Shown here: in pieces, positions 1-64,000 of the stretch
Layout: each line of letters starts with the position of its first letter
Position numbering within the stretch: position 1 is the first letter of the stretch
Source: Parabacteroides faecis
GTDB lineage: Bacteria > Bacteroidota > Bacteroidia > Bacteroidales > Tannerellaceae
Assembly (NCBI RefSeq): GCF_014647375.1
Contig: NZ_BMPB01000016.1
Span: 162,504-226,503 of the forward strand
Reading direction: 5' to 3'
DNA: 64,000 bases
The notes under the pieces: generated by a model
Told to the model about the DNA's origin: nothing
The model's input: the letters and a program-made list of their open reading frames with translations, nothing else
Databases searched by the model: none
Position numbers and translations under genes: made by a program

Positions 1-46
1 ATTCTGCTGACATATTCTTACTGTATTAATGAATAATTCCTGTCTG

Positions 47-156
47 AATGCTTACTTATTTATCGTTTGACAATTATAAAGCGATCTTTTCACAATTGTA
101 GATCGATTATTCGATAACTGTAAAACTTTCGTCCTACAATTGTCGAACGCTTACTG
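47..156. repeat. Cluster of short direct and inverted repeats
   Basis: The non-coding left edge holds several related short repeats. ACAATTGTAG at 92-101 faces CTACAATTGT at 134-143 as a perfect 10-bp inverted repeat. A third related copy, GACAATTATA, starts near 70. GAATGCTTACT near 47 recurs with one change as GAACGCTTACT near 145. The cluster lies 150-260 bp ahead of a VapE-like ATPase gene, so it could be a binding array for a replication-type or regulatory protein, but that is inference. The remainder of 1-308 holds only the promoter listed separately. Confidence 0.4.
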
Positions 157-225
157 TTTCCTTACAAAAGTAACAGTTCTATATGACTTCTGCAATACTT
201 GTTACCGACTTTTCCGGTAGATGAG

Positions 226-255
226 ATTGTAAGAAAATAGTTGCCTGTAAATTTG
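226..255 (+). promoter_or_regulatory. Candidate promoter of the VapE-like gene
   Basis: TAAATTTG at 248-255 matches the Bacteroidetes -7 consensus TAnnTTTG exactly. An ATTG at 226-229 lies 18 bp upstream in place of the -33 TTTG. This would give a leader of about 45 nt before the start codon at 309. Confidence 0.45.
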
Positions 256-308
256 TAAAACCTTGATATACGGTAGTATATTCGTGGAAAACAACTAAAT
301 TAATCTAT

Positions 309-1595
309 ATGTATATGCTGAAAAAAATGATTGAAAAATGGTATCGTCTGTTCATTGGACGGATGCTTGCCGGGAAAAATGATGTGGCGGAAACTGTGTC
401 GGAGAAAATATCTTCAAAGCAGCTTACTACACCCCTTAAGAAAGACGGTTCTATGCAAAAAGGGACCGGCATGATGGTCTGTATGGAGCAGTTTTTGGAA
501 GAACAGTATGATTTTCGTTTCAACATGCTGACGGAAGAGACGGAATACAGGAAGCGGAACGTTCCTTCGGTTGGTTTCCACCCTGTTGGACAGCGCGAAT
601 TAAACAGTTTCTGTATCGAAGCGCGAAAAAACGGAATCGATTGCTGGGACAGGGATGTGTCGCGCTATGTGTTATCGGATAGTATTTCTGAATATCATCC
701 GTTCCGTTTGTTTATGGAAGAATTGCCGGAATGGGACGGGACAGACCGGGTCATACCTTTGGCACGCCGGGTCTCATCGGACGGGTTGTGGGTGAGAGGG
801 TTTCGCCGTTGGTTGCTGGGGATAGCGGCACAATGGCTGGGAACAGACCGCTTGCATTCGAACAGCGTTTCGCCGGTGTTGGTCAGCCGCGTGCAAGGTC
901 GGCAAAAGTCTACTTTTTGTAAATTATTATTGCCCGGTGAGTTGAAACGATATTATACGGATTGTTTCGATTTGACGGCTCAATCTGCAGCCGAACGTAA
1001 ACTGACTGAGTTCGGTTTGATCAATATGGATGAGTTCGATAAATTCACTTCCCGTAAGATGGCTTTGTTGAAGAATCTGATGCAGGTGGTCGATCCGTGT
1101 ATTCGTAAGGCACATCAGAAAAGTTACCGTTCCTTGCCTCGCGTCGCTTCTTTTATTGCTACATCCAACCAGAAAGAGCTACTGACCGACCCAACCGGTA
1201 GCCGGCGTTTCCTTTGTGTGGAGATAGAACATAAAATTGATTGTTCTGCCATTGATTATCGCCAACTTTATGCGCAACTGAAAGCAGAGTTGGCAGCAGG
1301 TGAACGCTATTGGTTCACTTCCGAAGAGGAGGCGGAGATCATGACGGCCAATGAGGCGTTTTATAAGCATCCGGTGGAAGAGGAGGTGTTCAAATCTTGT
1401 TTCCGTCCTGCCGGATATGGCGAGAAGGCGTTGATGTTATCTGCCGCGGAGATTTTCCTGCGATTGAAAAAGCACAATCCGGCAGCGATGCGTTCAGTAT
1501 CGGCAGGTAATTTCGGAAAGCTTCTTTCTTCCCTGGGAATTGAACGGAAACATACTGAAAACGGTAATTTGTATCTGGTGGTAGCACAGGGGTAA
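309..1595 (+). CDS. VapE-like P-loop ATPase (virulence-associated E / DUF3874 type)
   Basis: The protein has 428 residues. The central part matches VapE proteins of phages, satellites and Bacteroides mobile islands. A P-loop-like QGRQKST lies near residues 195-202 and a Walker B-like NMDEFDKF near 238-245. These are followed by ATSNQKE and the family signature TGSRRFLCVEIE. VapE relatives are superfamily 3 helicase-like ATPases, often fused to or next to a primase. Here there is no primase half, and the usual glycine before the P-loop lysine is a glutamine, so the catalytic state is uncertain. No integrase, HU or amidase partner is in view. The start at 309 is the first ATG; 315 is equally possible. 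The gene is probably a resident relic or domesticated part of an island. Family assignment is fairly sure; function is not. Confidence 0.7.
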   Translation: MYMLKKMIEKWYRLFIGRMLAGKNDVAETVSEKISSKQLTTPLKKDGSMQKGTGMMVCMEQFLEEQYDFRFNMLTEETEYRKRNVPSVGFHPVGQRELNSFCIEARKNGIDCWDRDVSRYVLSDSISEYHPFRLFMEELPEWDGTDRVIPLARRVSSDGLWVRGFRRWLLGIAAQWLGTDRLHSNSVSPVLVSRVQGRQKSTFCKLLLPGELKRYYTDCFDLTAQSAAERKLTEFGLINMDEFDKFTSRKMALLKNLMQVVDPCIRKAHQKSYRSLPRVASFIATSNQKELLTDPTGSRRFLCVEIEHKIDCSAIDYRQLYAQLKAELAAGERYWFTSEEEAEIMTANEAFYKHPVEEEVFKSCFRPAGYGEKALMLSAAEIFLRLKKHNPAAMRSVSAGNFGKLLSSLGIERKHTENGNLYLVVAQG

Positions 1596-1629
1596 AAGGC
1601 GTTTTTGGGGGTGAAAAAAGATAAATTAA

Positions 1630-1672
1630 CATTTCTCCTCAAAAAGAGAGGAAATGCTCTTTGACGGAGAGC
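1630..1672 (-). terminator. Two consecutive hairpins, terminator-like on the minus strand
   Basis: Positions 1630-1640 pair with 1646-1656 (CATTTCTCCTC with GAGAGGAAATG, two mismatches) around an AAAAA loop. A second hairpin, GCTCT/AGAGC, spans 1656-1672. Read on the minus strand the first hairpin is followed by a T-rich run, as in intrinsic terminators. It could stop leftward transcription from the putative invertible promoter before it runs antisense into the VapE-like gene. Confidence 0.4.
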
Positions 1673-1686
1673 AAAACGGTATTAAT

Positions 1687-1748
1687 CCATCTTTCAGTTT
1701 TACGAGCTGACAATCAGTGTGATAAGTTGGCTGAAACCTGAAAGGTGG
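1687..1748. repeat. 62-bp imperfect palindrome (extrudable hairpin)
   Basis: CCATCTTTCAG at 1687-1697 pairs with CTGAAAGGTGG at 1738-1748 with one G-U. Pairing continues inward imperfectly (TTT and AGC against GCTGAAA), and the tip holds a CTGA/TCAG mini-hairpin. It has no T-run on either side, so it is not an obvious terminator. It may be a protein-binding cruciform, possibly linked to the VapE-like gene. No family is recognised. Confidence 0.4.
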
Positions 1749-1882
1749 ATTGTGTTATTATATATGTACACGTACATTAATCTATATCTATACTTCAATT
1801 TAACATTTGGGGGGATTTAAAAAAATGCGAAAGTAATAATCTGATATCCAGAATATAAGTGCAGAAAAAATGATGAAAAGTG

Positions 1883-1915
1883 ATGACTGAATTAAACGTC
1901 CCTTTTTTCTCGTCA
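1883..1915 (+). repeat. Left arm of the inverted repeat flanking a putative invertible promoter
   Basis: Positions 1891-1915 (beginning ATTAAACGTCCC, ending TCTCGTCA) are the exact reverse complement of 2057-2081, 25 of 25 bases. Similarity continues outward over AGTCAT with a few mismatches, giving arms of about 33 bp. The arm contains AAACGT, which resembles the core I recall for B. fragilis Mpi invertase sites (ARACGTWCGT), but the rest of that motif does not match. Confidence 0.85.
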
Positions 1916-2056
1916 ACAAAAGTAATCATTCCTTTCAAATCTACAATCCTTTTTGAGTAAAAATTATCTTTCCTATATTCTTTCTTATCAGTTAGATAAC
2001 AATCCTAGTACAAAAAAGCGGTTTTTTATTACGAAGTCAAAATGGACTCTAAAAAA
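1916..2056. promoter_or_regulatory. Putative invertible promoter segment (drawn in OFF orientation)
   Basis: This AT-rich 141-bp spacer lies between perfect inverted repeats and directly upstream of an S-layer-like gene. The only full TAnnTTTG match is TACTTTTG on the minus strand (complement of 1917-1924). It has an ATTG 19 bp upstream (complement of 1944-1947), so it points left, away from the gene. If the segment flipped, the same boxes would lie at about 2025-2028 and 2048-2055 pointing right, giving a leader of roughly 95 nt to the start at 2157. On the plus strand only a weaker TATCTTTC is seen. Phase-variable S-layer glycoproteins driven by invertible promoters are known in Parabacteroides distasonis; applying that here is inference. 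No invertase gene is in the window. Confidence 0.7.
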
Positions 2057-2089
2057 TGACGAGAAAAAAGGGACGTTTAATCTAGTCAT
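2057..2089 (-). repeat. Right arm of the inverted repeat flanking a putative invertible promoter
   Basis: This is the exact reverse complement of 1891-1915 over 2057-2081, with outer similarity to 2089. It ends 67 bp before the start codon of the S-layer-like gene, so a promoter flipped towards it would initiate inside or just past this arm. Confidence 0.85.
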
Positions 2090-2156
2090 TAACATTTGAG
2101 CGTCCGACAGAATACAGAACATTACGAACATTAGTATTAATATTAAATTTAGAATT

Positions 2157-5100
2157 ATGAACAAAAAGTTTTCTACGCTTGTAGGATGTCTTTTGCTGGG
2201 AACTGCGTTCTCGGTAAATGCACAAGATCTTCCTAAATGGTATGATAAGACTCAGGCTGATTTTGCATGGCCTAAAGAGGCTGATTTTGCCGTTAAGGGA
2301 AAAGTTCCAGGTTTTATTTTGAATAAGGATAACGTTAAAACCGCTGGAGATGCGCGTTATCAATTTAGCAATACTTTGAACAGTCTTGTTCCTGGTATTT
2401 CTGTCGCTTTTGATACGGATAGTAAGAATGGTGTTGCAGAAGCGAATGTTGTTGCAGGTACGAAATTGGAAGAAGGAGCAGCAGGATGGGAAAAAATCAC
2501 ACCTGTTTACGGTTCTTTTGACGGAGGTTTGGGTATTATCCCGGGTATGCAGAATAATGGTGAAGTATTTCTGACTCTTAACACACAAGGATTATCTAAC
2601 CCGACAAGCATTGAATTTGATATTTATGCTGCTAAAGTTAAAGAAGGTAAGACTCCCAACCGTAATATTAAATGGAAAATTACGGCAAAGTCTTATGCTT
2701 TGAATGGGGCAGGTGATGCTGCAGATCTGAATATTGCGGCTGTAACAGCATCTGGACAGCAGCTTGATGCAACATCTTCTATAGAATATACTGCAAACAA
2801 TGCTGGTATTTTGGCCGGATCTAAATATACCATCCGTTTGAATGAAAATGCAAATGGTGGTAAAAACAGTTTGGCTAATAAAGTGATCGTATTCCAAATT
2901 ACTAATGAAAAAGCATCGGAAGCTGATAATAATGAAGCACAGGATAAAAATGAACCTGTAACAGTTGTTAAAGGTTTGAATTTTACTTATCAGCGTCCTG
3001 AAGTATTGTTCTCTACAACAGGTAAAATTGAAGAGTATGTGACTCCGGCTGTTTTTGCAGAAGAACTTAATGCCGGTGCCGGTTATGAAGTTTCTGATAA
3101 ATTGTATACTCGTATTGAGTATTTTAACCCAGCTGAAAATATAGACCTTACTACTGATAACTTAGAATTGGATTTATTATCTGTTTATAAGTTGTCGATA
3201 GCTTATCCGTTTACCTTGGATGAAACTAAGTTGCCTGCAGGGCATCTTTTAACTTCTGAAACAAAAGATGGCGTAACTACTTACTGGATTAAAATAGACA
3301 ATAGTAAGCTGACTGCTGGTGGTAAATCTGACGGTTTGTTCACACTGGATAAAACGTATGACGGAAAGGATGGTAATAAGAAGTATATCACAGCTGCATT
3401 CGATATCAAATTTGCTCCGAAGCAAGTGAAAGATTTTGATGCTTCTAAATATATCAATGCTGAAATTGTGGCTCGTGATGCATCTTTAGCTGAAGCTCAG
3501 TTGGATGGTACATCTGTTCCTTCGTTTATCATCAAGCCTTCGACAATGGCATTTGATGAATATGATCAGACAAAAGAAGCAGGTTTGGAAGTGAAGAACT
3601 TACCTAAATTTACTAATGATGTAGATTGGATCGCTAATCTGACAAATAACAGCGGAAAACCGTTACAGCCAAAATGTGAAGCTGTTGGCTTTTATGCTTA
3701 TGATAAGGATGGTAAATTGATCGATATAAATAAGGATGGAAAGTCTGACGCAAATGATTTTGTAAAAAATGACCAGTTTGACGAAACATTCTTGACTAAT
3801 TCCGGAAATTTGAATACTGAAAAGTATAAGACAATTACGCTTGCTGTTAAATACGAAAGAGGAAACGTCTCAACAGACTTGGAACAATCCATTGATTTCC
3901 AGGAAGTGTTTGGCTTGAATAGAGCGTTGAAATTCGAAGGCAACATTGATGCAAACGATTACACCGGTAAAGATTTGGTTGATAAGGATGTTAAAAAGAA
4001 TTTGGGTGCTATCTATCCGAATGATCTGAATGTGACAGGCAACAACCAATATGTATGGTTTACTTACGGATCTAACGGTTCGGTTGCTGAAGCTATGCAG
4101 TTACCTGATGGTAAAGTATTGAATGAAGGTGATTTAAAGGGTCATTACGAACGTTATTTCTATGCACCGTTTGAAGCGAATGCTCCGGAAAGTGCACGTA
4201 CTTCTCGTGTAGATACTATTTTCATTCATGCTAGTGAACTGATTCCGACAGTTGATAATAAAGCAATCGTGAAGTTTGCTATCGATCAGGAAGACAATGC
4301 AGCCTCTAATGATTTCCGTTATAAGGCTTCCGATTCTTATGGTATTGATGTCGCTTACTTTAAGAACCCTGTTACCGGTGCCAAGATTGCAGCCAATGAA
4401 AACTTCCGTGGCGGTGCTTATACCGATACTTTATATTTTGAAATTGACCTGAACAATGTGGCTATGGTTAAAGCTGTTAAAGAAAAAGGTCTCGAAATCA
4501 ATATGAAGTATGTTGCTGATACAGAAGAATGGGCAGGTGCTGACTATAATGGTGGCGAAACTCAAATCTTTAAAGTGATAACAGCTGACGCAAAAGGTCA
4601 TAATGTTTTGCCGGTAAAAGGTCTGACCGATCGTGGCGTTGTTACGAATATTTATGCTCAGAACTATAAGGATTGGTATAAATTCCAGAAATGGGAAGAT
4701 GGACCGGGTAGTGATGAGGTTTATGGCGAACAGTTCCCGAACGATTTCGGTACTTCTTATATCAATACTTGCATCAGCGGTGATAGCGCATCATTTGTGA
4801 TCGCTGGTATTAACGTGATCGATACAGTAAAGGTTTCTACATTATCTAATCAGAATACCTCATTTGTTTATACACAGGATGAAGCTTCTGAAGCTTATGG
4901 TACTTTCAGTGTAGATAAAAAGAATCATCTGATGACGATCGTTCCTAACGAATATGGTGAAATTTATGCTAAAATCAATGTTAAGTTTGCTCCGTCAGCC
5001 AATGATAAAGCCCTCGATACGTTGATTTACGAACCCAGACACAAAGCTAATGTGCTGAGAAAGTTCATTTACGAAGATCTGAAATTCGGTATTGGAAAAC

Positions 5101-6839
5101 GTAGTGCTCATAAGGATACTAAATTCTATGGTATGGGCGATTTGATTTACCTTGTTAAGGATACGTTGTTCAATACACGTGATGTAATGGGTAAAAATAT
5201 TAAAGTTAGTGAAAACTATACTGGAAATTTAGGTGATGACGTAGAAAAAGTCAAAAAATTCGAATCTGGTTTGTTCTACGATGCAGGCTATACTTATCAG
5301 GCAGATTCTTTGTTCTCTGTTATCCATGGTGATGCTAAGAAGCCGGTTCTGTTCTTTACGGATGAGAATGGTGCAGTTATCAATACAGCTAAAAAACCAA
5401 TGCAAATGGGTGAGATTGTTTTTGGTACAACTGCAGAAAAAACAATTAATATTGTAGGTCGTGAACTTCCGTTTGAAGATCTTGTTTGGCCGGTAGATGA
5501 AACAAATAGTTCGACTATCTTCTTCACAAATAGTAATCAGGATATTTATCCTGTAAAAGATGCTAAATATCGTATCAAAGATTTGATGACAGTTCTTGGT
5601 GGTGATGTAACTATTCCTGTTACGATCAAGGCTAAACCGTCCGCTACCGCTCCTTGTGATACATTGACATCGCTGACTGTAAACGTTCCGGTACTTTGCT
5701 CTGTAGACAGTACAATCAATGTTTCATTCAAAACCGTGTTGGTTGGTCCGGAATTGAACGCATTCAAGCCAGGTGATATTCAGGGTGATCGTGCTAATCT
5801 GACATGGAAGCCCGGATTTAAACAAGGTGAGGTTGAACATGAAGTTGTAGTGGGACTTGTTAAATATAATAAGAAGTCTTCTTCTATTTTTATTTCAGAA
5901 GTGTATGCTCATAATGGAACGTTGGCTGTTGAATTGTTCAATGGTACGGCTAGTAAATTGAATAAAGATATATTCGATATCTCTTCTCCTAACTATTATT
6001 TGGTTTTGGAAGAATCTGGTAAAGTGATTGAAACCAGACCAATTGTTTCACAATATGATATAGTTGAACCTTATGGAGCAATTGCAGAATGGTTTAATTA
6101 TGACTTTAAGTCTAATACATTGTATACTGTTACTTTGAAACAAGGTAATATCACAATGGATGTATTCCAGTTCTCTACTCCGTCCACTCATATGGGTAGA
6201 CGTGATGATCTGATTGCTGCTGGTCAGGAAGTGACAGAAAAGACAGATCCTTACAGAGCAGAAAAATATGATCAGGCACAGTGGACTAACGTTAATATCT
6301 GGAATATGGGACTTGAATCAGGACAGATCGGATTTGCTGAAACTGTAGCTTATAATGAAACATCTAAACATGCAACAGCATTTGTTGCTTCATGGGACGT
6401 TGCTAAATCAAGTATGTCTGGTCTTTATGATGGTACCTTGATTAAAGGACTTCATAATAATATCACTTATGATGTTTGGGTAATTCCGGCATTGACAACA
6501 GGTATGGATTGTGTAAGTCGTGTAATTCCGACGAAAGGTGTTATTGCTACCAGCGATTCTAAACTGAATGGCGGTAATGTTATTGCAGATATTACATTTG
6601 ATATTCCGACTGCAAACGAAGATATCAATTCCAGTGTAACTGCTATATCTGTAGTTGGTGATAACGGAAAGGTTATTGTCCGTAATGCAGCAGGTAAGTC
6701 TGTCTCAGTTTATGATGTATTAGGAAAATCAGTTGTTAAAACAGTTATTTCTTCTAACGAAGTTGAATTTAATGCTCCGAAGGGTGTTGTAGTTGTAGCT
6801 GTTGAAGGTGAACCAGCTGTTAAAGCAATTGTAAAATAA
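2157..6839 (+). CDS. S-layer-like exported glycoprotein with DUF6383-type C-terminal domain
   Basis: The protein has 1560 residues. An N-terminal signal peptide (MNKKFSTLVGCLLLGTAFSVNAQ) has no lipobox, so the product is exported. The body is beta-rich, acidic and low in cysteine. At least nine D-S/T-hydrophobic sites (for example DTI, DTL, DSA, DTV, DSL, DST) match the Bacteroidales O-glycosylation motif D-(S/T)-(A/I/L/V/M/T). The last 75 residues, with GKVIVRNAAGKSVSVYDVLG and APKGVVVVAVEGEPAVKAIVK near the end, match the DUF6383 tail that I associate with Parabacteroides surface proteins. That tail resembles but is not the classic T9SS type A tail. Upstream sits a putative invertible promoter and downstream a strong terminator, so the gene is monocistronic and probably phase-variable. 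Codon use is AT-rich but like that of highly expressed neighbours. An S-layer role is inferred from size, export, glycosylation sites and promoter layout. Confidence 0.75.
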   Translation: MNKKFSTLVGCLLLGTAFSVNAQDLPKWYDKTQADFAWPKEADFAVKGKVPGFILNKDNVKTAGDARYQFSNTLNSLVPGISVAFDTDSKNGVAEANVVAGTKLEEGAAGWEKITPVYGSFDGGLGIIPGMQNNGEVFLTLNTQGLSNPTSIEFDIYAAKVKEGKTPNRNIKWKITAKSYALNGAGDAADLNIAAVTASGQQLDATSSIEYTANNAGILAGSKYTIRLNENANGGKNSLANKVIVFQITNEKASEADNNEAQDKNEPVTVVKGLNFTYQRPEVLFSTTGKIEEYVTPAVFAEELNAGAGYEVSDKLYTRIEYFNPAENIDLTTDNLELDLLSVYKLSIAYPFTLDETKLPAGHLLTSETKDGVTTYWIKIDNSKLTAGGKSDGLFTLDKTYDGKDGNKKYITAAFDIKFAPKQVKDFDASKYINAEIVARDASLAEAQLDGTSVPSFIIKPSTMAFDEYDQTKEAGLEVKNLPKFTNDVDWIANLTNNSGKPLQPKCEAVGFYAYDKDGKLIDINKDGKSDANDFVKNDQFDETFLTNSGNLNTEKYKTITLAVKYERGNVSTDLEQSIDFQEVFGLNRALKFEGNIDANDYTGKDLVDKDVKKNLGAIYPNDLNVTGNNQYVWFTYGSNGSVAEAMQLPDGKVLNEGDLKGHYERYFYAPFEANAPESARTSRVDTIFIHASELIPTVDNKAIVKFAIDQEDNAASNDFRYKASDSYGIDVAYFKNPVTGAKIAANENFRGGAYTDTLYFEIDLNNVAMVKAVKEKGLEINMKYVADTEEWAGADYNGGETQIFKVITADAKGHNVLPVKGLTDRGVVTNIYAQNYKDWYKFQKWEDGPGSDEVYGEQFPNDFGTSYINTCISGDSASFVIAGINVIDTVKVSTLSNQNTSFVYTQDEASEAYGTFSVDKKNHLMTIVPNEYGEIYAKINVKFAPSANDKALDTLIYEPRHKANVLRKFIYEDLKFGIGKRSAHKDTKFYGMGDLIYLVKDTLFNTRDVMGKNIKVSENYTGNLGDDVEKVKKFESGLFYDAGYTYQADSLFSVIHGDAKKPVLFFTDENGAVINTAKKPMQMGEIVFGTTAEKTINIVGRELPFEDLVWPVDETNSSTIFFTNSNQDIYPVKDAKYRIKDLMTVLGGDVTIPVTIKAKPSATAPCDTLTSLTVNVPVLCSVDSTINVSFKTVLVGPELNAFKPGDIQGDRANLTWKPGFKQGEVEHEVVVGLVKYNKKSSSIFISEVYAHNGTLAVELFNGTASKLNKDIFDISSPNYYLVLEESGKVIETRPIVSQYDIVEPYGAIAEWFNYDFKSNTLYTVTLKQGNITMDVFQFSTPSTHMGRRDDLIAAGQEVTEKTDPYRAEKYDQAQWTNVNIWNMGLESGQIGFAETVAYNETSKHATAFVASWDVAKSSMSGLYDGTLIKGLHNNITYDVWVIPALTTGMDCVSRVIPTKGVIATSDSKLNGGNVIADITFDIPTANEDINSSVTAISVVGDNGKVIVRNAAGKSVSVYDVLGKSVVKTVISSNEVEFNAPKGVVVVAVEGEPAVKAIVK

Positions 6840-6852
6840 GAATAATAGAAAA

Positions 6853-6879
6853 TTAAAGGGTAGGATTCCTGCCCTTTAA
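6853..6879 (+). terminator. Terminator of the S-layer-like gene
   Basis: TTAAAGGG at 6853-6860 pairs perfectly with CCCTTTAA at 6872-6879, 13 bp after the stop codon. The inner bases TAGGA/TCCTG extend the pairing. Confidence 0.75.
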
Positions 6880-7016
6880 CTAAAAGATATTTATAATCAA
6901 AAATAAACTGTGCAGTAGGGACTGTTGCGCTTTGCATATAATCCCGGCTAAGTATTCCGTGATGGGTGAATAAGCAGTTTTAATACTAAAGTAATAAAAT
7001 AAAGTTCTTCTGTTAG

Positions 7017-7085
7017 TATCTTTGTGAAGAGAGAAGGCAGACACAAGACAAACCCCGTTGGTTTTAAGCCAGCGGGGCTTTGTTG
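7017..7085 (+). ncRNA. Candidate small RNA (orphan promoter and terminator)
   Basis: TATCTTTG at 7017-7024 is a perfect -7 box, though without a clear TTTG upstream. About 25 nt later a GC-rich hairpin, CCCCGTTGG (7053-7061) against CCAGCGGGG (7069-7077), is followed by CTTTGTTGTT, typical of an intrinsic terminator. The unit would make an RNA of about 55-60 nt with no ORF. It lies between the S-layer gene terminator and the str operon promoter. Its identity is unknown. Confidence 0.4.
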
Positions 7086-7201
7086 TTAAATAATAATAAA
7101 TAGTTTGAATTCACCTGTTCTATAACAGAAACAAACGGGAACTATTATGTAACTTTGCACCGTTTTTAGCGCAAGTTATGTAGAAAAACACCCGTAACTC
7201 G

Positions 7202-7231
7202 TTGGTTATACGGAAATAATGCGTATCTTTG
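7202..7231 (+). promoter_or_regulatory. Promoter of the str operon (rpsL-rpsG-fusA)
   Basis: TATCTTTG at 7224-7231 matches the -7 consensus, with TTG at 7202-7204 exactly 19 bp upstream as a -33 box. Transcription would start near 7238, giving a leader of about 60 nt. A second -7 match, TAACTTTG, lies at 7150-7157 but lacks a -33 box. Confidence 0.65.
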
Positions 7232-7297
7232 CAGCCTGAAATAGAAAAAAGAGATAAATATAATTATAACACATTCAAAGTTTAAAAAGAAAAAGAA

Positions 7298-7673
7298 ATG
7301 CCTACAATTCAGCAATTAGTTAGAAAAGGAAGGGAAACTTTGGTGGTAAAAGGTAAATCACCTGCATTGGATGCTTGTCCTCAGAGACGTGGCGTTTGTG
7401 TACGTGTTTACACTACAACACCGAAAAAGCCTAACTCTGCAATGCGTAAAGTAGCGAGAGTTCGTTTGACAAATGGTAAAGAAGTAAACTCTTACATTCC
7501 GGGAAATCGTATTAGTACGTGGTGGTCGTGTAAAGGACCTTCCTGGTGTACGTTATCACATTGTACGTGGTACCTTGGATACAGCTGGCGTTAACGGTCG
7601 TACTCAGCGTCGTTCTAAATACGGTGCAAAACGTCCTAAAGCAGGTGCTGCTCCAGCAAAAGGAAAGAAGTAA
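7298..7673 (+). pseudogene. rpsL: 30S ribosomal protein S12, frame broken by a 26-nt internal deletion
   Basis: S12 sits in the decoding centre of the small subunit. Codons 1-69 (7298-7504) are a normal S12 N-terminus including [10 protein letters not shown], and end at SYIPG. The universally conserved EGHNLQEHS should follow (27 nt), but one A remains and the normal sequence resumes in another frame at 7506 with [20 protein letters not shown], running 55 codons to TAA at 7671-7673. Restoring 26 nt would give the usual length of about 133 residues. As drawn, translation continues out of frame to 7594. rpsL is essential and this is the operon copy, so an assembly or consensus error, or another rpsL copy elsewhere, is likelier than a true null. 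The lysines linked to streptomycin resistance (in PKKP and GRVKDLP) look wild type. Confidence 0.85.
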
Positions 7674-7826
7674 AAATCACCCTTTCAAACTGAGAATTTA
7701 AATTAAGTATTAAAGCTGGTTTGAGTTATTTGGATAGGCTATAAGGTTGAGTAAATGGTTCAGCGGAACCGTTGAAGACAAAATTAAAAAGGCAACCAAA
7801 GACAAAAACGAAATTTTTGAAACAAA

Positions 7827-8303
7827 ATGAGAAAAGCAAAACCAAAGAAAAGACAGATCCTCCCGGATCCTGTTTTCGGTGATGTAAAGGTTACGAGATT
7901 CGTTAACCATTTAATGTATGATGGCAAGAAAAATACTGCCTTCGAAATTTTCTATTCCGCTCTGGAAAACGTTAAGGCTAAATTGCCTAACGAAGAAAAG
8001 TCTGCTCTCGAAATTTGGAAAGCTGCACTCGACAATATTACTCCTCAAGTCGAAGTGAAGTCACGCCGTGTAGGTGGTGCTACTTTCCAGGTACCTACTG
8101 AAATTCGCCCCGATCGTAAAGAATCAATTTCTATGAAGAACCTTATTATCTTCTCACGTAAGAGAGGTGGTAAGACGATGTCTGACAAGCTGTCTGCAGA
8201 GATTGTAGATGCTTTCAACAACCAGGGTGGCGCATTCAAAAGAAAAGAAGATATGCATCGTATGGCTGAAGCTAACCGTGCATTCGCTCACTTCAGATTT
8301 TAA
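7827..8303 (+). CDS. rpsG: 30S ribosomal protein S7
   Basis: S7 nucleates assembly of the 30S head by binding the 3' major domain of 16S rRNA. The 158 residues are the normal length. The start [19 protein letters not shown] and the block [20 protein letters not shown] are diagnostic. It follows rpsL after 153 bp of AT-rich sequence in which no hairpin is evident, and precedes fusA by 20 bp in the classical str operon order. Confidence 0.97.
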
Positions 8304-8323
8304 TTTAGCATAAAGGATATACA

Positions 8324-10447
8324 ATGGCAAACGATAAACAATTAACGTTTACAAGAAACATCGGTATCATGGCGCACATCGATGCAGGTAAGACTACGAC
8401 TTCTGAGCGTATTCTTTTCTACACAGGTTTGACGCATAAGATCGGTGAAACACATGATGGTACTGCTACCATGGACTGGATGGCTCAGGAGCAGGAACGT
8501 GGTATTACAATTACTTCCGCTGCTACAACTACATTCTGGAATTACTTGGGTAACAAGTATAAGATCAATCTGATCGATACTCCGGGACACGTTGACTTTA
8601 CAGTAGAGGTTGAACGTTCTCTTCGTGTACTGGACGGTGCTGTTGCTACTTTTTGTGCAGTGGGTGGTGTTGAACCCCAGTCTGAAACCGTATGGCGTCA
8701 GGCTGATAAATATAATGTACCTCGTATCGGTTACGTGAACAAAATGGACCGTTCAGGTGCGAACTACTACGAAGTGATCCGTCAGATGAAGGATGTACTG
8801 GGCGCTCGTCCATGTCCTATCCAGATTCCTATCGGTGCTGAAGAAACTTTCAAAGGTGTAGTAGACTTGGTTAAAATGAAAGCTATTTTCTGGCATGACG
8901 AATCAATGGGTGCTGAATATAGCGTAGAAGAAATCCCTGCTGATCTGCAAGCTGAAGCTGAAGAATGGCGTGATAAGATGTTGGAGGCTCTGGCAGAATG
9001 CGATGACGCTTTGATGGAAAAATATTTTGATGATCCTTCTACTATAACTGAAGAAGAAATCAATGTAGCGATCCGCAAAGGAACATTGGCTATGCAGATC
9101 AATCCGATGACTTGTGGTTCTTCTTTCAAGAATAAGGGTGTTCAGACTCTGTTGGATGCAGTTTGTGCATATCTGCCGTCTCCGGAAGATACTCCTGCTA
9201 TCGAAGGTACAGATCCTAGTGATCCTGAAAAAGTGATTATCCGCAAGCCGTTGTTCGAAGAACCGATGACAGCTTTGGCATTTAAGATCGCAACAGACCC
9301 GTATGTAGGTCGTCTGTGCTTCTTCCGTGTATATGCAGGTGCTATCAATGCCGGTTCTTATGTATTGAATACCCGCTCTGGTAAAAAAGAACGTATCTCT
9401 CGTTTGTTCCAGATGCACTCAAACAAACAGAACCCGATGGAAATGATCGGTTGTGGTGATATTGGTGCAGGTGTTGGTTTCAAAGATATTCGTACAGGTG
9501 ATACGCTGTGTGACGAAAATCATCCGATCACACTGGAATCTATGGACTTCCCGGATCCGGTTATCGGTATCGCTGTAGAGCCTAAGACTCAGAAAGACAT
9601 GGATAAACTGGGTATGGGATTGGCTAAATTGGCTGAAGAAGACCCGACATTCCGTGTACAGACTAACGAAGATACAGGTCAGACTGTTATTAGCGGTATG
9701 GGTGAGCTTCACCTGGATATTATCGTTGACCGTCTGCGCCGCGAATTTAAGGTTGAATGTAATCAGGGTAAACCTCAGGTTACTTACAAAGAAGCTATCA
9801 CTAAATCTGTTGAACTTCGTGAAGTTTATAAGAAACAGTCTGGTGGTCGTGGTAAATTTGCTGATATCATCGTTCGCGTTGAGCCGGCTGACGAAAGCTT
9901 CGAAGGAACTCTGCAGTTCATCGACGAAGTAAAAGGTGGTAACATTCCTAAGGAATTTATCCCGTCAGTACAGAAAGGTTTTGAAAAAGCTATGAAGAAC
10001 GGTATCCTTGCCGGTTATCCGTTGGATAAACTGAAAGTGACTTTGATCGATGGTTCATTCCACCCGGTTGACTCTGACCAGTTGTCTTTCGAGATCGCAG
10101 GTATCCAGGCATTCAAGAGTGCTTCTGAAAAAGCAGGTCCTGCTTTGATGGAACCGATCATGCAGATGGAAGTTGTTACTCCGGAAGAAAGTATGGGTGA
10201 TGTTATCGGTGACTTGAACAAACGTCGCGGCCAGGTAGAAGGTATGGAAACAAGCCGTACCGGTGCACGTGTAGTGAAAGCTAAAGTACCTCTGGCTGAA
10301 ACATTCGGTTATGTAACAGCTCTTCGTACTATCACTTCAGGTCGTGCAACATCTTCAATGCAGTTCTCTCACTATGCTCAGGTATCCTCTTCTATTGCTA
10401 AGCAGGTACTGACAGAAGTACAGGGTCGTGCTGATTTGATCAAATAA
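8324..10447 (+). CDS. fusA: Translation elongation factor G
   Basis: EF-G is the GTPase that drives translocation of tRNA and mRNA on the ribosome. The 707 residues carry G1 AHIDAGKT at 17-24, G2 in [12 protein letters not shown]3 DTPGHVDF and G4 NKMD. Domains II-V follow, with the conserved GMGELHLDI and the domain IV segment YKEAI. Length and motifs are typical of the EF-G form that acts in elongation. The gene closes the str operon and runs on without a terminator into rpsJ, so str and S10 genes are probably co-transcribed, as in many Bacteroidetes. Confidence 0.98.
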
Positions 10448-10468
10448 TTTAGAAACATATATAACAAT

Positions 10469-10774
10469 ATGAGCCAAAAGATCAGAATTAAATTAAAGTC
10501 TTACGATTATTCTCTGGTAGACAAGTCTGCCGAGAAGATCGTGAAGACGGTAAAGGCTACAGGTGCTGTTGTTAGCGGACCGATTCCCCTGCCTACACAC
10601 AAACGTATCTTTACTGTGAACCGCTCTACTTTCGTTAATAAGAAATCTCGTGAGCAGTTCGAACTATCATCTTATAAAAGATTGATAGATATCTATAGCT
10701 CAACTGCAAAAACAGTTGACGCATTGATGAAGCTGGAATTACCCAGCGGTGTTGAAGTAGAAATTAAAGTGTGA
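10469..10774 (+). CDS. rpsJ: 30S ribosomal protein S10
   Basis: S10 is a head protein of the 30S subunit and in other bacteria also the NusE antitermination partner. The 101 residues start [18 protein letters not shown] and include [17 protein letters not shown], the family loop. It lies 21 bp after fusA and begins the S10 group. No separate promoter or S10 leader is visible in the short gap. Confidence 0.97.
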
Positions 10775-10795
10775 GTTATTTAAAAATTAAGTGAA

Positions 10796-11413
10796 ATGCC
10801 AGGATTATTAGGAAAAAAAATCGGAATGACATCCGTTTTCAGTGCCGAGGGAAAGAATCTTCCATGCACTGTTATCGAAGTGGGTCCTTGTGTTGTTACA
10901 CAGATCAAGACTTTGGAGAAAGATGGCTATGAAGCTGTACAGTTGGGTTTCGAAGACAAAAAAGAGAAACACACAACGCAGCCGGAAATGGGTCACTTCA
11001 AAAAAGCCGGTGTAACTCCCAAGAGATACTTGGCCGAGTTCAAGAATTTTGAAACTGCATACAATCTGGGTGACGTGATCACTGTGGATTATCTGGAAGA
11101 TGCAGGTTTTGTTGATGTAGTAGGTACATCAAAAGGTAAAGGTTTCCAGGGTGTAGTAAAACGTCATGGTTTCGGTGGTGTAGGTCAGACTACTCACGGT
11201 CAGCATAACCGTTTGCGTGCTCCCGGTGGTATCGGTGCTTGTTCTTACCCTGCAAAGGTATTCAAGGGCATGCGTATGGCCGGACAGATGGGTAATGAAC
11301 GTGTAACAGTTCAGAACCTGGAAGTGATCAAGGTAATGCCGGAACATAATCTTTTATTGGTTAAAGGATCTGTTCCAGGAGCAAAAGGTTCAATCTTATT
11401 AATTGAAAAGTAA
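10796..11413 (+). CDS. rplC: 50S ribosomal protein L3
   Basis: L3 is an early-assembly protein reaching towards the peptidyl transferase centre. The 205 residues begin [20 protein letters not shown]. They contain the central extension [20 protein letters not shown], the family's most conserved block, with the glutamine that is methylated in E. coli. Its last base is the first base of rplD (TAATG), so the two are translationally coupled. Confidence 0.97.
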
Positions 11414-12042
11414 TGGAACTGAGCGTATTTAATATTAAAGGTGAAGATACCGGAAGAAAGGTAACTTTGAACGATGCTATCTTCGGCATTGAACCAAATG
11501 ATCATGCCATTTACCTGGATGTAAAACAGTATTTGGCTAACCAGCGTCAGGGTACTCACAAATCGAAAGAAAGAAGTGAGATCTCTGGTAGTACACGCAA
11601 ACTGATCCGTCAGAAAGGTGGTGGTGGAGCCCGTCGTGGTGATATCAACTCTCCAGTATTGGTTGGTGGTGCTCGCGTTTTCGGTCCGAAACCGAGAGAT
11701 TATGAGTTCAAATTGAACAAGAAGGTAAAGGGTCTGGCTCGTAAGTCTGCATTGGCTTATAAAGCTAAAAATAATGCAATTGTAGTTATTGAGGATTTCG
11801 CTCTGGAAGCTCCGAAAACTAAAGAATTTGTAACAATTGCTAAAAACCTGAAAGTGGCTGATAAAAAGTTACTTATGGTTTTACCGGAGAAAAATAATTT
11901 TGTATATTTGTCGGCTCGTAATTTAGAAAAGACAAGTGTTATAACAGCCTCTGAATTAAACACATACAAAGTGCTTGATGCAGCTAATTTGGTTTTGACT
12001 GAGAGCTCTATTGCTGTTATAGAAAAACTTTTTAATGCATAA
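11413..12042 (+). CDS. rplD: 50S ribosomal protein L4
   Basis: L4 binds 23S rRNA domain I and lines the exit tunnel; in E. coli it also represses the S10 operon. The 209 residues include the basic loop [17 protein letters not shown] and the VFGPKPRDY motif. The start overlaps the rplC stop by one base. No L4-type leader is recognisable upstream of rpsJ, so autoregulation, if present, differs from E. coli. Confidence 0.97.
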
Positions 12043-12053
12043 GGAGTAAAGAA

Positions 12054-12347
12054 ATGGGAATTATCATTAAACCTATAGTAACAGAGAAGCAAACAGCGAT
12101 TACAGAAAAAATGGCTAATCGCTATGGTTTTCGTGTTTCTCCTGATGCCAACAAGTTGGAGATCAAAAAAGCTGTACAGGATATGTATAATGTAACCGTA
12201 GTTGATGTTAACACCATCAACTACTCTGGCAAGCAGAAAAGCCGTTATACAAAATCAGGTATTATCAATGGTAAACAGTCAGCTTTTAAGAAGGCAATCG
12301 TAACGTTGAAAGAAGGAGAAACAATTGATTTCTTTAGTAATATCTAA
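12054..12347 (+). CDS. rplW: 50S ribosomal protein L23
   Basis: L23 sits at the tunnel exit and docks trigger factor, SRP and the translocon. The 97 residues begin with the diagnostic [13 protein letters not shown]. They keep the F.V...ANK.EIKKAVQ.MY pattern and the C-terminal beta hairpin. It follows rplD by 11 bp. Confidence 0.96.
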
Positions 12348-12355
12348 AAAAAGAA

Positions 12356-13180
<825 letters not shown>

Positions 13181-13200
13181 TCTGATTAATTAAGTAAACT

Positions 13201-13470
13201 ATGAGTCGTTCACTAAAAAAAGGCCCGTATATTAACGTAAAGCTGGAAAAGAAAGTCTTGACTATGAATGAGTCAGGAAAGAAAGCTGTAGTTAAGACAT
13301 GGGCAAGAGCTTCAATGATCTCGCCTGATTTCGTAGGCCATACTATTGCAGTTCATAATGGAAATAAATTTATTCCTGTTTTTGTAACCGAGAATATGGT
13401 AGGTCACAAGCTGGGAGAGTTTTCTCCTACTCGTACGTTCCGTGGACACGCCGGTAACAAGAAAAAATAA
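13201..13470 (+). CDS. rpsS: 30S ribosomal protein S19
   Basis: S19 forms a complex with S13 in the 30S head. The 89 residues start [19 protein letters not shown] and contain the family signature [18 protein letters not shown]. It is separated from rplV by 53 bp without an obvious hairpin. Confidence 0.97.
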
Positions 13471-13523
13471 GTATCGGTAGTAACAGGAATTCAGGAATCT
13501 GAAAATAAAAAGAATCAATAAAA

Positions 13524-13934
13524 ATGGGTGCTAGAAAAAGAATATCAGCTGAAGCAAGAAAAGAAGCCCAAAAGACCATGTACTTCGCAAAGTTGCGTAA
13601 CGTACCTACTTCTCCGCGTAAGATGCGTCTCGTTGTAGACATGATCCGCGGTATGGAAGTATTCCGTGCGCTTGGTGTTTTGAAGTTTTCTAACAAGGAA
13701 GCTGCAGCAAGAGTAGAAAAATTGCTTCGTTCAGCAATTGCCAATTGGGAGCAGAAAAATGAACGTAAAGCAGAAACTGGTGAGTTGTTTGTTTCTTCAA
13801 TCAGCGTAGATTGCGCTACTACATTGAAGAGAATGCGTCCGGCTCCCCAGGGTAGAGGATACAGAATTCGTAAACGTTCGAACCATGTAACCTTGTTTGT
13901 TGATACACTTAGTAAAAACGATAGTCAAAATTAA
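13524..13934 (+). CDS. rplV: 50S ribosomal protein L22
   Basis: L22 spans the exit tunnel wall with a long beta hairpin. The 136 residues include [20 protein letters not shown] near the N-terminus and the hairpin tip [18 protein letters not shown], where macrolide-related changes arise in other species. The tip looks wild type. Confidence 0.97.
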
Positions 13935-13940
13935 TTGTAG

Positions 13941-14678
13941 ATGGGACAAAAAGTTAATCCGGTTAGTAATCGTTTAGGAATCATCCGTGGTTGGGATTCC
14001 AATTGGTATGGCGGCAAAAATTACGGAGATACTTTGCTGGAAGATAGCAAGATCCGTAAATACTTGAATGCTCGTCTTGCTAAAGCTAGTGTATCTCGTA
14101 TCGTTATTGAACGTACGCTTAAGTTGATCACAATAACAGTTTGCACATCACGTCCGGGCATTATCATCGGTAAAGGTGGTCAGGAAGTTGATAAATTGAA
14201 AGAAGAGTTGAAAAAGATTACCGACAAAGAAGTTCAGATCAACATCTTTGAGGTAAAAAGACCCGAATTAGACGCAGTTATTGTTGCAAACAATATTGCA
14301 CGTCAGCTTGAAGGAAAAATTGCTTACCGTCGCGCTATCAAGATGGCTATCGCCTCTACCATGAGAATGGGTGCCGAAGGTATTAAAGTGCAAGTATCTG
14401 GTCGTTTGAATGGTGCTGAAATGGCCCGTTCTGAAATGTACAAAGAAGGAAGAACTCCGTTACACACTCTGAGAGCAGATATCGATTACGCTTTGGCTGA
14501 AGCGTTGACGAAAGTTGGCTTGCTGGGTATTAAGGTATGGATCTGCCGTGGTGAAGTTTATGGTAAGAGAGATCTTGCTCCTTCATTCACTGCTTCTAAA
14601 GATTCAGGCCGCAGAAATGAGAATGCCGGTGGCAACAGAGGAGATAAGAACTTCAAGAGAAAAAAAGCTAATCGTTAA
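13941..14678 (+). CDS. rpsC: 30S ribosomal protein S3
   Basis: S3 helps form the mRNA entry channel. The 245 residues begin [20 protein letters not shown]. They contain the KH motif [17 protein letters not shown] and the conserved [12 protein letters not shown], with a basic disordered C-terminus. It starts 6 bp after rplV. Confidence 0.97.
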
Positions 14679-14697
14679 ACGTTAGAATTAAGAAGAG

Positions 14698-15132
14698 ATG
14701 TTACAACCAAAGAAAACCAAGTTCAGAAGACAGCAGAAAGGCCGCATGAAGGGTGAAGCTCAACGTGGCAACCAGCTGGCATTCGGTTCGTTTGGTATAA
14801 AAGCGTTAGAGAATAAATGGATTACCGGTCGCCAGATTGAAGCTGCCCGTATCGCGGTAACTCGTTATATGCAACGTCAAGGTCAGGTTTGGGTTCGGAT
14901 TTTCCCGGATAAACCTATTACAAAGAAACCGGCCGAAGTACGTATGGGTAAAGGTAAAGGTAACCCGGAAGGATTTGTTGCACCTGTTACTCCAGGTCGT
15001 CTTATTTTCGAAATCGAAGGTGTTCCCTTTGATGTTGCAAAAGAAGCATTGCGCTTAGCGGCTCAGAAGCTTCCTGTAACAACGAAATTTGTTGTGAGAC
15101 GTGATTATGATATGGCTAATCAAAATGCGTAA
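14698..15132 (+). CDS. rplP: 50S ribosomal protein L16
   Basis: L16 organises the A-site region of the 50S subunit. The 144 residues start [19 protein letters not shown] and contain [16 protein letters not shown], the conserved loop near the A site. Gene order and spacing (20 bp after rpsC) are canonical. Confidence 0.97.
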
Positions 15133-15137
15133 TTGTT

Positions 15138-15335
15138 ATGAAGATTGCAGAAATTAGAGAATTAAGCACAAAAGAATTGCTTGAAAGAGTAGATGCTGAG
15201 GTTGCTGCCTACGATCAGAAGGTTATTAACCACACTATCTCTCCGACAGACAACCCTGCTCAGATTAAACAACAACGCAGGATGATTGCGCGCATGAAAA
15301 CAGAATTGCGCCAGAGAGAACTTAACAACAAATAA
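15138..15335 (+). CDS. rpmC: 50S ribosomal protein L29
   Basis: L29 sits beside L23 at the tunnel exit. The 65 residues form a two-helix protein beginning MKIAEIRELSTKELLERVDA, with the conserved QQRRMIARMKTELRQRE towards the end. Short spacing on both sides shows co-transcription. Confidence 0.95.
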   Translation: MKIAEIRELSTKELLERVDAEVAAYDQKVINHTISPTDNPAQIKQQRRMIARMKTELRQRELNNK

Positions 15336-15344
15336 TTGAGCCTG

Positions 15345-15602
15345 ATGGAAACTAGAAATTTAAGAAAAGAAAGAACGGGCGTGGTTACTAGCAACAAGAT
15401 GGATAAAAGCATCACTGTTGCTATTAAATGGAAGGAAAAACACCCCATTTATGGTAAGTTCGTTAACAAAACGAAGAAATATCATGCTCACGACGAAAAG
15501 AACGAGTGCAATATCGGTGATACCGTAAAAATTATGGAAACTCGTCCTTTGAGCAAAACAAAGAGATGGAGACTTGTTCAAATAATCGAAAGAGCTAAGT
15601 AA
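15345..15602 (+). CDS. rpsQ: 30S ribosomal protein S17
   Basis: S17 is a primary 16S rRNA-binding OB-fold protein. The start is set at the ATG at 15345 ([20 protein letters not shown], 85 residues) rather than the in-frame TTG at 15336 that abuts the rpmC stop, because relatives begin [14 protein letters not shown]. The motif [20 protein letters not shown] is diagnostic. Confidence 0.95.
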
Positions 15603-15603
15603 C

Positions 15604-15969
15604 ATGATACAACAAGAATCTAGACTAGTAGTAGCAGATAACAGTGGCGCAAAAGAATGTTTGTGTATCCGTGTATTAGGCGGTACAAGAAAACGTTACG
15701 CTTCTGTTGGGGATGTAATTGTAGTTGCAATTAAGAGTGTAATCCCATCAAGTGATGTGAAGAAGGGTGCTGTTTCTAAGGCTATCATTGTTCGCACTAA
15801 AAAAGAAATCCGTCGCCCGGATGGTTCATACATTCGTTTCGATGATAACGCTTGCGTATTGTTGAATGCCGGTGGTGATATTCGTGGAAGCCGTATCTTT
15901 GGTCCGGTTGCCAGAGAACTTCGTGCAACAAATATGAAAATTGTTTCACTTGCACCTGAAGTACTTTAA
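15604..15969 (+). CDS. rplN: 50S ribosomal protein L14
   Basis: L14 is at the subunit interface, contacting helix 44 and the binding site of the silencing factor RsfS. The 121 residues include the signature [18 protein letters not shown] and the C-terminal [11 protein letters not shown]. It begins one base after the rpsQ stop. Confidence 0.98.
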
Positions 15970-15987
15970 TTCGTAAAATTTAAGGTA

Positions 15988-16308
15988 ATGAGTAAATTAC
16001 ATATCAAAAAAGGCGATATAGTTTTTGTTAATACCGGCGAAGACAAAGGTAAAACAGGTCGTGTTTTACAGGTACTCGTAGACGAGAACCGTGCTATTGT
16101 TGAAGGTGTTAACATGGTATCAAAGCATACTAAGCCTAATGCAAAGAATCCGCAAGGAGGAATTGAAAAGAAAGAAGCTCCTATTCATCTTTCAAACCTG
16201 AACGTGGTTGACCCGAAAACTGGAAAACCGACACGTATCGGACGTAAAGAAAATGCTGAAGGTGCTTTAGTTCGTTATTCTAAAAAATCAGGGGAGGAAA
16301 TTAAGTAA
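15988..16308 (+). CDS. rplX: 50S ribosomal protein L24
   Basis: L24 initiates 50S assembly. The 106 residues have the KOW motif [20 protein letters not shown] near the N-terminus, then [18 protein letters not shown]. Its final base is the first base of the rplE start codon (TAATG), so the two are coupled. Confidence 0.97.
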
Positions 16309-16865
16309 TGAGCAATACTGCCAGTCTTAAAAAAGAATATCAGGACAGAATTGTTCCTGCTTTGACGAAAGAGTTCGGATATAAGTCGGTAATGCAGGTT
16401 CCCGTACTGAAAAAGATTGTTATCAATCAGGGATTAGGTATGGCTGCTGCTGATAAGAAGATCATCGATATCGCAATCAGCGAATTGTCTACAATTACAG
16501 GTCAGAAAGCTGTTGCAACAGTTTCTAAAAAGGATATCTCAAACTTTAAGTTGCGTAAAAAAATGCCGATTGGTGTGATGGTAACATTGCGTCGTGAGCA
16601 GATGTACGAATTTTTGGAAAGATTAGTTCGTATCGCTCTTCCGCGTATTCGTGACTTTAAAGGTATTGAAAGTAAGTTAGATGGTAGAGGTAATTATACC
16701 ATGGGTATTCAGGAACAAATCATTTTTCCTGAAATAAATATCGATAATATTACTAAAATATTAGGAATGAATATTACCTTTGTGACCTCTGCGAAAACAG
16801 ATGAAGAAGGGTATGCTCTGTTGAGAGAATTTGGGTTGCCTTTTAAAAATGCAAAAAAAGACTAA
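16308..16865 (+). CDS. rplE: 50S ribosomal protein L5
   Basis: L5 binds 5S rRNA and contacts the P-site tRNA. The 185 residues contain [13 protein letters not shown], the K.S.SNFKLR-like block [20 protein letters not shown] and the C-terminal [19 protein letters not shown]. It overlaps rplX by one base. Confidence 0.97.
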
Positions 16866-16868
16866 GTT

Positions 16869-17138
16869 ATGGCTAAGGAATCAATGAAAGCCCGCGAGGT
16901 TAAAAGAGCAAAGCTTGTGGCTAAATATGCAGCTAAAAGAGCTGAACTGAAGGCTGCCGGCGACTATGAAGCTCTGCAGGCTTTACCTAAAAATGCTTCT
17001 CCTGTACGTTTGCACAATCGTTGCAAGATCACAGGACGTCCGAAAGGGTATGTACGCCAGTTCGGCATTTCACGTATTCAATTCCGTGAAATGGCATCCA
17101 ATGGTTTAATCCCGGGTGTAAAGAAAGCAAGTTGGTAA
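16869..17138 (+). CDS. rpsN: 30S ribosomal protein S14 (zinc-free form)
   Basis: S14 completes assembly of the 30S head. The 89-residue length and the absence of CXXC pairs mark the zinc-independent form. The core [20 protein letters not shown] and the ending [11 protein letters not shown] are diagnostic. It starts 3 bp after rplE. Confidence 0.96.
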
Positions 17139-17192
17139 GTTTTTTTATTTAAATATTGTCCGGGTGGCCGGATCAATTTAATTCATTTATAT
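17139..17192 (+). promoter_or_regulatory. Hairpin in the rpsN-rpsH gap
   Basis: Right after the rpsN stop there is a seven-T run, and then a stable stem: ATTGTCCGG at 17155-17163 pairs with CCGGATCAAT at 17168-17177 (one bulged A, 4-nt loop). This is the strongest hairpin inside the spc gene string. The T-run precedes the hairpin, so it is not a simple terminator. It may be an RNA-processing or ribosomal-protein binding site controlling rpsH onward; that role is inference. Confidence 0.45.
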
Positions 17193-17588
17193 ATGACAGA
17201 TCCTATTGCAGATTATTTGACAAGATTGCGTAACGCAATCAAAGCGAAGCACAGAGTTGTTGAAGTGCCGGCGTCAAATTTAAAGAAAGAGATCACTAAG
17301 ATCCTCTTCGAAAAGGGTTACATTCTTAATTTTAAGTTTGTAGAAGATGGTCCTCAGGGTACAATTAAGATTGCCCTGAAGTATGACCTGGTAAACAAAG
17401 TGAATGCAATCAAGAAGCTTCAAAGAGTTTCTACTCCAGGTTTGCGTAAGTACACTGGTTACAAAGAAATGCCGAGAGTATTGAATGGTTTAGGTATTGC
17501 CGTTCTTTCTACTTCTAAGGGTGTGATGACTGACAAAGAAGCCCGCGATCTTAAAATCGGTGGTGAAGTATTATGTTATGTTTATTAA
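17193..17588 (+). CDS. rpsH: 30S ribosomal protein S8
   Basis: S8 is a primary 16S rRNA binder and in E. coli the spc operon repressor. The 131 residues start MTDPIADYLTRLRNAIKAKH. The C-terminal STSKGVMTDKEARDLKIGGE is the family's RNA-contacting signature. A 54-bp gap with a hairpin precedes it, whereas the neighbouring genes are nearly contiguous. Confidence 0.97.
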   Translation: MTDPIADYLTRLRNAIKAKHRVVEVPASNLKKEITKILFEKGYILNFKFVEDGPQGTIKIALKYDLVNKVNAIKKLQRVSTPGLRKYTGYKEMPRVLNGLGIAVLSTSKGVMTDKEARDLKIGGEVLCYVY

Positions 17589-17604
17589 TTAGGAGGAAAG
17601 AAGA

Positions 17605-18156
17605 ATGTCAAGAATAGGAAAATTACCAATTCATGTGCCAGCCGGTGTAACGGTTACGATTAAGGATAGCGTAGTGACTGTAAAAGGTCCTAAGGGCGAA
17701 ATGACTCAGGCTGTTAATCCTGATATTAATGTAACTCTGGAAGATGGAGTTATTCATTTAACAAGACCGACAGACGACAAGAACCATCGCGCATTACATG
17801 GTTTATATCGTTCTTTGATCAACAATATGGTGATCGGTGTATCTGAAGGATACAAAAAAGAACTGGAACTGGTGGGTGTTGGTTATCGTGTGTCTAACAC
17901 AGGACAGTTACTGGATCTTTCTTTAGGTTATACTCACAATATTTATTTGCAGTTACCGAAAGAAGTGAAAGTTGAAACGAAGACTGAGAGAAATAAGAAT
18001 CCTCTTATTATCCTTGAATCAGCTGATAAACAATTAATAGGTCAGATTTGTGCAAAGATTCGTTCATTCAGAATGCCGGAACCGTATAAAGGTAAGGGTA
18101 TTAAGTTCGTGGGTGAAGAAATTCGCAGAAAGTCTGGTAAATCAGCAGGTAAGTAA
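17605..18156 (+). CDS. rplF: 50S ribosomal protein L6
   Basis: L6 lies near the factor-binding site of the 50S subunit. The 183 residues begin MSRIGKLPIHVPAGVTV and contain the C-terminal signature PEPYKGKGIKFVGEEIRRK. An AGGAGG-like AGGAGGAAAG lies about 10 bp upstream, an unusually good Shine-Dalgarno for this phylum. Confidence 0.97.
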   Translation: MSRIGKLPIHVPAGVTVTIKDSVVTVKGPKGEMTQAVNPDINVTLEDGVIHLTRPTDDKNHRALHGLYRSLINNMVIGVSEGYKKELELVGVGYRVSNTGQLLDLSLGYTHNIYLQLPKEVKVETKTERNKNPLIILESADKQLIGQICAKIRSFRMPEPYKGKGIKFVGEEIRRKSGKSAGK

Positions 18157-18177
18157 TCTACGTAAACTGAAATTATC

Positions 18178-18522
18178 ATGACAACGAAGGAAGAAAGAAG
18201 ATTAAAAATAAAACGAGGTATACGTGGCAAAGTTTCAGGAACTCCTGAATGTCCGCGCCTTACTGTGTTTAGAAGCAACAAGCAGATCTATGCACAGGTT
18301 ATAGATGATACTACAGGTAAAACTTTGGCTGCTGCTTCATCTTTGAAATTAGATGTTAAGGCTCCTAAAAAAGAAATCGCTGCCCAGGTTGGTGGATTGA
18401 TCGCTAAAAGCGCTCAGGAAGCTGGTGTAAAGGCTGTAGTTTTCGACCGTAACGGTTACCTGTATCATGGGAGAATTAAAGAATTAGCAGATGCTGCACG
18501 TAACGGCGGCCTTAAATTTTAA
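18178..18522 (+). CDS. rplR: 50S ribosomal protein L18
   Basis: L18 binds 5S rRNA. The 114 residues contain [18 protein letters not shown] and end with [20 protein letters not shown], both typical. It abuts or overlaps rpsE by one base, depending on the rpsE start chosen. Confidence 0.96.
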
Positions 18523-18527
18523 TGAAG

Positions 18528-19046
18528 ATGGCAGGAGTTAATAATAGAGTTAAATCGACCAACGACTTAGAGTTGAAGGACAGATTGGTTGCAATCAACC
18601 GCGTAACTAAAGTAACAAAAGGTGGACGTACTTTTAGTTTTGCTGCTATTGTAGTAGTAGGAAACGAAGATGGTATCATCGGTTGGGGCTTAGGTAAAGC
18701 CGGTGAAGTAACGACAGCTATCGCTAAAGGTGTAGAAGCTGCTAAAAAGAATTTGATCAAGGTTCCTGTTCACAAAGGTACTATTCCTCACGAACAGCTT
18801 GCTAAATTCGGTGGCGCACAGGTATTGATCAGACCGGCATCTCACGGTACCGGAGTAAAAGCCGGTGGTGCTATGCGTGCTGTATTAGAAAGTGTTGGTA
18901 TTACTGACGTTTTGGCAAAATCAAAAGGATCTTCAAACCCTCACAACTTAGTAAAAGCTACTATTGCTGCTTTGGGTGAATTGAGAAGTCCGTTTACTGT
19001 TGCTCAGAACAGGGGTATTGCTGTTGAAAAAGTGTTTAGAGGTTAA
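18528..19046 (+). CDS. rpsE: 30S ribosomal protein S5
   Basis: S5 helps shape the decoding site and mRNA entry. The start at 18528 ([20 protein letters not shown], 172 residues) is preferred because relatives begin there; an in-frame ATG two codons earlier (18522) overlaps the rplR stop and could couple translation. The [19 protein letters not shown] block and the C-terminal domain with [16 protein letters not shown] are diagnostic. Confidence 0.95.
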
Positions 19047-19062
19047 TTAGGGAGGAAAAATT

Positions 19063-19239
19063 ATGGCAACTATTAAAATTAAACAAGTTAAGAGTAGAAT
19101 TAAATGCCCGAAAGACCAAAAAAGAACACTTGATGCACTGGGCCTGACAAAATTGAACCGTGTAGTAGAACATGAAGCTACTCCGGCTATCTTGGGCATG
19201 GTTGAGAAAGTGAAACATTTGGTTTCAGTAGAAAAGTAA
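19063..19239 (+). CDS. rpmD: 50S ribosomal protein L30
   Basis: This is a small gene of 58 codons plus stop. The translation begins MATIKIKQVKSRIKCPKDQK and continues RTLDALGLTKLNRVVEHEAT, the classic L30 pattern, ending LVSVEK. GGAGG lies 7-11 bp upstream of the ATG. Its place between rpsE and rplO is the canonical spc order. Confidence 0.95.
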   Translation: MATIKIKQVKSRIKCPKDQKRTLDALGLTKLNRVVEHEATPAILGMVEKVKHLVSVEK

Positions 19240-19268
19240 TAATTGGTTGAAAAAATAAATTATAAGAT

Positions 19269-19715
19269 ATGAACTTATCAAATTTAAAACCTGCTGAAGG
19301 ATCTACTAAGACCAGAAAAAGAATCGGCCGTGGTCCGGGTTCAGGATTAGGAGGTACTTCAACAAGAGGTCATAAAGGAGCGAAGTCTAGATCTGGTTAT
19401 TCAAGAAAGATCGGATTTGAAGGTGGTCAGATGCCAATTCAGAGACGTTTGCCTAAATTTGGTTTCAAGAATATTAACCGTGTGGAATATAAAGCTATCA
19501 ATATCGCAACATTACAGTTAATGGCTGAATCTCAGAACATAACTAAGATTGGTGTTGATGAATTGATCGAAGCTGGTTTTATTTCTGCATCTCAACTGGT
19601 TAAAATTCTTGGTAATGGTAGTCTTACTGCTAAATTAGAAGTTGAAGCTCACGCTTTCTCTAAGAGTGCAGAAGCAGCTATCCAGGCCGCAGGTGGAACT
19701 GTTGTTAAACTCTAA
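19269..19715 (+). CDS. rplO: 50S ribosomal protein L15
   Basis: L15 is a late-assembly 50S protein. The 148 residues start [20 protein letters not shown]. They contain the glycine-rich [20 protein letters not shown] and the ending [13 protein letters not shown]. It is 3 bp from secY. Confidence 0.97.
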
Positions 19716-19718
19716 GTC

Positions 19719-21059
19719 ATGAGAGCAGTTGAAACAATAAAAAATATCTGGAAGATTGAGGATCTGAGAAATCGGATCCTCACCACTCTTTTATTGGTGG
19801 CTATATATCGCTTCGGAACGTATGTAGTGCTTCCTGGTATTGATCCTCAAGCGTTAACCGCTTTACAGGCGCAGACAAGAGGCGGATTGCTTGCACTGTT
19901 GGATATGTTTTCAGGTGGTGCATTTTCTAATGCTTCTATTTTTGCATTGGGTATTATGCCCTATATTTCCGCTTCAATTGTTATGCAGTTGTTAGCCATT
20001 GCAGTTCCTTCTTTCCAGAAATTGCAGAGAGAAGGAGAGAGTGGTCGTAGAAAGATCAATCAGTGGACTCGCTATTTGACAGTAGCTATCCTGTTATTCC
20101 AGGGACCTACTTATCTGGTGAACTTAAGCGTTCAGCTTAAAGCCGCTGGAGCAGCATTACCTCCGGGTATCCTGTTCACCGTTTCTTCTACTATTATTCT
20201 GGCTGCAGGAAGTATGTTTATCTTATGGCTAGGTGAAAGAATTACAGATAAAGGTGTTGGAAATGGTATTTCATTTATCATTTTGATTGGTATCATAGCC
20301 CGTCTGCCGCATTCATTGTTCCAGGAATTTATTTCAAGAACAAGTGAAAAAACTGGTGGTCTGGTTATGTTCTTGTTTGAAATGCTGTTTCTTTTACTTG
20401 TTATTGCCGGTGCTATTTTATTGGTTCAGGGAACTCGTAAAGTACCCGTACAGTATGCTAAGAGAATCATAGGTAACAAACAGTATGGTGGTGCTCGTCA
20501 GTATATTCCTTTAAAGGTGAATGCTGCAAACGTAATGCCTATCATCTTTGCTCAGGCAATTATGTTTATTCCTATTTCTATTGTAGGATTCTCCAGTACT
20601 GGTGATCAGAGTGGTTTTTGGGCTGCATTTATGGATAATACCGGTTTCTGGTATAACTTTGTCTTTGCAGTATTGATTATCCTCTTTACTTATTTCTATA
20701 CAGCTATCACGATCAATCCGACGCAGATGGCTGATGATTTGAAGAGAAACAATGGATTTATTCCGGGTGTTAAACCGGGAAAAAGTACCAAAGACTATCT
20801 GGATACAATCATGGACCGCATTACTCTTCCGGGTGCATTCTTCCTGGCATTGGTAGCTATTATGCCTGCTTTTGCTAGAATCGCCGGTGTTAGTATGGAG
20901 TTCTCACAGTTCTTTGGAGGAACATCTTTGTTGATTTTGGTTGGTGTAGTGTTGGATACATTACAGCAAGTAGAAAGTCATTTGTTGATGCGTCATTATG
21001 ACGGTTTGTTGAAGTCAGGAAGAATTAAGGGTCGTACAGGCTCAGTTGCCGCTTATTAG
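19719..21059 (+). CDS. secY: Protein translocase channel subunit SecY
   Basis: SecY is the ten-helix inner-membrane pore for Sec-dependent export and membrane insertion. The 446 residues contain FSGGAFSNASIFALGIMPYI at helix 2 and the cytoplasmic loop with GNKQYGGARQYIPLKVNAAN. The NPTQMADDLKRNNGFIPGVK segment before helix 9 is also characteristic. Location between rplO and map is conserved in Bacteroidetes. Confidence 0.98.
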   Translation: MRAVETIKNIWKIEDLRNRILTTLLLVAIYRFGTYVVLPGIDPQALTALQAQTRGGLLALLDMFSGGAFSNASIFALGIMPYISASIVMQLLAIAVPSFQKLQREGESGRRKINQWTRYLTVAILLFQGPTYLVNLSVQLKAAGAALPPGILFTVSSTIILAAGSMFILWLGERITDKGVGNGISFIILIGIIARLPHSLFQEFISRTSEKTGGLVMFLFEMLFLLLVIAGAILLVQGTRKVPVQYAKRIIGNKQYGGARQYIPLKVNAANVMPIIFAQAIMFIPISIVGFSSTGDQSGFWAAFMDNTGFWYNFVFAVLIILFTYFYTAITINPTQMADDLKRNNGFIPGVKPGKSTKDYLDTIMDRITLPGAFFLALVAIMPAFARIAGVSMEFSQFFGGTSLLILVGVVLDTLQQVESHLLMRHYDGLLKSGRIKGRTGSVAAY

Positions 21060-21063
21060 TAGA

Positions 21064-21849
21064 ATGATCTATTTAAAAACAGATGAAGAAATCGAGTTGA
21101 TGCGTTCGGCCAATCAATTGGTCGGTCGGACACTGGGAGAATTGGCAAAACATATTGCTCCCGGGGTGACAACTCTTCAACTCGATAAGATTGCTGAAGA
21201 ATTCATTAGGGATAATGGAGCTGTTCCAGCCTTTTTAGGGTATGGTGGTTTTCCTAACTCAATATGTGCTTCTGTCAACGAACAAGTAGTACATGGTATT
21301 CCTTCCTCAAAAGCTGTTTTAAAGGAAGGTGATGTAATATCTGTCGATTGTGGAACGATATTGAATGGTTTTGTTGGTGATTCTGCTTATACATTTTGTG
21401 TAGGTGAAGTTGCTCCGGAAGTAAAGAAATTGTTGAAAACAACAAAAGAATCTCTTTATCAGGGAATTCAACAGGCTGTGGAAGGAAAACGTGTTGGGGA
21501 TGTAAGTCATGCAGTGCAGACATACTGTGAGTCGAAAGGTTACTCTGTTGTAAGGGAACTGGTGGGACATGGTATCGGACGCAAGATGCATGAAGAACCT
21601 GAAGTACCCAATTATGGACGATATGGCTGCGGACCTTTATTGCGTAGTGGAATGTGTATCTGCATTGAACCTATGATCAATATGGGAAGTAAAAATATCG
21701 TTTTTGAAAAGGATGGTTGGACAGTGCGTACAAAGGACAGAAAGTGCTCTGCTCATTTTGAACATTGTATAGCGATCAGACCTGACGGTCCTCAAATTTT
21801 GTCTTCATTTGAATTTTTAGAAGAAGTCCTAGGAAGTAACGCAATTTAA
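21064..21849 (+). CDS. map: Methionine aminopeptidase, type I
   Basis: This metalloenzyme removes the initiator methionine from nascent proteins. The ATG at 21064 ([20 protein letters not shown], 261 residues) is preferred to an upstream TTG that lies inside secY. The metal-binding residues are visible: D in [10 protein letters not shown] in GDSAYTF, H in [15 protein letters not shown] in CIEPM and a C-terminal E in FEHCIAI. It sits 4 bp after secY. Confidence 0.96.
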
Positions 21850-21859
21850 TTTGATTTAT

Positions 21860-22078
21860 ATGGCTAAACAAGCAGCTATTGAACAAGATGGAGTTATTGT
21901 AGAAGCATTGTCGAATGCAATGTTTCGTGTAGAATTGGAGAACGGACATGAAATTACAGCTCACATATCAGGAAAAATGCGTATGCATTATATTAAAATT
22001 CTTCCTGGTGATAAGGTGAGAGTGGAAATGTCTCCGTATGATTTATCAAAAGGTAGAATTGCTTTTAGATATAAATAA
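21860..22078 (+). CDS. infA: Translation initiation factor IF-1
   Basis: IF-1 occupies the A site during initiation. The 72-residue OB-fold protein starts [20 protein letters not shown], and [20 protein letters not shown] and [10 protein letters not shown] are typical. The ATG at 21860 is chosen over an upstream in-frame TTG because relatives start MAKQ. It lies between map and rpmJ as in many spc operons. Confidence 0.96.
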
Positions 22079-22090
22079 AAATAACTAGAT

Positions 22091-22207
22091 ATGAAAGTAA
22101 GAGCATCTTTAAAGAAGCGTACCCCTGAATGTAAGATTGTAAGAAGAAAGGGTCGCTTATATGTAATTAACAAGAAAAACCCTAAGTATAAACAACGTCA
22201 GGGATAA
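22091..22207 (+). CDS. rpmJ: 50S ribosomal protein L36 (zinc-free form)
   Basis: This gene of 38 codons plus stop begins [20 protein letters not shown] and ends NPKYKQRQG. Only one of the four zinc ligands of the C+ form is present, so this is a zinc-independent variant, like the S14 of the same operon. It is placed 12 bp after infA and ahead of rpsM. Confidence 0.94.
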
Positions 22208-22212
22208 TTTAT

Positions 22213-22220
22213 TATTTTTG
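22213..22220 (+). promoter_or_regulatory. Possible internal -7 box ahead of rpsM
   Basis: TATTTTTG matches TAnnTTTG and lies 22 bp before the rpsM start, but no TTTG is found at the right spacing. It could be a weak internal promoter for the alpha group or chance. Confidence 0.2.
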
Positions 22221-22241
22221 CAAAATAATTAAGTAAGTAAT

Positions 22242-22622
22242 ATGGCTATAAGAATAGTTGGTGTAGACTTGCCACAAAATAAAAGAGGAGAAATCGCTTT
22301 GACTTATATCTATGGTATCGGTCGGAGTGCTTCAAAATCTATTTTAGAGAAAGCAGGCGTTGATCGTGATATCAAAGTGAAAGACTGGACAGATGATCAG
22401 GCCGCAAAAGTACGTGAAGTCATTGGCGCTGAGTACAAGGTAGAAGGTGATCTTCGTTCTGAAGTTCAGCTAAACATCAAGCGTCTGATGGATATCGGAT
22501 GCTACAGAGGTGTTCGTCACCGTATTGGTTTACCATTGAGAGGTCAGAGCACAAAGAACAATGCTCGTACTCGTAAGGGTAAGAAGAAAACTGTTGCAAA
22601 TAAGAAAAAAGCTACTAAATAA
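22242..22622 (+). CDS. rpsM: 30S ribosomal protein S13
   Basis: S13 bridges the subunits and contacts the P-site tRNA. The 126 residues begin [20 protein letters not shown]. They contain [19 protein letters not shown] followed by the basic tail [14 protein letters not shown]. It starts the alpha group. Confidence 0.97.
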
Positions 22623-22633
22623 TAAGAGTTGAT

Positions 22634-23023
22634 ATGGCAAAAAAAACAGTCGCAGCAAAGAAGAGAAACGTAAAAGTAGACGCTTACGGTCAAGCTCATA
22701 TTCATTCTTCTTTCAATAACATTATTGTGTCTCTTGCCAATAGCGAAGGTCAGGTTATTAGTTGGTCTTCTGCAGGTAAGATGGGATTCAGAAGTTCTAA
22801 AAAGAACACTCCGTATGCCGCTCAGATGGCAGCACAAGATTGTGCTAAGGTAGCTTATGATCTTGGTTTGAGAAAAGTAAAAGTATTCGTAAAAGGACCG
22901 GGTAACGGACGTGAGTCTGCTATCAGAACTATCCATGGTGCCGGTATTGAAGTAACTGAAATCGTTGACGTTACTCCGCTGCCTCACAATGGTTGTCGTC
23001 CTCCGAAAAAGAGAAGAGTATAA
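22634..23023 (+). CDS. rpsK: 30S ribosomal protein S11
   Basis: S11 forms part of the platform near the E site. The 129 residues contain [38 protein letters not shown] and the ending [18 protein letters not shown], all near-invariant. It lies 11 bp after rpsM. Confidence 0.97.
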
Positions 23024-23146
23024 TTAACTATAGTTTCTTGAACATTGAATCCGGAATTGTGAATAGATTGCACAAAGACCTTATCCTCTCTGTAATCGCG
23101 GCTGCACGGTTCCAGATTCAGACAGAAAAATTAAAACAATAAAAAA
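23024..23146 (+). promoter_or_regulatory. Structured leader ahead of rpsD (candidate S4-binding site)
   Basis: This 123-bp gap is the longest within the alpha group. TGAATC and GGAA at 23046-23056 pair with TTCC and GATTCA at 23110-23120. Inside, TTGTG and CACAA form a nested hairpin near 23058-23075. The enclosing-stem layout suggests a folded mRNA leader. S4 autoregulates its operon in E. coli and Bacillus; whether S4 binds here is inference. Confidence 0.4.
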
Positions 23147-23752
23147 ATGGCAAGATATACTGGACCAAAAACAAGAATTGCCCGTAAGTTTGGTGAGGCT
23201 ATATTCGGACCGGATAAAGTTCTTTCTAAAAAGAATTATCCTCCCGGACAACATGGTAACGCCAGAAAAAGAAAAACTTCTGAATACGGAATTCAGCTTC
23301 GCGAGAAGCAAAAAGCAAAATACACTTATGGTGTATTAGAAAAACAATTTAGAAACCTGTTTGAAAAAGCACAGCGTTCAAAAGGTATTACCGGTGAAGT
23401 TCTGCTTCAGTTACTGGAAGGCCGTCTGGACAATGTAGTTTTCCGTTTGGGTATGGCTCCTACAAGAGCAGCAGCCCGTCAGTTGGTTTCTCACCGTCAC
23501 ATTACAGTTGATGGTAAGGTTGTAAATATTCCTTCTTACTCTTTGAAAGCCGGTCAGATCGTTGGTGTTAGAGAGAGATCTAAGTCTATGGAAGTGATTG
23601 CTGATGCATTATCAGGATTCAATCACAGCAAATATCCTTGGATTGAGTGGGATCAGTCTTCTTTAAGCGGAAAATTACTGCATCTGCCGGAAAGAACTGA
23701 CATTCCTGAAAACATTAAAGAGCAGTTGATCGTAGAATTGTATTCTAAATAA
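23147..23752 (+). CDS. rpsD: 30S ribosomal protein S4
   Basis: S4 nucleates 30S assembly on 16S domain I. The 201 residues start [20 protein letters not shown]. They contain the S4 RNA-binding domain [20 protein letters not shown] then [18 protein letters not shown]. The N-terminal zinc-finger cysteines are absent (C- form). Confidence 0.97.
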
Positions 23753-23764
23753 TAATTGATTTCC

Positions 23765-24757
23765 ATGGCGATATTAGCATTTCAAAAACCCGATAAAGTA
23801 TTAATGTTGGAAGCGGACAATTTCTTCGGAAAGTTTGAATTTCGTCCGTTGGAACCCGGCTATGGTATTACTATAGGTAATGCTCTGCGCCGTATTCTCC
23901 TGTCGTCGCTTGAAGGTTTTGCTATTACATCCATTAAGATCGAAGGGGTTGACCATGAATTTGGTACAATCCCCGGTGTTATTGAGGATGTAACAAACAT
24001 TATCTTGAACTTGAAACAGGTACGGTTCAAGCATATTGTAGACGACATAGAGAATGAAAAAGTAAGTATTACTGTTTCGGGTTCCGAAGTGTTCAAAGCC
24101 GGTGATATAGGTAAACAACTGACCGGATTCGAAGTATTGAATCCAGATCTGGTTATTTGCCGTTTGGATCCGAACGCTAGTTTCCAGATTGAATTAACGA
24201 TAAATAAAGGACGCGGATATGTACCCGCTGACGAAAACAGAGATCCGAATGCGGACGTTCACGTTATTGCTATTGACTCTATTTTCACTCCTATACGTAA
24301 CGTTAAGTATTTAATCGAGAACTTCCGTGTTGAGCAAAAGACGGACTACGAAAAGTTGGTTCTTGAAATAGCCACAGATGGTTCTATTCATCCGAAGGAA
24401 GCGTTGAAAGAAGCTGCTAAGATTCTGATTCATCATTTTATGTTGTTCTCAGATGAAAAGATTGCGATCGAGACAGTGGATACTGACGGCAATGAAGAAT
24501 TCGATGAAGAAGTTCTTCACATGCGCCAGTTGCTTAAGAGCAAGCTAGCAGATATGGACCTTTCCGTTCGTGCTTTGAATTGCTTGAAAGCTGCAGATGT
24601 TGAAACATTGGGTGAACTGGTTAAATTTAACAAGAATGACTTGTTGAAATTCCGTAACTTCGGTAAGAAGTCGCTCACTGAACTTGATGAACTGCTTGAA
24701 AGCCTGAACCTTTCATTCGGTATGGATATCACGAAATATAAATTAGATAAAGAGTAA
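23765..24757 (+). CDS. rpoA: DNA-directed RNA polymerase subunit alpha
   Basis: The alpha dimer scaffolds RNA polymerase and its C-terminal domain contacts UP elements and activators. The ATG at 23765 ([20 protein letters not shown], 330 residues) is chosen over an upstream in-frame TTG. The N-terminal domain shows [20 protein letters not shown]. The C-terminal domain begins near residue 250, with [20 protein letters not shown] and LRNFGKKS-like [16 protein letters not shown]. It lies between rpsD and rplQ as usual. Confidence 0.98.
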
Positions 24758-24765
24758 GTAAAGCG

Positions 24766-25263
24766 ATGAGACATAATAAGAAATTTAATCATTTAGGTCG
24801 TACAAATACTCACCGTGAAGCAATGCTGTCTAATATGGCTTCTTCTTTGATCAAGCATAAGAGAATCTTTACGACAACAGCAAAAGCGAAAGCACTTCGT
24901 AAGTTTGTTGAACCTCTGATCACAAAATGTAAAGAGGATACAACTCACTCAAGACGTGTAGTATTTAGTACTTTACAGGATAAAAACGCTGTAACAGAAC
25001 TTTTCAAAGAAGTAGCTCAGAAGATCGGCGATCGTCCGGGTGGTTATACCAGAATCATTAAGACTGGTAACCGTTTAGGTGATAACGCTGCAATGTGCTT
25101 CATTGAGTTAGTTGATTACAACGAAAACATGTTGAAGGATAATGCAACTAAGAAAACTACGAAAACAAGACGTTCTCGTAAAAAATCTACAGCTGCTGAA
25201 ACAGCTGCTCCGGTTGCTGAAGCTCCTGCAACAGAAGCAACAGAAGAAAAGGCTGCAGAATAA
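24766..25263 (+). CDS. rplQ: 50S ribosomal protein L17
   Basis: L17 is at the tunnel-exit side of the 50S subunit. The core [20 protein letters not shown] and [20 protein letters not shown] is typical. At 165 residues it is longer than the roughly 120 of E. coli, because of a C-terminal tail rich in K, T, A and E that is common in Bacteroidetes. It is the last gene of the ribosomal string. Confidence 0.97.
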
Positions 25264-25275
25264 TTTCTGTAAGTT

Positions 25276-25327
25276 ATATAAAACAAAGACAGCCGTCATT
25301 TTTATGACGGCTGTCTTTGTTTTATAT
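25276..25327. terminator. Bidirectional terminator with a perfect 24-bp stem
   Basis: Positions 25276-25299 are the exact reverse complement of 25304-25327 with a TTTT loop. The stem contains AAAGACAGCCGTCAT and is flanked by A-rich and T-rich bases. It separates the converging rplQ and TPR genes and would end transcription from both sides. Confidence 0.92.
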
Positions 25328-25341
25328 GGATATTAAATATC

Positions 25342-26922
25342 TTATTTAATATTTTCCAATGCTTCCTGTGCTGTAGCATTAGAAGGATCAATTGCCAGTA
25401 TCTTATTCCAGTATGATTTGGAACTCTCCATATCCTCTTTAAGATAATAGTAATAAGCTAGATAGCGGTAACATTCCGTTAATTCATTACGATATTTGTC
25501 TTTATTTTTTTCCAGCATAGGAATACAGGTCTCATAATAGGGTTTAGCTAATCCCTGCTCTGTTTCCGGATCCAGTTGAGATTGTGTTCGCGCTTGCCAT
25601 AAACTTCCCAGATGACTATCTGGTACACGTTCTTTTACTATAGCAAACAGGCTATCGGCTTTTGTTAAATAATTATTGGCTTCCAAGCTGTCTTTGGTCG
25701 CTGCTGAATAATAATATTTACCCAGTTGGTAATAATCGGCCGCTTCCGATTCTTTACCTAATGATTCTATATACTGTGTATAGGCATTAATCGCTTCAGA
25801 ATCCTTTTCGCTATTACTGTATACTTCAGCGAGATCTTTGTACACTTCTGTGTGAGCCGGATTTTCTTTTATTGCCTTTAGCAATGCTTCTGCAGCTTTG
25901 TCATATTGTTTGGCTTTGTTGAGTAAGCGACCGTAGTACAAATAATCCTGCCATATATATTTAGCATCCGGATCATTGAAGAAAGTATTGATTTCTTCAA
26001 GTCCTTTTTCATATGCTTTTGTTTCATAGTTATTATAAATGCATAGACGTTTTAACAGGAAATTATTGGGATCGATTGCCTGTCCATCATTAATCACCTG
26101 ACTTGCTTCTGCATATTGCTTGTTGAAGAACAGAGCAGATGCGTAATGAATCAGATTGTCAATAGAGTAAAGACCTCCTGTCATATATGTTTTATATGCA
26201 GCTACCGCTTTGGAGTATGTTCCCTGTAATGAATAAATATTGCCAAGTTGATTATAGGCGGGAAGATAATCCGGATAGTTTGTAATTACTTTTTGGAGCA
26301 TTTCTATGGATAATGTCGGCTGAACGCCCTGGTAAACATTTGCGTATTTGAGATAAGCTTCTTTGCAGGAGGGATCGAAGTGAATCGCTTGTTCATATCT
26401 GCCGGCAGCATCTCCCGGTTTATCTTCACTGATTAACATATCGCCTTCATATATGTAAATTGCCGGATCATTGATGTTATACTTTTTGGCATTATCGAGA
26501 GCAGCCTTTGCTTCTGAATTCATTCCATAAGTTGAATAAGCTCTGGCAATGGCTACATAAACCGATACATTTTTCTTATCAACTTTGGTTGCTGTATCAA
26601 ATGCTTTTTGGGCTGCCGACTTGTCTGTTTTTAGTAATACTTTCCCTTCTCCCACCTTATTATAAGCGTAATCGGAATAAACAGCCCAACCTTTTTGATA
26701 GTTAGCCAGGGCATCGGTTGTTTTTCCGGCGTCGAAGGCTATTTCTCCCAGGTAATAGAGCGCTTCTGCCTGTTCTGCGGGAGAACCGTTTAACTGTTTA
26801 TTGAAAAGCTGGCTTGCAATCGTCGGTTCACCGGCTTTATAATAGGCAATACCTTGTTGGTTATCAGCGTGGATAGCTATCGCTATCAGGCTTAATATGA
26901 GTATATATAAATTCTTTATCAT
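25342..26922 (-). CDS. Periplasmic tetratricopeptide-repeat protein
   Basis: The protein has 526 residues with a signal peptide (MIKNLYILILSLIAIAIHA) and is then made almost wholly of TPR units. Examples are AEALYYLGEIAFDAGKTTDA near the start, KEAYLKYANVYQG and PAYNQLGNIYSLQGTYSKAV in the middle, and HTEVYKDLAEVYSNSEKDSE later. TPRs are protein-docking scaffolds. It is the last gene of the ExbB-ExbD-ExbD-TonB operon, 21 bp after the PstS-like gene, so it probably acts in the envelope with the TonB machinery. No enzymatic motif is seen. Confidence 0.85.
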   Translation of the reverse strand: MIKNLYILILSLIAIAIHADNQQGIAYYKAGEPTIASQLFNKQLNGSPAEQAEALYYLGEIAFDAGKTTDALANYQKGWAVYSDYAYNKVGEGKVLLKTDKSAAQKAFDTATKVDKKNVSVYVAIARAYSTYGMNSEAKAALDNAKKYNINDPAIYIYEGDMLISEDKPGDAAGRYEQAIHFDPSCKEAYLKYANVYQGVQPTLSIEMLQKVITNYPDYLPAYNQLGNIYSLQGTYSKAVAAYKTYMTGGLYSIDNLIHYASALFFNKQYAEASQVINDGQAIDPNNFLLKRLCIYNNYETKAYEKGLEEINTFFNDPDAKYIWQDYLYYGRLLNKAKQYDKAAEALLKAIKENPAHTEVYKDLAEVYSNSEKDSEAINAYTQYIESLGKESEAADYYQLGKYYYSAATKDSLEANNYLTKADSLFAIVKERVPDSHLGSLWQARTQSQLDPETEQGLAKPYYETCIPMLEKNKDKYRNELTECYRYLAYYYYLKEDMESSKSYWNKILAIDPSNATAQEALENIK

Positions 26923-26943
26923 AATGATTGATGTTTATAGGGT

Positions 26944-27882
26944 TTATAATTGATCTCTGACATTGACCAGCCGGACAGGTTGTGTAGCCGGAAGAATTCC
27001 GGATTTGAGAATGATCCGTTGTCCCCGGTCGCTGGTGATAAAGGTGGTAAAACCGGAAGCCAGTCCCATACGCGGTTCTGACAGGATCAGGTAAACAGAC
27101 CTTGTCATTGGATATTCCTTTAGGGCTATGTATGCCTGATACGGTTTAAAGCTATTGGTAACGGTCGCTTTTCTGTAACGACTGACTGCCATCACTTTTA
27201 TATCGTCCAGAAAACTCATACATGTTGAATCCAGTGGGTTACTGATCCAGTTTACTCCAATGATACCCAGTGCTCCCGGAGTTCTAGATACATAATCCAT
27301 TACCTGCCGGTTATCTTTCATCGCATGGAGATTACCACTCAACGGTTCTCCGCCGCAGATTGAATCGATAGCATAACGAACAGTTCCGGAATTCGGATTG
27401 TCGAATACCACTTCTATTTTTCCTGACTTATTATCCGTAGTAAACTCTTCCCAGTCCTTGATCTTGCCTGTCAGTATATCCTTTAATACCGGAATGCCAA
27501 TCAGAGAGTCTGTATTTTGTTTGTTTGTGATTAAAGCGATAGCATCGGTAGCGATATGAATACTTTTGGGAAATAGCTTTCTGCCGTTCATATATTCAGT
27601 CTCTTCCTGGGTTAGCGGTCGTGAAGCGATTGCCAACCGTGTACTGTCATGTAATAAGCGGTTGATCGTTTCTGTTTCACCGGAGAAGTAGGGAACGATA
27701 CCAGCTTCTTTATAAAGACTTTCAAACACGGCGATCTCTTCCTCTATGATCGGAGTAAAGCAACCGTCGGAGGCAATTGCTATTACACCGCTCGTAGGAG
27801 TATCGTCCGGCGAATTGCTATTCTTGCTGTTGCATGAAGCTAACACCGCTATACATATTATTATATACAATAGATTTCTCAT
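26944..27882 (-). CDS. PstS-like phosphate-binding lipoprotein in the TonB operon
   Basis: The protein has 312 residues, with a lipoprotein signal ending LASC. The body matches periplasmic substrate-binding proteins of the PstS type: IASDGCFTPIIEEEIAVFES at the N-terminus, a central IEVVFDNPNSGTVRYAIDSI and LGIIGVNWI. No pstCAB permease genes are nearby, so it may sense rather than import phosphate. Its ATG overlaps the stop of the preceding small gene in an ATGA. Placement in TonB operons is a recurring Bacteroidales arrangement. Confidence 0.82.
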   Translation of the reverse strand: MRNLLYIIICIAVLASCNSKNSNSPDDTPTSGVIAIASDGCFTPIIEEEIAVFESLYKEAGIVPYFSGETETINRLLHDSTRLAIASRPLTQEETEYMNGRKLFPKSIHIATDAIALITNKQNTDSLIGIPVLKDILTGKIKDWEEFTTDNKSGKIEVVFDNPNSGTVRYAIDSICGGEPLSGNLHAMKDNRQVMDYVSRTPGALGIIGVNWISNPLDSTCMSFLDDIKVMAVSRYRKATVTNSFKPYQAYIALKEYPMTRSVYLILSEPRMGLASGFTTFITSDRGQRIILKSGILPATQPVRLVNVRDQL

Positions 27883-28079
27883 CGTTTATTGTCTTTTACC
27901 AGCCTATATCCTCTGAATATTGTGTAACAAAAGAATAAGACACCAAATATCATCCGCATATAGAATGACATATTCTCGTTAAACAAGTTCGTGAAGATTA
28001 GGAGAAAAGACATGCCGAGGTATATCACAATCATGGATATACCCCAAACAAGCCTCGTATTTATACACTTTACCTCCAT
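27879..28079 (-). CDS. Small two-helix membrane protein in the TonB operon
   Basis: This 66-residue protein starts MEVKCINTRLVWGISMIVIY at 28079, two bases after the tonB stop. An open frame extends further upstream, but that part overlaps tonB and is not expected to be coding. Two hydrophobic segments (about residues 11-30 and 38-56) and a basic tail RGYRLVKDNKR indicate an inner-membrane protein. It overlaps the PstS-like start by 4 nt. No domain is recognised. Confidence 0.7.
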   Translation of the reverse strand: MEVKCINTRLVWGISMIVIYLGMSFLLIFTNLFNENMSFYMRMIFGVLFFCYTIFRGYRLVKDNKR

Positions 28080-28080
28080 C

Positions 28081-28914
28081 TTATTGCAATCTGAAGCGTA
28101 CCGGGACAGTGAAATAGACCGGTACAGGTTTACCATTTTGTTTTCCCGGGACCCATTGCGGAAGAGACTTGATAACACGTATCGCCTCTTTGTCGCAGGA
28201 TGGATCCAACTGTCTTAGGATCTCCACCTTGGTGACTTCGCCTGTCGGACTGACAACAAAGCGGAGTGTGACTGTTCCTTCGATACCATTTTCAGCAGCG
28301 ATTACCGGATACTTTAAATGAGTACTGATGTATTTCAACAGTGCTTCGTTCCCACCGGGGAATTGTGGCATCTGTTCAACAGCTACGTAAGGAGTCGTTT
28401 CCTCCTCGATCACTTCTTTGTTATCTTTCAGGTCGGCGATGTCGATTGCGTCTTCACTGTCAGAGCCTTTTACATCGGCAACAGAGATAGCCAACTTGGA
28501 TGTGGTCAGCTCTTCCTGTGTTTTGATCTCCTCTTCATCCCTTACATCTTTATCCGCTTTGATGACAGGCGGAGTAAATTTGATCGTACTTTTCAGTACG
28601 GGAGGAGGAGGGGCCTCGATATTACGAATTTGATTTTCTTCCGGCACCTTCGTTTCCATCTGCAGGTTGGAAAGTGTTGTAACTTCCAGTACCTGCTCTT
28701 TGGTATGTTGCGGGATGACAGATTTGATTAAAGCCGGAATGGTCATTACCAGGATTGCTCCGATGGTAACGACGACCAGGGCACGAATATGTCTGCGGGA
28801 AGAATTTTTGCGTAGCTCATAAGCTCCGTATTCTTTATTCTTTCCTTTGAAGATCAAATCGGTCCATTCCGGTGAGTTTAGATTTATATTATTAATATTA
28901 ATCATGATCGTCAT
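28081..28914 (-). CDS. tonB: Energy transducer TonB
   Basis: TonB couples proton motive force from ExbB/ExbD to outer-membrane receptors. The 277 residues have a cytoplasmic start with KGKNKEYGAYELRKNSSRRH, a membrane helix near residues 45-66, a proline-containing periplasmic linker (IEAPPPPVLKSTIKFTPP) and the C-terminal TonB domain. That domain shows PQFPGGNEALLKYISTHLKY and EGTVTLRFVVSPTGEVTKVE. It overlaps the upstream exbD stop in an ATGA, so the first ATG is chosen. Confidence 0.93.
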   Translation of the reverse strand: MTIMININNINLNSPEWTDLIFKGKNKEYGAYELRKNSSRRHIRALVVVTIGAILVMTIPALIKSVIPQHTKEQVLEVTTLSNLQMETKVPEENQIRNIEAPPPPVLKSTIKFTPPVIKADKDVRDEEEIKTQEELTTSKLAISVADVKGSDSEDAIDIADLKDNKEVIEEETTPYVAVEQMPQFPGGNEALLKYISTHLKYPVIAAENGIEGTVTLRFVVSPTGEVTKVEILRQLDPSCDKEAIRVIKSLPQWVPGKQNGKPVPVYFTVPVRFRLQ

Positions 28915-29573
28915 TTTTTATTCGCCTGGGCGATCTCCTTGGAAAGTTCGCCCCCGCTTTTTAGATTATCAACCAGGAATTTGTCTCCGTCAGTGATATC
29001 GACAATCGCATATTTGCCTATGTTGCAAATCTGCATTTCGTCGAGTGCGTCCACTAAGTCTTTGTAAGAAGCATCGTCGGTAGCTTTGATCAATACGACC
29101 GGTGCATCTTTACCTCCTTTTATTTCTGCGGCTTGCTTTTTGAACTCATCTTCGGAGATTTCTTTATTCAGCTTTTTTACTTTCAGTTCCGTGATCTTCT
29201 GTACGGCATCGGCGTTACGTTCCAAAAGAATGTTACGTAATCCGGTGGAAGAGAAGTCGGTAGTTTGCAGCGATTCAACATGTTCGTAATCCGGTTCGCC
29301 GAAATAGTAATACACCTTGCTGTCTTCACCCAGTATAAGGGTGATGGCTTTGGAGGCTTTTACTTTCGTCTGTTCGGCTTCCGTCACATGGTCTTTCGAC
29401 GGCATACTGATCTCCATGGTCTGCGGTTTGCTGAGCGAAGTACAGAGCATGAAGAAAGTAATCAGTAGCATGTTCATATCCACCATCGGAGTAAAGTCCA
29501 CACGGATATTCACCTTTTTCTGTTTACCTTTCTTGCCGTCGCCTTTTCCTTTATCTGTATTTACTTCTGCCAT
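28911..29573 (-). CDS. exbD: ExbD-type biopolymer transport protein (second copy)
   Basis: The protein has 220 residues. After a basic N-terminus (KGKGDGKKGKQKKVNIRVDF) comes a single membrane helix with the proton-path aspartate in DFTPMVDMNMLLITFFMLCT. A periplasmic domain follows. The AEIKGGKDAPVVLIKATDDA stretch is the ExbD/TolR-like fold. It carries an insertion of about 40 residues compared with E. coli ExbD. It works with the adjacent ExbB and TonB. Confidence 0.92.
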   Translation of the reverse strand: MAEVNTDKGKGDGKKGKQKKVNIRVDFTPMVDMNMLLITFFMLCTSLSKPQTMEISMPSKDHVTEAEQTKVKASKAITLILGEDSKVYYYFGEPDYEHVESLQTTDFSSTGLRNILLERNADAVQKITELKVKKLNKEISEDEFKKQAAEIKGGKDAPVVLIKATDDASYKDLVDALDEMQICNIGKYAIVDITDGDKFLVDNLKSGGELSKEIAQANKK

Positions 29574-29585
29574 AACGTTTGTTGT

Positions 29586-30194
29586 TTAGGCATTGTCAGG
29601 TACATTTTTGAGAGTAGTGATCAGGTTATACCTGTTTTCCCTCAAGTCCTGCAATGTGTTCATAATGTTCTTAATCTTCGGATAAGGAGTCTGTTGATCG
29701 GCTTTAATGGCAATCACCAGGTCACGGTTTACTTCGCGGGCATGTTGAACCCACGCTTTAAACTGGTTGTTGGTACTGTCGGCCGGGATTCCGTAGTTGA
29801 CTATTAACCGGTCTTGTTCGGATCCCGGGAGATTCAGAAACTCCTGCATATTCTGGATAGGAACACCGAAGGAAGGAAGCAGACTGAATTCATATATTTC
29901 TTTGTCGGTAAAGTTTATACCATAATCTTTTCCCAGCATCTTCAATACATTTGCCTTATCTTCCTGTTTATCCAGGCTCATAAATACTTTCCCGTCCGGG
30001 TCTACCAGGATTGAAAGAATATTTGTTTCCGGTATTTTGATTTCGGAAACAGACCCCGGTGTCGTTACCATAACCGGTTCTTTCTGAATAAAGGTAGATG
30101 TCAGCATAAAGAAAGTAAGCAGCAATACCGTTACGTCACTCATTGCCGTCATGTCAATGAATGTACTTTTGCGTTTTACTATGATCTTAGGCAT
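29586..30194 (-). CDS. exbD: ExbD-type biopolymer transport protein (first copy)
   Basis: The protein has 202 residues. The N-terminus has MPKIIVKRKSTFIDMTAMSD followed by the membrane helix DVTVLLLTFFMLTSTF. A long periplasmic domain ends with VIAIKADQQTPYPKIKNIMN. It is divergent from the second ExbD. Two dissimilar ExbDs after one ExbB is the usual Bacteroidales arrangement and suggests an ExbB5-(ExbD1/ExbD2) assembly. It lies 5 bp after the exbB stop. Confidence 0.9.
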   Translation of the reverse strand: MPKIIVKRKSTFIDMTAMSDVTVLLLTFFMLTSTFIQKEPVMVTTPGSVSEIKIPETNILSILVDPDGKVFMSLDKQEDKANVLKMLGKDYGINFTDKEIYEFSLLPSFGVPIQNMQEFLNLPGSEQDRLIVNYGIPADSTNNQFKAWVQHAREVNRDLVIAIKADQQTPYPKIKNIMNTLQDLRENRYNLITTLKNVPDNA

Positions 30195-30199
30195 ATGCT

Positions 30200-31009
30200 T
30201 CAGTGTTTAGCGGCGAATGTCTGTACGATAGAGAAGCCTATCTCGTCAATAGCATAGGTAATATTATCTATTTTACTGGTGAAATAGTTGTATGAGATGA
30301 TGGCCATGGCACCGGTGGCGATACCTAAAGCCGTATTAACCAGCGCTTCAGAGATACCAGTAGACAAAGCAACGGAGTCGGGAGCACCTGCATTAGCCAA
30401 AGCGGCGAACGAACGGATCATACCTAATACGGTTCCCAGCAACCCAAACAAGGTACCTAACGTTGAGATCGTAGCGATGACAGGCAGGTTCTGTTCCATA
30501 GTCGGTAATTCCAGCGCCGTACTTTCTTCAATCTCTTTTTGAATGATGACCATCTTTTGTTCTTTTGTCTGGTCTGCTCTTTGTTCTACATCCGCATAGC
30601 GTGTCAGAGCTGCGTTAACGACATTGGCAACGGAGCCTTGCTGTTCTTTACAGGCTGCTTTTGCGGCATCCAGATTACCTTCTTCCAGGTCTTTCTTTAT
30701 GGTCTGCACGAACCCCATCAATCCTTTTTTCCCTTTGGAGCGGCTGATAGCGATGAAACGTTCTACACTTAATGTAATAACAGTCAATAGAAGAGTGATT
30801 ACAACAGGAACTATATAACCCCCTTTATAGATCGTACCTGCATAATTTCCGGGAAGCGGATGGTTGTCAGGATTATTATCCATGAAGTTAGATGGATTAC
30901 CCAGGACGAATTCAAAGAAACATACAGCCAGGATAAAGCAAACGATAATAACGATACCGGCTGATACGCCGTTGGATGTTTTTAATATAACAGATTTATT
31001 TGTTTTCAT
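30200..31009 (-). CDS. exbB: MotA/TolQ/ExbB-family proton channel subunit
   Basis: The protein has 269 residues with three or four membrane segments. The conserved block PVIATISTLGTLFGLLGTVL and the following GMIRSFAAL and SVALSTGISEALVNTALGIA mark the ExbB channel. It is first in the minus-strand operon exbB-exbD-exbD-tonB-orf-pstS-TPR. The 130 bp upstream to 31139 is AT-rich, with no consensus promoter that I could settle on. Confidence 0.93.
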   Translation of the reverse strand: MKTNKSVILKTSNGVSAGIVIIVCFILAVCFFEFVLGNPSNFMDNNPDNHPLPGNYAGTIYKGGYIVPVVITLLLTVITLSVERFIAISRSKGKKGLMGFVQTIKKDLEEGNLDAAKAACKEQQGSVANVVNAALTRYADVEQRADQTKEQKMVIIQKEIEESTALELPTMEQNLPVIATISTLGTLFGLLGTVLGMIRSFAALANAGAPDSVALSTGISEALVNTALGIATGAMAIISYNYFTSKIDNITYAIDEIGFSIVQTFAAKH

Positions 31010-31139
31010 AATTTTGATATTATATTGGAGATAATAAACAGAAAATAATAGTCTGAGTGCACAAATAAGGGAATGTGCATTCGGATCATACCTTACAAAA
31101 AAGGCATAACCATCGATTACAGTTGTTTAATCTATAATA

Positions 31140-31538
31140 TCAAATAACGAGTTTTCGTAAAACGTAGATCCAAAGATTTCCACATTTACGAAGCGAAGAG
31201 TAGTTTATGGTTTGAATAGTAGATAAAGTCTCTGATACTTTATATTGTATAGCTTGACCTTTCAGATGTAGGAGGAGAAGGTTTTTATTGTTGTTCGATA
31301 ATTTGAACAGTCGTTCGTAGTTATCGGAAGCCGGTTTGGTACGGGCTGTTATATCGTAAGACTCAAGAGGAATTTTCCCTAACTCAAACTTCTTAAGCTC
31401 TTTATTCAGAGAAGAGGTTCTTGCATTGTCATTTGTGTAACCTTGTTGGACTATCGTTCCACTATCTGCATTGAACACTACCTCCTGACCGATAAGGACC
31501 AGAATAAAGAGTGTCAATATGGATAGAATCTTTTTCAT
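31140..31538 (-). CDS. Small exported protein of unknown function
   Basis: The protein has 132 residues, starting MKKILSILTLFILVLIGQEV at 31538; an ATG five codons further upstream is less likely. The N-terminus is a signal peptide or anchor. The remainder is polar, rich in N, K and L, with no motif I know. It stands between the exbB promoter region and divergent enolase, as a single-gene unit. Confidence 0.55.
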   Translation of the reverse strand: MKKILSILTLFILVLIGQEVVFNADSGTIVQQGYTNDNARTSSLNKELKKFELGKIPLESYDITARTKPASDNYERLFKLSNNNKNLLLLHLKGQAIQYKVSETLSTIQTINYSSLRKCGNLWIYVLRKLVI

Positions 31539-31729
31539 AACCCAACAAAACAAGACTTTTTATGTTAAAACAGTTGGAAGTTGCAAATGGTTGAAACTTT
31601 TTAGGAAAAAATTGTCAACCATTACAAGGCGCAAATTTAGATAAAATATTGAATTGAAAAAGAAACTCTTCTATTTATTCATCGAAAAACTCTATAAGGG
31701 ACTGGCAACAATCAGCGTGTAAACTTTGT

Positions 31730-31737
31730 TATATTTG
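31730..31737 (+). promoter_or_regulatory. Candidate -7 box of the enolase gene
   Basis: TATATTTG matches TAnnTTTG and lies 40 bp upstream of the enolase start. No TTTG stands at -33. Confidence 0.4.
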
Positions 31738-31773
31738 TACTGAGTGAGAAATAATAGAGTACTAAATATTTAG

Positions 31774-33063
<1,290 letters not shown>

Positions 33064-33086
33064 GAAATAGATTTGATATATATTTG

Positions 33087-33125
33087 AAAGCCTCCCTGGT
33101 AGAATTATCAGAGAGGCTTTTTATG
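33087..33125 (+). terminator. Terminator of eno
   Basis: AAAGCCTC at 33087-33094 pairs with GAGGCTTT at 33113-33120, followed by TTTAT. Its A-rich left side lets it work for the converging protease gene as well. Confidence 0.85.
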
Positions 33126-33143
33126 TATATGCAGATTTATCCT

Positions 33144-35702
33144 TTAGTGCTTTATACCTTGTATGGTCTTTGTCCCTTCCTCTGTAGAAAGCCTGAAGAA
33201 ATAAACGCCAGTGGATAGGCTGCTGGTGTTCAGTATGTTGTTCGGACGTTGTATTTTCCGTACCAGTTTGCCATCAGAAGAATAAACTTCCAACACCTTT
33301 ACCTGCTGGTGATTTTGTATCTGAACTTTTTCGCTGAATACACGAGGGTGAATATCTATTTCCTCTTTAACCGGTGTCAGTTCGTTGCTGACGCTTGTTT
33401 CTATTCGGGCACTGACGGGAAGACTTTCCTCTTTCCCATAGAGGGCCGATACCTGAAACAGCGATACGTCGGAGATTCTGTTTTTGACCGTATATTGTGT
33501 TTGTGAGCCCGGCAGTGTCGCTAGTGGAGATTGATCCTGATACACCTTATATTCCGTCAATTCAGGAAAAGCTGTGATCAGGGAACTTTCGGGCAAATCA
33601 GAAACAACATTTGATCTTTTGACTGACAACCGACGTGTCTCCGAGGGTTCGGCTGGAGTAACCGGTATGCGTCGCATACCGGATGCCGTATAGTTTGAAG
33701 TTAATTCACCATCCTGAGATGAAATGTTAATGGCCAGGAGTGTATTGGCATTTAACTCCTCCTTTGCGAAAGTTTTCCATTCTTTTCCGTCTAACGAATA
33801 AATATTTCCTTTTCCATCTATTGCCGGTCCCTCATCAACGAAAGCCGGATAAACGTCATTGCCATATTCTTTCACATGGATGGCTACCAGTAGCTCCTGA
33901 TTAGAATCGATTACAAAGGGTGTTTTGAGTTTGACCGAATTGAATTTGTCAGGATCGGATTCGATGACATCTTCTTCATAGATACGATTTCCTTGCTTGA
34001 TATATATACCGTATGTTACATTCGATACCGGATAGATGCAGACGTGTGTAATCGTTTTCTTATGCACGGGGGACAAGTCGATCGTGTCCCATTTTTGTGC
34101 GAAATAGAAAGGTTCCCCTCGTAATCCGTATTGATTGTAACGGCTTGACGTACCCCATCCTGCTAACTGATCGTATAAGGGAGCCGACCATTTCAATAAA
34201 ATATCTCTGTTGTCTGTTTCCTGATATGTCAGATCGGCGGGGCCTTTATAGTTACTTCCTATCGTTTCCCCCGTTTGCGTCATTCCATACAGCGTGGTTA
34301 CTCCCGTTTGCAATGGGTCGAGCCAGAGATCCATCCTGCCTGTATTGTTTTCGCTGTATTTATTCCAGTGGAAGGATAATTTGCCATATAGGTTGATGCC
34401 TTCGGGGTCTTCGCAACTGGAGTCACCTCCGCTCAATGTCCCGATGATTAATCCGTTACTGTTGAACAGCGGTGAACCGGAAGAACCGCCTTCGGTTACT
34501 CCGTGTCCGTTGGGGGTTGCATCGTAGATGACATTCCAATGAGCGTTTTTCGCTCCTGTTTGCCCAGTGTCTCTATTCCGCCAGGTTGCTGATTCTGTGG
34601 GATATTTACCGTAAGTGGATATCTTCATATAGTCGCCTGCCGGATGGTGAATTCCGACTCCGGAGAGAGAAGGTTTGTTTATACGATCCCATCCATTGAA
34701 AAACACATCGTAATCGTCCGGTATATTCTGATTCAATAACAGGAGCAGGCCATCTGAACCGTATTCGACAGGGATAGCAACTTTTCGGGTACAACCGACC
34801 ATGGTTTTGATCGGAAGGATCGGTGATTCGTTATCGCAACCCGAGTGTTCTTCGTGAAAATAAAACAACCATTGATTCAGCTCTTCGTCGGTAGCCTCCT
34901 TTGTCCCAGACATATTCTGTGAGCAGTGGAAGGCACTTAATACATAAGGTTTTTTATCTTTCGCTGTGTTATTTATCAAAGAAGCAGAACAGATATAGGT
35001 GGCATCGTCTATCAATTGTATCATCTGAATGATTCCTTTCTTTTGGAGTTGCCAGCTGTCTCCCTCTTCGCAATTGATGTTAACCTGGCAAGGACCTGAC
35101 TGACCGGCACCGGGGGCTTCAATAGATAAGTGGTTGTATCCGTATCCTACCTTGTCGATTCGCAGAAGCACTTCTTTTCCAGAGGGGGCGGGTACATATT
35201 CCAGTACAGCTTCATCACCAGCGATAAGTTCGGTTGCAAAAGCTCCGTTCTGAGGATGTGTACGGTTGGTATAGGCTCCCAATACCTGGGTTTTGTTTGC
35301 ATTGTAAATATACAATTTACCTCCTTCCGGAATGTAGAAGTCGGAATAATAGAAGATCAGGGCAATTGCATCTTTCGCCTGCAGATGTAACTGCCATACT
35401 TGCTGACCATCAGGTAAGGTGATCCAGTCCCCGTCGTTCGCTATGTTGAAGTCGGTGTCGATTACTTTGGCAATACACAGCGGAGCACCTTGGCTAACAT
35501 GCCATGCATCGACAGCTTTTAGGTCTTCGACACTGAAATTTACCGGGATTTGTATGGCTTGCTCTGTACTTCGCAAGTTAGATTTGAACTGAAAACTAGG
35601 CGGCAGGCCTCCCTCGCTGATCTGTGCCTGTAAACTAACGACTGTAAAGAGACAAAAAAGGCATATGATCAGTTGTCGTAAAAGTCGGTTGCAAAGATTC
35701 AT
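33144..35702 (-). CDS. Trypsin-like serine endopeptidase with T9SS sorting tail
   Basis: The protein has 852 residues. The signal peptide ends VSLQAQ. The N-terminal third is a beta domain. The protease domain shows the triad regions: His in YVLSAFHCSQNMSG, Asp in VEYGSDGLLLLL and Ser in TEGGSSGSPLFNSNGLIIG. Cysteines such as QVNINCEEGD and SSCEDPEG are consistent with the lysyl-endopeptidase/trypsin-like group. A middle beta region follows. The last 70 residues, with KVLEVYSSDGKLVRKI and LSTGVYFFRLSTEEGTKTIQ, are a type A T9SS (Por) tail, so the enzyme should be exported by the type IX system and attached or released at the surface. Substrate preference is not evident. Confidence 0.85.
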   Translation of the reverse strand: MNLCNRLLRQLIICLFCLFTVVSLQAQISEGGLPPSFQFKSNLRSTEQAIQIPVNFSVEDLKAVDAWHVSQGAPLCIAKVIDTDFNIANDGDWITLPDGQQVWQLHLQAKDAIALIFYYSDFYIPEGGKLYIYNANKTQVLGAYTNRTHPQNGAFATELIAGDEAVLEYVPAPSGKEVLLRIDKVGYGYNHLSIEAPGAGQSGPCQVNINCEEGDSWQLQKKGIIQMIQLIDDATYICSASLINNTAKDKKPYVLSAFHCSQNMSGTKEATDEELNQWLFYFHEEHSGCDNESPILPIKTMVGCTRKVAIPVEYGSDGLLLLLNQNIPDDYDVFFNGWDRINKPSLSGVGIHHPAGDYMKISTYGKYPTESATWRNRDTGQTGAKNAHWNVIYDATPNGHGVTEGGSSGSPLFNSNGLIIGTLSGGDSSCEDPEGINLYGKLSFHWNKYSENNTGRMDLWLDPLQTGVTTLYGMTQTGETIGSNYKGPADLTYQETDNRDILLKWSAPLYDQLAGWGTSSRYNQYGLRGEPFYFAQKWDTIDLSPVHKKTITHVCIYPVSNVTYGIYIKQGNRIYEEDVIESDPDKFNSVKLKTPFVIDSNQELLVAIHVKEYGNDVYPAFVDEGPAIDGKGNIYSLDGKEWKTFAKEELNANTLLAINISSQDGELTSNYTASGMRRIPVTPAEPSETRRLSVKRSNVVSDLPESSLITAFPELTEYKVYQDQSPLATLPGSQTQYTVKNRISDVSLFQVSALYGKEESLPVSARIETSVSNELTPVKEEIDIHPRVFSEKVQIQNHQQVKVLEVYSSDGKLVRKIQRPNNILNTSSLSTGVYFFRLSTEEGTKTIQGIKH

Positions 35703-36142
35703 AGAATCGATATTTTTATATTAATATTAATGTGTATAATTCGGATCTCTTATCGACCGGAGTGTTCAAACTCAAGACGATACTGGTAATTCTTTACAAA
35801 GATAAAAGTTTCTGTAAAGGATATTATAGATCGTTCTCTTTTTCTTGTTGTTTTATTTGTTGTATACAGTTTGGTGCCGGGTATTGAGGATTAAGCAATT
35901 TTATCCTGTATATTAATCGTTAAGCATATGACTTTTAACCGTTTTTCTTATGACTTTGATATAAGTAAGGTCTCTGTTTTATTTTTGTAAGGCTTGGGTT
36001 ACATATGTGTAGTGTGTGCTTTACGAAAAAGAAAAGCATGCATTACCTGTAAAGATGTACGGACTTTTACATCTAATACCAGGAAGGTTGTCTTTTAGAT
36101 GGTGGGAATAACGATCTTAATCGTTTAGAACTGAAAAAACAT
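35703..36142. other. Non-coding gap with small palindromes
   Basis: This gap of about 440 bp between two minus-strand genes holds the presumed promoter of the protease gene, but no exact TAnnTTTG on the minus strand near 35703 was found. Visible structure: AGATGTA and TACATCT form a small hairpin around 36052-36073 with CCTG/CAGG outside it. AACGAT-CTTA-ATCGTT is a perfect palindrome at 36110-36125. TATGACTTT is repeated twice near 35930-35960. No ORF was recognised. Confidence 0.35.
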
Positions 36143-36175
36143 TCCCGGCATATCAATCTGATAGATATGCCGGGA
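36143..36175 (-). terminator. Terminator of the aminotransferase gene
   Basis: TCCCGGCATATC at 36143-36154 pairs perfectly with GATATGCCGGGA at 36164-36175. On the minus strand it follows the aminotransferase stop by about 30 bp and is succeeded by TGTTTTTT. Confidence 0.88.
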
Positions 36176-36206
36176 TTGAATTATAAATTGTAAATCAACT
36201 CTTTAC

Positions 36207-37235
36207 TTATAGTTTAGCGAACCATTCGCGGATCGCATCGATCAGAATCTGATTCTCTACTGTTGTCTGGGTGGACAGGCGGATATACGTTTCATCCAGT
36301 CCGCGGAAGTTGGATGCATCGCGGATCAGGATACCGTAATTGTCCCATAAATACTTTTTCAGTTCGGCAGCTGTCCCTTTTTTCAGGCGGACAAGGAAGA
36401 ATGTTGTGGCCGTCGGTATCACTTCCAGATTGTCGAATTTATTCAGCTGATAGATCAGTTCGGCTGTTTCACGTTGCCATTTGCGGATAGGCAGGGTGAA
36501 CTGGGCCGGATGGATCAGGATATATTTGCTGGCTTCGAGTGCGATGGCATTGACCGACCAGGGGATGATATATTTGTTTACTTCCGCTGCTATTTCAGGA
36601 GAAGCGACCAGATAGCCGATACGTAATCCTGGAATATTGTATGCTTTCGATATGGACTGGATCAGGATCAGGTTCGGGTTGTTCTTTACGTCGGAAGGTT
36701 TCAACATGTCTTCTGTCGTAAAGGCTACATAAGCCTGGTCGATGATAAACTTCGTATTGCGGTTAGCTGCAATCAATCTCAGAAGCTCAGAACGGTGAAG
36801 CAGTTTTCCGTCCGGATTGTTAGGATTACATATCCAGCAGAAATCCTGTCCTTCCAGAGAAAGTTCCGAAAGATCATCGGAGGTAGAGAAGAAATTGATT
36901 TCATGTTCATGCAGGCGGCAAGCATCTTCATATTCCGAGAATGAAGGTACGGCAATGGTGGATTTAGCCCCTTTCCATGCCTGGGCGATCAGATAGAAGG
37001 CAGTTATCGAGCCGTTTGTCACCACTACATTTTCTTCTTTTATTTCATACCGGCGGGCAAGCAGTCTTTTCAGTGATGCAGCATCCGGCTCCGGATAACG
37101 TGTCAGTTTACTGAACTGTTCATTAAGATGTTCCTTGAGTTTATCAAGGTTAGCACCGTGCCATACGTTAGAACTGAAGTTTATCTTCACTTCATTCTGC
37201 GAATTGTAAAAGTCATCACCGTGTCCGAATAGCAT
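36207..37235 (-). CDS. PLP-dependent class I/II aminotransferase (threonine-phosphate decarboxylase / histidinol-phosphate aminotransferase-like)
   Basis: The protein has 342 residues. The N-terminus MLFGHGDDFYNSQNEVKINF resembles CobD, the L-threonine-O-3-phosphate decarboxylase of cobamide synthesis. PLP-fold residues are visible: NGSITAFYLIAQAW, the ICNPNNPDGKLL loop, D in FIIDQAYVAF and the Schiff-base lysine in SISKAYNIPGLRIGYL, with a C-terminal arginine in YIRLST. No cobalamin genes are near, so the choice between CobD-like and HisC-like activity cannot be made. It appears monocistronic. Confidence 0.75.
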   Translation of the reverse strand: MLFGHGDDFYNSQNEVKINFSSNVWHGANLDKLKEHLNEQFSKLTRYPEPDAASLKRLLARRYEIKEENVVVTNGSITAFYLIAQAWKGAKSTIAVPSFSEYEDACRLHEHEINFFSTSDDLSELSLEGQDFCWICNPNNPDGKLLHRSELLRLIAANRNTKFIIDQAYVAFTTEDMLKPSDVKNNPNLILIQSISKAYNIPGLRIGYLVASPEIAAEVNKYIIPWSVNAIALEASKYILIHPAQFTLPIRKWQRETAELIYQLNKFDNLEVIPTATTFFLVRLKKGTAAELKKYLWDNYGILIRDASNFRGLDETYIRLSTQTTVENQILIDAIREWFAKL

Positions 37236-37287
37236 ACTTTATTTGTTTTAGTAATTAATGTTGTTATAATAAGGTGGTGCAAAAATA

Positions 37288-40287
37288 CTAATCTTTTTGG
37301 CTTTTCCTATCAATCGCCTTATAGATTGCATCCTGTATGCGTGTACGGATATCTAAGGCGCTGAGTTTGTTGTTGGCCCGTGACGGATTAACCCTGTTGC
37401 AGAGGAATATATAAAGTAACTGATTATCCGGGTCCACCCAGAAACAAGTTCCGGTAAAACCTGTATGGCCGTACGTCGAAGGCGGTGTCAGGTTACTGCA
37501 GGGAGAACCTTTGTGCGTTCCGACGGCAGGCTTGTCGAAACCCAGTCCGCGGCGGCTTGTCGGGCTTTTGCTTTGAGTGAAAAGGCGGCAGGTTTCTGCT
37601 GACAAGTATGGTTCGTTGCCGTATGTGCCCTGGTTCAGGAAAAGCTGTAAAACTTTCGCCAGGTCGTTGGCATTCGAAAACAGTCCGGCGTTACCGGATA
37701 CACCTCCCTGGAAGGCGGCAGCCTCGTCATGTACATAACCGCGTAATAACTGGCGGCGTACGAACTGGTCATTCTCGGTTGGGACGATTTGCAGGCTGTC
37801 CATTCTTTGGAGTGGATTATAGGTCGTGTGCCAGGCTCCCAACCGGCTGTAGAAATCGTTATGAAGCAACTGGTCCATCGGCTGTTTCATCTGATTTTCC
37901 ACCATCATTTTCAGCATGATGAAGTTGACACAGCTATATACGTACTTTCCGCGTGTACCGAGCCGTGAGTCTTTTATATCCTGCATGATACTATCTTTGA
38001 AAGAGTCGTGCAGGTAGAAGTTGCGGGCGACTTCGGTGGTAAATCCCGGCTTTTGGGTGGAAGACACCAGTTCCGGCAAGTATTTGAAGTCGTTGCGGAC
38101 ATAGGTCTTGGCATCGAAGCGTACCGGATGTGTAGCATTCTTTTCGCGGCTGTAAAGACTGCCTTTATAGCTGTCTTTATCAATTGCATCCAGGTAAAAG
38201 TTGATTGTGGAGATAACCCCCGACTGATGATAAAGCAGTTCCTTTATATTTAGGTCTTTTTTATTGGAGTCCTTCAATTCAGGAACATAATCCGATATTT
38301 TGTTATTGAGGGTGAACTTCTTTTCATCGTAGGCTTTCATTACCGCTAATAATGTACCTGCTGCCTTGGAGGCAGAGGCGAGGTCGTAGACGGAATTTTC
38401 TTCTACTTGCTGTTTCTGGTCGTAATCAAAATAGCCGAATGATTTATCGTAAATGATCATTCCGTCTTTAGCTACCAGTACCTGACAGCCGGGATAGGCT
38501 TTTTGTTCGAGTCCGTCTTCAGCAATCGCATCGATAACGTCCAGACGTACGGCATTGGCTCCGACTTCTTCCGGTTCATGGTAGCCGAGCCGTGTCTTTT
38601 CAGTAAAGATACCCGAACCGGCATGGAATAGTCCGGGAATCGTGACAGGCAGCTTGCCTTTGGCCGGGACTCCTCCGAAAATGACTTGTGCAGCATATTC
38701 CTGTGCAAGAGGGGTACCTTCGTATCCCATGACAACCGCTTTGGCCTTCATGATGGAACTCTTATATTCTTTACAGGAATAAGGCAGGGTAAAGAAAGTG
38801 AAGACTACTTCTTTTTTGGTGGTTAACTGACGGAGTAACAGACTTTCGGGGATACGGACAGTATGTATGCCGCAGATGATTACATCGTATTTTTCCAGTT
38901 GTTTATAGATGTTCTGAACTTGTGCGGCAGTTGAATTGCGGCTGATGCTAAAACAAGCAACACTGTCATAGCGTCCCAGCATTTCCTGAAACTCATTTCC
39001 GACGGATGCACCGATAGACAAAGCTGCAATCTTTTTTTTATCCAATTGTTTGAGCGGAACTATATTCTCTTCGTTCTTCAACAAAGTGATTGCTTCCGCG
39101 TTGAGCTTGGCTGCCAGCCAGGCGGCATGCGGTGAGTTCAGTCGTTTGCTTAACCCTTTCGTGTCGACCGGACGATAGTTGTTCAGTCCGGTAATATATT
39201 TGTATTGAAGGATCTTTATGCATTTAGCCTCAATGTCCTCTATGCTGAGGATACCTTCGTCGATCGCTTCTTTGACAGCGGTAAAGTCATTGATCGGAGC
39301 TGCCGGTGCCAGCAAAATATCATTTCCTGCCAACAACGCCTTCACCGACGGATTATCCGATTTGCGGGTGGTTGCACCTTTCATAGCGAGTGCGTCAGTG
39401 AAACACAGACCTCTGAAGCCCAGCTCCTCTTTCAGCAGTCCGGTGACGATAGGGCGGGAGAGGGAAGAAGGCAGGTTACGGGTTTTATCCAATGCCGGGA
39501 TATAGAGATGTCCGGTCATGATCCCCGCATAACCATCATAGATATATCGTTTGAAAGGATATAGTTCGACACTGTCCAGACGTGCCCGGTCGTGGTGGAC
39601 GGCCGGTAACGTGTTATGTGAATCTTCCGCTGTATCGCCATGTCCGGGAAAATGTTTGGCAACGGAGATGATGCCTGCACCTTCCAGTCCGCGGGCATAG
39701 GCAATTCCCTTGTCGGCCACAGCCCGCGGATTCTCACCGAAAGAGCGCAGGCCGATGACCGGATTGTCTGTATTGCTGTTCACATCTATGTCTGGGGCAA
39801 AGTTTATTTGTATCCCCATCTCTTTGCACTGGCGGGCTACTTCCCGGCCATATTCAGTGATCAGTTTATCATCTTCGATAGCTCCCAGCATCATGTTCTT
39901 CGGGAAACGGGTCGTTCCGCTGAGTCGCATGGACAGCCCCCATTCCCCGTCCAGCGAAACGAACATCGGGACACGAGATGCTTTCTGCAGCCGGTTGGTC
40001 ACTTCCGCCTGGGTGACCGGATTCCCTTTATGGAAAAGGATCCCGCCGACCTTTATCTCATTCACATACCGCATCAGCCGTTGCATATTGCGGTTCTCCG
40101 ATTTCGGTTCGGCTATGACCATAAAGAGTTGCCCTATCCGTTCGTCGTAAGTCATTGTATCGAACACGGAATCAACCCAGTGATTCATTTTTGCCTGATC
40201 GACGTTACGGTACATATTGGGTATAGTCTGTGCTTTGGCAGTCAGTAAACACACAGAGCAAAACAGTATTGTAAGTATCTTCCTCAT
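37288..40287 (-). CDS. GH3 beta-N-acetylhexosaminidase fused to a beta-lactamase-type serine hydrolase
   Basis: The protein has 999 residues from the ATG at 40287 (MRKILTILFCSVCLLTAKAQ, a signal peptide). An upstream TTG extension would hide the signal and is rejected. Residues about 30-600 are a family 3 glycoside hydrolase of the NagZ type. KHFPGHGDTAEDSHNTLP holds the acid/base His-Asp pair and GLCFTDALAMKGA the nucleophile Asp, and a GH3 C-terminal domain follows. Residues about 610-990 are a class C/PBP-like serine hydrolase with SASK in YDLASASKAAGTL, a Y-x-N-like YSCVNF and a KTG-like HTG in YGHTGFTGTCF. The pairing implies periplasmic peptidoglycan turnover. The fusion is known from other Bacteroidetes. 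Confidence 0.88.
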   Translation of the reverse strand: MRKILTILFCSVCLLTAKAQTIPNMYRNVDQAKMNHWVDSVFDTMTYDERIGQLFMVIAEPKSENRNMQRLMRYVNEIKVGGILFHKGNPVTQAEVTNRLQKASRVPMFVSLDGEWGLSMRLSGTTRFPKNMMLGAIEDDKLITEYGREVARQCKEMGIQINFAPDIDVNSNTDNPVIGLRSFGENPRAVADKGIAYARGLEGAGIISVAKHFPGHGDTAEDSHNTLPAVHHDRARLDSVELYPFKRYIYDGYAGIMTGHLYIPALDKTRNLPSSLSRPIVTGLLKEELGFRGLCFTDALAMKGATTRKSDNPSVKALLAGNDILLAPAAPINDFTAVKEAIDEGILSIEDIEAKCIKILQYKYITGLNNYRPVDTKGLSKRLNSPHAAWLAAKLNAEAITLLKNEENIVPLKQLDKKKIAALSIGASVGNEFQEMLGRYDSVACFSISRNSTAAQVQNIYKQLEKYDVIICGIHTVRIPESLLLRQLTTKKEVVFTFFTLPYSCKEYKSSIMKAKAVVMGYEGTPLAQEYAAQVIFGGVPAKGKLPVTIPGLFHAGSGIFTEKTRLGYHEPEEVGANAVRLDVIDAIAEDGLEQKAYPGCQVLVAKDGMIIYDKSFGYFDYDQKQQVEENSVYDLASASKAAGTLLAVMKAYDEKKFTLNNKISDYVPELKDSNKKDLNIKELLYHQSGVISTINFYLDAIDKDSYKGSLYSREKNATHPVRFDAKTYVRNDFKYLPELVSSTQKPGFTTEVARNFYLHDSFKDSIMQDIKDSRLGTRGKYVYSCVNFIMLKMMVENQMKQPMDQLLHNDFYSRLGAWHTTYNPLQRMDSLQIVPTENDQFVRRQLLRGYVHDEAAAFQGGVSGNAGLFSNANDLAKVLQLFLNQGTYGNEPYLSAETCRLFTQSKSPTSRRGLGFDKPAVGTHKGSPCSNLTPPSTYGHTGFTGTCFWVDPDNQLLYIFLCNRVNPSRANNKLSALDIRTRIQDAIYKAIDRKSQKD

Positions 40288-40369
40288 CTTCACGTAATCA
40301 TTATTATTCTCCAAAAATAAACAAATCTGCCGAGGTTTTATACGTGTGATGCAAATATTCTTCAATCTA

Positions 40370-40401
40370 TTTGCGTATCAAATAAATCTTTCGTTACTTT
40401 G
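40370..40401 (+). promoter_or_regulatory. Promoter of rplS
   Basis: TTTG at 40370-40373 and TTACTTTG at 40394-40401 stand 20 bp apart, which matches the phylum's consensus with one base different in the -7 box. Transcription would begin near 40408, just before the leader hairpins. Confidence 0.65.
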
Positions 40402-40412
40402 CATCCGCTTTG

Positions 40413-40450
40413 CGCAATCTCTGTCGGGACAGGTCGCCCGTTATATTGCG
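40413..40450 (+). promoter_or_regulatory. Structured rplS leader
   Basis: CGCAAT at 40413-40418 pairs with ATTGCG at 40445-40450, enclosing a CTGTC-GG-GACAG hairpin (40421-40432) and a GTCGCCCG bulge. This compact fold at the very 5' end of the transcript is typical of ribosomal-protein autoregulatory leaders. L19 as the ligand is inference. Confidence 0.45.
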
Positions 40451-40486
40451 TTTCATTTTAAATTACAATTAAAAAGCTATAAAACA

Positions 40487-40834
40487 ATGGATTTAATTAA
40501 GATTGCAGAAGAAGCGTTTGCTACAAAGAAGGAGTATCCTTCATTCAAGAGTGGTGACACTATTACAGTAGCTTACCGTATTAAAGAAGGTAACAAAGAA
40601 CGTATCCAGCAGTACAGAGGCGTAGTGATCCGTATCTCAGGACATGGTGACAAGAAACGTTTCACTGTTCGTAAGATGTCTGAAAACGTTGGTGTAGAGA
40701 GAATTTTCCCGATCGAATCACCGTTCATCGAAAGCATCACTGTTAACAAGCTGGGTAAAGTACGCCGTGCTAAATTGTATTACCTGCGTGCTCTTACAGG
40801 TAAGAAAGCAAGAATCAAAGAAAGAAGATTCTAA
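40487..40834 (+). CDS. rplS: 50S ribosomal protein L19
   Basis: L19 lies at the 30S-50S interface. The ATG at 40487 ([20 protein letters not shown], 115 residues) fits the family; longer frames reach back across the promoter. The block [19 protein letters not shown] and the ending [20 protein letters not shown] are diagnostic. The gene is alone, without rimM or trmD neighbours. Confidence 0.96.
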
Positions 40835-40857
40835 TCCGTTTGGATTTAATTGCCATA

Positions 40858-40893
40858 CAAAAAGCCATCCGATTTATTCGGGTGGCTTTTTTG
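40858..40893 (+). terminator. Terminator of rplS
   Basis: AAAGCCATCCGA at 40861-40872 pairs with TCGGGTGGCTTT at 40878-40889 (G-U allowed), followed by TTT. Confidence 0.88.
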
Positions 40894-41011
40894 TTGGATA
40901 CAGGTTTCATTGGAAAAGGGACGTTTCACCGATGTTTTTGTCCGTTTCGTCGATAGGAATTTTTCATGTAAGCGGGGAACGTTATCTTTACGTCCTATAA
41001 ATTAGTCCTGT

Positions 41012-42226
41012 ATGTTACGTTCCGGAAAGAGTGAGTTGTTGATTGGTTTTACAATATCCGTACTATTGACCCTTTTTGTCAATTTCCCGATGTTGATGCG
41101 TAGTTATGATCATGCGGTCAATATGACGAATGACAAATATATGATGGCGCCTCCTGTACTGTTGCATGGTTATTTCTTTTATTTTCCTTTGGTTTGGTTT
41201 TTCCTGTTTGCCTTCATTCTTTTTATGGTGGATGTACAGATGTATAAGGTGGGGGATAAACTGTTGAAGCTAAAAGAATATAAAGTAGTCTTGTTTGCCG
41301 GGGCAGTCAGTTTTCTTGTCGGGCTGGGGCTTCTGACGGTCTACCCGTTTGCCCAGAGTGAATTTCTGGCGCAAGATATGGAGATTCACGAGTTTATTAT
41401 AAAGGATGTCCCGAATGTGAAGGTATCTTCTTCCGATAAGATCATTCCGGGATACGGGCGGCCTGTTTCAAAGGCGAGAGACCGGATGGAGACTGTAGCC
41501 ATTAGCCGGATGGCATCACCTCCCTTCTTTTTTCATCCGCAACTCACGGAGCATCTGTTTGTTTTATTGACCGTACTTCTGAGTGTGCTCCTGATCCGTC
41601 TACTCAGCGGTAAACAACAGATGATGCTGGAATATGAACAGTTGAAAACGGAAAAGCTGCAAACATCATACAATGCCCTGATGGGACAGATCAATCCCCA
41701 TTTTTTCTTTAATTCACTCAATGGTCTTAATTCGCTGATCCGTAATGGAGAAAAGGAACAGACACTGACTTATCTGGATGAACTGTCGAATGTATTCCGG
41801 TATATCCTCCAAAGCAATAAGAAGGAAATGGTTACGCTGGCAGAAGAATTACAGTTCGTAAAAGCCTATACTTATCTGCTGGGGGTACGCTATGAAGGCA
41901 AACTGTTTTTTTCCATACAGGCCGAACCGGCCCTGCTACTTTGGTCGCTTCCTATCCTGAGCGTACTGCCGTTAATTGAAAATGCAGTCAAACATAATGT
42001 GATCAGCAAGCAGTATCCGTTGCAAATCGACATTTATACTACAGGGGAGAACATGTTGGTGGTCTCCAATAAAGTTCAGCCGAAGGTAGAGGAGGAACAC
42101 AGTAGCGGTATCGGCTTAAAGAATCTCTGGGGGCGTTACCGCTTGTTGACCGGTAAAGATATCAATATCTCCAACCGGAAAGAATATTTCAAAGTGTCCC
42201 TTCCTTTATCGAATAAACCGGTATGA
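41012..42226 (+). CDS. LytS-type sensor histidine kinase
   Basis: The protein has 404 residues. The N-terminal part has several membrane helices (about residues 8-28, 50-72, 93-112 and 176-196). The His_kinase domain of the LytS/YehU class follows, with phosphorylated histidine in QINPHFFFNSLNGL near residue 232. The ATP-binding region has LPLIENAVKHN and a G box at SSGIGLKNLWGRY. A 36-bp gap leads to a LytTR response regulator, so the pair is a two-component system. The signal sensed is unknown. Confidence 0.9.
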   Translation: MLRSGKSELLIGFTISVLLTLFVNFPMLMRSYDHAVNMTNDKYMMAPPVLLHGYFFYFPLVWFFLFAFILFMVDVQMYKVGDKLLKLKEYKVVLFAGAVSFLVGLGLLTVYPFAQSEFLAQDMEIHEFIIKDVPNVKVSSSDKIIPGYGRPVSKARDRMETVAISRMASPPFFFHPQLTEHLFVLLTVLLSVLLIRLLSGKQQMMLEYEQLKTEKLQTSYNALMGQINPHFFFNSLNGLNSLIRNGEKEQTLTYLDELSNVFRYILQSNKKEMVTLAEELQFVKAYTYLLGVRYEGKLFFSIQAEPALLLWSLPILSVLPLIENAVKHNVISKQYPLQIDIYTTGENMLVVSNKVQPKVEEEHSSGIGLKNLWGRYRLLTGKDINISNRKEYFKVSLPLSNKPV

Positions 42227-42262
42227 ATAAGCTCCGGATTATTATAAACCAAAATAGATCGT

Positions 42263-43021
42263 ATGAATGCTGTAATAATAGAAGATGAAACGGCTGCGGT
42301 AAGTACCCTGAAAGCGATATTGGCTCAAAACTCCATTATCCCGATCGAAATAGTAGCGGAACTGGAAAGTATAGAAGAAAGTGTGGTCTATTTCCATACG
42401 GCCCCTCAACCGGATATCATCTTTATGGACATCCATCTGGCAGACGGTTCCGCTTTTAAAATATTCGAACAGGTCGAGATCGAAGCTCCGGTTGTTTTTA
42501 CTACGGCCTATGATGAGTATGCTTTGCAAGCCTTCCAGGTGAGCAGTATCGACTATCTGTTGAAACCCGTAACGCTCACTTCACTGGAACGTGCCTTGAG
42601 CAAACTTCGCCTGTTCAGTCCCGAGGAACGTCTGGCCCATATCCGGCAGACCAACGATGTCATACAGGGGCGCCATGTGATCAAAAGTTTGCTTATCATG
42701 CTGACAGATAAGTTTTATCCTTTGCAGGTAAAAGATATCCTGTATTTCTATACGGCAAATGAAAAAGTGACGGCTTATACCTCCGATGGCAAACAGCATC
42801 CGGTAGACCGTACGTTGGATGCCTTGGGCGATCAACTCGACGAGAGGCATTTCTTCCGGGCAAACCGCCAGTTTATCATCTCCCGGAAAGCGATTAAAGA
42901 TATCGACTTGTGGTTCGGAAGCCGTTTGTCCGTCAATCTCATTTTGCCTATTCCCGAACGTATCATTATCAGCAAGACAAAGACCCCTGTTTTTAAGAAA
43001 TGGATACTGATGGAAGAGTGA
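42263..43021 (+). CDS. LytTR-family response regulator
   Basis: The protein has 252 residues. The receiver domain (1-120) has acidic residues in IIEDETAAV, the phospho-acceptor in IIFMDIHLADG and the lysine in YLLKPVTLTSLERAL. The C-terminal LytTR DNA-binding domain (about 145-250) has IKSLLIMLTDKFYPLQVKDI and HFFRANRQFIISRKAI. It is the cognate partner of the kinase just upstream, as in LytSR/YehTU-like systems. Confidence 0.92.
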   Translation: MNAVIIEDETAAVSTLKAILAQNSIIPIEIVAELESIEESVVYFHTAPQPDIIFMDIHLADGSAFKIFEQVEIEAPVVFTTAYDEYALQAFQVSSIDYLLKPVTLTSLERALSKLRLFSPEERLAHIRQTNDVIQGRHVIKSLLIMLTDKFYPLQVKDILYFYTANEKVTAYTSDGKQHPVDRTLDALGDQLDERHFFRANRQFIISRKAIKDIDLWFGSRLSVNLILPIPERIIISKTKTPVFKKWILMEE

Positions 43022-43171
43022 ACGGATGAAATACTGCATCATTCCGGTAAATTTTTTCGCCCCGCCCCTTTGGGCGATTCACCGACTAAGTTGTACCATT
43101 TATCGGCCCTTAACCTTTGTTCACCGAACTTTCTTCTTTATTTGTAGCATAAACTTAAAAGATACGGAACT

Positions 43172-43609
43172 ATGTTGAAATGTATTACTTTCGATGGGGA
43201 TGCTTCTACGTTGAACGCCTTGATGGGCTATTTTGAGAAGTTGGATAAAGCATTGGCGGATGTGCATGATGTATTGCACAGGGAACAAACCGAACAACCA
43301 GTTTTTGTTCGGGAAGGAAGTAAGATCATTCGTCTTCGCAGGGAAGATATTCTTTTCCTGGAGGGCTATGGCGATTATGTGAAGATTCACCGTACTACGG
43401 GCAAGCCACTCCTGTCGCAGGTAAGCCTGAAGCGTTTTGAGGAAAATCTGGCGGACGGTTTGTTCTGCCGGGTACACCGTTCCTATATCGTATCTCTCTC
43501 GCATATCAGCTATATTGAGCGGAAGCGGATACGCATCGGTGACGAACTGATTCCGATCAGTGACTCTTACCTGCCTGCATTGATGGGGCGGTTGGCCTTG
43601 CAGGAATAA
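43172..43609 (+). CDS. LytTR DNA-binding protein with a vestigial receiver
   Basis: The protein has 145 residues. The C-terminal 100 residues are a LytTR domain (VREGSKIIRLRREDILFLEG, YVKIHRTTGKPLLSQVSLKR and FCRVHRSYIVSLSHI). The first 27 residues, MLKCITFDGDASTLNALMGY then FEKLDKAL, resemble strand 1 and helix 1 of a LytR receiver (usual form MLKCIIVDDE..AL..L..YI). The phospho-acceptor region and the rest of the receiver are absent. It may bind DNA constitutively, perhaps modulating the two-component genes 150 bp upstream. The frame is intact, so it is likely functional rather than decayed. Confidence 0.8.
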   Translation: MLKCITFDGDASTLNALMGYFEKLDKALADVHDVLHREQTEQPVFVREGSKIIRLRREDILFLEGYGDYVKIHRTTGKPLLSQVSLKRFEENLADGLFCRVHRSYIVSLSHISYIERKRIRIGDELIPISDSYLPALMGRLALQE

Positions 43610-43712
43610 GGCTGTCAGCTCCTGATAACTAAAAAGATTCTATAAAAATGTAATTTGAGGAACAATGCCGTAATCCTGTCTGTTTGGATGAAAATTAAAA
43701 AACAAATAGACT

Positions 43713-44759
43713 ATGAATTACGGCATTAGTGTTCTGTTCAGGGCGATACCTCTGCTGATGGCCCTGTTTTGTTTCGGTTATGGATGGTTCGTTCTGGCGT
43801 ATGGAACAGACCCGAGTCGGTTTGTTGCAGGCCCGGTAATATTCTCCCTGGGGATGATTTGTATCGCGCTGTTCTCGACTGCGGCAACGATTATCCGGCA
43901 GATCATCCATACGTTTGGACAGATAAGCCGGTATGCGCTTCCGGCACTGGGGTATTTGTCATCCCTTCTGACCGTGATAGCCGGGATCTGTATCATGCGG
44001 TCGCCCGATGCATCTTCCTTTGTAGCCGGCCATGTGATTTGCGGGGTCGGGTTGATCACCGCTTGCGTATCGACTACGGCAACTTCTTCCACCCGGTTTA
44101 CGATGATTACCGTCAATGCGAAAAAGACGGACCATGATGTTCCGCCCGAAGCTTTTACCCGTGCTCAGGGGTTGACCCTGATTGCTATTGCCGGCCTGAT
44201 CGCGCTGGTTGCCTGGCTGTGGGCCTTTTGCCTATTGGCCGGGAGTGATCGTGGTTCGGAATATTTTGTAGCAGGGCATGTCATGATCGGCCTGGCTTGT
44301 ATCTGTACCAGCCTGATTGCTTTGGTAGCGACGATCGCCCGGCAGATCAGGAATATTTTTACACCCACCGAACGGGAGTTCTGGCCGGTTATGGTATTGA
44401 TCATGGGAAGTATTTGTGTTGTCTGGGGGATTATCCTGATCCTGGCAACTGCTAATCCGGCAAACGGGGCGACCGGTTATATAATGATAGGGCTGGGACT
44501 GGTTTGTTACAGTATATCCAGTAAAGTGATATTGTTGTCGAAGATATGGAGGCACGAATTCAAATTGTCCAACCGTATCCCGTTGATACCTATTTTCACT
44601 GCATTGACTTGTCTGTTCCTCTCCGCATTTCTGTTTGAACTGGGTTCGGTTCATGCTTACTATTTCGTTCCGGCACGTGTGTTGGCCGGTCTGGGAGGCA
44701 TTTGCTTTACCTTATTCTCGATTGTCAGCATTCTGGAAAGCGGGACGTCTTCAAAGTAA
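43713..44759 (+). CDS. YhiM-like (DUF2776) inner-membrane protein
   Basis: The protein has 348 residues, very hydrophobic, with about ten membrane segments. It closely follows the E. coli acid-resistance protein YhiM over its whole length. Four internal repeats of the type F/YVAGHVI..G...I..C.ST show at residues about 37-60, 104-130, 187-212 and 319-345. The ending GLGGICFTLFSIVSILESG is shared with YhiM. The biochemical role is unknown even in E. coli. It lies 103 bp after the truncated LytTR gene and may be its target. Confidence 0.8.
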   Translation: MNYGISVLFRAIPLLMALFCFGYGWFVLAYGTDPSRFVAGPVIFSLGMICIALFSTAATIIRQIIHTFGQISRYALPALGYLSSLLTVIAGICIMRSPDASSFVAGHVICGVGLITACVSTTATSSTRFTMITVNAKKTDHDVPPEAFTRAQGLTLIAIAGLIALVAWLWAFCLLAGSDRGSEYFVAGHVMIGLACICTSLIALVATIARQIRNIFTPTEREFWPVMVLIMGSICVVWGIILILATANPANGATGYIMIGLGLVCYSISSKVILLSKIWRHEFKLSNRIPLIPIFTALTCLFLSAFLFELGSVHAYYFVPARVLAGLGGICFTLFSIVSILESGTSSK

Positions 44760-44789
44760 TTTACTACTGATGAATATTACTTCTCCGGC

Positions 44790-44846
44790 ACTATAGTGTG
44801 ACGTGTGCTGACACAATAGTGTGGCATGCACTGACACTATAGTGCT
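44790..44846. repeat. 23-bp tandem repeat (about 2.4 copies)
   Basis: Copies at 44790-44812 and 44813-44835 begin ACTATAGTGTG and ACAATAGTGTG and both end CTGAC. A third partial copy, ACTATAGTGC, follows at 44836. Each start contains or nearly contains the palindrome CACTATAGTG. It lies between converging genes. Confidence 0.75.
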
Positions 44847-44853
44847 ATCCCTG

Positions 44854-44914
44854 TTATCACAGGCATGCCGGATCGGCGGCTCTACTCTCCGGATCAGAAG
44901 CATTCCTGTGATAA
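44854..44914 (-). terminator. Large hairpin after the outer-membrane protein gene
   Basis: TTATCACAGG at 44854-44863 pairs perfectly with CCTGTGATAA at 44905-44914, and ATGC/GCAT extends the stem inward. A GGATC/CCGGATC-rich loop follows. The hairpin starts 1 bp past the stop codon of the minus-strand gene. No strong T-run follows, so it may be a stabilising 3' structure more than a terminator. Confidence 0.5.
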
Positions 44915-44915
44915 A

Positions 44916-46118
44916 TTATAACTTCAGTTTATAGAATAACTCGCTCAATGTATATGAAACCGTTACCCCGAAGGCTTCCCGTCCGAACACATTATTCTTC
45001 AGTTGTGTGCGGTCATAATAAAAAGCTGCATTGATACGTCCGTTCATTACCGGCAGTCCCATTCCTGCACTCACCCGGTACGAGTAACCGGTCTGTCCGT
45101 TGATCTGCATGTAGGGAGTCGATAGATCTACTCCGGCTTTGTACGTGATCCGTTTCCAGTAACTTCCCGACGTATATCCGTCTGGGAAATAGCTGATACC
45201 CATTTTCAACTCATGCGAATCTTTGAACTTTACCCGGCTGTCGCCCGATGAGAGACAGCTGTATTGGTGGAGGCTGTAGTCGAGGGCATACGTCCATTTC
45301 TTATAAGCCAACGAACCTCCAACTCCGAAATATTGCGGCAGGTATTGTGTCGTATTTTTCTTGCTTTGTTCTGTCTCGTTGCTGCTGTAAGTAATGGCGA
45401 TCGAGTTTTCCAGTTTCAGCCGTTGTTTATATCCGTAGACAGCCCCTACCGTAAAGGAGGCATCGCGGTTGAGTTGGCGGTGATACTGTAATCCGAAGTC
45501 GGCATAGAAATTATGTGTGTACATTCTGTTTTCAACTGAAATGTCGCTTTGGCTTTCCGTGAGTTTCGTGTTGCCGAATATGTAACTTACATTGACACCG
45601 ACCGAAAGGTTTTTAGTCAGCATGAAGGCATTTGTCAGGTAGACTTTGGAAAGTCCGCCATATCCTTCGAATATGCTGGTGTAATATGAATCGGGCGATC
45701 CTTCCAGCGGTTGTGTACTCTGGAAATAATAACCGACCGATGAATAAGGTGTCAGGCCGGCTGCCATATACCAGCGGGGAATAATGCGTCCAGCCAGGGA
45801 AAAGGCCGATACATTACCGGTGAATGCATGGCTGCTACCGCTTTTCGACCGGTAAGATTCGCTTTTCAGGAATGCCGAAGTCTCGGCAAAGAGGCGGAGC
45901 GTGTCGAGTCCGGTCAGTCCGGCCGGGTTTTCCGTATTGATCAGCCAGGCATCGCGCATACCGGTCGATACGCCTCCCATAGCAGAATTGGAACCATATA
46001 AACCCGTTACGATCTCACCGAGTCCGAACATCGAATAAGGCGAGGAGGTCATAATGTTTTGAGCATTGGCGGTTACGGCCGGCAGAAAGAAAAGGATCAG
46101 ATATTTAATAACTTTCAT
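44916..46118 (-). CDS. Outer-membrane beta-barrel protein, unknown function
   Basis: The protein has 400 residues with a signal peptide ending TANAQ. The mature start NIMTSSPYSMFGLGEIVTGL, followed by alternating aromatic/glycine strands and ending LSELFYKLKL, suggests a beta-barrel. The motif INTENPAGLTGLDTLRLFAE recalls FadL/PorV-like Bacteroidetes barrels. Its start overlaps the upstream DUF4270 gene by 14 bp, so the two form an operon. Confidence 0.7.
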   Translation of the reverse strand: MKVIKYLILFFLPAVTANAQNIMTSSPYSMFGLGEIVTGLYGSNSAMGGVSTGMRDAWLINTENPAGLTGLDTLRLFAETSAFLKSESYRSKSGSSHAFTGNVSAFSLAGRIIPRWYMAAGLTPYSSVGYYFQSTQPLEGSPDSYYTSIFEGYGGLSKVYLTNAFMLTKNLSVGVNVSYIFGNTKLTESQSDISVENRMYTHNFYADFGLQYHRQLNRDASFTVGAVYGYKQRLKLENSIAITYSSNETEQSKKNTTQYLPQYFGVGGSLAYKKWTYALDYSLHQYSCLSSGDSRVKFKDSHELKMGISYFPDGYTSGSYWKRITYKAGVDLSTPYMQINGQTGYSYRVSAGMGLPVMNGRINAAFYYDRTQLKNNVFGREAFGVTVSYTLSELFYKLKL

Positions 46119-47427
46119 ATATTTTGTAGATTAGCTGTAAGACAATAGGAGAACGGCCCTGCTGGTCACTGAAAGTCAGGTTGCGGAACGATGTCGTATA
46201 AGTGTCTTCATTGAACACCAGTTGCAGGTTGTGTTTGTACATCCCGAAAGCTCCCAGTTCCTGTTGCATAAAGTCTGTGATATCGAAATAGTAATAGGTG
46301 TTTTCGTCGTATGTGTCGTCTTTCACTAAAGTACCGCTTTGTACGGCTGTTCCCAGATAATCCGTTACGGCATCGGTGACAACATTGTTCTCATCGGCGA
46401 TATAGAGATAAATACTGTCGGGGAGTGCGTTGGTTCCGGAGAACGTACCGGGTTCAGGGTAGATTTTCAGCAAGGCACTTTCGATAGCAACCTGTTCACC
46501 TTGCATCAGGATGTTATTGATAAAAGGAAATTCCAGACGCGTGTACCATCCCAGGCCACCGAAAAGAACGCCTCGGTTATCGAGTAAGGCAGACGGTATC
46601 TCTTTCTGCCCTGCCGGAAAAGGTTCCATAATTGTACCTGTGCGGTCGTGGTCGATATGGTTGAACTGGGTAGTCGTGTTAGGGGTGAATGTCAATACCT
46701 GTTCATTCTCCTTTTCGTCGATGATGTGGTAATGAAGGACCAACGTCGCTGAACTGTCTGCAACCTGGAAGGAGAGCAGCGACTGGTTACCCGTAACTTC
46801 CGGTATGACGACGAGCCCTTTGAAGTAATCTTCAAAATAGTCGGAGCTGACCTGGATATCCCGTTTGTGGAAACGGGTTAGAAAATCCTGTCCCATCTCA
46901 TCGGGCAGACGTACCAGTAGCTTTTCCCCGCTTTGGGGCCGGGGGATGAACGTGCTGGTGGCCAATGGCTCTGTTTCGTAGGCGAACGATGAGGTGTTAT
47001 AGAGATAACCGTTATCGTTCAATCTCACTTTTTCGGTCAGCTTATGTATGTTGATCCGTTGAGCCGGCAAGGTGTCACCTACATAATATCCTCCGTAATT
47101 AAAGGAAAGGACCAGTGAGTCGAGTACCACCTGGGCATCGATATCGGTCGTGTATGACGGGCAGTTATAAGCTACATAGCTGGAGGAGGATATTTTGCCC
47201 CATACAGGATGAGTGTATTCACCTAACATGACAAGAGATTTGCCGGAAGTCTCCAACGAGTCGATCAGTAGGGCGGTAACCGTCACTGTGCTGGTGTCCG
47301 TACTGATGTTGCGGAAAGCCGAGTCGACTAATCCGTTACCATACTTATTACTCTCGTCATAGCAGGATTGGAAAAGGCTGCCGGCCATAGCCAGGCATAT
47401 CCATAACAGAAAAATGTTTCTTTTCAT
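46105..47427 (-). CDS. DUF4270 lipoprotein
   Basis: The protein has 440 residues with a lipobox in SLFQSC. The N-terminal pattern NKYGNGLVDSAFRNISTDTS and DSLETSGKSLVMLGEYTHPV (targeting of a D-S pair, then a GxYxxPxFG-like element) is that of DUF4270 family proteins. The remainder is beta-rich, ending TSFRNLTFSDQQGRSPIVLQ. Function is unknown. It is co-transcribed with the outer-membrane barrel gene downstream and divergent from the kelch genes. Confidence 0.8.
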   Translation of the reverse strand: MKRNIFLLWICLAMAGSLFQSCYDESNKYGNGLVDSAFRNISTDTSTVTVTALLIDSLETSGKSLVMLGEYTHPVWGKISSSSYVAYNCPSYTTDIDAQVVLDSLVLSFNYGGYYVGDTLPAQRINIHKLTEKVRLNDNGYLYNTSSFAYETEPLATSTFIPRPQSGEKLLVRLPDEMGQDFLTRFHKRDIQVSSDYFEDYFKGLVVIPEVTGNQSLLSFQVADSSATLVLHYHIIDEKENEQVLTFTPNTTTQFNHIDHDRTGTIMEPFPAGQKEIPSALLDNRGVLFGGLGWYTRLEFPFINNILMQGEQVAIESALLKIYPEPGTFSGTNALPDSIYLYIADENNVVTDAVTDYLGTAVQSGTLVKDDTYDENTYYYFDITDFMQQELGAFGMYKHNLQLVFNEDTYTTSFRNLTFSDQQGRSPIVLQLIYKIYESY

Positions 47428-47632
47428 ATTATTATATACTGTTCAATTGACCGCACAAAGAACCGGATTCAGTCTTTTTCATGCAAGAATAACCTGCCAA
47501 TGCCCCGGATTTCTCTGTTAATGGCCTGATTGCACAGATTAGCCGGTAACAGGTCCGGTATAAGGCCCAAAAAGGATTTTACCTTCCTGAAATCCCCATT
47601 CATCGGATAGGAAAGGCTGTTTGTCGATTTAA

Positions 47633-47664
47633 TTTGCCGGATTTTGAGATACTTTATTCTTTTG
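47633..47664 (+). promoter_or_regulatory. Promoter of kelch gene 1
   Basis: TTTG at 47633-47636 and TTCTTTTG at 47657-47664 are 20 bp apart. The same arrangement and surrounding sequence (GATACTTT then TTCTTTTG) recur ahead of kelch gene 2. The remainder of the gap 47428-47632 shows no other feature. Confidence 0.6.
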
Positions 47665-47688
47665 CATCCGTAAACAGTAACACGTTAT

Positions 47689-48693
47689 ATGATGACACAA
47701 AAAAGACTATTTCTGTTCCTGCTGGCCTTGCTGCCTCTGGTAATGATATCCTGTGGGGATGACGATGATGATGATTTGATAGGAAAGTGGTATCGCGTAT
47801 CCGATTTCGACGGTTTGGCCCGTAGTGATGCCTCCTCGTTCTCTATCGGGAATAAGGGATATCTGGTCTGTGGATTTGATGGAACAAACCGCTTGTCGGA
47901 TTTATGGGAGTATGATATGGACCGGGATACCTGGACACAGAAAGCAAACTTCCCCGGTACGGCGCGTAACTCGGGAGTTGCCATGACGGTTGACGGCAAA
48001 GGGTATTTCGGAACCGGATATGACGGATCGAATAAACTGAGCGATTTCTGGGAGTATGATCCTACCGCCAATAGCTGGACACAAAAAGCTGATTTCCCCG
48101 GTGGTGCACGTTATGATGCTGTCGCTTTCGGTGTAAGTGGCAAAGGATATATCGGTTGTGGTTATGATGGGAATTATCTGAAAGATTTCTATGCGTTTAA
48201 CCCCGGTTCCAACAGCTGGCAACAGATCGTCAGCATCGGCGGAACCAAACGGCGCGGTGCAACCAGTTTCGTGATGAACGATAAAGCATATATTTGTTGC
48301 GGAACGAATAACGGTACTTATGTGGATGACTTCTGGATGTTCGATCCCTCAACAGAGACATGGACTCAGTTGCGCGACATAGCCGATACCTCGGATGAAA
48401 GTTATGATGATGATTATAATATAGTACGAACGAATGCATCGGCTTTCGTTATCGACGGGGCAGTTTATCTGACCTGCGGGGAAAGTGGGAGTATACGTTC
48501 CGACACGTGGAAATATTATCCTGCAACCGATTTGTGGGAGAATGTAGCCAAGTTTAAAGGTACGGCCCGTACAGTTGCTGTTTCTTTTTCCAATGGTGAA
48601 AGGGGATTTGTGGCGACGGGAAAGAGCAGCACTTACCGTTTTGATGACATTTGGGAACTTCACCCTTATGAATACGACGATGATGATTATTAA
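47689..48693 (+). CDS. Kelch-repeat lipoprotein, copy 1
   Basis: The protein has 334 residues. The lipobox LVMISC is followed by an acidic GDDDDDD linker. Six kelch-like blades follow, each with a GYLVCGFDG or GKGYFGTGYDG-type strand and W-E-Y-D...W-T-Q elements (for example DFWEYDPTANSWTQKADFPG). This is a beta-propeller fold of the kelch/galactose-oxidase type, likely for protein or glycan binding at the surface. An acidic ending YEYDDDDY completes it. It overlaps the DUF4907 gene and is a close paralogue of the gene at 49226. Confidence 0.85.
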   Translation: MMTQKRLFLFLLALLPLVMISCGDDDDDDLIGKWYRVSDFDGLARSDASSFSIGNKGYLVCGFDGTNRLSDLWEYDMDRDTWTQKANFPGTARNSGVAMTVDGKGYFGTGYDGSNKLSDFWEYDPTANSWTQKADFPGGARYDAVAFGVSGKGYIGCGYDGNYLKDFYAFNPGSNSWQQIVSIGGTKRRGATSFVMNDKAYICCGTNNGTYVDDFWMFDPSTETWTQLRDIADTSDESYDDDYNIVRTNASAFVIDGAVYLTCGESGSIRSDTWKYYPATDLWENVAKFKGTARTVAVSFSNGERGFVATGKSSTYRFDDIWELHPYEYDDDDY

Positions 48694-49039
48694 AGGTAGA
48701 AAGGCTCTTTGGGGCCTGGTGCTGTTACCGGTACTTATTTTATTTCTTTATTTCCGTCATGGAGATGTGGGGTCTCCCGACGGCCGGCAACTGGAGTTGC
48801 AAACGTTTCAATTGGAGGATGGCTGGGGCTATCAGATCGTGATGAACAAGAAGGTGTTGATATATCAGCCCTCCATTCCTGCAATTGACACGCTGAGGTC
48901 TTTCCCGGATGAGGCCAGTGCCCGTAAGATCGGTTCGCTGGTCCTGGAAAGGCTTAAAAATAACAAGGATTTTTCAATAACAATTGGTGATATTGAACAT
49001 TCACTCTCTGATTTAGAAACAAACGATAATTCAACGTGA
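48680..49039 (+). CDS. DUF4907-like membrane-anchored small protein
   Basis: This protein of about 119 residues is read from MMIIKGRKALWGLVLLPVLI at 48680, overlapping the end of kelch copy 1 by 14 bp; the exact ATG is uncertain (48668 and 48683 also fit). An N-terminal membrane helix precedes a small soluble domain, LELQTFQLEDGWGYQIVMNK then FPDEASARKIGSLVLERLKN, matching what I recall of DUF4907. Overlap with the kelch gene suggests the two products act together. Confidence 0.65.
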   Translation: MMIIKGRKALWGLVLLPVLILFLYFRHGDVGSPDGRQLELQTFQLEDGWGYQIVMNKKVLIYQPSIPAIDTLRSFPDEASARKIGSLVLERLKNNKDFSITIGDIEHSLSDLETNDNST

Positions 49040-49046
49040 ACGTCGG

Positions 49047-49080
49047 AAAGGGTAGCCAGTGATGGTCGCCCTTTCTTTTT
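49047..49080 (+). terminator. Terminator after the DUF4907 gene
   Basis: AAAGGG-tag-CCA pairs with TGG-tcg-CCCTTT, followed by CTTTTT. A near copy occurs at 50352-50382. Confidence 0.8.
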
Positions 49081-49170
49081 GTAAAGACAATTACTGCTTG
49101 TGCGTCTGAATGGGCTTTACCTTTTATAATAGTCTGTTCATCGGGAGATTAGTCCTGTTGGTCGATTTTA

Positions 49171-49202
49171 TTTGTGCGTAGGTAAGATACTTTGTTCTTT
49201 TG
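49171..49202 (+). promoter_or_regulatory. Promoter of kelch gene 2
   Basis: TTTG at 49171-49174 and TTCTTTTG at 49195-49202 are 20 bp apart, the same as for kelch copy 1. The duplication therefore included the promoter. Confidence 0.6.
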
Positions 49203-49225
49203 TATCAGTAAATAGAAGAAGTGGT

Positions 49226-50254
49226 ATGAATGTATTTGAGAGGTTGTTTCTATTGCTGTTGACCATGTTCTCCGTAACGATGGTCTCTTGTAAGGAGGAT
49301 GACGATATCATTCCCGATGATGATGACACGGAAGATTGCTTGATGGGAAAATGGTATCGTATATCCGACTTTGACGGGGTTCCCCGTAGTGATGTCGCAT
49401 CGTTTACGATCGGAGATTACGGATATCTGGTCTGTGGATTTGATGGAACAAGCCGTTTGTCGGATTTCTGGGAATATGATATGGACCGGGATACCTGGAC
49501 ACAGAAAGCGAACTTTCCCGGTGCGGCGCGTAACTCGGGAGTTGCCATGGCGGTTGACGGGAAAGGATATTTCGGAACCGGATATGACGGAAGCAATAAG
49601 TTGGATGATTTCTGGGAATATGATCCGGCAGCCAATAGTTGGACACAAAGAGCCGACTTTCCCGGCGGTGCACGTTATGATGCAGTGGCTTTCGGTGTCG
49701 ATGGTAAAGGTTATGTCGGTTGCGGCTATGACGGCAGTTTTTTGAAAGACTTTTATGTGTTTGATCCGGATACCGATAGTTGGGAACAGCTCTATTTCGA
49801 TGGATGTAAACGGAGTGGCGCATCCGCTTTCGTGATCGACGACAAGGCATATATTTGCTGCGGATTGAATAACGGAGTTTATGCAGATGATTTCTGGAGG
49901 TTCAACCCTTCAACAGGGATATGGACACAATTGCGTAATATTTCGGATACTTCGGAAGAAAGTTATGATGATGAGTATGCGATAGCTCGTGTGTCGGCAG
50001 CAACTTTTGTTATCGATGGTTCAGCCTATCTGACTTGCGGTGAAAGCGGAAGTCTGTGTACCGATACCTGGAAATATTCTCCTTCAACTGATTTGTGGGA
50101 GAATGTAGCCAAATTCAAAGGGGTAAGTCGTAAGGCACAGGCATCTTTCTCAAATGGCAAGAGAGGTTTTGTCTTAGCTGGCATGAGTGGGCTTATACGT
50201 TTTGATGATGTATGGGAGTTTCATCCGGATGAGTACGATAAGGATGATTACTAA
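49226..50254 (+). CDS. Kelch-repeat lipoprotein, copy 2
   Basis: The protein has 342 residues from the ATG at 49226 (MNVFERLFLLLLTMFSVTMV). A longer in-frame start would place coding sequence across the promoter and is rejected. The lipobox is TMVSC with an acidic linker KEDDDIIPDDDDTED. The blades are nearly those of copy 1; for instance WEYDMDRDTWTQKANFPG is identical in both. The N-terminal 40 residues and the segment around DSWEQLYFDGCKRSG differ more. The ending EYDKDDY parallels copy 1. It probably binds a similar partner. Confidence 0.85.
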   Translation: MNVFERLFLLLLTMFSVTMVSCKEDDDIIPDDDDTEDCLMGKWYRISDFDGVPRSDVASFTIGDYGYLVCGFDGTSRLSDFWEYDMDRDTWTQKANFPGAARNSGVAMAVDGKGYFGTGYDGSNKLDDFWEYDPAANSWTQRADFPGGARYDAVAFGVDGKGYVGCGYDGSFLKDFYVFDPDTDSWEQLYFDGCKRSGASAFVIDDKAYICCGLNNGVYADDFWRFNPSTGIWTQLRNISDTSEESYDDEYAIARVSAATFVIDGSAYLTCGESGSLCTDTWKYSPSTDLWENVAKFKGVSRKAQASFSNGKRGFVLAGMSGLIRFDDVWEFHPDEYDKDDY

Positions 50255-50279
50255 CGGAAGAAATAAATCTTATGTAAAA

Positions 50280-50345
50280 TTCCTATAACAACTAGATATT
50301 AAACATTCACTCTCTGATTTAAAAACAAACGATAATTCAACGTGA
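50280..50345 (+). pseudogene. Decayed 3' remnant of a DUF4907 gene
   Basis: The stretch from about 50280 to 50345 aligns with 48975-49040, the last codons of the intact DUF4907 gene. AACATTCACTCTCTGATTTA and ACAAACGATAATTCAACGTG occur in both. Here the frame has a TAA and no start or body. It is the leftover of a second kelch-DUF4907 pair. Confidence 0.8.
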
Positions 50346-50351
50346 ACATGG

Positions 50352-50382
50352 AAAGGGTGGCCAGTGATGGTCGCCCTTTTTT
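50352..50382 (+). terminator. Terminator after kelch copy 2
   Basis: AAAGGGTGGCCA pairs with TGGTCGCCCTTT, followed by TTTT. It is a duplicate of the terminator at 49047. Confidence 0.8.
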
Positions 50383-50418
50383 AGCAAGATAGGAAAAGTA
50401 TCTTATCCTCCCCGCTCT

Positions 50419-50426
50419 TATCTTTG
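50419..50426 (+). promoter_or_regulatory. Candidate -7 box of the AraC/GyrI-like gene
   Basis: TATCTTTG matches the consensus exactly, 15 bp before the start codon at 50441, implying a very short leader. There is no clear -33 TTTG. Confidence 0.45.
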
Positions 50427-50440
50427 TAGCGAAATACAAA

Positions 50441-51304
50441 ATGAATATGGAACAAAGACCCGCAACAAAAGAAGAGTATCAACGTAAAATAAATATCCTG
50501 GTAGAGTATATCAACAATCATTTGAGCGAAACAATTGATCTGGATATGCTGGCAGAGATGTCCGGTTTTTCGCCCTGGCATTTCCACCGGATCGTAAAAG
50601 CATTCCTGGGAGAGAATATCGGTGCTTTTATTGTCAGGATGAGGGTCGAGACTGCAGCTCGGTTACTGCGTTACTCGGATATGTCGGTACAGGAAATATC
50701 CTGGCGCGTAGGTTATGATGTCCCGTCTTCCTTGTCGAAGGCCTTTAAACTGTTCTATGGTATTTCACCTAATAATTATCGTAAAAATAAAGATTACATT
50801 ATTATGAGACCTGTTGAAGTAAGACATGATTTGAATATAGAAACTGAAGTAAAAGAATATCCTGACCGTCAGATTGCCTATGTCCGTTTATCGGGAGCCT
50901 ATATGACTCTCGATTTTTGCGGGGCCTGGCAGAAACTGTGGGCCTTTGTGAAAGAACAGAACCTGTATTCGGAAGGGATCGAGCATATCTGTATCTATCA
51001 TGACGACCCTAAAGTGACGGAACCTGACAAGCTGCGCACGTATGTTTGCCTGGTTTTACCGAAAACAGCCGAACCGAAAGGGGAGGTTGGCGTAAAGCAA
51101 TTACCTGCTGCTAAATATCTAATCTTCCGCTATAAAGGTTCGTATGAACATCTGAAATCGGTATATGATACGATCTATCTGCACCTGATTCCTGAAAGTG
51201 GATACAGGCCGCTTGATGCGCCGGGATATGAAAAGTATCTGAATAATCCGGTCAATACCGCTCCTGAAGAGCTGGTGACTGAAATCCATATTCCGATTGA
51301 ATAA
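50441..51304 (+). CDS. AraC-family regulator with GyrI-like effector domain
   Basis: The protein has 287 residues. The N-terminal AraC/XylS double helix-turn-helix (about 15-115) shows IDLDMLAEMSGFSPWHFHRI and VQEISWRVGYDVPSSLSKAF. The C-terminal half (about 125-285) is a GyrI-like/SOUL-type ligand-binding domain with DRQIAYVRLSGAY and AAKYLIFRYKGSYEHLKSVY. The same architecture as E. coli Rob suggests an activator of drug or stress responses. A second AraC regulator follows 18 bp later. Confidence 0.88.
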   Translation: MNMEQRPATKEEYQRKINILVEYINNHLSETIDLDMLAEMSGFSPWHFHRIVKAFLGENIGAFIVRMRVETAARLLRYSDMSVQEISWRVGYDVPSSLSKAFKLFYGISPNNYRKNKDYIIMRPVEVRHDLNIETEVKEYPDRQIAYVRLSGAYMTLDFCGAWQKLWAFVKEQNLYSEGIEHICIYHDDPKVTEPDKLRTYVCLVLPKTAEPKGEVGVKQLPAAKYLIFRYKGSYEHLKSVYDTIYLHLIPESGYRPLDAPGYEKYLNNPVNTAPEELVTEIHIPIE

Positions 51305-51322
51305 ATTCGTATATTTGCCGGC

Positions 51323-52144
51323 ATGGAATCGTTTCAGATACTATTACCATCGCCGGCACTTGCTCCTTATGTCAGGCATTACTGGTTGTTGGAGACGGAT
51401 AGTCCTATAGAAAACACGGAGCGCATCATCCCGACCGGGAATGTGCAGATGCTTTTCTATCGGGGGAATCCAATATTATTATCTTCCTCACACGACAGCC
51501 GACGTGTAAACAGCCAGTCTATTTTGTGTGGGCAGTATGTCGGTTACTCCGAACTGAGCTTTTCCGGAACGATCAGGATACTGGCTGTTGTCTTCCATAC
51601 ACATTCGGTAAGTGCATTCTTCCGGATGCCCGTCAGTGAGTTTTGCAACCAAAAAGTTTCTGCCGATGAGTTGGGCGACCGCGAATTGCAGGAACTGGAA
51701 GACCGTATATTATATGAAGCAGACGACAGGAATTGTATCTGCCTGGTCGAACATTTCCTTCTGTCCCGTCTCAATCCTCCGAAAGAACATAATCTCGAAC
51801 GGATGTTTTCTGCTATTCGGACGATCAACCGGCGGGGAGGAGAAGTGCGTATCTCTGATCTTGCTTCATCTGTTTATCTGAGTACTAAACAGTTTCAACG
51901 TATTTTTACCGGACATGTTGGGATCAGCCCGAAGGAGTTCCTGCGGATTGTCCGTTTCCAGCATGCTTTATATGTACTGCAATCTACTCCGGATATAAGT
52001 TTTTCCCAACTGGCTTATGAATGTGGCTTCTATGACCAGCCGCATCTGATTAATGAATTTAAGGTTTTCTCCGGATATACCCCGAAAGAGTATCTGGGCG
52101 TTTGTGCTCCCTATTCCGATTATTTCTCACAGGAGAACGGCTAA
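51323..52144 (+). CDS. AraC-family regulator with N-terminal DUF6597-like domain
   Basis: The protein has 273 residues. The N-terminal domain begins LPSPALAPYVRHYWLLETDS with RIIPTGNVQMLFYRG, typical of the sensor half of this AraC subgroup. The C-terminal DNA-binding domain has VRISDLASSVYLSTKQFQRI and FSQLAYECGFYDQPHLINEF then GYTPKEYL. It is in the same transcription unit as the GyrI-type regulator. Confidence 0.85.
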   Translation: MESFQILLPSPALAPYVRHYWLLETDSPIENTERIIPTGNVQMLFYRGNPILLSSSHDSRRVNSQSILCGQYVGYSELSFSGTIRILAVVFHTHSVSAFFRMPVSEFCNQKVSADELGDRELQELEDRILYEADDRNCICLVEHFLLSRLNPPKEHNLERMFSAIRTINRRGGEVRISDLASSVYLSTKQFQRIFTGHVGISPKEFLRIVRFQHALYVLQSTPDISFSQLAYECGFYDQPHLINEFKVFSGYTPKEYLGVCAPYSDYFSQENG

Positions 52145-52181
52145 TGTCCTTTTTTTCCAAGTTTCGGCTTTTGGCATACTC

Positions 52182-52189
52182 TATCTTTG
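52182..52189 (+). promoter_or_regulatory. Candidate -7 box of the VOC gene
   Basis: TATCTTTG is an exact consensus match 41 bp before the VOC start codon; the -33 element is weak. Confidence 0.4.
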
Positions 52190-52230
52190 CATTGTCAAAA
52201 GACAGAAACTGTTTATCTAAAAAAGTGAAC

Positions 52231-52599
52231 ATGAAAAAGTTAATTTCTTTCTTCGAGATTCCGGCCTCTGATTTTGTAAGGGCCGTAAAGTTTTACGAAA
52301 CAGTGTTGAGCCTGAAGTTGGATGTGATGGAGTGCGATGCCGAAAAGATGGCTTTCTTCCCTGATGAAGACGGTTTGGCTCCGGGTGCCGTATCATGGGC
52401 TGCCGATTTTCTCCCGTCAAAGAACGGTGTACTTATCCATTTGCATGTAGACGATATGGAAGCTACACTCTCTCTGATCAAATCCAACGGGGGAAAGGTT
52501 CTTAGGGAAAAGACAAAGATTGAAGCTGACTGTCGCGGATATTTTGCTATGTTTTCCGATAGTGAAGGAAATACGATTGGACTGTATTCCGACAGATAA
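52231..52599 (+). CDS. VOC (glyoxalase/dioxygenase superfamily) protein
   Basis: The protein has 122 residues from MKKLISFFEIPASDFVRAVK at 52231; the open frame upstream overlaps the AraC gene and a promoter and is rejected. The paired beta-alpha-beta-beta-beta modules with FYETVLSLKLDVMECD and VLIHLHVDDMEATLSLIKSN, ending GYFAMFSDSEGNTIGLYSD, are typical of the lactoylglutathione-lyase-like branch. The substrate is unknown. Confidence 0.85.
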   Translation: MKKLISFFEIPASDFVRAVKFYETVLSLKLDVMECDAEKMAFFPDEDGLAPGAVSWAADFLPSKNGVLIHLHVDDMEATLSLIKSNGGKVLREKTKIEADCRGYFAMFSDSEGNTIGLYSDR

Positions 52600-52622
52600 G
52601 AAGGTCATTTGTGATTGAACGG

Positions 52623-52650
52623 AAAGGACGGCAGGAGTGTCGTCCTTTTT
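52623..52650 (+). terminator. Terminator of the VOC gene
   Basis: AAAGGACG at 52623-52630 pairs with CGTCCTTT at 52641-52648, followed by TTAT. Confidence 0.85.
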
Positions 52651-52699
52651 ATATTTTTCATTTTCTGCCGTTTTAGTAGTCATAGTCAGGAAAAACGTT

Positions 52700-52915
52700 T
52701 ACATTTGCAACTGTTACAAATAATCCGATTATTCAACTTATGAAGTGTCAACTCTGTATATAGCGTAGTTTCCTTTGACATAAGGCAAAGACCTTCTTTG
52801 TCTGTAATTCGCTATCCTCTTATCATACAGGGTACAAATCTTATTTTATAATTAATTGTCGTGATGCATTCTTCTGAAAAGAATGTATAGTGACGCATAT
52901 ATACTAAGTTGAATT
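52700..52915 (+). promoter_or_regulatory. Promoter and long structured leader of the MATE gene
   Basis: TACATTTG at 52700-52707 is a consensus -7 box, leaving a leader of about 200 nt. CTGTATATAGCG at 52754-52765 pairs in two blocks: ATAGCG with CGCTAT (52810-52815) and CTGTAT with ATACAG (52825-52830), across a 9-nt bulge. The stem encloses a CAAAG-ACCTT-CTTTG hairpin. A second hairpin, ATGCATTCTT/AAGAATGTAT, spans 52864-52888. This could be a ligand-sensing or attenuating RNA. No riboswitch class I know matches. Confidence 0.45.
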
Positions 52916-54241
52916 ATGAATTTCACATACAAACAAATATGGCTCATCAACTTTCCTGTGATGATGAGCATTCTTATAGAGCAATTGATTAATATTACAG
53001 ACGCTATCTTTCTGGGACACTATGGAGAGGTGGAGTTGGGAGCTGCCGCATTGGCGGGTATGTATTACCTGGCTATCTATATGCTGGGGTTTGGTTTCAG
53101 TCTGGGGTTACAAGTGATGGTAGGCCGTCGTAACGGAGAAGGGAATTATAATGAGACGGGGAAAGTATTCTTTCAGGGACTGTTCTTTCTTATTGTGTTG
53201 GCCGGATCTATGTTCGTAATGTCCTGGTTATTCTCTCCGGCCTTATTATCTGAACTGATCACATCGGAAGAAGTGTATGAGGCTGTAATAAAATATCTGG
53301 ACTGGCGTACGTTCGGTCTGTTGTTTACTTTTCCGGCTTTGGCTTTCCGGGCTTTCTTTGTGGGAATAACAAAGACACGGATACTGACAACGGGGGCAGT
53401 CGTAATGGTAATTACTAATATTGTATTGAATTATCTGTTGATATTCGGTAACTTCGGGTTTCCCCGGCTGGGAATATCCGGAGCCGCATTGGCTTCCACC
53501 ATTTCGGAACTTTCTTTTCTGATCGTTTTAGTGGTATATGTTTGCCGCAAAATAGACAAACGTTATTATGGACTACGGCCTGTATACGATTGGCAATTGC
53601 AACTTCGGCTATTTAAGCTTTCGGTATGGAGCATGATGTATTCTTTTACGGCCGTGGCTCCCTGGTTCTTGTTTTTTGTGGTGATTGAACATTTGGGAGA
53701 GGAGCAGCTAGCCATTGCAAATATAGTCCGTAGTATCTCTACTGTATTTTTTGTAATAGTCTGTTCCTTTTCAACGACAACAGGATCTTTGGTCAGCAAT
53801 CTGATCGGTGCCGGGGAATATCGTAATATCATGCCTTTATGCCGGAAGATGATGAGTTTGAGCTACATGCTGGGAATCCCGTTGCTTGTATTTACCTTCC
53901 TTTTTTCGGATGAGGTATTAGGTATTTATACAAAAAATCAGGAGCTGATCCGGAGTGCATTCTGGCCTTTTGTTGTAATGCTCTCCAATTATTTCCTATC
54001 GGTTCCGGCACATATTTATTGTAATGCTGTAACGGGAACGGGCCGGACACGGACTGCTTTTGTTTTTGAACTGATTACGATCCTGATTTATCTGGTCTAT
54101 CTGTTTTTGGTATTGGTACAGTTTGATGTCCCGCTGATGGTTTACTGGACGGCCGAGCTTTTATATGTTTTCATGCTTTTTGTCCTTACTTATGGCTATA
54201 TGAAGGTTCGTTACTTCAAAATATATGCTCCTGAGGTATAA
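52916..54241 (+). CDS. MATE-family efflux transporter
   Basis: The protein has 441 residues with twelve predicted membrane helices in two homologous halves, each starting with a pattern such as FPVMMSILIEQLINITDAIF and KLSVWSMMYSFTAVAP. GHYGEVELGAAALAG after helix 1 is typical of NorM/DinF-type MATE proteins, which export cationic drugs or metabolites by sodium or proton antiport. It lies alone after a long leader and 52 bp before fumC. Confidence 0.88.
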   Translation: MNFTYKQIWLINFPVMMSILIEQLINITDAIFLGHYGEVELGAAALAGMYYLAIYMLGFGFSLGLQVMVGRRNGEGNYNETGKVFFQGLFFLIVLAGSMFVMSWLFSPALLSELITSEEVYEAVIKYLDWRTFGLLFTFPALAFRAFFVGITKTRILTTGAVVMVITNIVLNYLLIFGNFGFPRLGISGAALASTISELSFLIVLVVYVCRKIDKRYYGLRPVYDWQLQLRLFKLSVWSMMYSFTAVAPWFLFFVVIEHLGEEQLAIANIVRSISTVFFVIVCSFSTTTGSLVSNLIGAGEYRNIMPLCRKMMSLSYMLGIPLLVFTFLFSDEVLGIYTKNQELIRSAFWPFVVMLSNYFLSVPAHIYCNAVTGTGRTRTAFVFELITILIYLVYLFLVLVQFDVPLMVYWTAELLYVFMLFVLTYGYMKVRYFKIYAPEV

Positions 54242-54293
54242 ACATTTCATTATCTGTACGGTTTTATAAAAAAGATATTAAAGAAAAAGACTT

Positions 54294-55691
54294 ATGGAAT
54301 GTCGGATAGAAAAAGATACGATGGGAAACGTGAAAGTCCCAATCGATGCCTATTATGGTGCACAGACCCAACGTAGTGTTGAAAACTTCAGGATTGCACA
54401 GGATATAAACCGGATGCCGAAAGAAATTATCCGGGCATTCGCTTATTTGAAGATGGGAGCGGCCCTGGCAAATAAAGATGCCGGAGTTTTATCTCAGGAA
54501 AAATGCGACCTGATTGTACGTGTCTGTGATGAGATACTGGATGGAAAACTGGATGACTCTTTCCCTTTGGTTGTATGGCAGACCGGTAGCGGAACGCAAA
54601 CCAATATGAATGTGAATGAAGTGATAGCTTATCGCGGGCATGTGTTGAATGGTGGAAAATTGACGGATGAGGTAAAGATATTGTCGCCCAACGATGATGT
54701 GAATAAGTCGCAGTCGTCGAACGATACTTTCCCTTCGGCTATGCATATCGCAGCATATAAAATGCTTAGGGAGAATACGATCCCGGCCCTGGAGATGCTG
54801 CATAAGAGTTTGATAATGAAAAGCCGTGAGTTCATGCCGATCGTAAAAATAGGACGTACCCATTTTATGGACGCTACGCCGTTGACGCTTGGCCAGGAAT
54901 TTAGTGGTTATGCTGCTCAATTGGAATATGGTATTCATGCCTTGAAAAGTACTTTGCCGCATTTGGCAGAACTGGCATTAGGTGGTACTGCTGTCGGTAC
55001 GGGTATCAATACGCCTGATAACTTTGGAGAGAATGTTGCCCGTAAAATTGCACAACTGACCGGGTTGCCGTTTGTTACCGCGCCGAATAAGTTTGAAGCA
55101 TTGGCTACTCACGATGCGATCGTGTCTACCCATGGTGCACTGAAGGGTATTGCCGTCAGTCTGATGAAGATTGCAAACGATATCCGCATGCTCGGTTCCG
55201 GTCCACGTGCCGGGATAGGTGAGATCCATCTTCCGGAGAATGAACCCGGTTCTTCCATCATGCCGGGTAAAGTAAACCCGACCCAAAACGAAGCACTGAC
55301 AATGATCGCCGCACAAGTGATGGGCAATGATGTGGCTATTTCGGTAGGTGGGGCAAACGGGCAGTTCGAATTGAACGTATTCAAACCGATGATTATTTAT
55401 AACTTTCTTCATAGTGCCCGCCTGATTGGCGATGGTTGCAGGAGCTTTAATGATAATTGTGTTATCGGTATCGAGCCTGTAAAAGAGAATATAAAGAAAC
55501 ATCTGGACGATTCATTGATGCTTGTAACGGCTCTTAATCCGAAGATCGGTTATTACAAGGCTGCATCGATAGCCCAGAAGGCTTATCGTGAGAATAAGTC
55601 TTTGAAGCAGGCGGCCGTCGAATCGGGTTTGTTAACGGCTGAAGATTTTGATAATTGGGTTGATCCGTCTAAAATGGTAGGTAATATCTGA
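54294..55691 (+). CDS. fumC: Fumarate hydratase, class II
   Basis: FumC interconverts fumarate and malate without an iron-sulfur cluster. The 465 residues include the start FRIEKDTMG-like [20 protein letters not shown], the region [25 protein letters not shown]-like [18 protein letters not shown] and the fumarase/aspartase signature [15 protein letters not shown]. The C-terminal [16 protein letters not shown] fits fumarase rather than aspartase. Confidence 0.95.
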
Positions 55692-55718
55692 TATTGTGAT
55701 CTTAGTGGATAATTAATG

Positions 55719-55757
55719 AAATGCAGTTTTTGCAAAGGATGCAAAGGCTGCATTTTT
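55719..55757 (+). terminator. Terminator of fumC
   Basis: AAATGCAG at 55719-55726 pairs with CTGCATTT at 55748-55755, followed by TTGTTT. Confidence 0.75.
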
Positions 55758-55835
55758 GTTTGCAAGGTTTATCCGAATATGTAAACATTAACGATGGAAA
55801 TGACGTTTCCCCGATACATGCAATAAACTCTAACT

Positions 55836-56450
55836 TCAATCGCTTGTCTCTTCTTGTGATAGAATAGAATATAATGTGTTTCTGATAATTTTACAGGGGT
55901 TTCCAACTGCCAGACAATTAGCCGGAATTGATTTAGTAACAACACTGCCTGCTCCGATCGTTGTATTATCACCGATCGTTACTCCCGGAAGAATGATTGA
56001 TCCGCCTCCGATCCAGACATTCTTTCCGATCGTCACGGGAGCGGTATTCGATTTCCAGAAAGAGAAACCTCCTTCTTTACCCGATGAAAGTCGATCGTCG
56101 GGATTTACAGGATGGCCGACGGTAAATATCTGTACATTCGGACCGATACCGGAATTATCGCCTATGGTAATTGTGTTGCAGTCGAGAAACGTACAATTCA
56201 TATTTATCTCGATATTGTTTCCCAGGTGTATGTTTTCGCCATAATCGACATAAATAGGGGCTGAAACCCATACATTTTCACCTCTTGATCCGAGTAACTG
56301 GTCGAGGATACTGTTCAGCTGTTCTTTGTCGGTTGTATCTGTATCGTAATATTGTTTTGCCAGTTTTTTGGCAAGGTGCCAGCGTGTGATTAACTCTTTG
56401 TCGCCGCAATCATATGATTCACCGGCCAGCATTTTTTCTTTTTCGGTCAT
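55836..56450 (-). CDS. Sugar O-acetyltransferase (maltose/galactoside acetyltransferase family)
   Basis: The protein has 204 residues. The N-terminal MAC domain has MTEKEKMLAGESYDCGDKEL. The left-handed beta-helix of hexapeptide repeats has NIHLGNNIEINMNCTFLDCN, the catalytic histidine in QIFTVGHPVNPDDR, and WIGGGSIILPGVTIGDNTTI then GAGSVVTKSIPANCLAVGNP. It acetylates sugars with acetyl-CoA. It is monocistronic and divergent from the hydrolase gene. Confidence 0.92.
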   Translation of the reverse strand: MTEKEKMLAGESYDCGDKELITRWHLAKKLAKQYYDTDTTDKEQLNSILDQLLGSRGENVWVSAPIYVDYGENIHLGNNIEINMNCTFLDCNTITIGDNSGIGPNVQIFTVGHPVNPDDRLSSGKEGGFSFWKSNTAPVTIGKNVWIGGGSIILPGVTIGDNTTIGAGSVVTKSIPANCLAVGNPCKIIRNTLYSILSQEETSD

Positions 56451-56547
56451 CTTCGTGTTCTTTTATGAGTAAAACATTCTTTTGGTTATAAATATAAGGT
56501 TTTTGAACAAAACCACTATCTTTATGCTTATAAAGAGTAAAAGCAGT

Positions 56548-57291
56548 ATGGAAGGAAATAAAGCACAATCTCCCGGAATATGGAATCGTTTATCATCGTT
56601 GGTAAACTGGTTCCGGAAGAAGGATGTAAAGAATATCAATGTCTATTTTATTTCCGGAATGTGCTATAATTGTAAGGTATTTGATAAGCTGAGGCTTCCG
56701 AAAGGGTATAGGAAGGTTTATATTGAATGGCATATTCCCCGGCCGGACGAATCCTTGTCCGAATATGCCCGGACTATGGCAAAAGTGATCGATACTTCCT
56801 CTCCGTTTATCCTGATCGGCTATTCTTTCGGTGCAGTGGTCATGCAGGAAATGACCCTTTTCCTGAAACCGGAGAAATGTGTGATTATTTCTTCTTTTAA
56901 AAGCAAGAAAGAAATCCCTATTCTTTTCCAGGCAGTCCGTAAAGTGAATCTGATGGAATTTATGCCTAAGCGGCTTTTCTCTTCGACTGATTTTATAACG
57001 AATGCATTTAACCGTTTGGTATATAATGCATCCAATTCTGATCTGGCTGAATATATGACGGTAACTGATCCGGTTTATATAAAATGGGCGGTGGAACAGA
57101 TCACAGACTGGGTACCGGATAATAAAAGCGAACATCTCTATCATATCCATGGAACTTCCGACCAGATATTTCCTTATGACCGGCTCGAAGATGTTTTTCC
57201 GGTTGAAGGAGGTGATCATTTAATGGTGGTGAAGAAAGCGGATATTGTCAGTTCCATATTGGATATTATCTTGCTTAAAAAGGAAGAATAA
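56548..57291 (+). CDS. Alpha/beta hydrolase, unknown substrate
   Basis: The protein has 247 residues if started at MEGNKAQSPGIWNRLSSLVN (56548); ATGs at 56482 and 56524 are alternatives. The former overlaps AT-rich promoter-like sequence with TATCTTTA near 56518, so the shorter form is preferred. The nucleophile elbow is GYSFGAVVMQE, and the acid and histidine are in HGTSDQIFPYDRLEDVF and EGGDHLMVVKKAD. There is no signal peptide, so it is cytosolic. Confidence 0.75.
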   Translation: MEGNKAQSPGIWNRLSSLVNWFRKKDVKNINVYFISGMCYNCKVFDKLRLPKGYRKVYIEWHIPRPDESLSEYARTMAKVIDTSSPFILIGYSFGAVVMQEMTLFLKPEKCVIISSFKSKKEIPILFQAVRKVNLMEFMPKRLFSSTDFITNAFNRLVYNASNSDLAEYMTVTDPVYIKWAVEQITDWVPDNKSEHLYHIHGTSDQIFPYDRLEDVFPVEGGDHLMVVKKADIVSSILDIILLKKEE

Positions 57292-57409
57292 CCTCTCTGT
57301 TTCTTGTTGACTGATTCTGTTTAATAGAATAATTACTAAATGTTGTCATAATAGTGAGCTTTTCGATTGCTGTCCGGGTTATTATAAGCGAATTGAAAAA
57401 TGGATTGTT

Positions 57410-57667
57410 ATGGCAAATGAATTTAGTGACAAATTAACGACAGAAGAACGTAAAGAACTTCCCTCTTCTGATTTCGGTCTTCCTGAAACGCGGGAATTCC
57501 CAATGCCGGACGGTGCTCATGTAAGGGCTGCCGAAGCTTATTTCAGATATGCACCGGAAGATAAAAAGTCTTTATTGGCACATCGCATCCTGTTAAAAGC
57601 GGAAGAATTCGGTGTCGATGTACACAGTCCGGTGATTCTGGGATGGGCTGAAAAGTATGAAAGTTAA
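57410..57667 (+). CDS. Small DUF6582-like protein
   Basis: The protein has 85 residues. The core RKELPSSDFGLPETREFPMP then DGAHVRAAEAYFRYAPEDKK resembles a small family (lxxSxFxLPexRkyPi.D..HaR.A) seen in phage-related and standalone proteins. Function is unknown. It has its own terminator. Confidence 0.6.
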   Translation: MANEFSDKLTTEERKELPSSDFGLPETREFPMPDGAHVRAAEAYFRYAPEDKKSLLAHRILLKAEEFGVDVHSPVILGWAEKYES

Positions 57668-57673
57668 AGAACA

Positions 57674-57712
57674 AAAATGTCCGGGCTTCTTTAAAAGTCC
57701 CGGACATTTTAT
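57674..57712 (+). terminator. Terminator of the DUF6582-like gene
   Basis: AAAATGTCCGGG at 57674-57685 pairs perfectly with CCCGGACATTTT at 57699-57710. It is bidirectional and also serves the converging PepSY-like gene. Confidence 0.9.
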
Positions 57713-57744
57713 CTTAACCGTTTTATAACCTGTGGGTTATTAAT

Positions 57745-58053
57745 TTATTTTACTTCTTCACCTTTGTCATTGAAAGTAACAGTGCTTTCAGTTCCTTCAG
57801 CTGTAGCGATTACCAGTTTATAAGTTTTTGCTCCGTCCTTTTCTGCTACAGAGGCTTCTTTGATTGTCTGACCTGCATATGCTTTTTCAACTGCACTTTT
57901 CACAACATCCGGTACTTCCGTTACTTCAATCTTTTTGTATTCATCCTGTGACGCTTGACAGCAAGCCACTGAATCAACGCTTGTTTCTGCTGCGATAGCA
58001 CTCATACAACCAACACCCATCACCATTGCCATAACAACTAATACTTTTTTCAT
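57745..58053 (-). CDS. Periplasmic PepSY-like small protein
   Basis: The protein has 102 residues. The signal peptide ends SAIAA. The mature part has VPDVVKSAVEKAYAGQTIKE and YKLVIATAEGTESTVTFNDK, like half of a PepSY-type beta-lactamase-inhibitor-like domain common in Bacteroidetes. Two adjacent cysteines (VACCQ) may form a disulfide or bind metal. Function is unknown. Confidence 0.65.
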   Translation of the reverse strand: MKKVLVVMAMVMGVGCMSAIAAETSVDSVACCQASQDEYKKIEVTEVPDVVKSAVEKAYAGQTIKEASVAEKDGAKTYKLVIATAEGTESTVTFNDKGEEVK

Positions 58054-58109
58054 GACTTTAAATTTTTAATTAAACAATCTTTTATGCTAATACATTTATG
58101 ATAGTTCAA

Positions 58110-58208
58110 TTGGCATGCCAAAATGATTTGTTCTGGGTAAAATACTGATTATCAGTGATGGTTGTTTTCTCAATGGTGATGTGATTGTGGAATTGGATTG
58201 TGGAATCG
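58110..58208. repeat. Short palindrome and 13-bp tandem repeat
   Basis: TTGGCATGCCAA at 58110-58121 is a perfect palindrome upstream of the PepSY-like gene. GATTGTGGAATTG at 58183-58195 is followed by GATTGTGGAATCG at 58196-58208. Either could be an operator. The rest of 58054-58313 shows nothing definite. Confidence 0.35.
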
Positions 58209-58313
58209 TGGAAATCTGATGAAAATATCCTCAAAAAACAGGTAAACAACAGTTCTGTTTTGTGTGTTTAAAATATAAAGTCATCATGTTATATAGAAAG
58301 AAAGGGATAATAA

Positions 58314-58595
58314 ATGAATGGGTTTAAAAATTATGAGAAAATTATATTGAGGGATTATCTGGCATTGGAAAGAACCAGGTTGGCAAATGAACGAACTCTT
58401 TTTTCTTATATACGTACCTCGTTATATCTTTTGACCGTCGGGTTCGGCATATTTGAAATCAAAAGTATTCAACATCTGATAGCAGTAGCATGGATATGCA
58501 TAGGTGTTAGTGTGATTCTGCTTCTCATTGGATTCTACAGGTATTATCAGTTAAAAAAGTATTTGAACACTTATACTTATGAAGACTCCCATTAG
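58314..58595 (+). CDS. DUF202 membrane protein
   Basis: The protein has 93 residues. The DUF202 signature LALERTRLANERTLFSYIRT is followed by two membrane helices (about 37-50 and 58-78). Family members are small inner-membrane proteins of unknown role. There is no partner gene in the operon. Confidence 0.85.
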   Translation: MNGFKNYEKIILRDYLALERTRLANERTLFSYIRTSLYLLTVGFGIFEIKSIQHLIAVAWICIGVSVILLLIGFYRYYQLKKYLNTYTYEDSH

Positions 58596-58677
58596 GATGG
58601 CGTAGTTGTGCCACTCCATTGACAAAATACTTTGAAAGGATCTGAAAAATGGTTTTATTGGAGGTGGATAAAGCAAC

Positions 58678-58707
58678 AAAGGCTATCAGTCTTTCGACTA
58701 ACAGCCT
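58678..58707 (-). terminator. Terminator of the tRNA-Ser gene
   Basis: On the minus strand AAGGCT and AGTC pair with GACT and AGCCTT around a GAAA tetraloop, followed by TTGTTGCTTT. It begins 6 nt past the tRNA 3' end. Confidence 0.75.
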
Positions 58708-58712
58708 TGGAG

Positions 58713-58799
58713 CGGAAGCGGCGAGATTCGAACTCGCGGTACCCTTACGAGTACGTCAGTTTAGCAAACTGGTGGTTTCAGCCACTCACCCACACTTCC
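58713..58799 (-). tRNA. tRNA-Ser (anticodon GCT)
   Basis: The minus strand folds as a class II tRNA of 87 nt. The acceptor arm is GGAAGTG with CGCTTCC, and the D arm contains GAGTGGCTGAAACCAC. The anticodon loop TTTGCTAAA has GCT at the complement of 58763-58765, followed by a long variable arm (TACTCGTAAGGGTACC). The T arm is CGCGAGTTCGAATCTCGC. The 3' CCA is not encoded. It reads AGC and AGU serine codons. Confidence 0.95.
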
Positions 58800-58833
58800 A
58801 TGTGTTCTGTGCTTCTTCCTTAGAATTGCGCTG

Positions 58834-58865
58834 CAAAGATAGGCGTATGTTTTTTAATAAACAAA
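58834..58865 (-). promoter_or_regulatory. Promoter of tRNA-Ser
   Basis: On the minus strand TTTG (complement of 58862-58865) lies 20 bp before TATCTTTG (complement of 58834-58841). This is the cleanest Bacteroidetes consensus promoter in the window and fixes the expected spacing. Confidence 0.8.
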
Positions 58866-58898
58866 GTATTTTGCATCTATTTTTTGAGAAAAAGATAC

Positions 58899-58906
58899 TA
58901 CTTTTG
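58899..58906 (+). promoter_or_regulatory. Candidate -7 box of mltG
   Basis: TACTTTTG matches TAnnTTTG 39 bp before the mltG start. No -33 TTTG occurs at the right spacing. Confidence 0.35.
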
Positions 58907-58945
58907 TAACCTGTTCTGATAATCAGTATTTTATTGGATTAAAAA

Positions 58946-59989
58946 ATGAATAAGAAAAAACGAGGAAAACGTAATATACTAATCGGGGGAGTCGTATTTT
59001 TAGTCTTTTTGCTGGCGGGAGCGGGCTTTTGGGGATATCGTCTGGCATGGGCTCCGAATTTTATGCCGAAAGAAACAGTCTACCTATATATAGGAAAGGA
59101 AAAAAATTTTGATGACCTGTGTCGCCAATTGATCGATTCCGCTGATTGTAGCCGGATCGGTAGCTTTAAACAATTGGCAGGGATATTGAAATATCAGGAG
59201 AACATAAGGACCGGGCGATATGCCGTATCACCGGGGATGAGTAACCTGGAGCTTTTGAACGATCTGCGGCGCGGACATCAGGTGGCAACCCGTCTTACAT
59301 TTAATAATATCCGTTTCAAGGATGATCTAGCCGAACGTATGGATGACCAGTTGATGCTGGATAAAGAAGAATTGCTCTCTTTGCTCAATGATTCCGCCTA
59401 TTGTGATTCGTTGGGATTCACGCTTGAAACAGTCATGGCAATGTTTATCCCGAATACTTATGAAGTCTATTGGAATATTCCGGCAGAGAAACTGATGCAA
59501 CGTATGAAACGGGAGTATAAATCTTTCTGGACAGATGCACGTTTGGAAAAAGCAAAGGCCATAAACCTGACCCCGGTTGAAGTTTCTGTTCTCGCTTCTA
59601 TTGTGGAGGAAGAAACAGCAGCCACGGATGAATATCCGATTGTAGCAGGATTATATCTTAACCGTTTGCATCGTGGAATTCCCTTACAGGCAGATCCGAC
59701 TGTGAAGTTCGCCGTAGGTGATTTTACCTTGCAGCGTATCCTGTTTGAACATCTGGAGATCGATTCTCCTTATAATACATATAAATATCCCGGCCTTCCA
59801 CCGGGGCCATTACGTATTCCTACCATCAAAGGGATGGACAGCGTTTTGAATTATATGAAGCATAATTATCTTTATATGTGTGCCAAAGAGGATTTTTCGG
59901 GACGCCACAATTTTGCAGCGACATTGACGGAACATAACCGTAATGCAAACCGCTACAGGGCTGAGCTTAACAGGAGAAAGATTCGATAA
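58946..59989 (+). CDS. mltG: Endolytic murein transglycosylase MltG
   Basis: MltG cuts nascent glycan strands and sets their length. The 347 residues have a basic N-terminus (MNKKKRGKRN), one membrane anchor (about 10-30), a LysM-like region and the YceG catalytic domain. That domain carries the active-site glutamate in ASIVEEETAATDEYPIVAGL and the conserved LYLNRLHRGIPLQADPTVK, plus SPYNTYKYPGLPPGPL. It is followed after 82 bp by iorA. Confidence 0.93.
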   Translation: MNKKKRGKRNILIGGVVFLVFLLAGAGFWGYRLAWAPNFMPKETVYLYIGKEKNFDDLCRQLIDSADCSRIGSFKQLAGILKYQENIRTGRYAVSPGMSNLELLNDLRRGHQVATRLTFNNIRFKDDLAERMDDQLMLDKEELLSLLNDSAYCDSLGFTLETVMAMFIPNTYEVYWNIPAEKLMQRMKREYKSFWTDARLEKAKAINLTPVEVSVLASIVEEETAATDEYPIVAGLYLNRLHRGIPLQADPTVKFAVGDFTLQRILFEHLEIDSPYNTYKYPGLPPGPLRIPTIKGMDSVLNYMKHNYLYMCAKEDFSGRHNFAATLTEHNRNANRYRAELNRRKIR

Positions 59990-60019
59990 ATTTTTTACCG
60001 CTTGTTGGGGTAAAAACTG

Positions 60020-60027
60020 TATCTTTG
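60020..60027 (+). promoter_or_regulatory. Candidate -7 box of the iorAB operon
   Basis: TATCTTTG is an exact match 45 bp before iorA. The upstream TTG is at poor spacing. Confidence 0.45.
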
Positions 60028-60071
60028 GCAGTTGGTATAACATAAAAATCAATTTAAGAAAACAAATATAC

Positions 60072-61670
60072 ATGGAAAAACAACTATTCTTGGGGGATGA
60101 GGCAATCGCACAAGCTGCGATTGATGCCGGTATTTCCGGTGTTTATGCCTATCCGGGTACTCCTTCAACAGAAATTACCGAGTATATCCAAGGCTCGGCA
60201 GTAGCGAAAGAACGGGGGATACATAGCCGTTGGAGTGCGAATGAAAAGACTGCAATGGAAGCTGCATTAGGTATGAGTTATGCCGGAAAGCGCTCTTTGT
60301 GCTGTATGAAGCATGTCGGACTGAACGTGGCAGCAGATTGCTTTATGAATGCAGGAATGAGTGGTATTAACGGCGGTATGATCATTATTACAGCGGATGA
60401 TCCATCTATGCACTCTTCACAAAATGAACAGGATAACCGTGTATATGGTAATTTTGCCATGATCCCGATGCTGGAACCTTCCAGCCAGCAGGAAGCTTAC
60501 GATATGGTGTATGAAGGTTTCGAGCTTTCTGAAAAACTGGGTTATCCGATCCTGATGCGTATTACTACCCGTATGGCACATTCCCGTGCAGGTGTAGTGA
60601 CACGTCCGATCAAAGATGAAAATACAATGAATTGCCCGCCGGACGGACGCCAGCGTTTTATCCTGCTTCCGGCTTTGGCACGTAAGCGTTTCAAAGTATT
60701 ACTGGAATCTCAGAAAGTATTTACCGAATCTTCTGAAAATTCAACATATAACAAGTATTTCGATGCTCCGGATAAAGAGTTGGGTATCATTACTACAGGA
60801 ATTGCTTTCAATTATCTGTCTGAGAATTATCCGGACGGGTTTGAGCATCCGGTACTGAAGATCAGCCAGTATCCGTTACCACGTAAGTTGGTGGAAAAGA
60901 TCGCAAACGAATGCAAGGAAATCCTGGTACTGGAAGAAGGATATCCGGTAGTGGAAGAACAACTGAAAGGTTTCCTGGGGAAAGGTGTTATTGTACATGG
61001 CCGTTTGGACGGAACTTTACAGCGTGACGGTGAATTGACTCCGGATACTGTAGGGAAGGCTTTGGGTAAAGAAATTAACAGTTACTATGCGATACCGGAA
61101 GTGGTTGAACAGCGTCCGCCCGCTTTGTGCCAGGGTTGCGGTCACCGCGATGTCTATGAAGCGCTGAACGAAGTGTTGGCCGAATATAAAGATCCGAAAG
61201 TATTCGGTGATATTGGTTGTTATACGTTAGGTGCTTTGTCTCCATTCCGTGCAATCGACTCCTGTATTGACATGGGGGCTTCTATCACGATGGCAAAGGG
61301 TGCTTCCGATGCCGGTGTATTCCCTGCGGTATCAGTGATCGGAGACTCTACTTTCACGCACTCGGGTATGACCGGTTTGCTGGATTGTGTAAACGAGAAT
61401 ACGAATATAACGATCGTTATCTCCGATAATGAAACAACGGCGATGACCGGTGGGCAAGATTCAGCCGGAACAGGACGTCTGGAAGCTATTTGTGCCGGTA
61501 TCGGCGTCGATCCGGCTCATATCCGTGTGATGATCCCGTTGAAAAAGAATTACGAAGAGATGAAAACGATCATCCGCGAAGAGATTGAATATAAGGGCGT
61601 ATCTGTCCTGATCCCGCGTCGTGAATGTATCCAGACATTAACCAGAAAGAAAAAAGCAAGTAAGAAATGA
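60072..61670 (+). CDS. iorA: Indolepyruvate ferredoxin oxidoreductase, alpha subunit
   Basis: IorA, with IorB, oxidatively decarboxylates aryl pyruvates to aryl-acetyl-CoA using thiamine diphosphate. The ATG at 60072 (MEKQLFLGDEAIAQAAIDAG, 532 residues) is chosen; the frame upstream overlaps mltG. YPGTPSTEITEYIQ is near the start. The TPP site shows CQGCGHRDVYEALNEVL, GDIGCYTLGALSPF, GDSTFTHSGMTGLLD and NETTAMTGGQ. It ends at RRECIQTLTRKKKASKK without the C-terminal two-cluster ferredoxin domain of archaeal IorA, so electrons must leave through other proteins. Its stop overlaps iorB by 4 nt. Confidence 0.92.
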   Translation: MEKQLFLGDEAIAQAAIDAGISGVYAYPGTPSTEITEYIQGSAVAKERGIHSRWSANEKTAMEAALGMSYAGKRSLCCMKHVGLNVAADCFMNAGMSGINGGMIIITADDPSMHSSQNEQDNRVYGNFAMIPMLEPSSQQEAYDMVYEGFELSEKLGYPILMRITTRMAHSRAGVVTRPIKDENTMNCPPDGRQRFILLPALARKRFKVLLESQKVFTESSENSTYNKYFDAPDKELGIITTGIAFNYLSENYPDGFEHPVLKISQYPLPRKLVEKIANECKEILVLEEGYPVVEEQLKGFLGKGVIVHGRLDGTLQRDGELTPDTVGKALGKEINSYYAIPEVVEQRPPALCQGCGHRDVYEALNEVLAEYKDPKVFGDIGCYTLGALSPFRAIDSCIDMGASITMAKGASDAGVFPAVSVIGDSTFTHSGMTGLLDCVNENTNITIVISDNETTAMTGGQDSAGTGRLEAICAGIGVDPAHIRVMIPLKKNYEEMKTIIREEIEYKGVSVLIPRRECIQTLTRKKKASKK

Positions 61671-62248
61671 GAGCAGATATTATATTGTCAGGTGTAGGAG
61701 GACAAGGTATCCTCTCTATTGCCGCCGTTATTGGAGAAGCAGCTTTGAAAGAAGGTCTGTATATGAAACAAGCGGAAGTACACGGAATGAGCCAGCGCGG
61801 AGGTGACGTACAGTCGAATTTGCGTTTGTCAGACCAGCCGATCGCTTCCGATCTGATCCCGAAAGGACATGCCGACCTGATCATTTCTCTGGAACCGATG
61901 GAGAGCCTCCGTTATCTTCCTTATCTGAAAAAAGAGGGTTGGCTGGTGACAAACTCACAGCCGTTTGTCAATATCCCCAACTATCCGGATATCGACAAGG
62001 TGAATGAAGAATTGAATAAGCTGCCGCATAAAGTAATTCTCGATGTGGAGGCAATTGCAAAAGAAGTGGCTACGGCCCGTGCTGCGAATATCGTTATGCT
62101 GGGGGCAGCAACTCCTTTTATCGGTATCGAATATGATAAAATAGCAGATGGTATCCGTCATATCTTTGGCCGTAAGGGTGAAGAAGTGGTCGAGATGAAC
62201 CTGAAAGCATTGAAAGCAGGCTATGACGTAGCCCAAAGTTTAAAATAA
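61667..62248 (+). CDS. iorB: Indolepyruvate ferredoxin oxidoreductase, beta subunit
   Basis: The protein has 193 residues. It is the pyruvate-ferredoxin-oxidoreductase gamma-type domain, with ILSGVGGQGILSIAAVIGEA at the start and EVHGMSQRGGDVQSNLRLSD, the family signature. It forms the heteromeric enzyme with IorA. The overlapping ATGA start indicates coupled translation. Confidence 0.94.
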   Translation: MRADIILSGVGGQGILSIAAVIGEAALKEGLYMKQAEVHGMSQRGGDVQSNLRLSDQPIASDLIPKGHADLIISLEPMESLRYLPYLKKEGWLVTNSQPFVNIPNYPDIDKVNEELNKLPHKVILDVEAIAKEVATARAANIVMLGAATPFIGIEYDKIADGIRHIFGRKGEEVVEMNLKALKAGYDVAQSLK

Positions 62249-62255
62249 AATTTTT

Positions 62256-62762
62256 ATGAAAAAAAGTCTCTTAACCGCCATCTTTATGATCTTTGCCTTT
62301 ATTACTCATGCACAAAACGATGCAGACATAATAAAGGTAGGTGACCAGATGCCTGCATTTACGATCGTTTCCGATAACGGAACACAAACATCGTCAGCAT
62401 CTCTGAAAGGAAAAGTAGTCCTGATAAACTTTTTTGCCACTTGGTGTCCTCCCTGCCAGAAAGAACTGGCTGAGGTACAGCAGAAACTGTGGCCGAAATA
62501 TAAGGATAACAAGAGTTTTCAAATGCTGGTGATCGGTCGTGAACATACGGATGCCGAACTGGCGAAGTACAACGAGAAAAAAGGTTTTACTTTCCCGTTA
62601 TACCCCGACAAGAACCGGGCGATCTTCGGTGCGTTTGCCAAGAACCTGATTCCCCGAACCTATTTGATAGGTAAGGACGGTAAAGTGATCTATGCCGGCA
62701 AAGGATATACGGAAGAAGAGTTTGCCGAATTGATGAAAAAGATCGATGCGGCGATAAAATAA
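62256..62762 (+). CDS. TlpA-like periplasmic thiol-disulfide protein
   Basis: The protein has 168 residues with a signal peptide ending ITHAQ. The thioredoxin fold has the active site FFATWCPPCQKEL and a cis-proline in LIPRTYLIGKDGKVIY. TlpA/ResA proteins act as thiol reductants in the periplasm. It is 7 bp after iorB, an unexplained pairing with a cytosolic enzyme. Confidence 0.9.
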   Translation: MKKSLLTAIFMIFAFITHAQNDADIIKVGDQMPAFTIVSDNGTQTSSASLKGKVVLINFFATWCPPCQKELAEVQQKLWPKYKDNKSFQMLVIGREHTDAELAKYNEKKGFTFPLYPDKNRAIFGAFAKNLIPRTYLIGKDGKVIYAGKGYTEEEFAELMKKIDAAIK

Positions 62763-62767
62763 AAGAT

Positions 62768-63556
62768 ATGCAGTATAAGAATATACATTTAATCTATTTT
62801 TCTCCGACGCATACATCGGCTAAGATATCTTATGCTATTGCGGAAGGATTGGAAGCGGAAACTTTATCTGAGTCGGATATAACCTGCGAAGGCTTAAAGG
62901 AACCGTTGCTAATAGGAGAGAATGAGCTGGTGATCGTTGCTGTCCCGGTCTATGGCGGGCGTGTTGCAGAAACGGCGATGGAACGTATCCGTATGTTTCA
63001 GGGAAAAGATACGCCGGTCATACCAGTGGTTGTCTATGGGAACCGCGATTACGAAGATGCTTTGAAAGAGCTGAGCGATACGTTGGTAGTGCAGGGATTT
63101 ATTCCTGTCAGTGCCGGTGCTTTTGTCGGTGAACATTCTTATAGCCGGAAGGATATGCCTATTGCGGCAGGTCGTCCGGATAAGGATGATCTGTTTAAGG
63201 CTTCTCAGTTTGGACATGATACGCTGAAGAAACTGGATGATGCTGGCTGTTTGTCGAAATTGCCAGTGCTGGAGGTGAAAGGGAATTACCCTTATAAAGT
63301 AAAAGGACCGTCGACACCACAGGCTCCGGTTACGGATGAAGAGCTATGTACACAGTGTGAATATTGTATTGATGTTTGTCCGGTTACTGCCATTTCGATT
63401 GTCGATGACCGGATGTTCAGTGATCCTGTTCTCTGTATTAAATGTTGTGCCTGTGTGAAGGAATGTCCGGAAGGAGCACGTACGTTTGATACGCCTTATA
63501 CGGCCATGCTTCATAAAAACTTCAGTGCACGGCGCGAACCTGAATTGTTCTTTTGA
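62768..63556 (+). CDS. EFR1-type ferredoxin with flavodoxin-like N-terminal domain
   Basis: The protein has 262 residues. The N-terminal flavodoxin-like domain starts IHLIYFSPTHTSAKISYAIA, with VIVAVPVYGGRVAETA. The C-terminal domain has two [4Fe-4S] motifs, CTQCEYCIDVCP and CIKCCACVKECP. It may carry electrons for the iorAB product, which lacks its own ferredoxin domain; that link is inferred from operon position. It is last of the iorA-iorB-tlpA-efr1 string. Confidence 0.85.
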   Translation: MQYKNIHLIYFSPTHTSAKISYAIAEGLEAETLSESDITCEGLKEPLLIGENELVIVAVPVYGGRVAETAMERIRMFQGKDTPVIPVVVYGNRDYEDALKELSDTLVVQGFIPVSAGAFVGEHSYSRKDMPIAAGRPDKDDLFKASQFGHDTLKKLDDAGCLSKLPVLEVKGNYPYKVKGPSTPQAPVTDEELCTQCEYCIDVCPVTAISIVDDRMFSDPVLCIKCCACVKECPEGARTFDTPYTAMLHKNFSARREPELFF

Positions 63557-63561
63557 TCATT

Positions 63562-63830
63562 TTAAATAATTAGCTTATAGCCGATCCCACGGATATTTAT
63601 TATTTGAACCGAGGGATCGGCTTTTAGTTTCTTACGTAGTTTAGTAATAAACACGTCCATACTCCGGGCGTTGAAAAAACTATCGTCTCCCCATAGCTCT
63701 TAGCAATACGGGGTTCCTGTGTAGCATATCGTTTGTATGCTTACATAGAAGCCGCAGGATCTCCGCTTCCCGGTGAGAGAGTGTTTCGGTCTGGCTGATC
63801 TTTATCTGTATTATAAGGAATGGATTTTAT
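63562..63830 (-). pseudogene. Decayed C-terminal fragment of an RprY/OmpR-type response regulator
   Basis: Read on the minus strand, 63562-63699 encodes LWGDDSFFNARSMDVFITKL and RKKLKADPSVQIINIRGIGY then KLII and a stop, the end of an OmpR-type winged helix very like RprY. Upstream, 63698 to about 63830 encodes LSHREAEILRLLCKHTNDML in another frame. The two are joined by a shift near 63697-63702, and a TAA lies in frame at the junction. Further upstream stop codons appear and no receiver domain is present. The fragment is therefore non-functional. Confidence 0.85.
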
Positions 63831-63941
63831 TAATTTATTTCATCGGGTTGTAATTAATTTTGATGATATGTTTTTGGAATTAGGCCGAAAGAATTGATTG
63901 GGCCATTATAATTGTTCCTTATTCTTTCCTGTAGAATTATT

Positions 63942-63961
63942 CGTTTGATATATATCAAACG
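63942..63961. repeat. Perfect 20-bp palindrome
   Basis: CGTTTGATATATATCAAACG reads the same on both strands. The half-site CGTTTGAT recurs at 63986-63993 just before the window ends. It looks like a regulator-binding site for a gene beyond the right edge. The rest of 63831-64000 is AT-rich and shows no gene. Confidence 0.6.
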
Positions 63962-64000
63962 CAAAGAACACATATATGCTTCATTCGTTTGATGATTGAG

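Follow-up and report, generated by a model that had tools for sequence, protein, structure and literature searches.

The window examined here is a 64-kb stretch of DNA (positions 162504–226503 of contig C16) in the 6.66-Mb, 33-contig genome of Parabacteroides faecis. Close to its left end it carries a 207-bp element, located between a gene for a VapE-like/DUF3874 protein and a long gene, an intact frame of 1560 codons, whose product ends in a DUF6383 domain (Table 1). The product of this target gene matches PF19910 with 81.8 bits over residues 1484–1559, and DUF6383 was the sole clear family in a Pfam scan of ten domains; the signal peptide was called by eye. An NCBIfam search with the protein gave no match, nor did a PDB sequence search with its whole length (up to E 0.1), and none was found at E ≤ 1e-60 in 38 other genomes of the genus, for each of which the best candidates (14 at most) were scored. 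The product is putatively an S-layer glycoprotein, a designation drawn from its DUF6383 C-terminus and from the accessible part of the P. distasonis literature, and the literature also makes it plausible that DUF6383 acts as a type IX C-terminal signal. The genome also encodes SprA_N, a component of type IX secretion, a finding that is at most consistent with the S-layer reading.

Table 1. Features of the locus, in coordinates of the window.
Feature	Position	Strand	Remarks
Upstream neighbour, VapE-like/DUF3874 protein	309..1595	+	one relative has it next to a switch at the corresponding chromosomal site
Left arm	1883..1915	+	holds the predicted 32-bp invertase site TGACTGAATTAAACG-TC-CCTTTTTTCTCGTCA at 1884-1915
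Inner segment, predicted to be invertible	1916..2056		141 bp
-7 box TACTTTTG	1917..1924	-	directed away from the DUF6383 gene (OFF)
Second TAnnTTTG match TAGATTTG	1936..1943	-	outside the conserved box spacing
-33 region ATTG (CAAT on the plus strand)	1944..1947	-	19 bp between TTG and the TA of the -7 box
Conserved upstream box TGATAAGAAAG	1980..1990	-	putative activator site, 55 bp upstream of the -7 box
Right arm	2057..2089	-	inverted copy of the left arm, 31/33
Target gene, 1560-aa protein	2157..6839	+	N-terminus MNKKFSTLVGCLLLGTAFSVNAQ resembles a signal peptide by eye; DUF6383 (PF19910) at the C-terminus

Architecture of the Element

The two arms are 33 nt each, complementary at 31/33 positions and separated by 141 nt, and they include an exact 25/25 core (1891–1915 / 2057–2081) with the same central dinucleotide, TC, in both. 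No other exact inverted repeat of the window at spacings up to 300 is as long as this core; in 40 first-order Markov shuffles of the window, the longest inverted repeat averaged 11.9 and reached 14 at most. Within the window itself, the runners-up at these spacings were a repeat of 24 bp with a 4-nt loop and then one of 12 bp. The 24-bp exact hairpin lies at 25276–25327 and is probably a terminator.

The initial annotation, made from this DNA alone, had described a 25-of-25 inverted repeat around 141 bp, which was borne out and can be extended to 31/33. It had also described a single exact TAnnTTTG box inside the repeat, and this needs to be corrected, as there are two, TACTTTTG and TAGATTTG, both on the minus strand. 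The remaining points of that description hold: an ATTG precedes the first box by 19 bp, the promoter is directed away from the downstream gene in this assembly, and the leader after a flip would be about 95 nt, given that an in silico flip moves the -7 box to 2048–2055 on the plus strand, with 101 nt from the end of the box to the ATG (2157). Only TACTTTTG stands at the spacing (55 or 56) from the conserved upstream box that is common to the genome's 12 DUF6383-type elements, and TAGATTTG is probably not the promoter.

Related Elements in the Genome

A BLAST search with the window element found 11 other places in the genome at 69–75% identity, giving 12 DUF6383-type elements, while a search with the arm pattern at up to three mismatches gave 60 places, versus five for the reversed control. 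Eleven of the 12 elements precede genes with a DUF6383 C-terminus, and of the 16 DUF6383 genes of the genome that pass the Pfam cut-off, 14 match strongly. The inner segment is 141 bp long in 10 of the 11 scored arm pairs of this type and 132 bp in the other; in the twelfth element, C4c, the left arm is degenerate, and the arm-pair scoring did not include it. The initial annotation had proposed to look in related genomes for the same arms next to other DUF6383 genes; the same arms and promoter do precede other such genes, both in this genome and in records of Parabacteroides/Tannerellaceae.

Two of these elements stand apart. The orphan switch C5c (L016:2016-2222) is complete, and behind it there is only a 59-aa frame and no DUF6383 gene. 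C4c (L017, C4:97200-104500; element near 2062-2268) precedes a MRKS-type surface gene, and its arm is degenerate in P. gordonii likewise. Switches of the C4c type are OFF in all four records (L017, L102, L109 and L101), the counterparts being from P. gordonii and P. goldsteinii, and are possibly locked in that state; the C4c promoter faces a thymidylate-synthase-like gene, as judged by eye.

A further 12 arm pairs with the same core, here called other-type elements, were found at other loci. Eight proteins encoded next to them were scanned, of which four are polysaccharide-type enzymes; a TonB-dependent-receptor-like protein, a sigma-70-type factor, a DUF3575 protein and an NHL-repeat protein make up the rest. 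One such switch (L056:4955-5135) lies between two divergent polysaccharide-type gene sets, and its flipping might swap one set for the other. On contig C12, a lone palindromic invertase-like site (L055:2687-2718) had no partner in the 8 kb taken.

Three DUF6383-type switches (L009, L010 and L012) have inner segments that are 95–98% identical. The inner segment of C1a (L009) is 95–97% identical to those of C5a and C1b, whereas the flanks are without likeness and similarity ends with the arms on either side. This suggests movement of promoter cassettes from one locus to another, or their exchange. A simple site-specific exchange of cassettes by the invertase is argued against for four of 14 near-identical pairs, in which the dinucleotides at the centre of the arm sites differ between the two elements.

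Arm Sites and the Putative Invertase

In each arm, two half-sites and the dinucleotide between them form a 32-bp site. Serine recombinases whose overlap is 2 bp need matching central dinucleotides in their two sites, so that equal dinucleotides in the two arms would be expected if such an enzyme acted upon them. Of 85 elements entered in this comparison, two were skipped for lack of a core and 83 were scored (23 from this genome and 60 from relatives among the matches listed). The dinucleotide was the same in both arms in all 83, a figure to be read with the facts that the elements had been found by repeat or consensus similarity and that related copies are non-independent, both of which favour agreement. 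One element (L180) agreed in the wrong register and was dropped, leaving 82/82 that were properly placed. When the arm partners of all 83 were shuffled, a mean of 23.1 agreed, with a maximum of 37; under an alternative placement of the arms, with the left one chosen for its likeness to the right, the dinucleotides agreed in 60/60 elements of an overlapping set. Seven dinucleotides occur over the 82 elements (AT 31, TT 29, TA 7, AA 6, GT 5, AC 3, TC 1), and TC was found in the window element alone. Outer half-site positions agree far less between arms (0.45–0.55 at three positions). The inner half-sites (positions 2–14 versus −12 to 1) also agree well, and more often than the outer ones, which might reflect cassette exchange or conversion.

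Four serine recombinases are encoded in the genome. One of them, a 200-aa protein on contig C13, matches the Mpi-family invertase model NF009949 with 323 bits (cut-off 272), so that the search for an invertase, another check put forward at the outset, had a positive result; within the window, the first 10.5 kb showed no invertase gene. Mpi-family invertases score over the cut-off in 32 of 39 genomes of the genus. An enzyme other than this main Mpi protein, either a weaker Mpi-like serine enzyme or a tyrosine invertase, is an unlikely agent of inversion. Two further serine recombinases of the genome do score with the Mpi model, below the cut-off (188 and 184 bits), and tyrosine invertases reportedly switch some Bacteroides surface genes (a reference cited in PMC12632263), but the dinucleotide rule agrees with a serine enzyme of 2-bp overlap, and the arms of DUF6383-type and other-type elements are near-identical in the core, as for one global enzyme. 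We infer that the Mpi-family enzyme acts on the window element.

Autoregulation of mpi was considered and dropped. The candidate site in this genome, ahead of the mpi gene (L057:4874-4905), consists of half-sites on both strands, each at three mismatches. Of 20 loci of relatives that were scanned, the start of the gene was located in 10, and none of these had an mpi upstream palindrome over the threshold, which was applied to the relatives.

A Conserved Box Upstream of the Promoter

Alignment of the 12 elements revealed an invariant 11-mer, CTTTCTTATCA, which reads TGATAAGAAAG in the promoter direction. It lies 55 or 56 bp from TAnnTTTG in all 12 and also in two promoters that lack arms. A longer form of the box, at no more than one mismatch, occurs at 13 places in the genome, the 12 elements and C4:142554, which is a DUF6383 gene without arms and with its promoter facing it; allowing two mismatches adds 12 more places, about the level of the reversed control (13 in all). 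The second armless DUF6383 gene (L042) has GGATAAGAAAG, with one change, at the same 55 bp, and its promoter also faces the gene. The geometry at C4:142554 recurs in two relatives (L231 and L232), before proteins that are 85% and 40% identical. The exact box is absent from the locus taken around a third strong armless DUF6383 gene (L043), and from the loci of the 12 other-type elements.

Across the genus, the box-plus-promoter pattern was found in 27 of 39 genomes, at 189 places in sum, and the reversed pattern at none. DUF6383 genes occur in all 27 of these genomes, yet also in nine of the 12 without the pattern. Outside the genus, a slightly shorter form of the box is found in six of 85 genomes of the family.

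These data point to TGATAAGAAAG as a candidate activator site, about 70 bp before the start, that would be common to invertible and armless DUF6383 promoters. A role as a recombination enhancer is disfavoured, because the box is present at armless promoters and missing, in its exact form, from the other-type loci. A text search of the literature for TGATAAGAAAG, the scope of which did not extend to Fletcher et al. 2007, found no mention of it, and papers containing the 11-mer or its complement, among the matches listed, looked unrelated by title.

Orientation in Relatives

A scan of genome contigs for the box plus the -7 box yielded at least 110 stretches with at least 112 promoter matches. 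Among the matches listed, 85 are from Parabacteroides or other Tannerellaceae and 27 from elsewhere, as split by eye on names. Flanking inverted repeats accompany 62 of these 85, versus 0 of the 27, and 78 of the 85 promoters have a gene of S-layer type (recognised by the DUF6383 profile or an N-terminal motif) next to them, versus 0 of the 27, again among the matches listed. The 62 repeat-flanked promoters comprise 48 OFF, 8 ON and 6 without a recognised gene. Promoters without detected repeats, among the same matches, comprise 13 OFF, 7 ON, 2 with genes on both sides and 28 with none.

Inversion can be seen at sister loci. In one MAG, two loci (L133 and L177) are colinear in both flanks, at 72.8% over 746 bp on one side and 73.5% over 732 bp on the other, and the element enclosed by the flanks aligns in reverse (94.8% over 213 bp). 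A reading of these two as orthologues was rejected, since both come from one MAG and are paralogous loci; the evidence for inversion is unaffected. Between two species, the element of L157 (OFF) is reversed relative to that of L141 (ON), with 76% over 214 bp; the gene-side flanks are colinear (70% over 738 bp), and on the other side there are short matches only. Fourteen pairs of elements are at least 88% alike in the inner segment, and in all five ON–OFF pairs among them crossed flanks are more alike than same-side flanks; single flank values are weak here, given that just 100 bp of flank was compared and that random values (mean 0.57) reach 0.87. Both orientations relative to the flanks thus occur within the element family in relatives, and the proposal of a phase switch made in the initial annotation is well supported by them, with at least 48 OFF and at least 8 ON copies and a segment inverted between colinear flanks.

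In the P. faecis assembly, all 11 elements that precede DUF6383 genes are OFF, so that the assembly alone would fit locked switches as well. The window element could, on such grounds, be a relic, once invertible and now fixed in the OFF state before a silent gene, and the degenerate left arm of the sister C4c and the OFF counterparts of the latter in P. gordonii and P. goldsteinii would agree with this. The idea is nonetheless decidedly improbable for the window copy: its arm core is intact at 25/25, its dinucleotide, unique among the scored elements, is still the same in both arms, its gene is an intact frame of 1560 codons, and OFF predominates also in relatives that have ON copies (48 versus 8 among the matches listed). 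The window copy, represented by one assembly, presumably still flips. That the promoter instead serves the upstream VapE-like region as an antisense promoter, with the inverted repeat being a terminator or the end of a mobile element, can scarcely be credited, for although in the assembly it is directed at the 3' end of the VapE-like gene, the arms are 141 bp apart, unlike a hairpin, two armless promoters point straight at DUF6383 genes, and the flipped form faces the gene in relatives.

The chromosomal site was also compared. fusA was located in 11 relatives, and the region upstream of it was taken in nine of these. In one of the nine, a VapE-like gene (68% identical), an OFF switch and a DUF6383 gene are arranged as in the window, and that DUF6383 gene resembles the window gene in the last 77 residues only; in the other eight, no box was found in the 12 kb taken upstream of fusA. 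At this site ahead of fusA, the VapE-like/DUF3874 gene of two relatives (L222 and L229) has a HU-HIG-type DNA-binding gene nearby. The VapE-like gene and the switch may be part of one inserted module.

Discussion

The 207-bp element at 1883–2089 is very probably an invertible promoter that is flipped by a serine invertase, most likely of the Mpi family, and that switches a DUF6383 surface-protein gene ON and OFF. In the proposed mechanism, each arm would serve as the binding and crossover site of the invertase, which is most likely the Mpi-family protein of contig C13. The 141-bp segment would be inverted when the arms recombine at their central dinucleotides, and inversion would place the downstream DUF6383 gene either in the ON state, with its leader of about 95 nt, or in the OFF state, as in this assembly.

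Phase-variable glycoproteins (DgpA, DgpC and others), presumably of the surface layer, have reportedly been described in Parabacteroides distasonis by Fletcher et al. 2007 (PNAS). As far as the accessible texts go, these resemble the present system in genus, in being surface proteins with a characteristic C-terminus and in phase-variable expression; DgpA/DgpC are given as a table row in PMC2943079, and the part of PMC4030854 available notes a C-terminal likeness to Tannerella S-layer proteins. The arrangement also recalls the Mpi regulon of Bacteroides fragilis, where a single Mpi enzyme flips many promoters (PMC5903667 and PMC12632263, in the excerpts available) and inverts at least thirteen regions (PMC5903667, likewise in excerpt). 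In both cases there is one Mpi-family enzyme and many scattered invertible promoters, here 12 DUF6383-type and 12 other-type elements with a common core, the arms being 32-bp sites like TGACTAGAAAAAACG-NN-CGTTTTTTCTAGTCA. Unlike the capsule promoters of B. fragilis, half of the elements here precede DUF6383 genes or resemble those that do.

Two further systems appear to differ in their repeats, judging from the accessible portion of PMC12118408. The capsule promoters of P. distasonis have the inverted-repeat consensus GCTACTYRGNRAGTAGC, which differs from the window arms. Bacteroides thetaiotaomicron has phase-variable S-layers with invertible promoters before the S-layer genes, linked to phage resistance, but their repeats (consensus CCGTTACCTABVRAGTAAC) lie beside site-specific integrase genes and look unrelated to the arms of the window. 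The window element joins phase-variable S-layer switches that are already known, and the new point, within the literature searched, is the TGATAAGAAAG box.

It could be speculated that the surface-layer switches of Parabacteroides work as a two-key lock, in which a promoter flipped by Mpi is combined with a TGATAAGAAAG site 55–56 bp upstream for a candidate dedicated activator, which would also drive the armless DUF6383 gene that is always faced by its promoter. Flipping would then determine which of the coat genes are armed and the activator would set the amount of coat, with cassettes maybe being traded between loci at the invertase sites. This model is put forward tentatively, and we would rate its chances at slightly below even.

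The phase-variable surface coat of gut Parabacteroides would be extended by these findings to a genome in which as many as 11 DUF6383 genes may be switchable. The arms, the dinucleotide rule and the upstream box together provide an exact signature by which such switches may be found in genomes or metagenomes, and from the box one would expect much of the coat family to answer to a single regulator. Phase-variable S-layers in related gut Bacteroides bear on phage resistance, according to the accessible part of PMC12118408.
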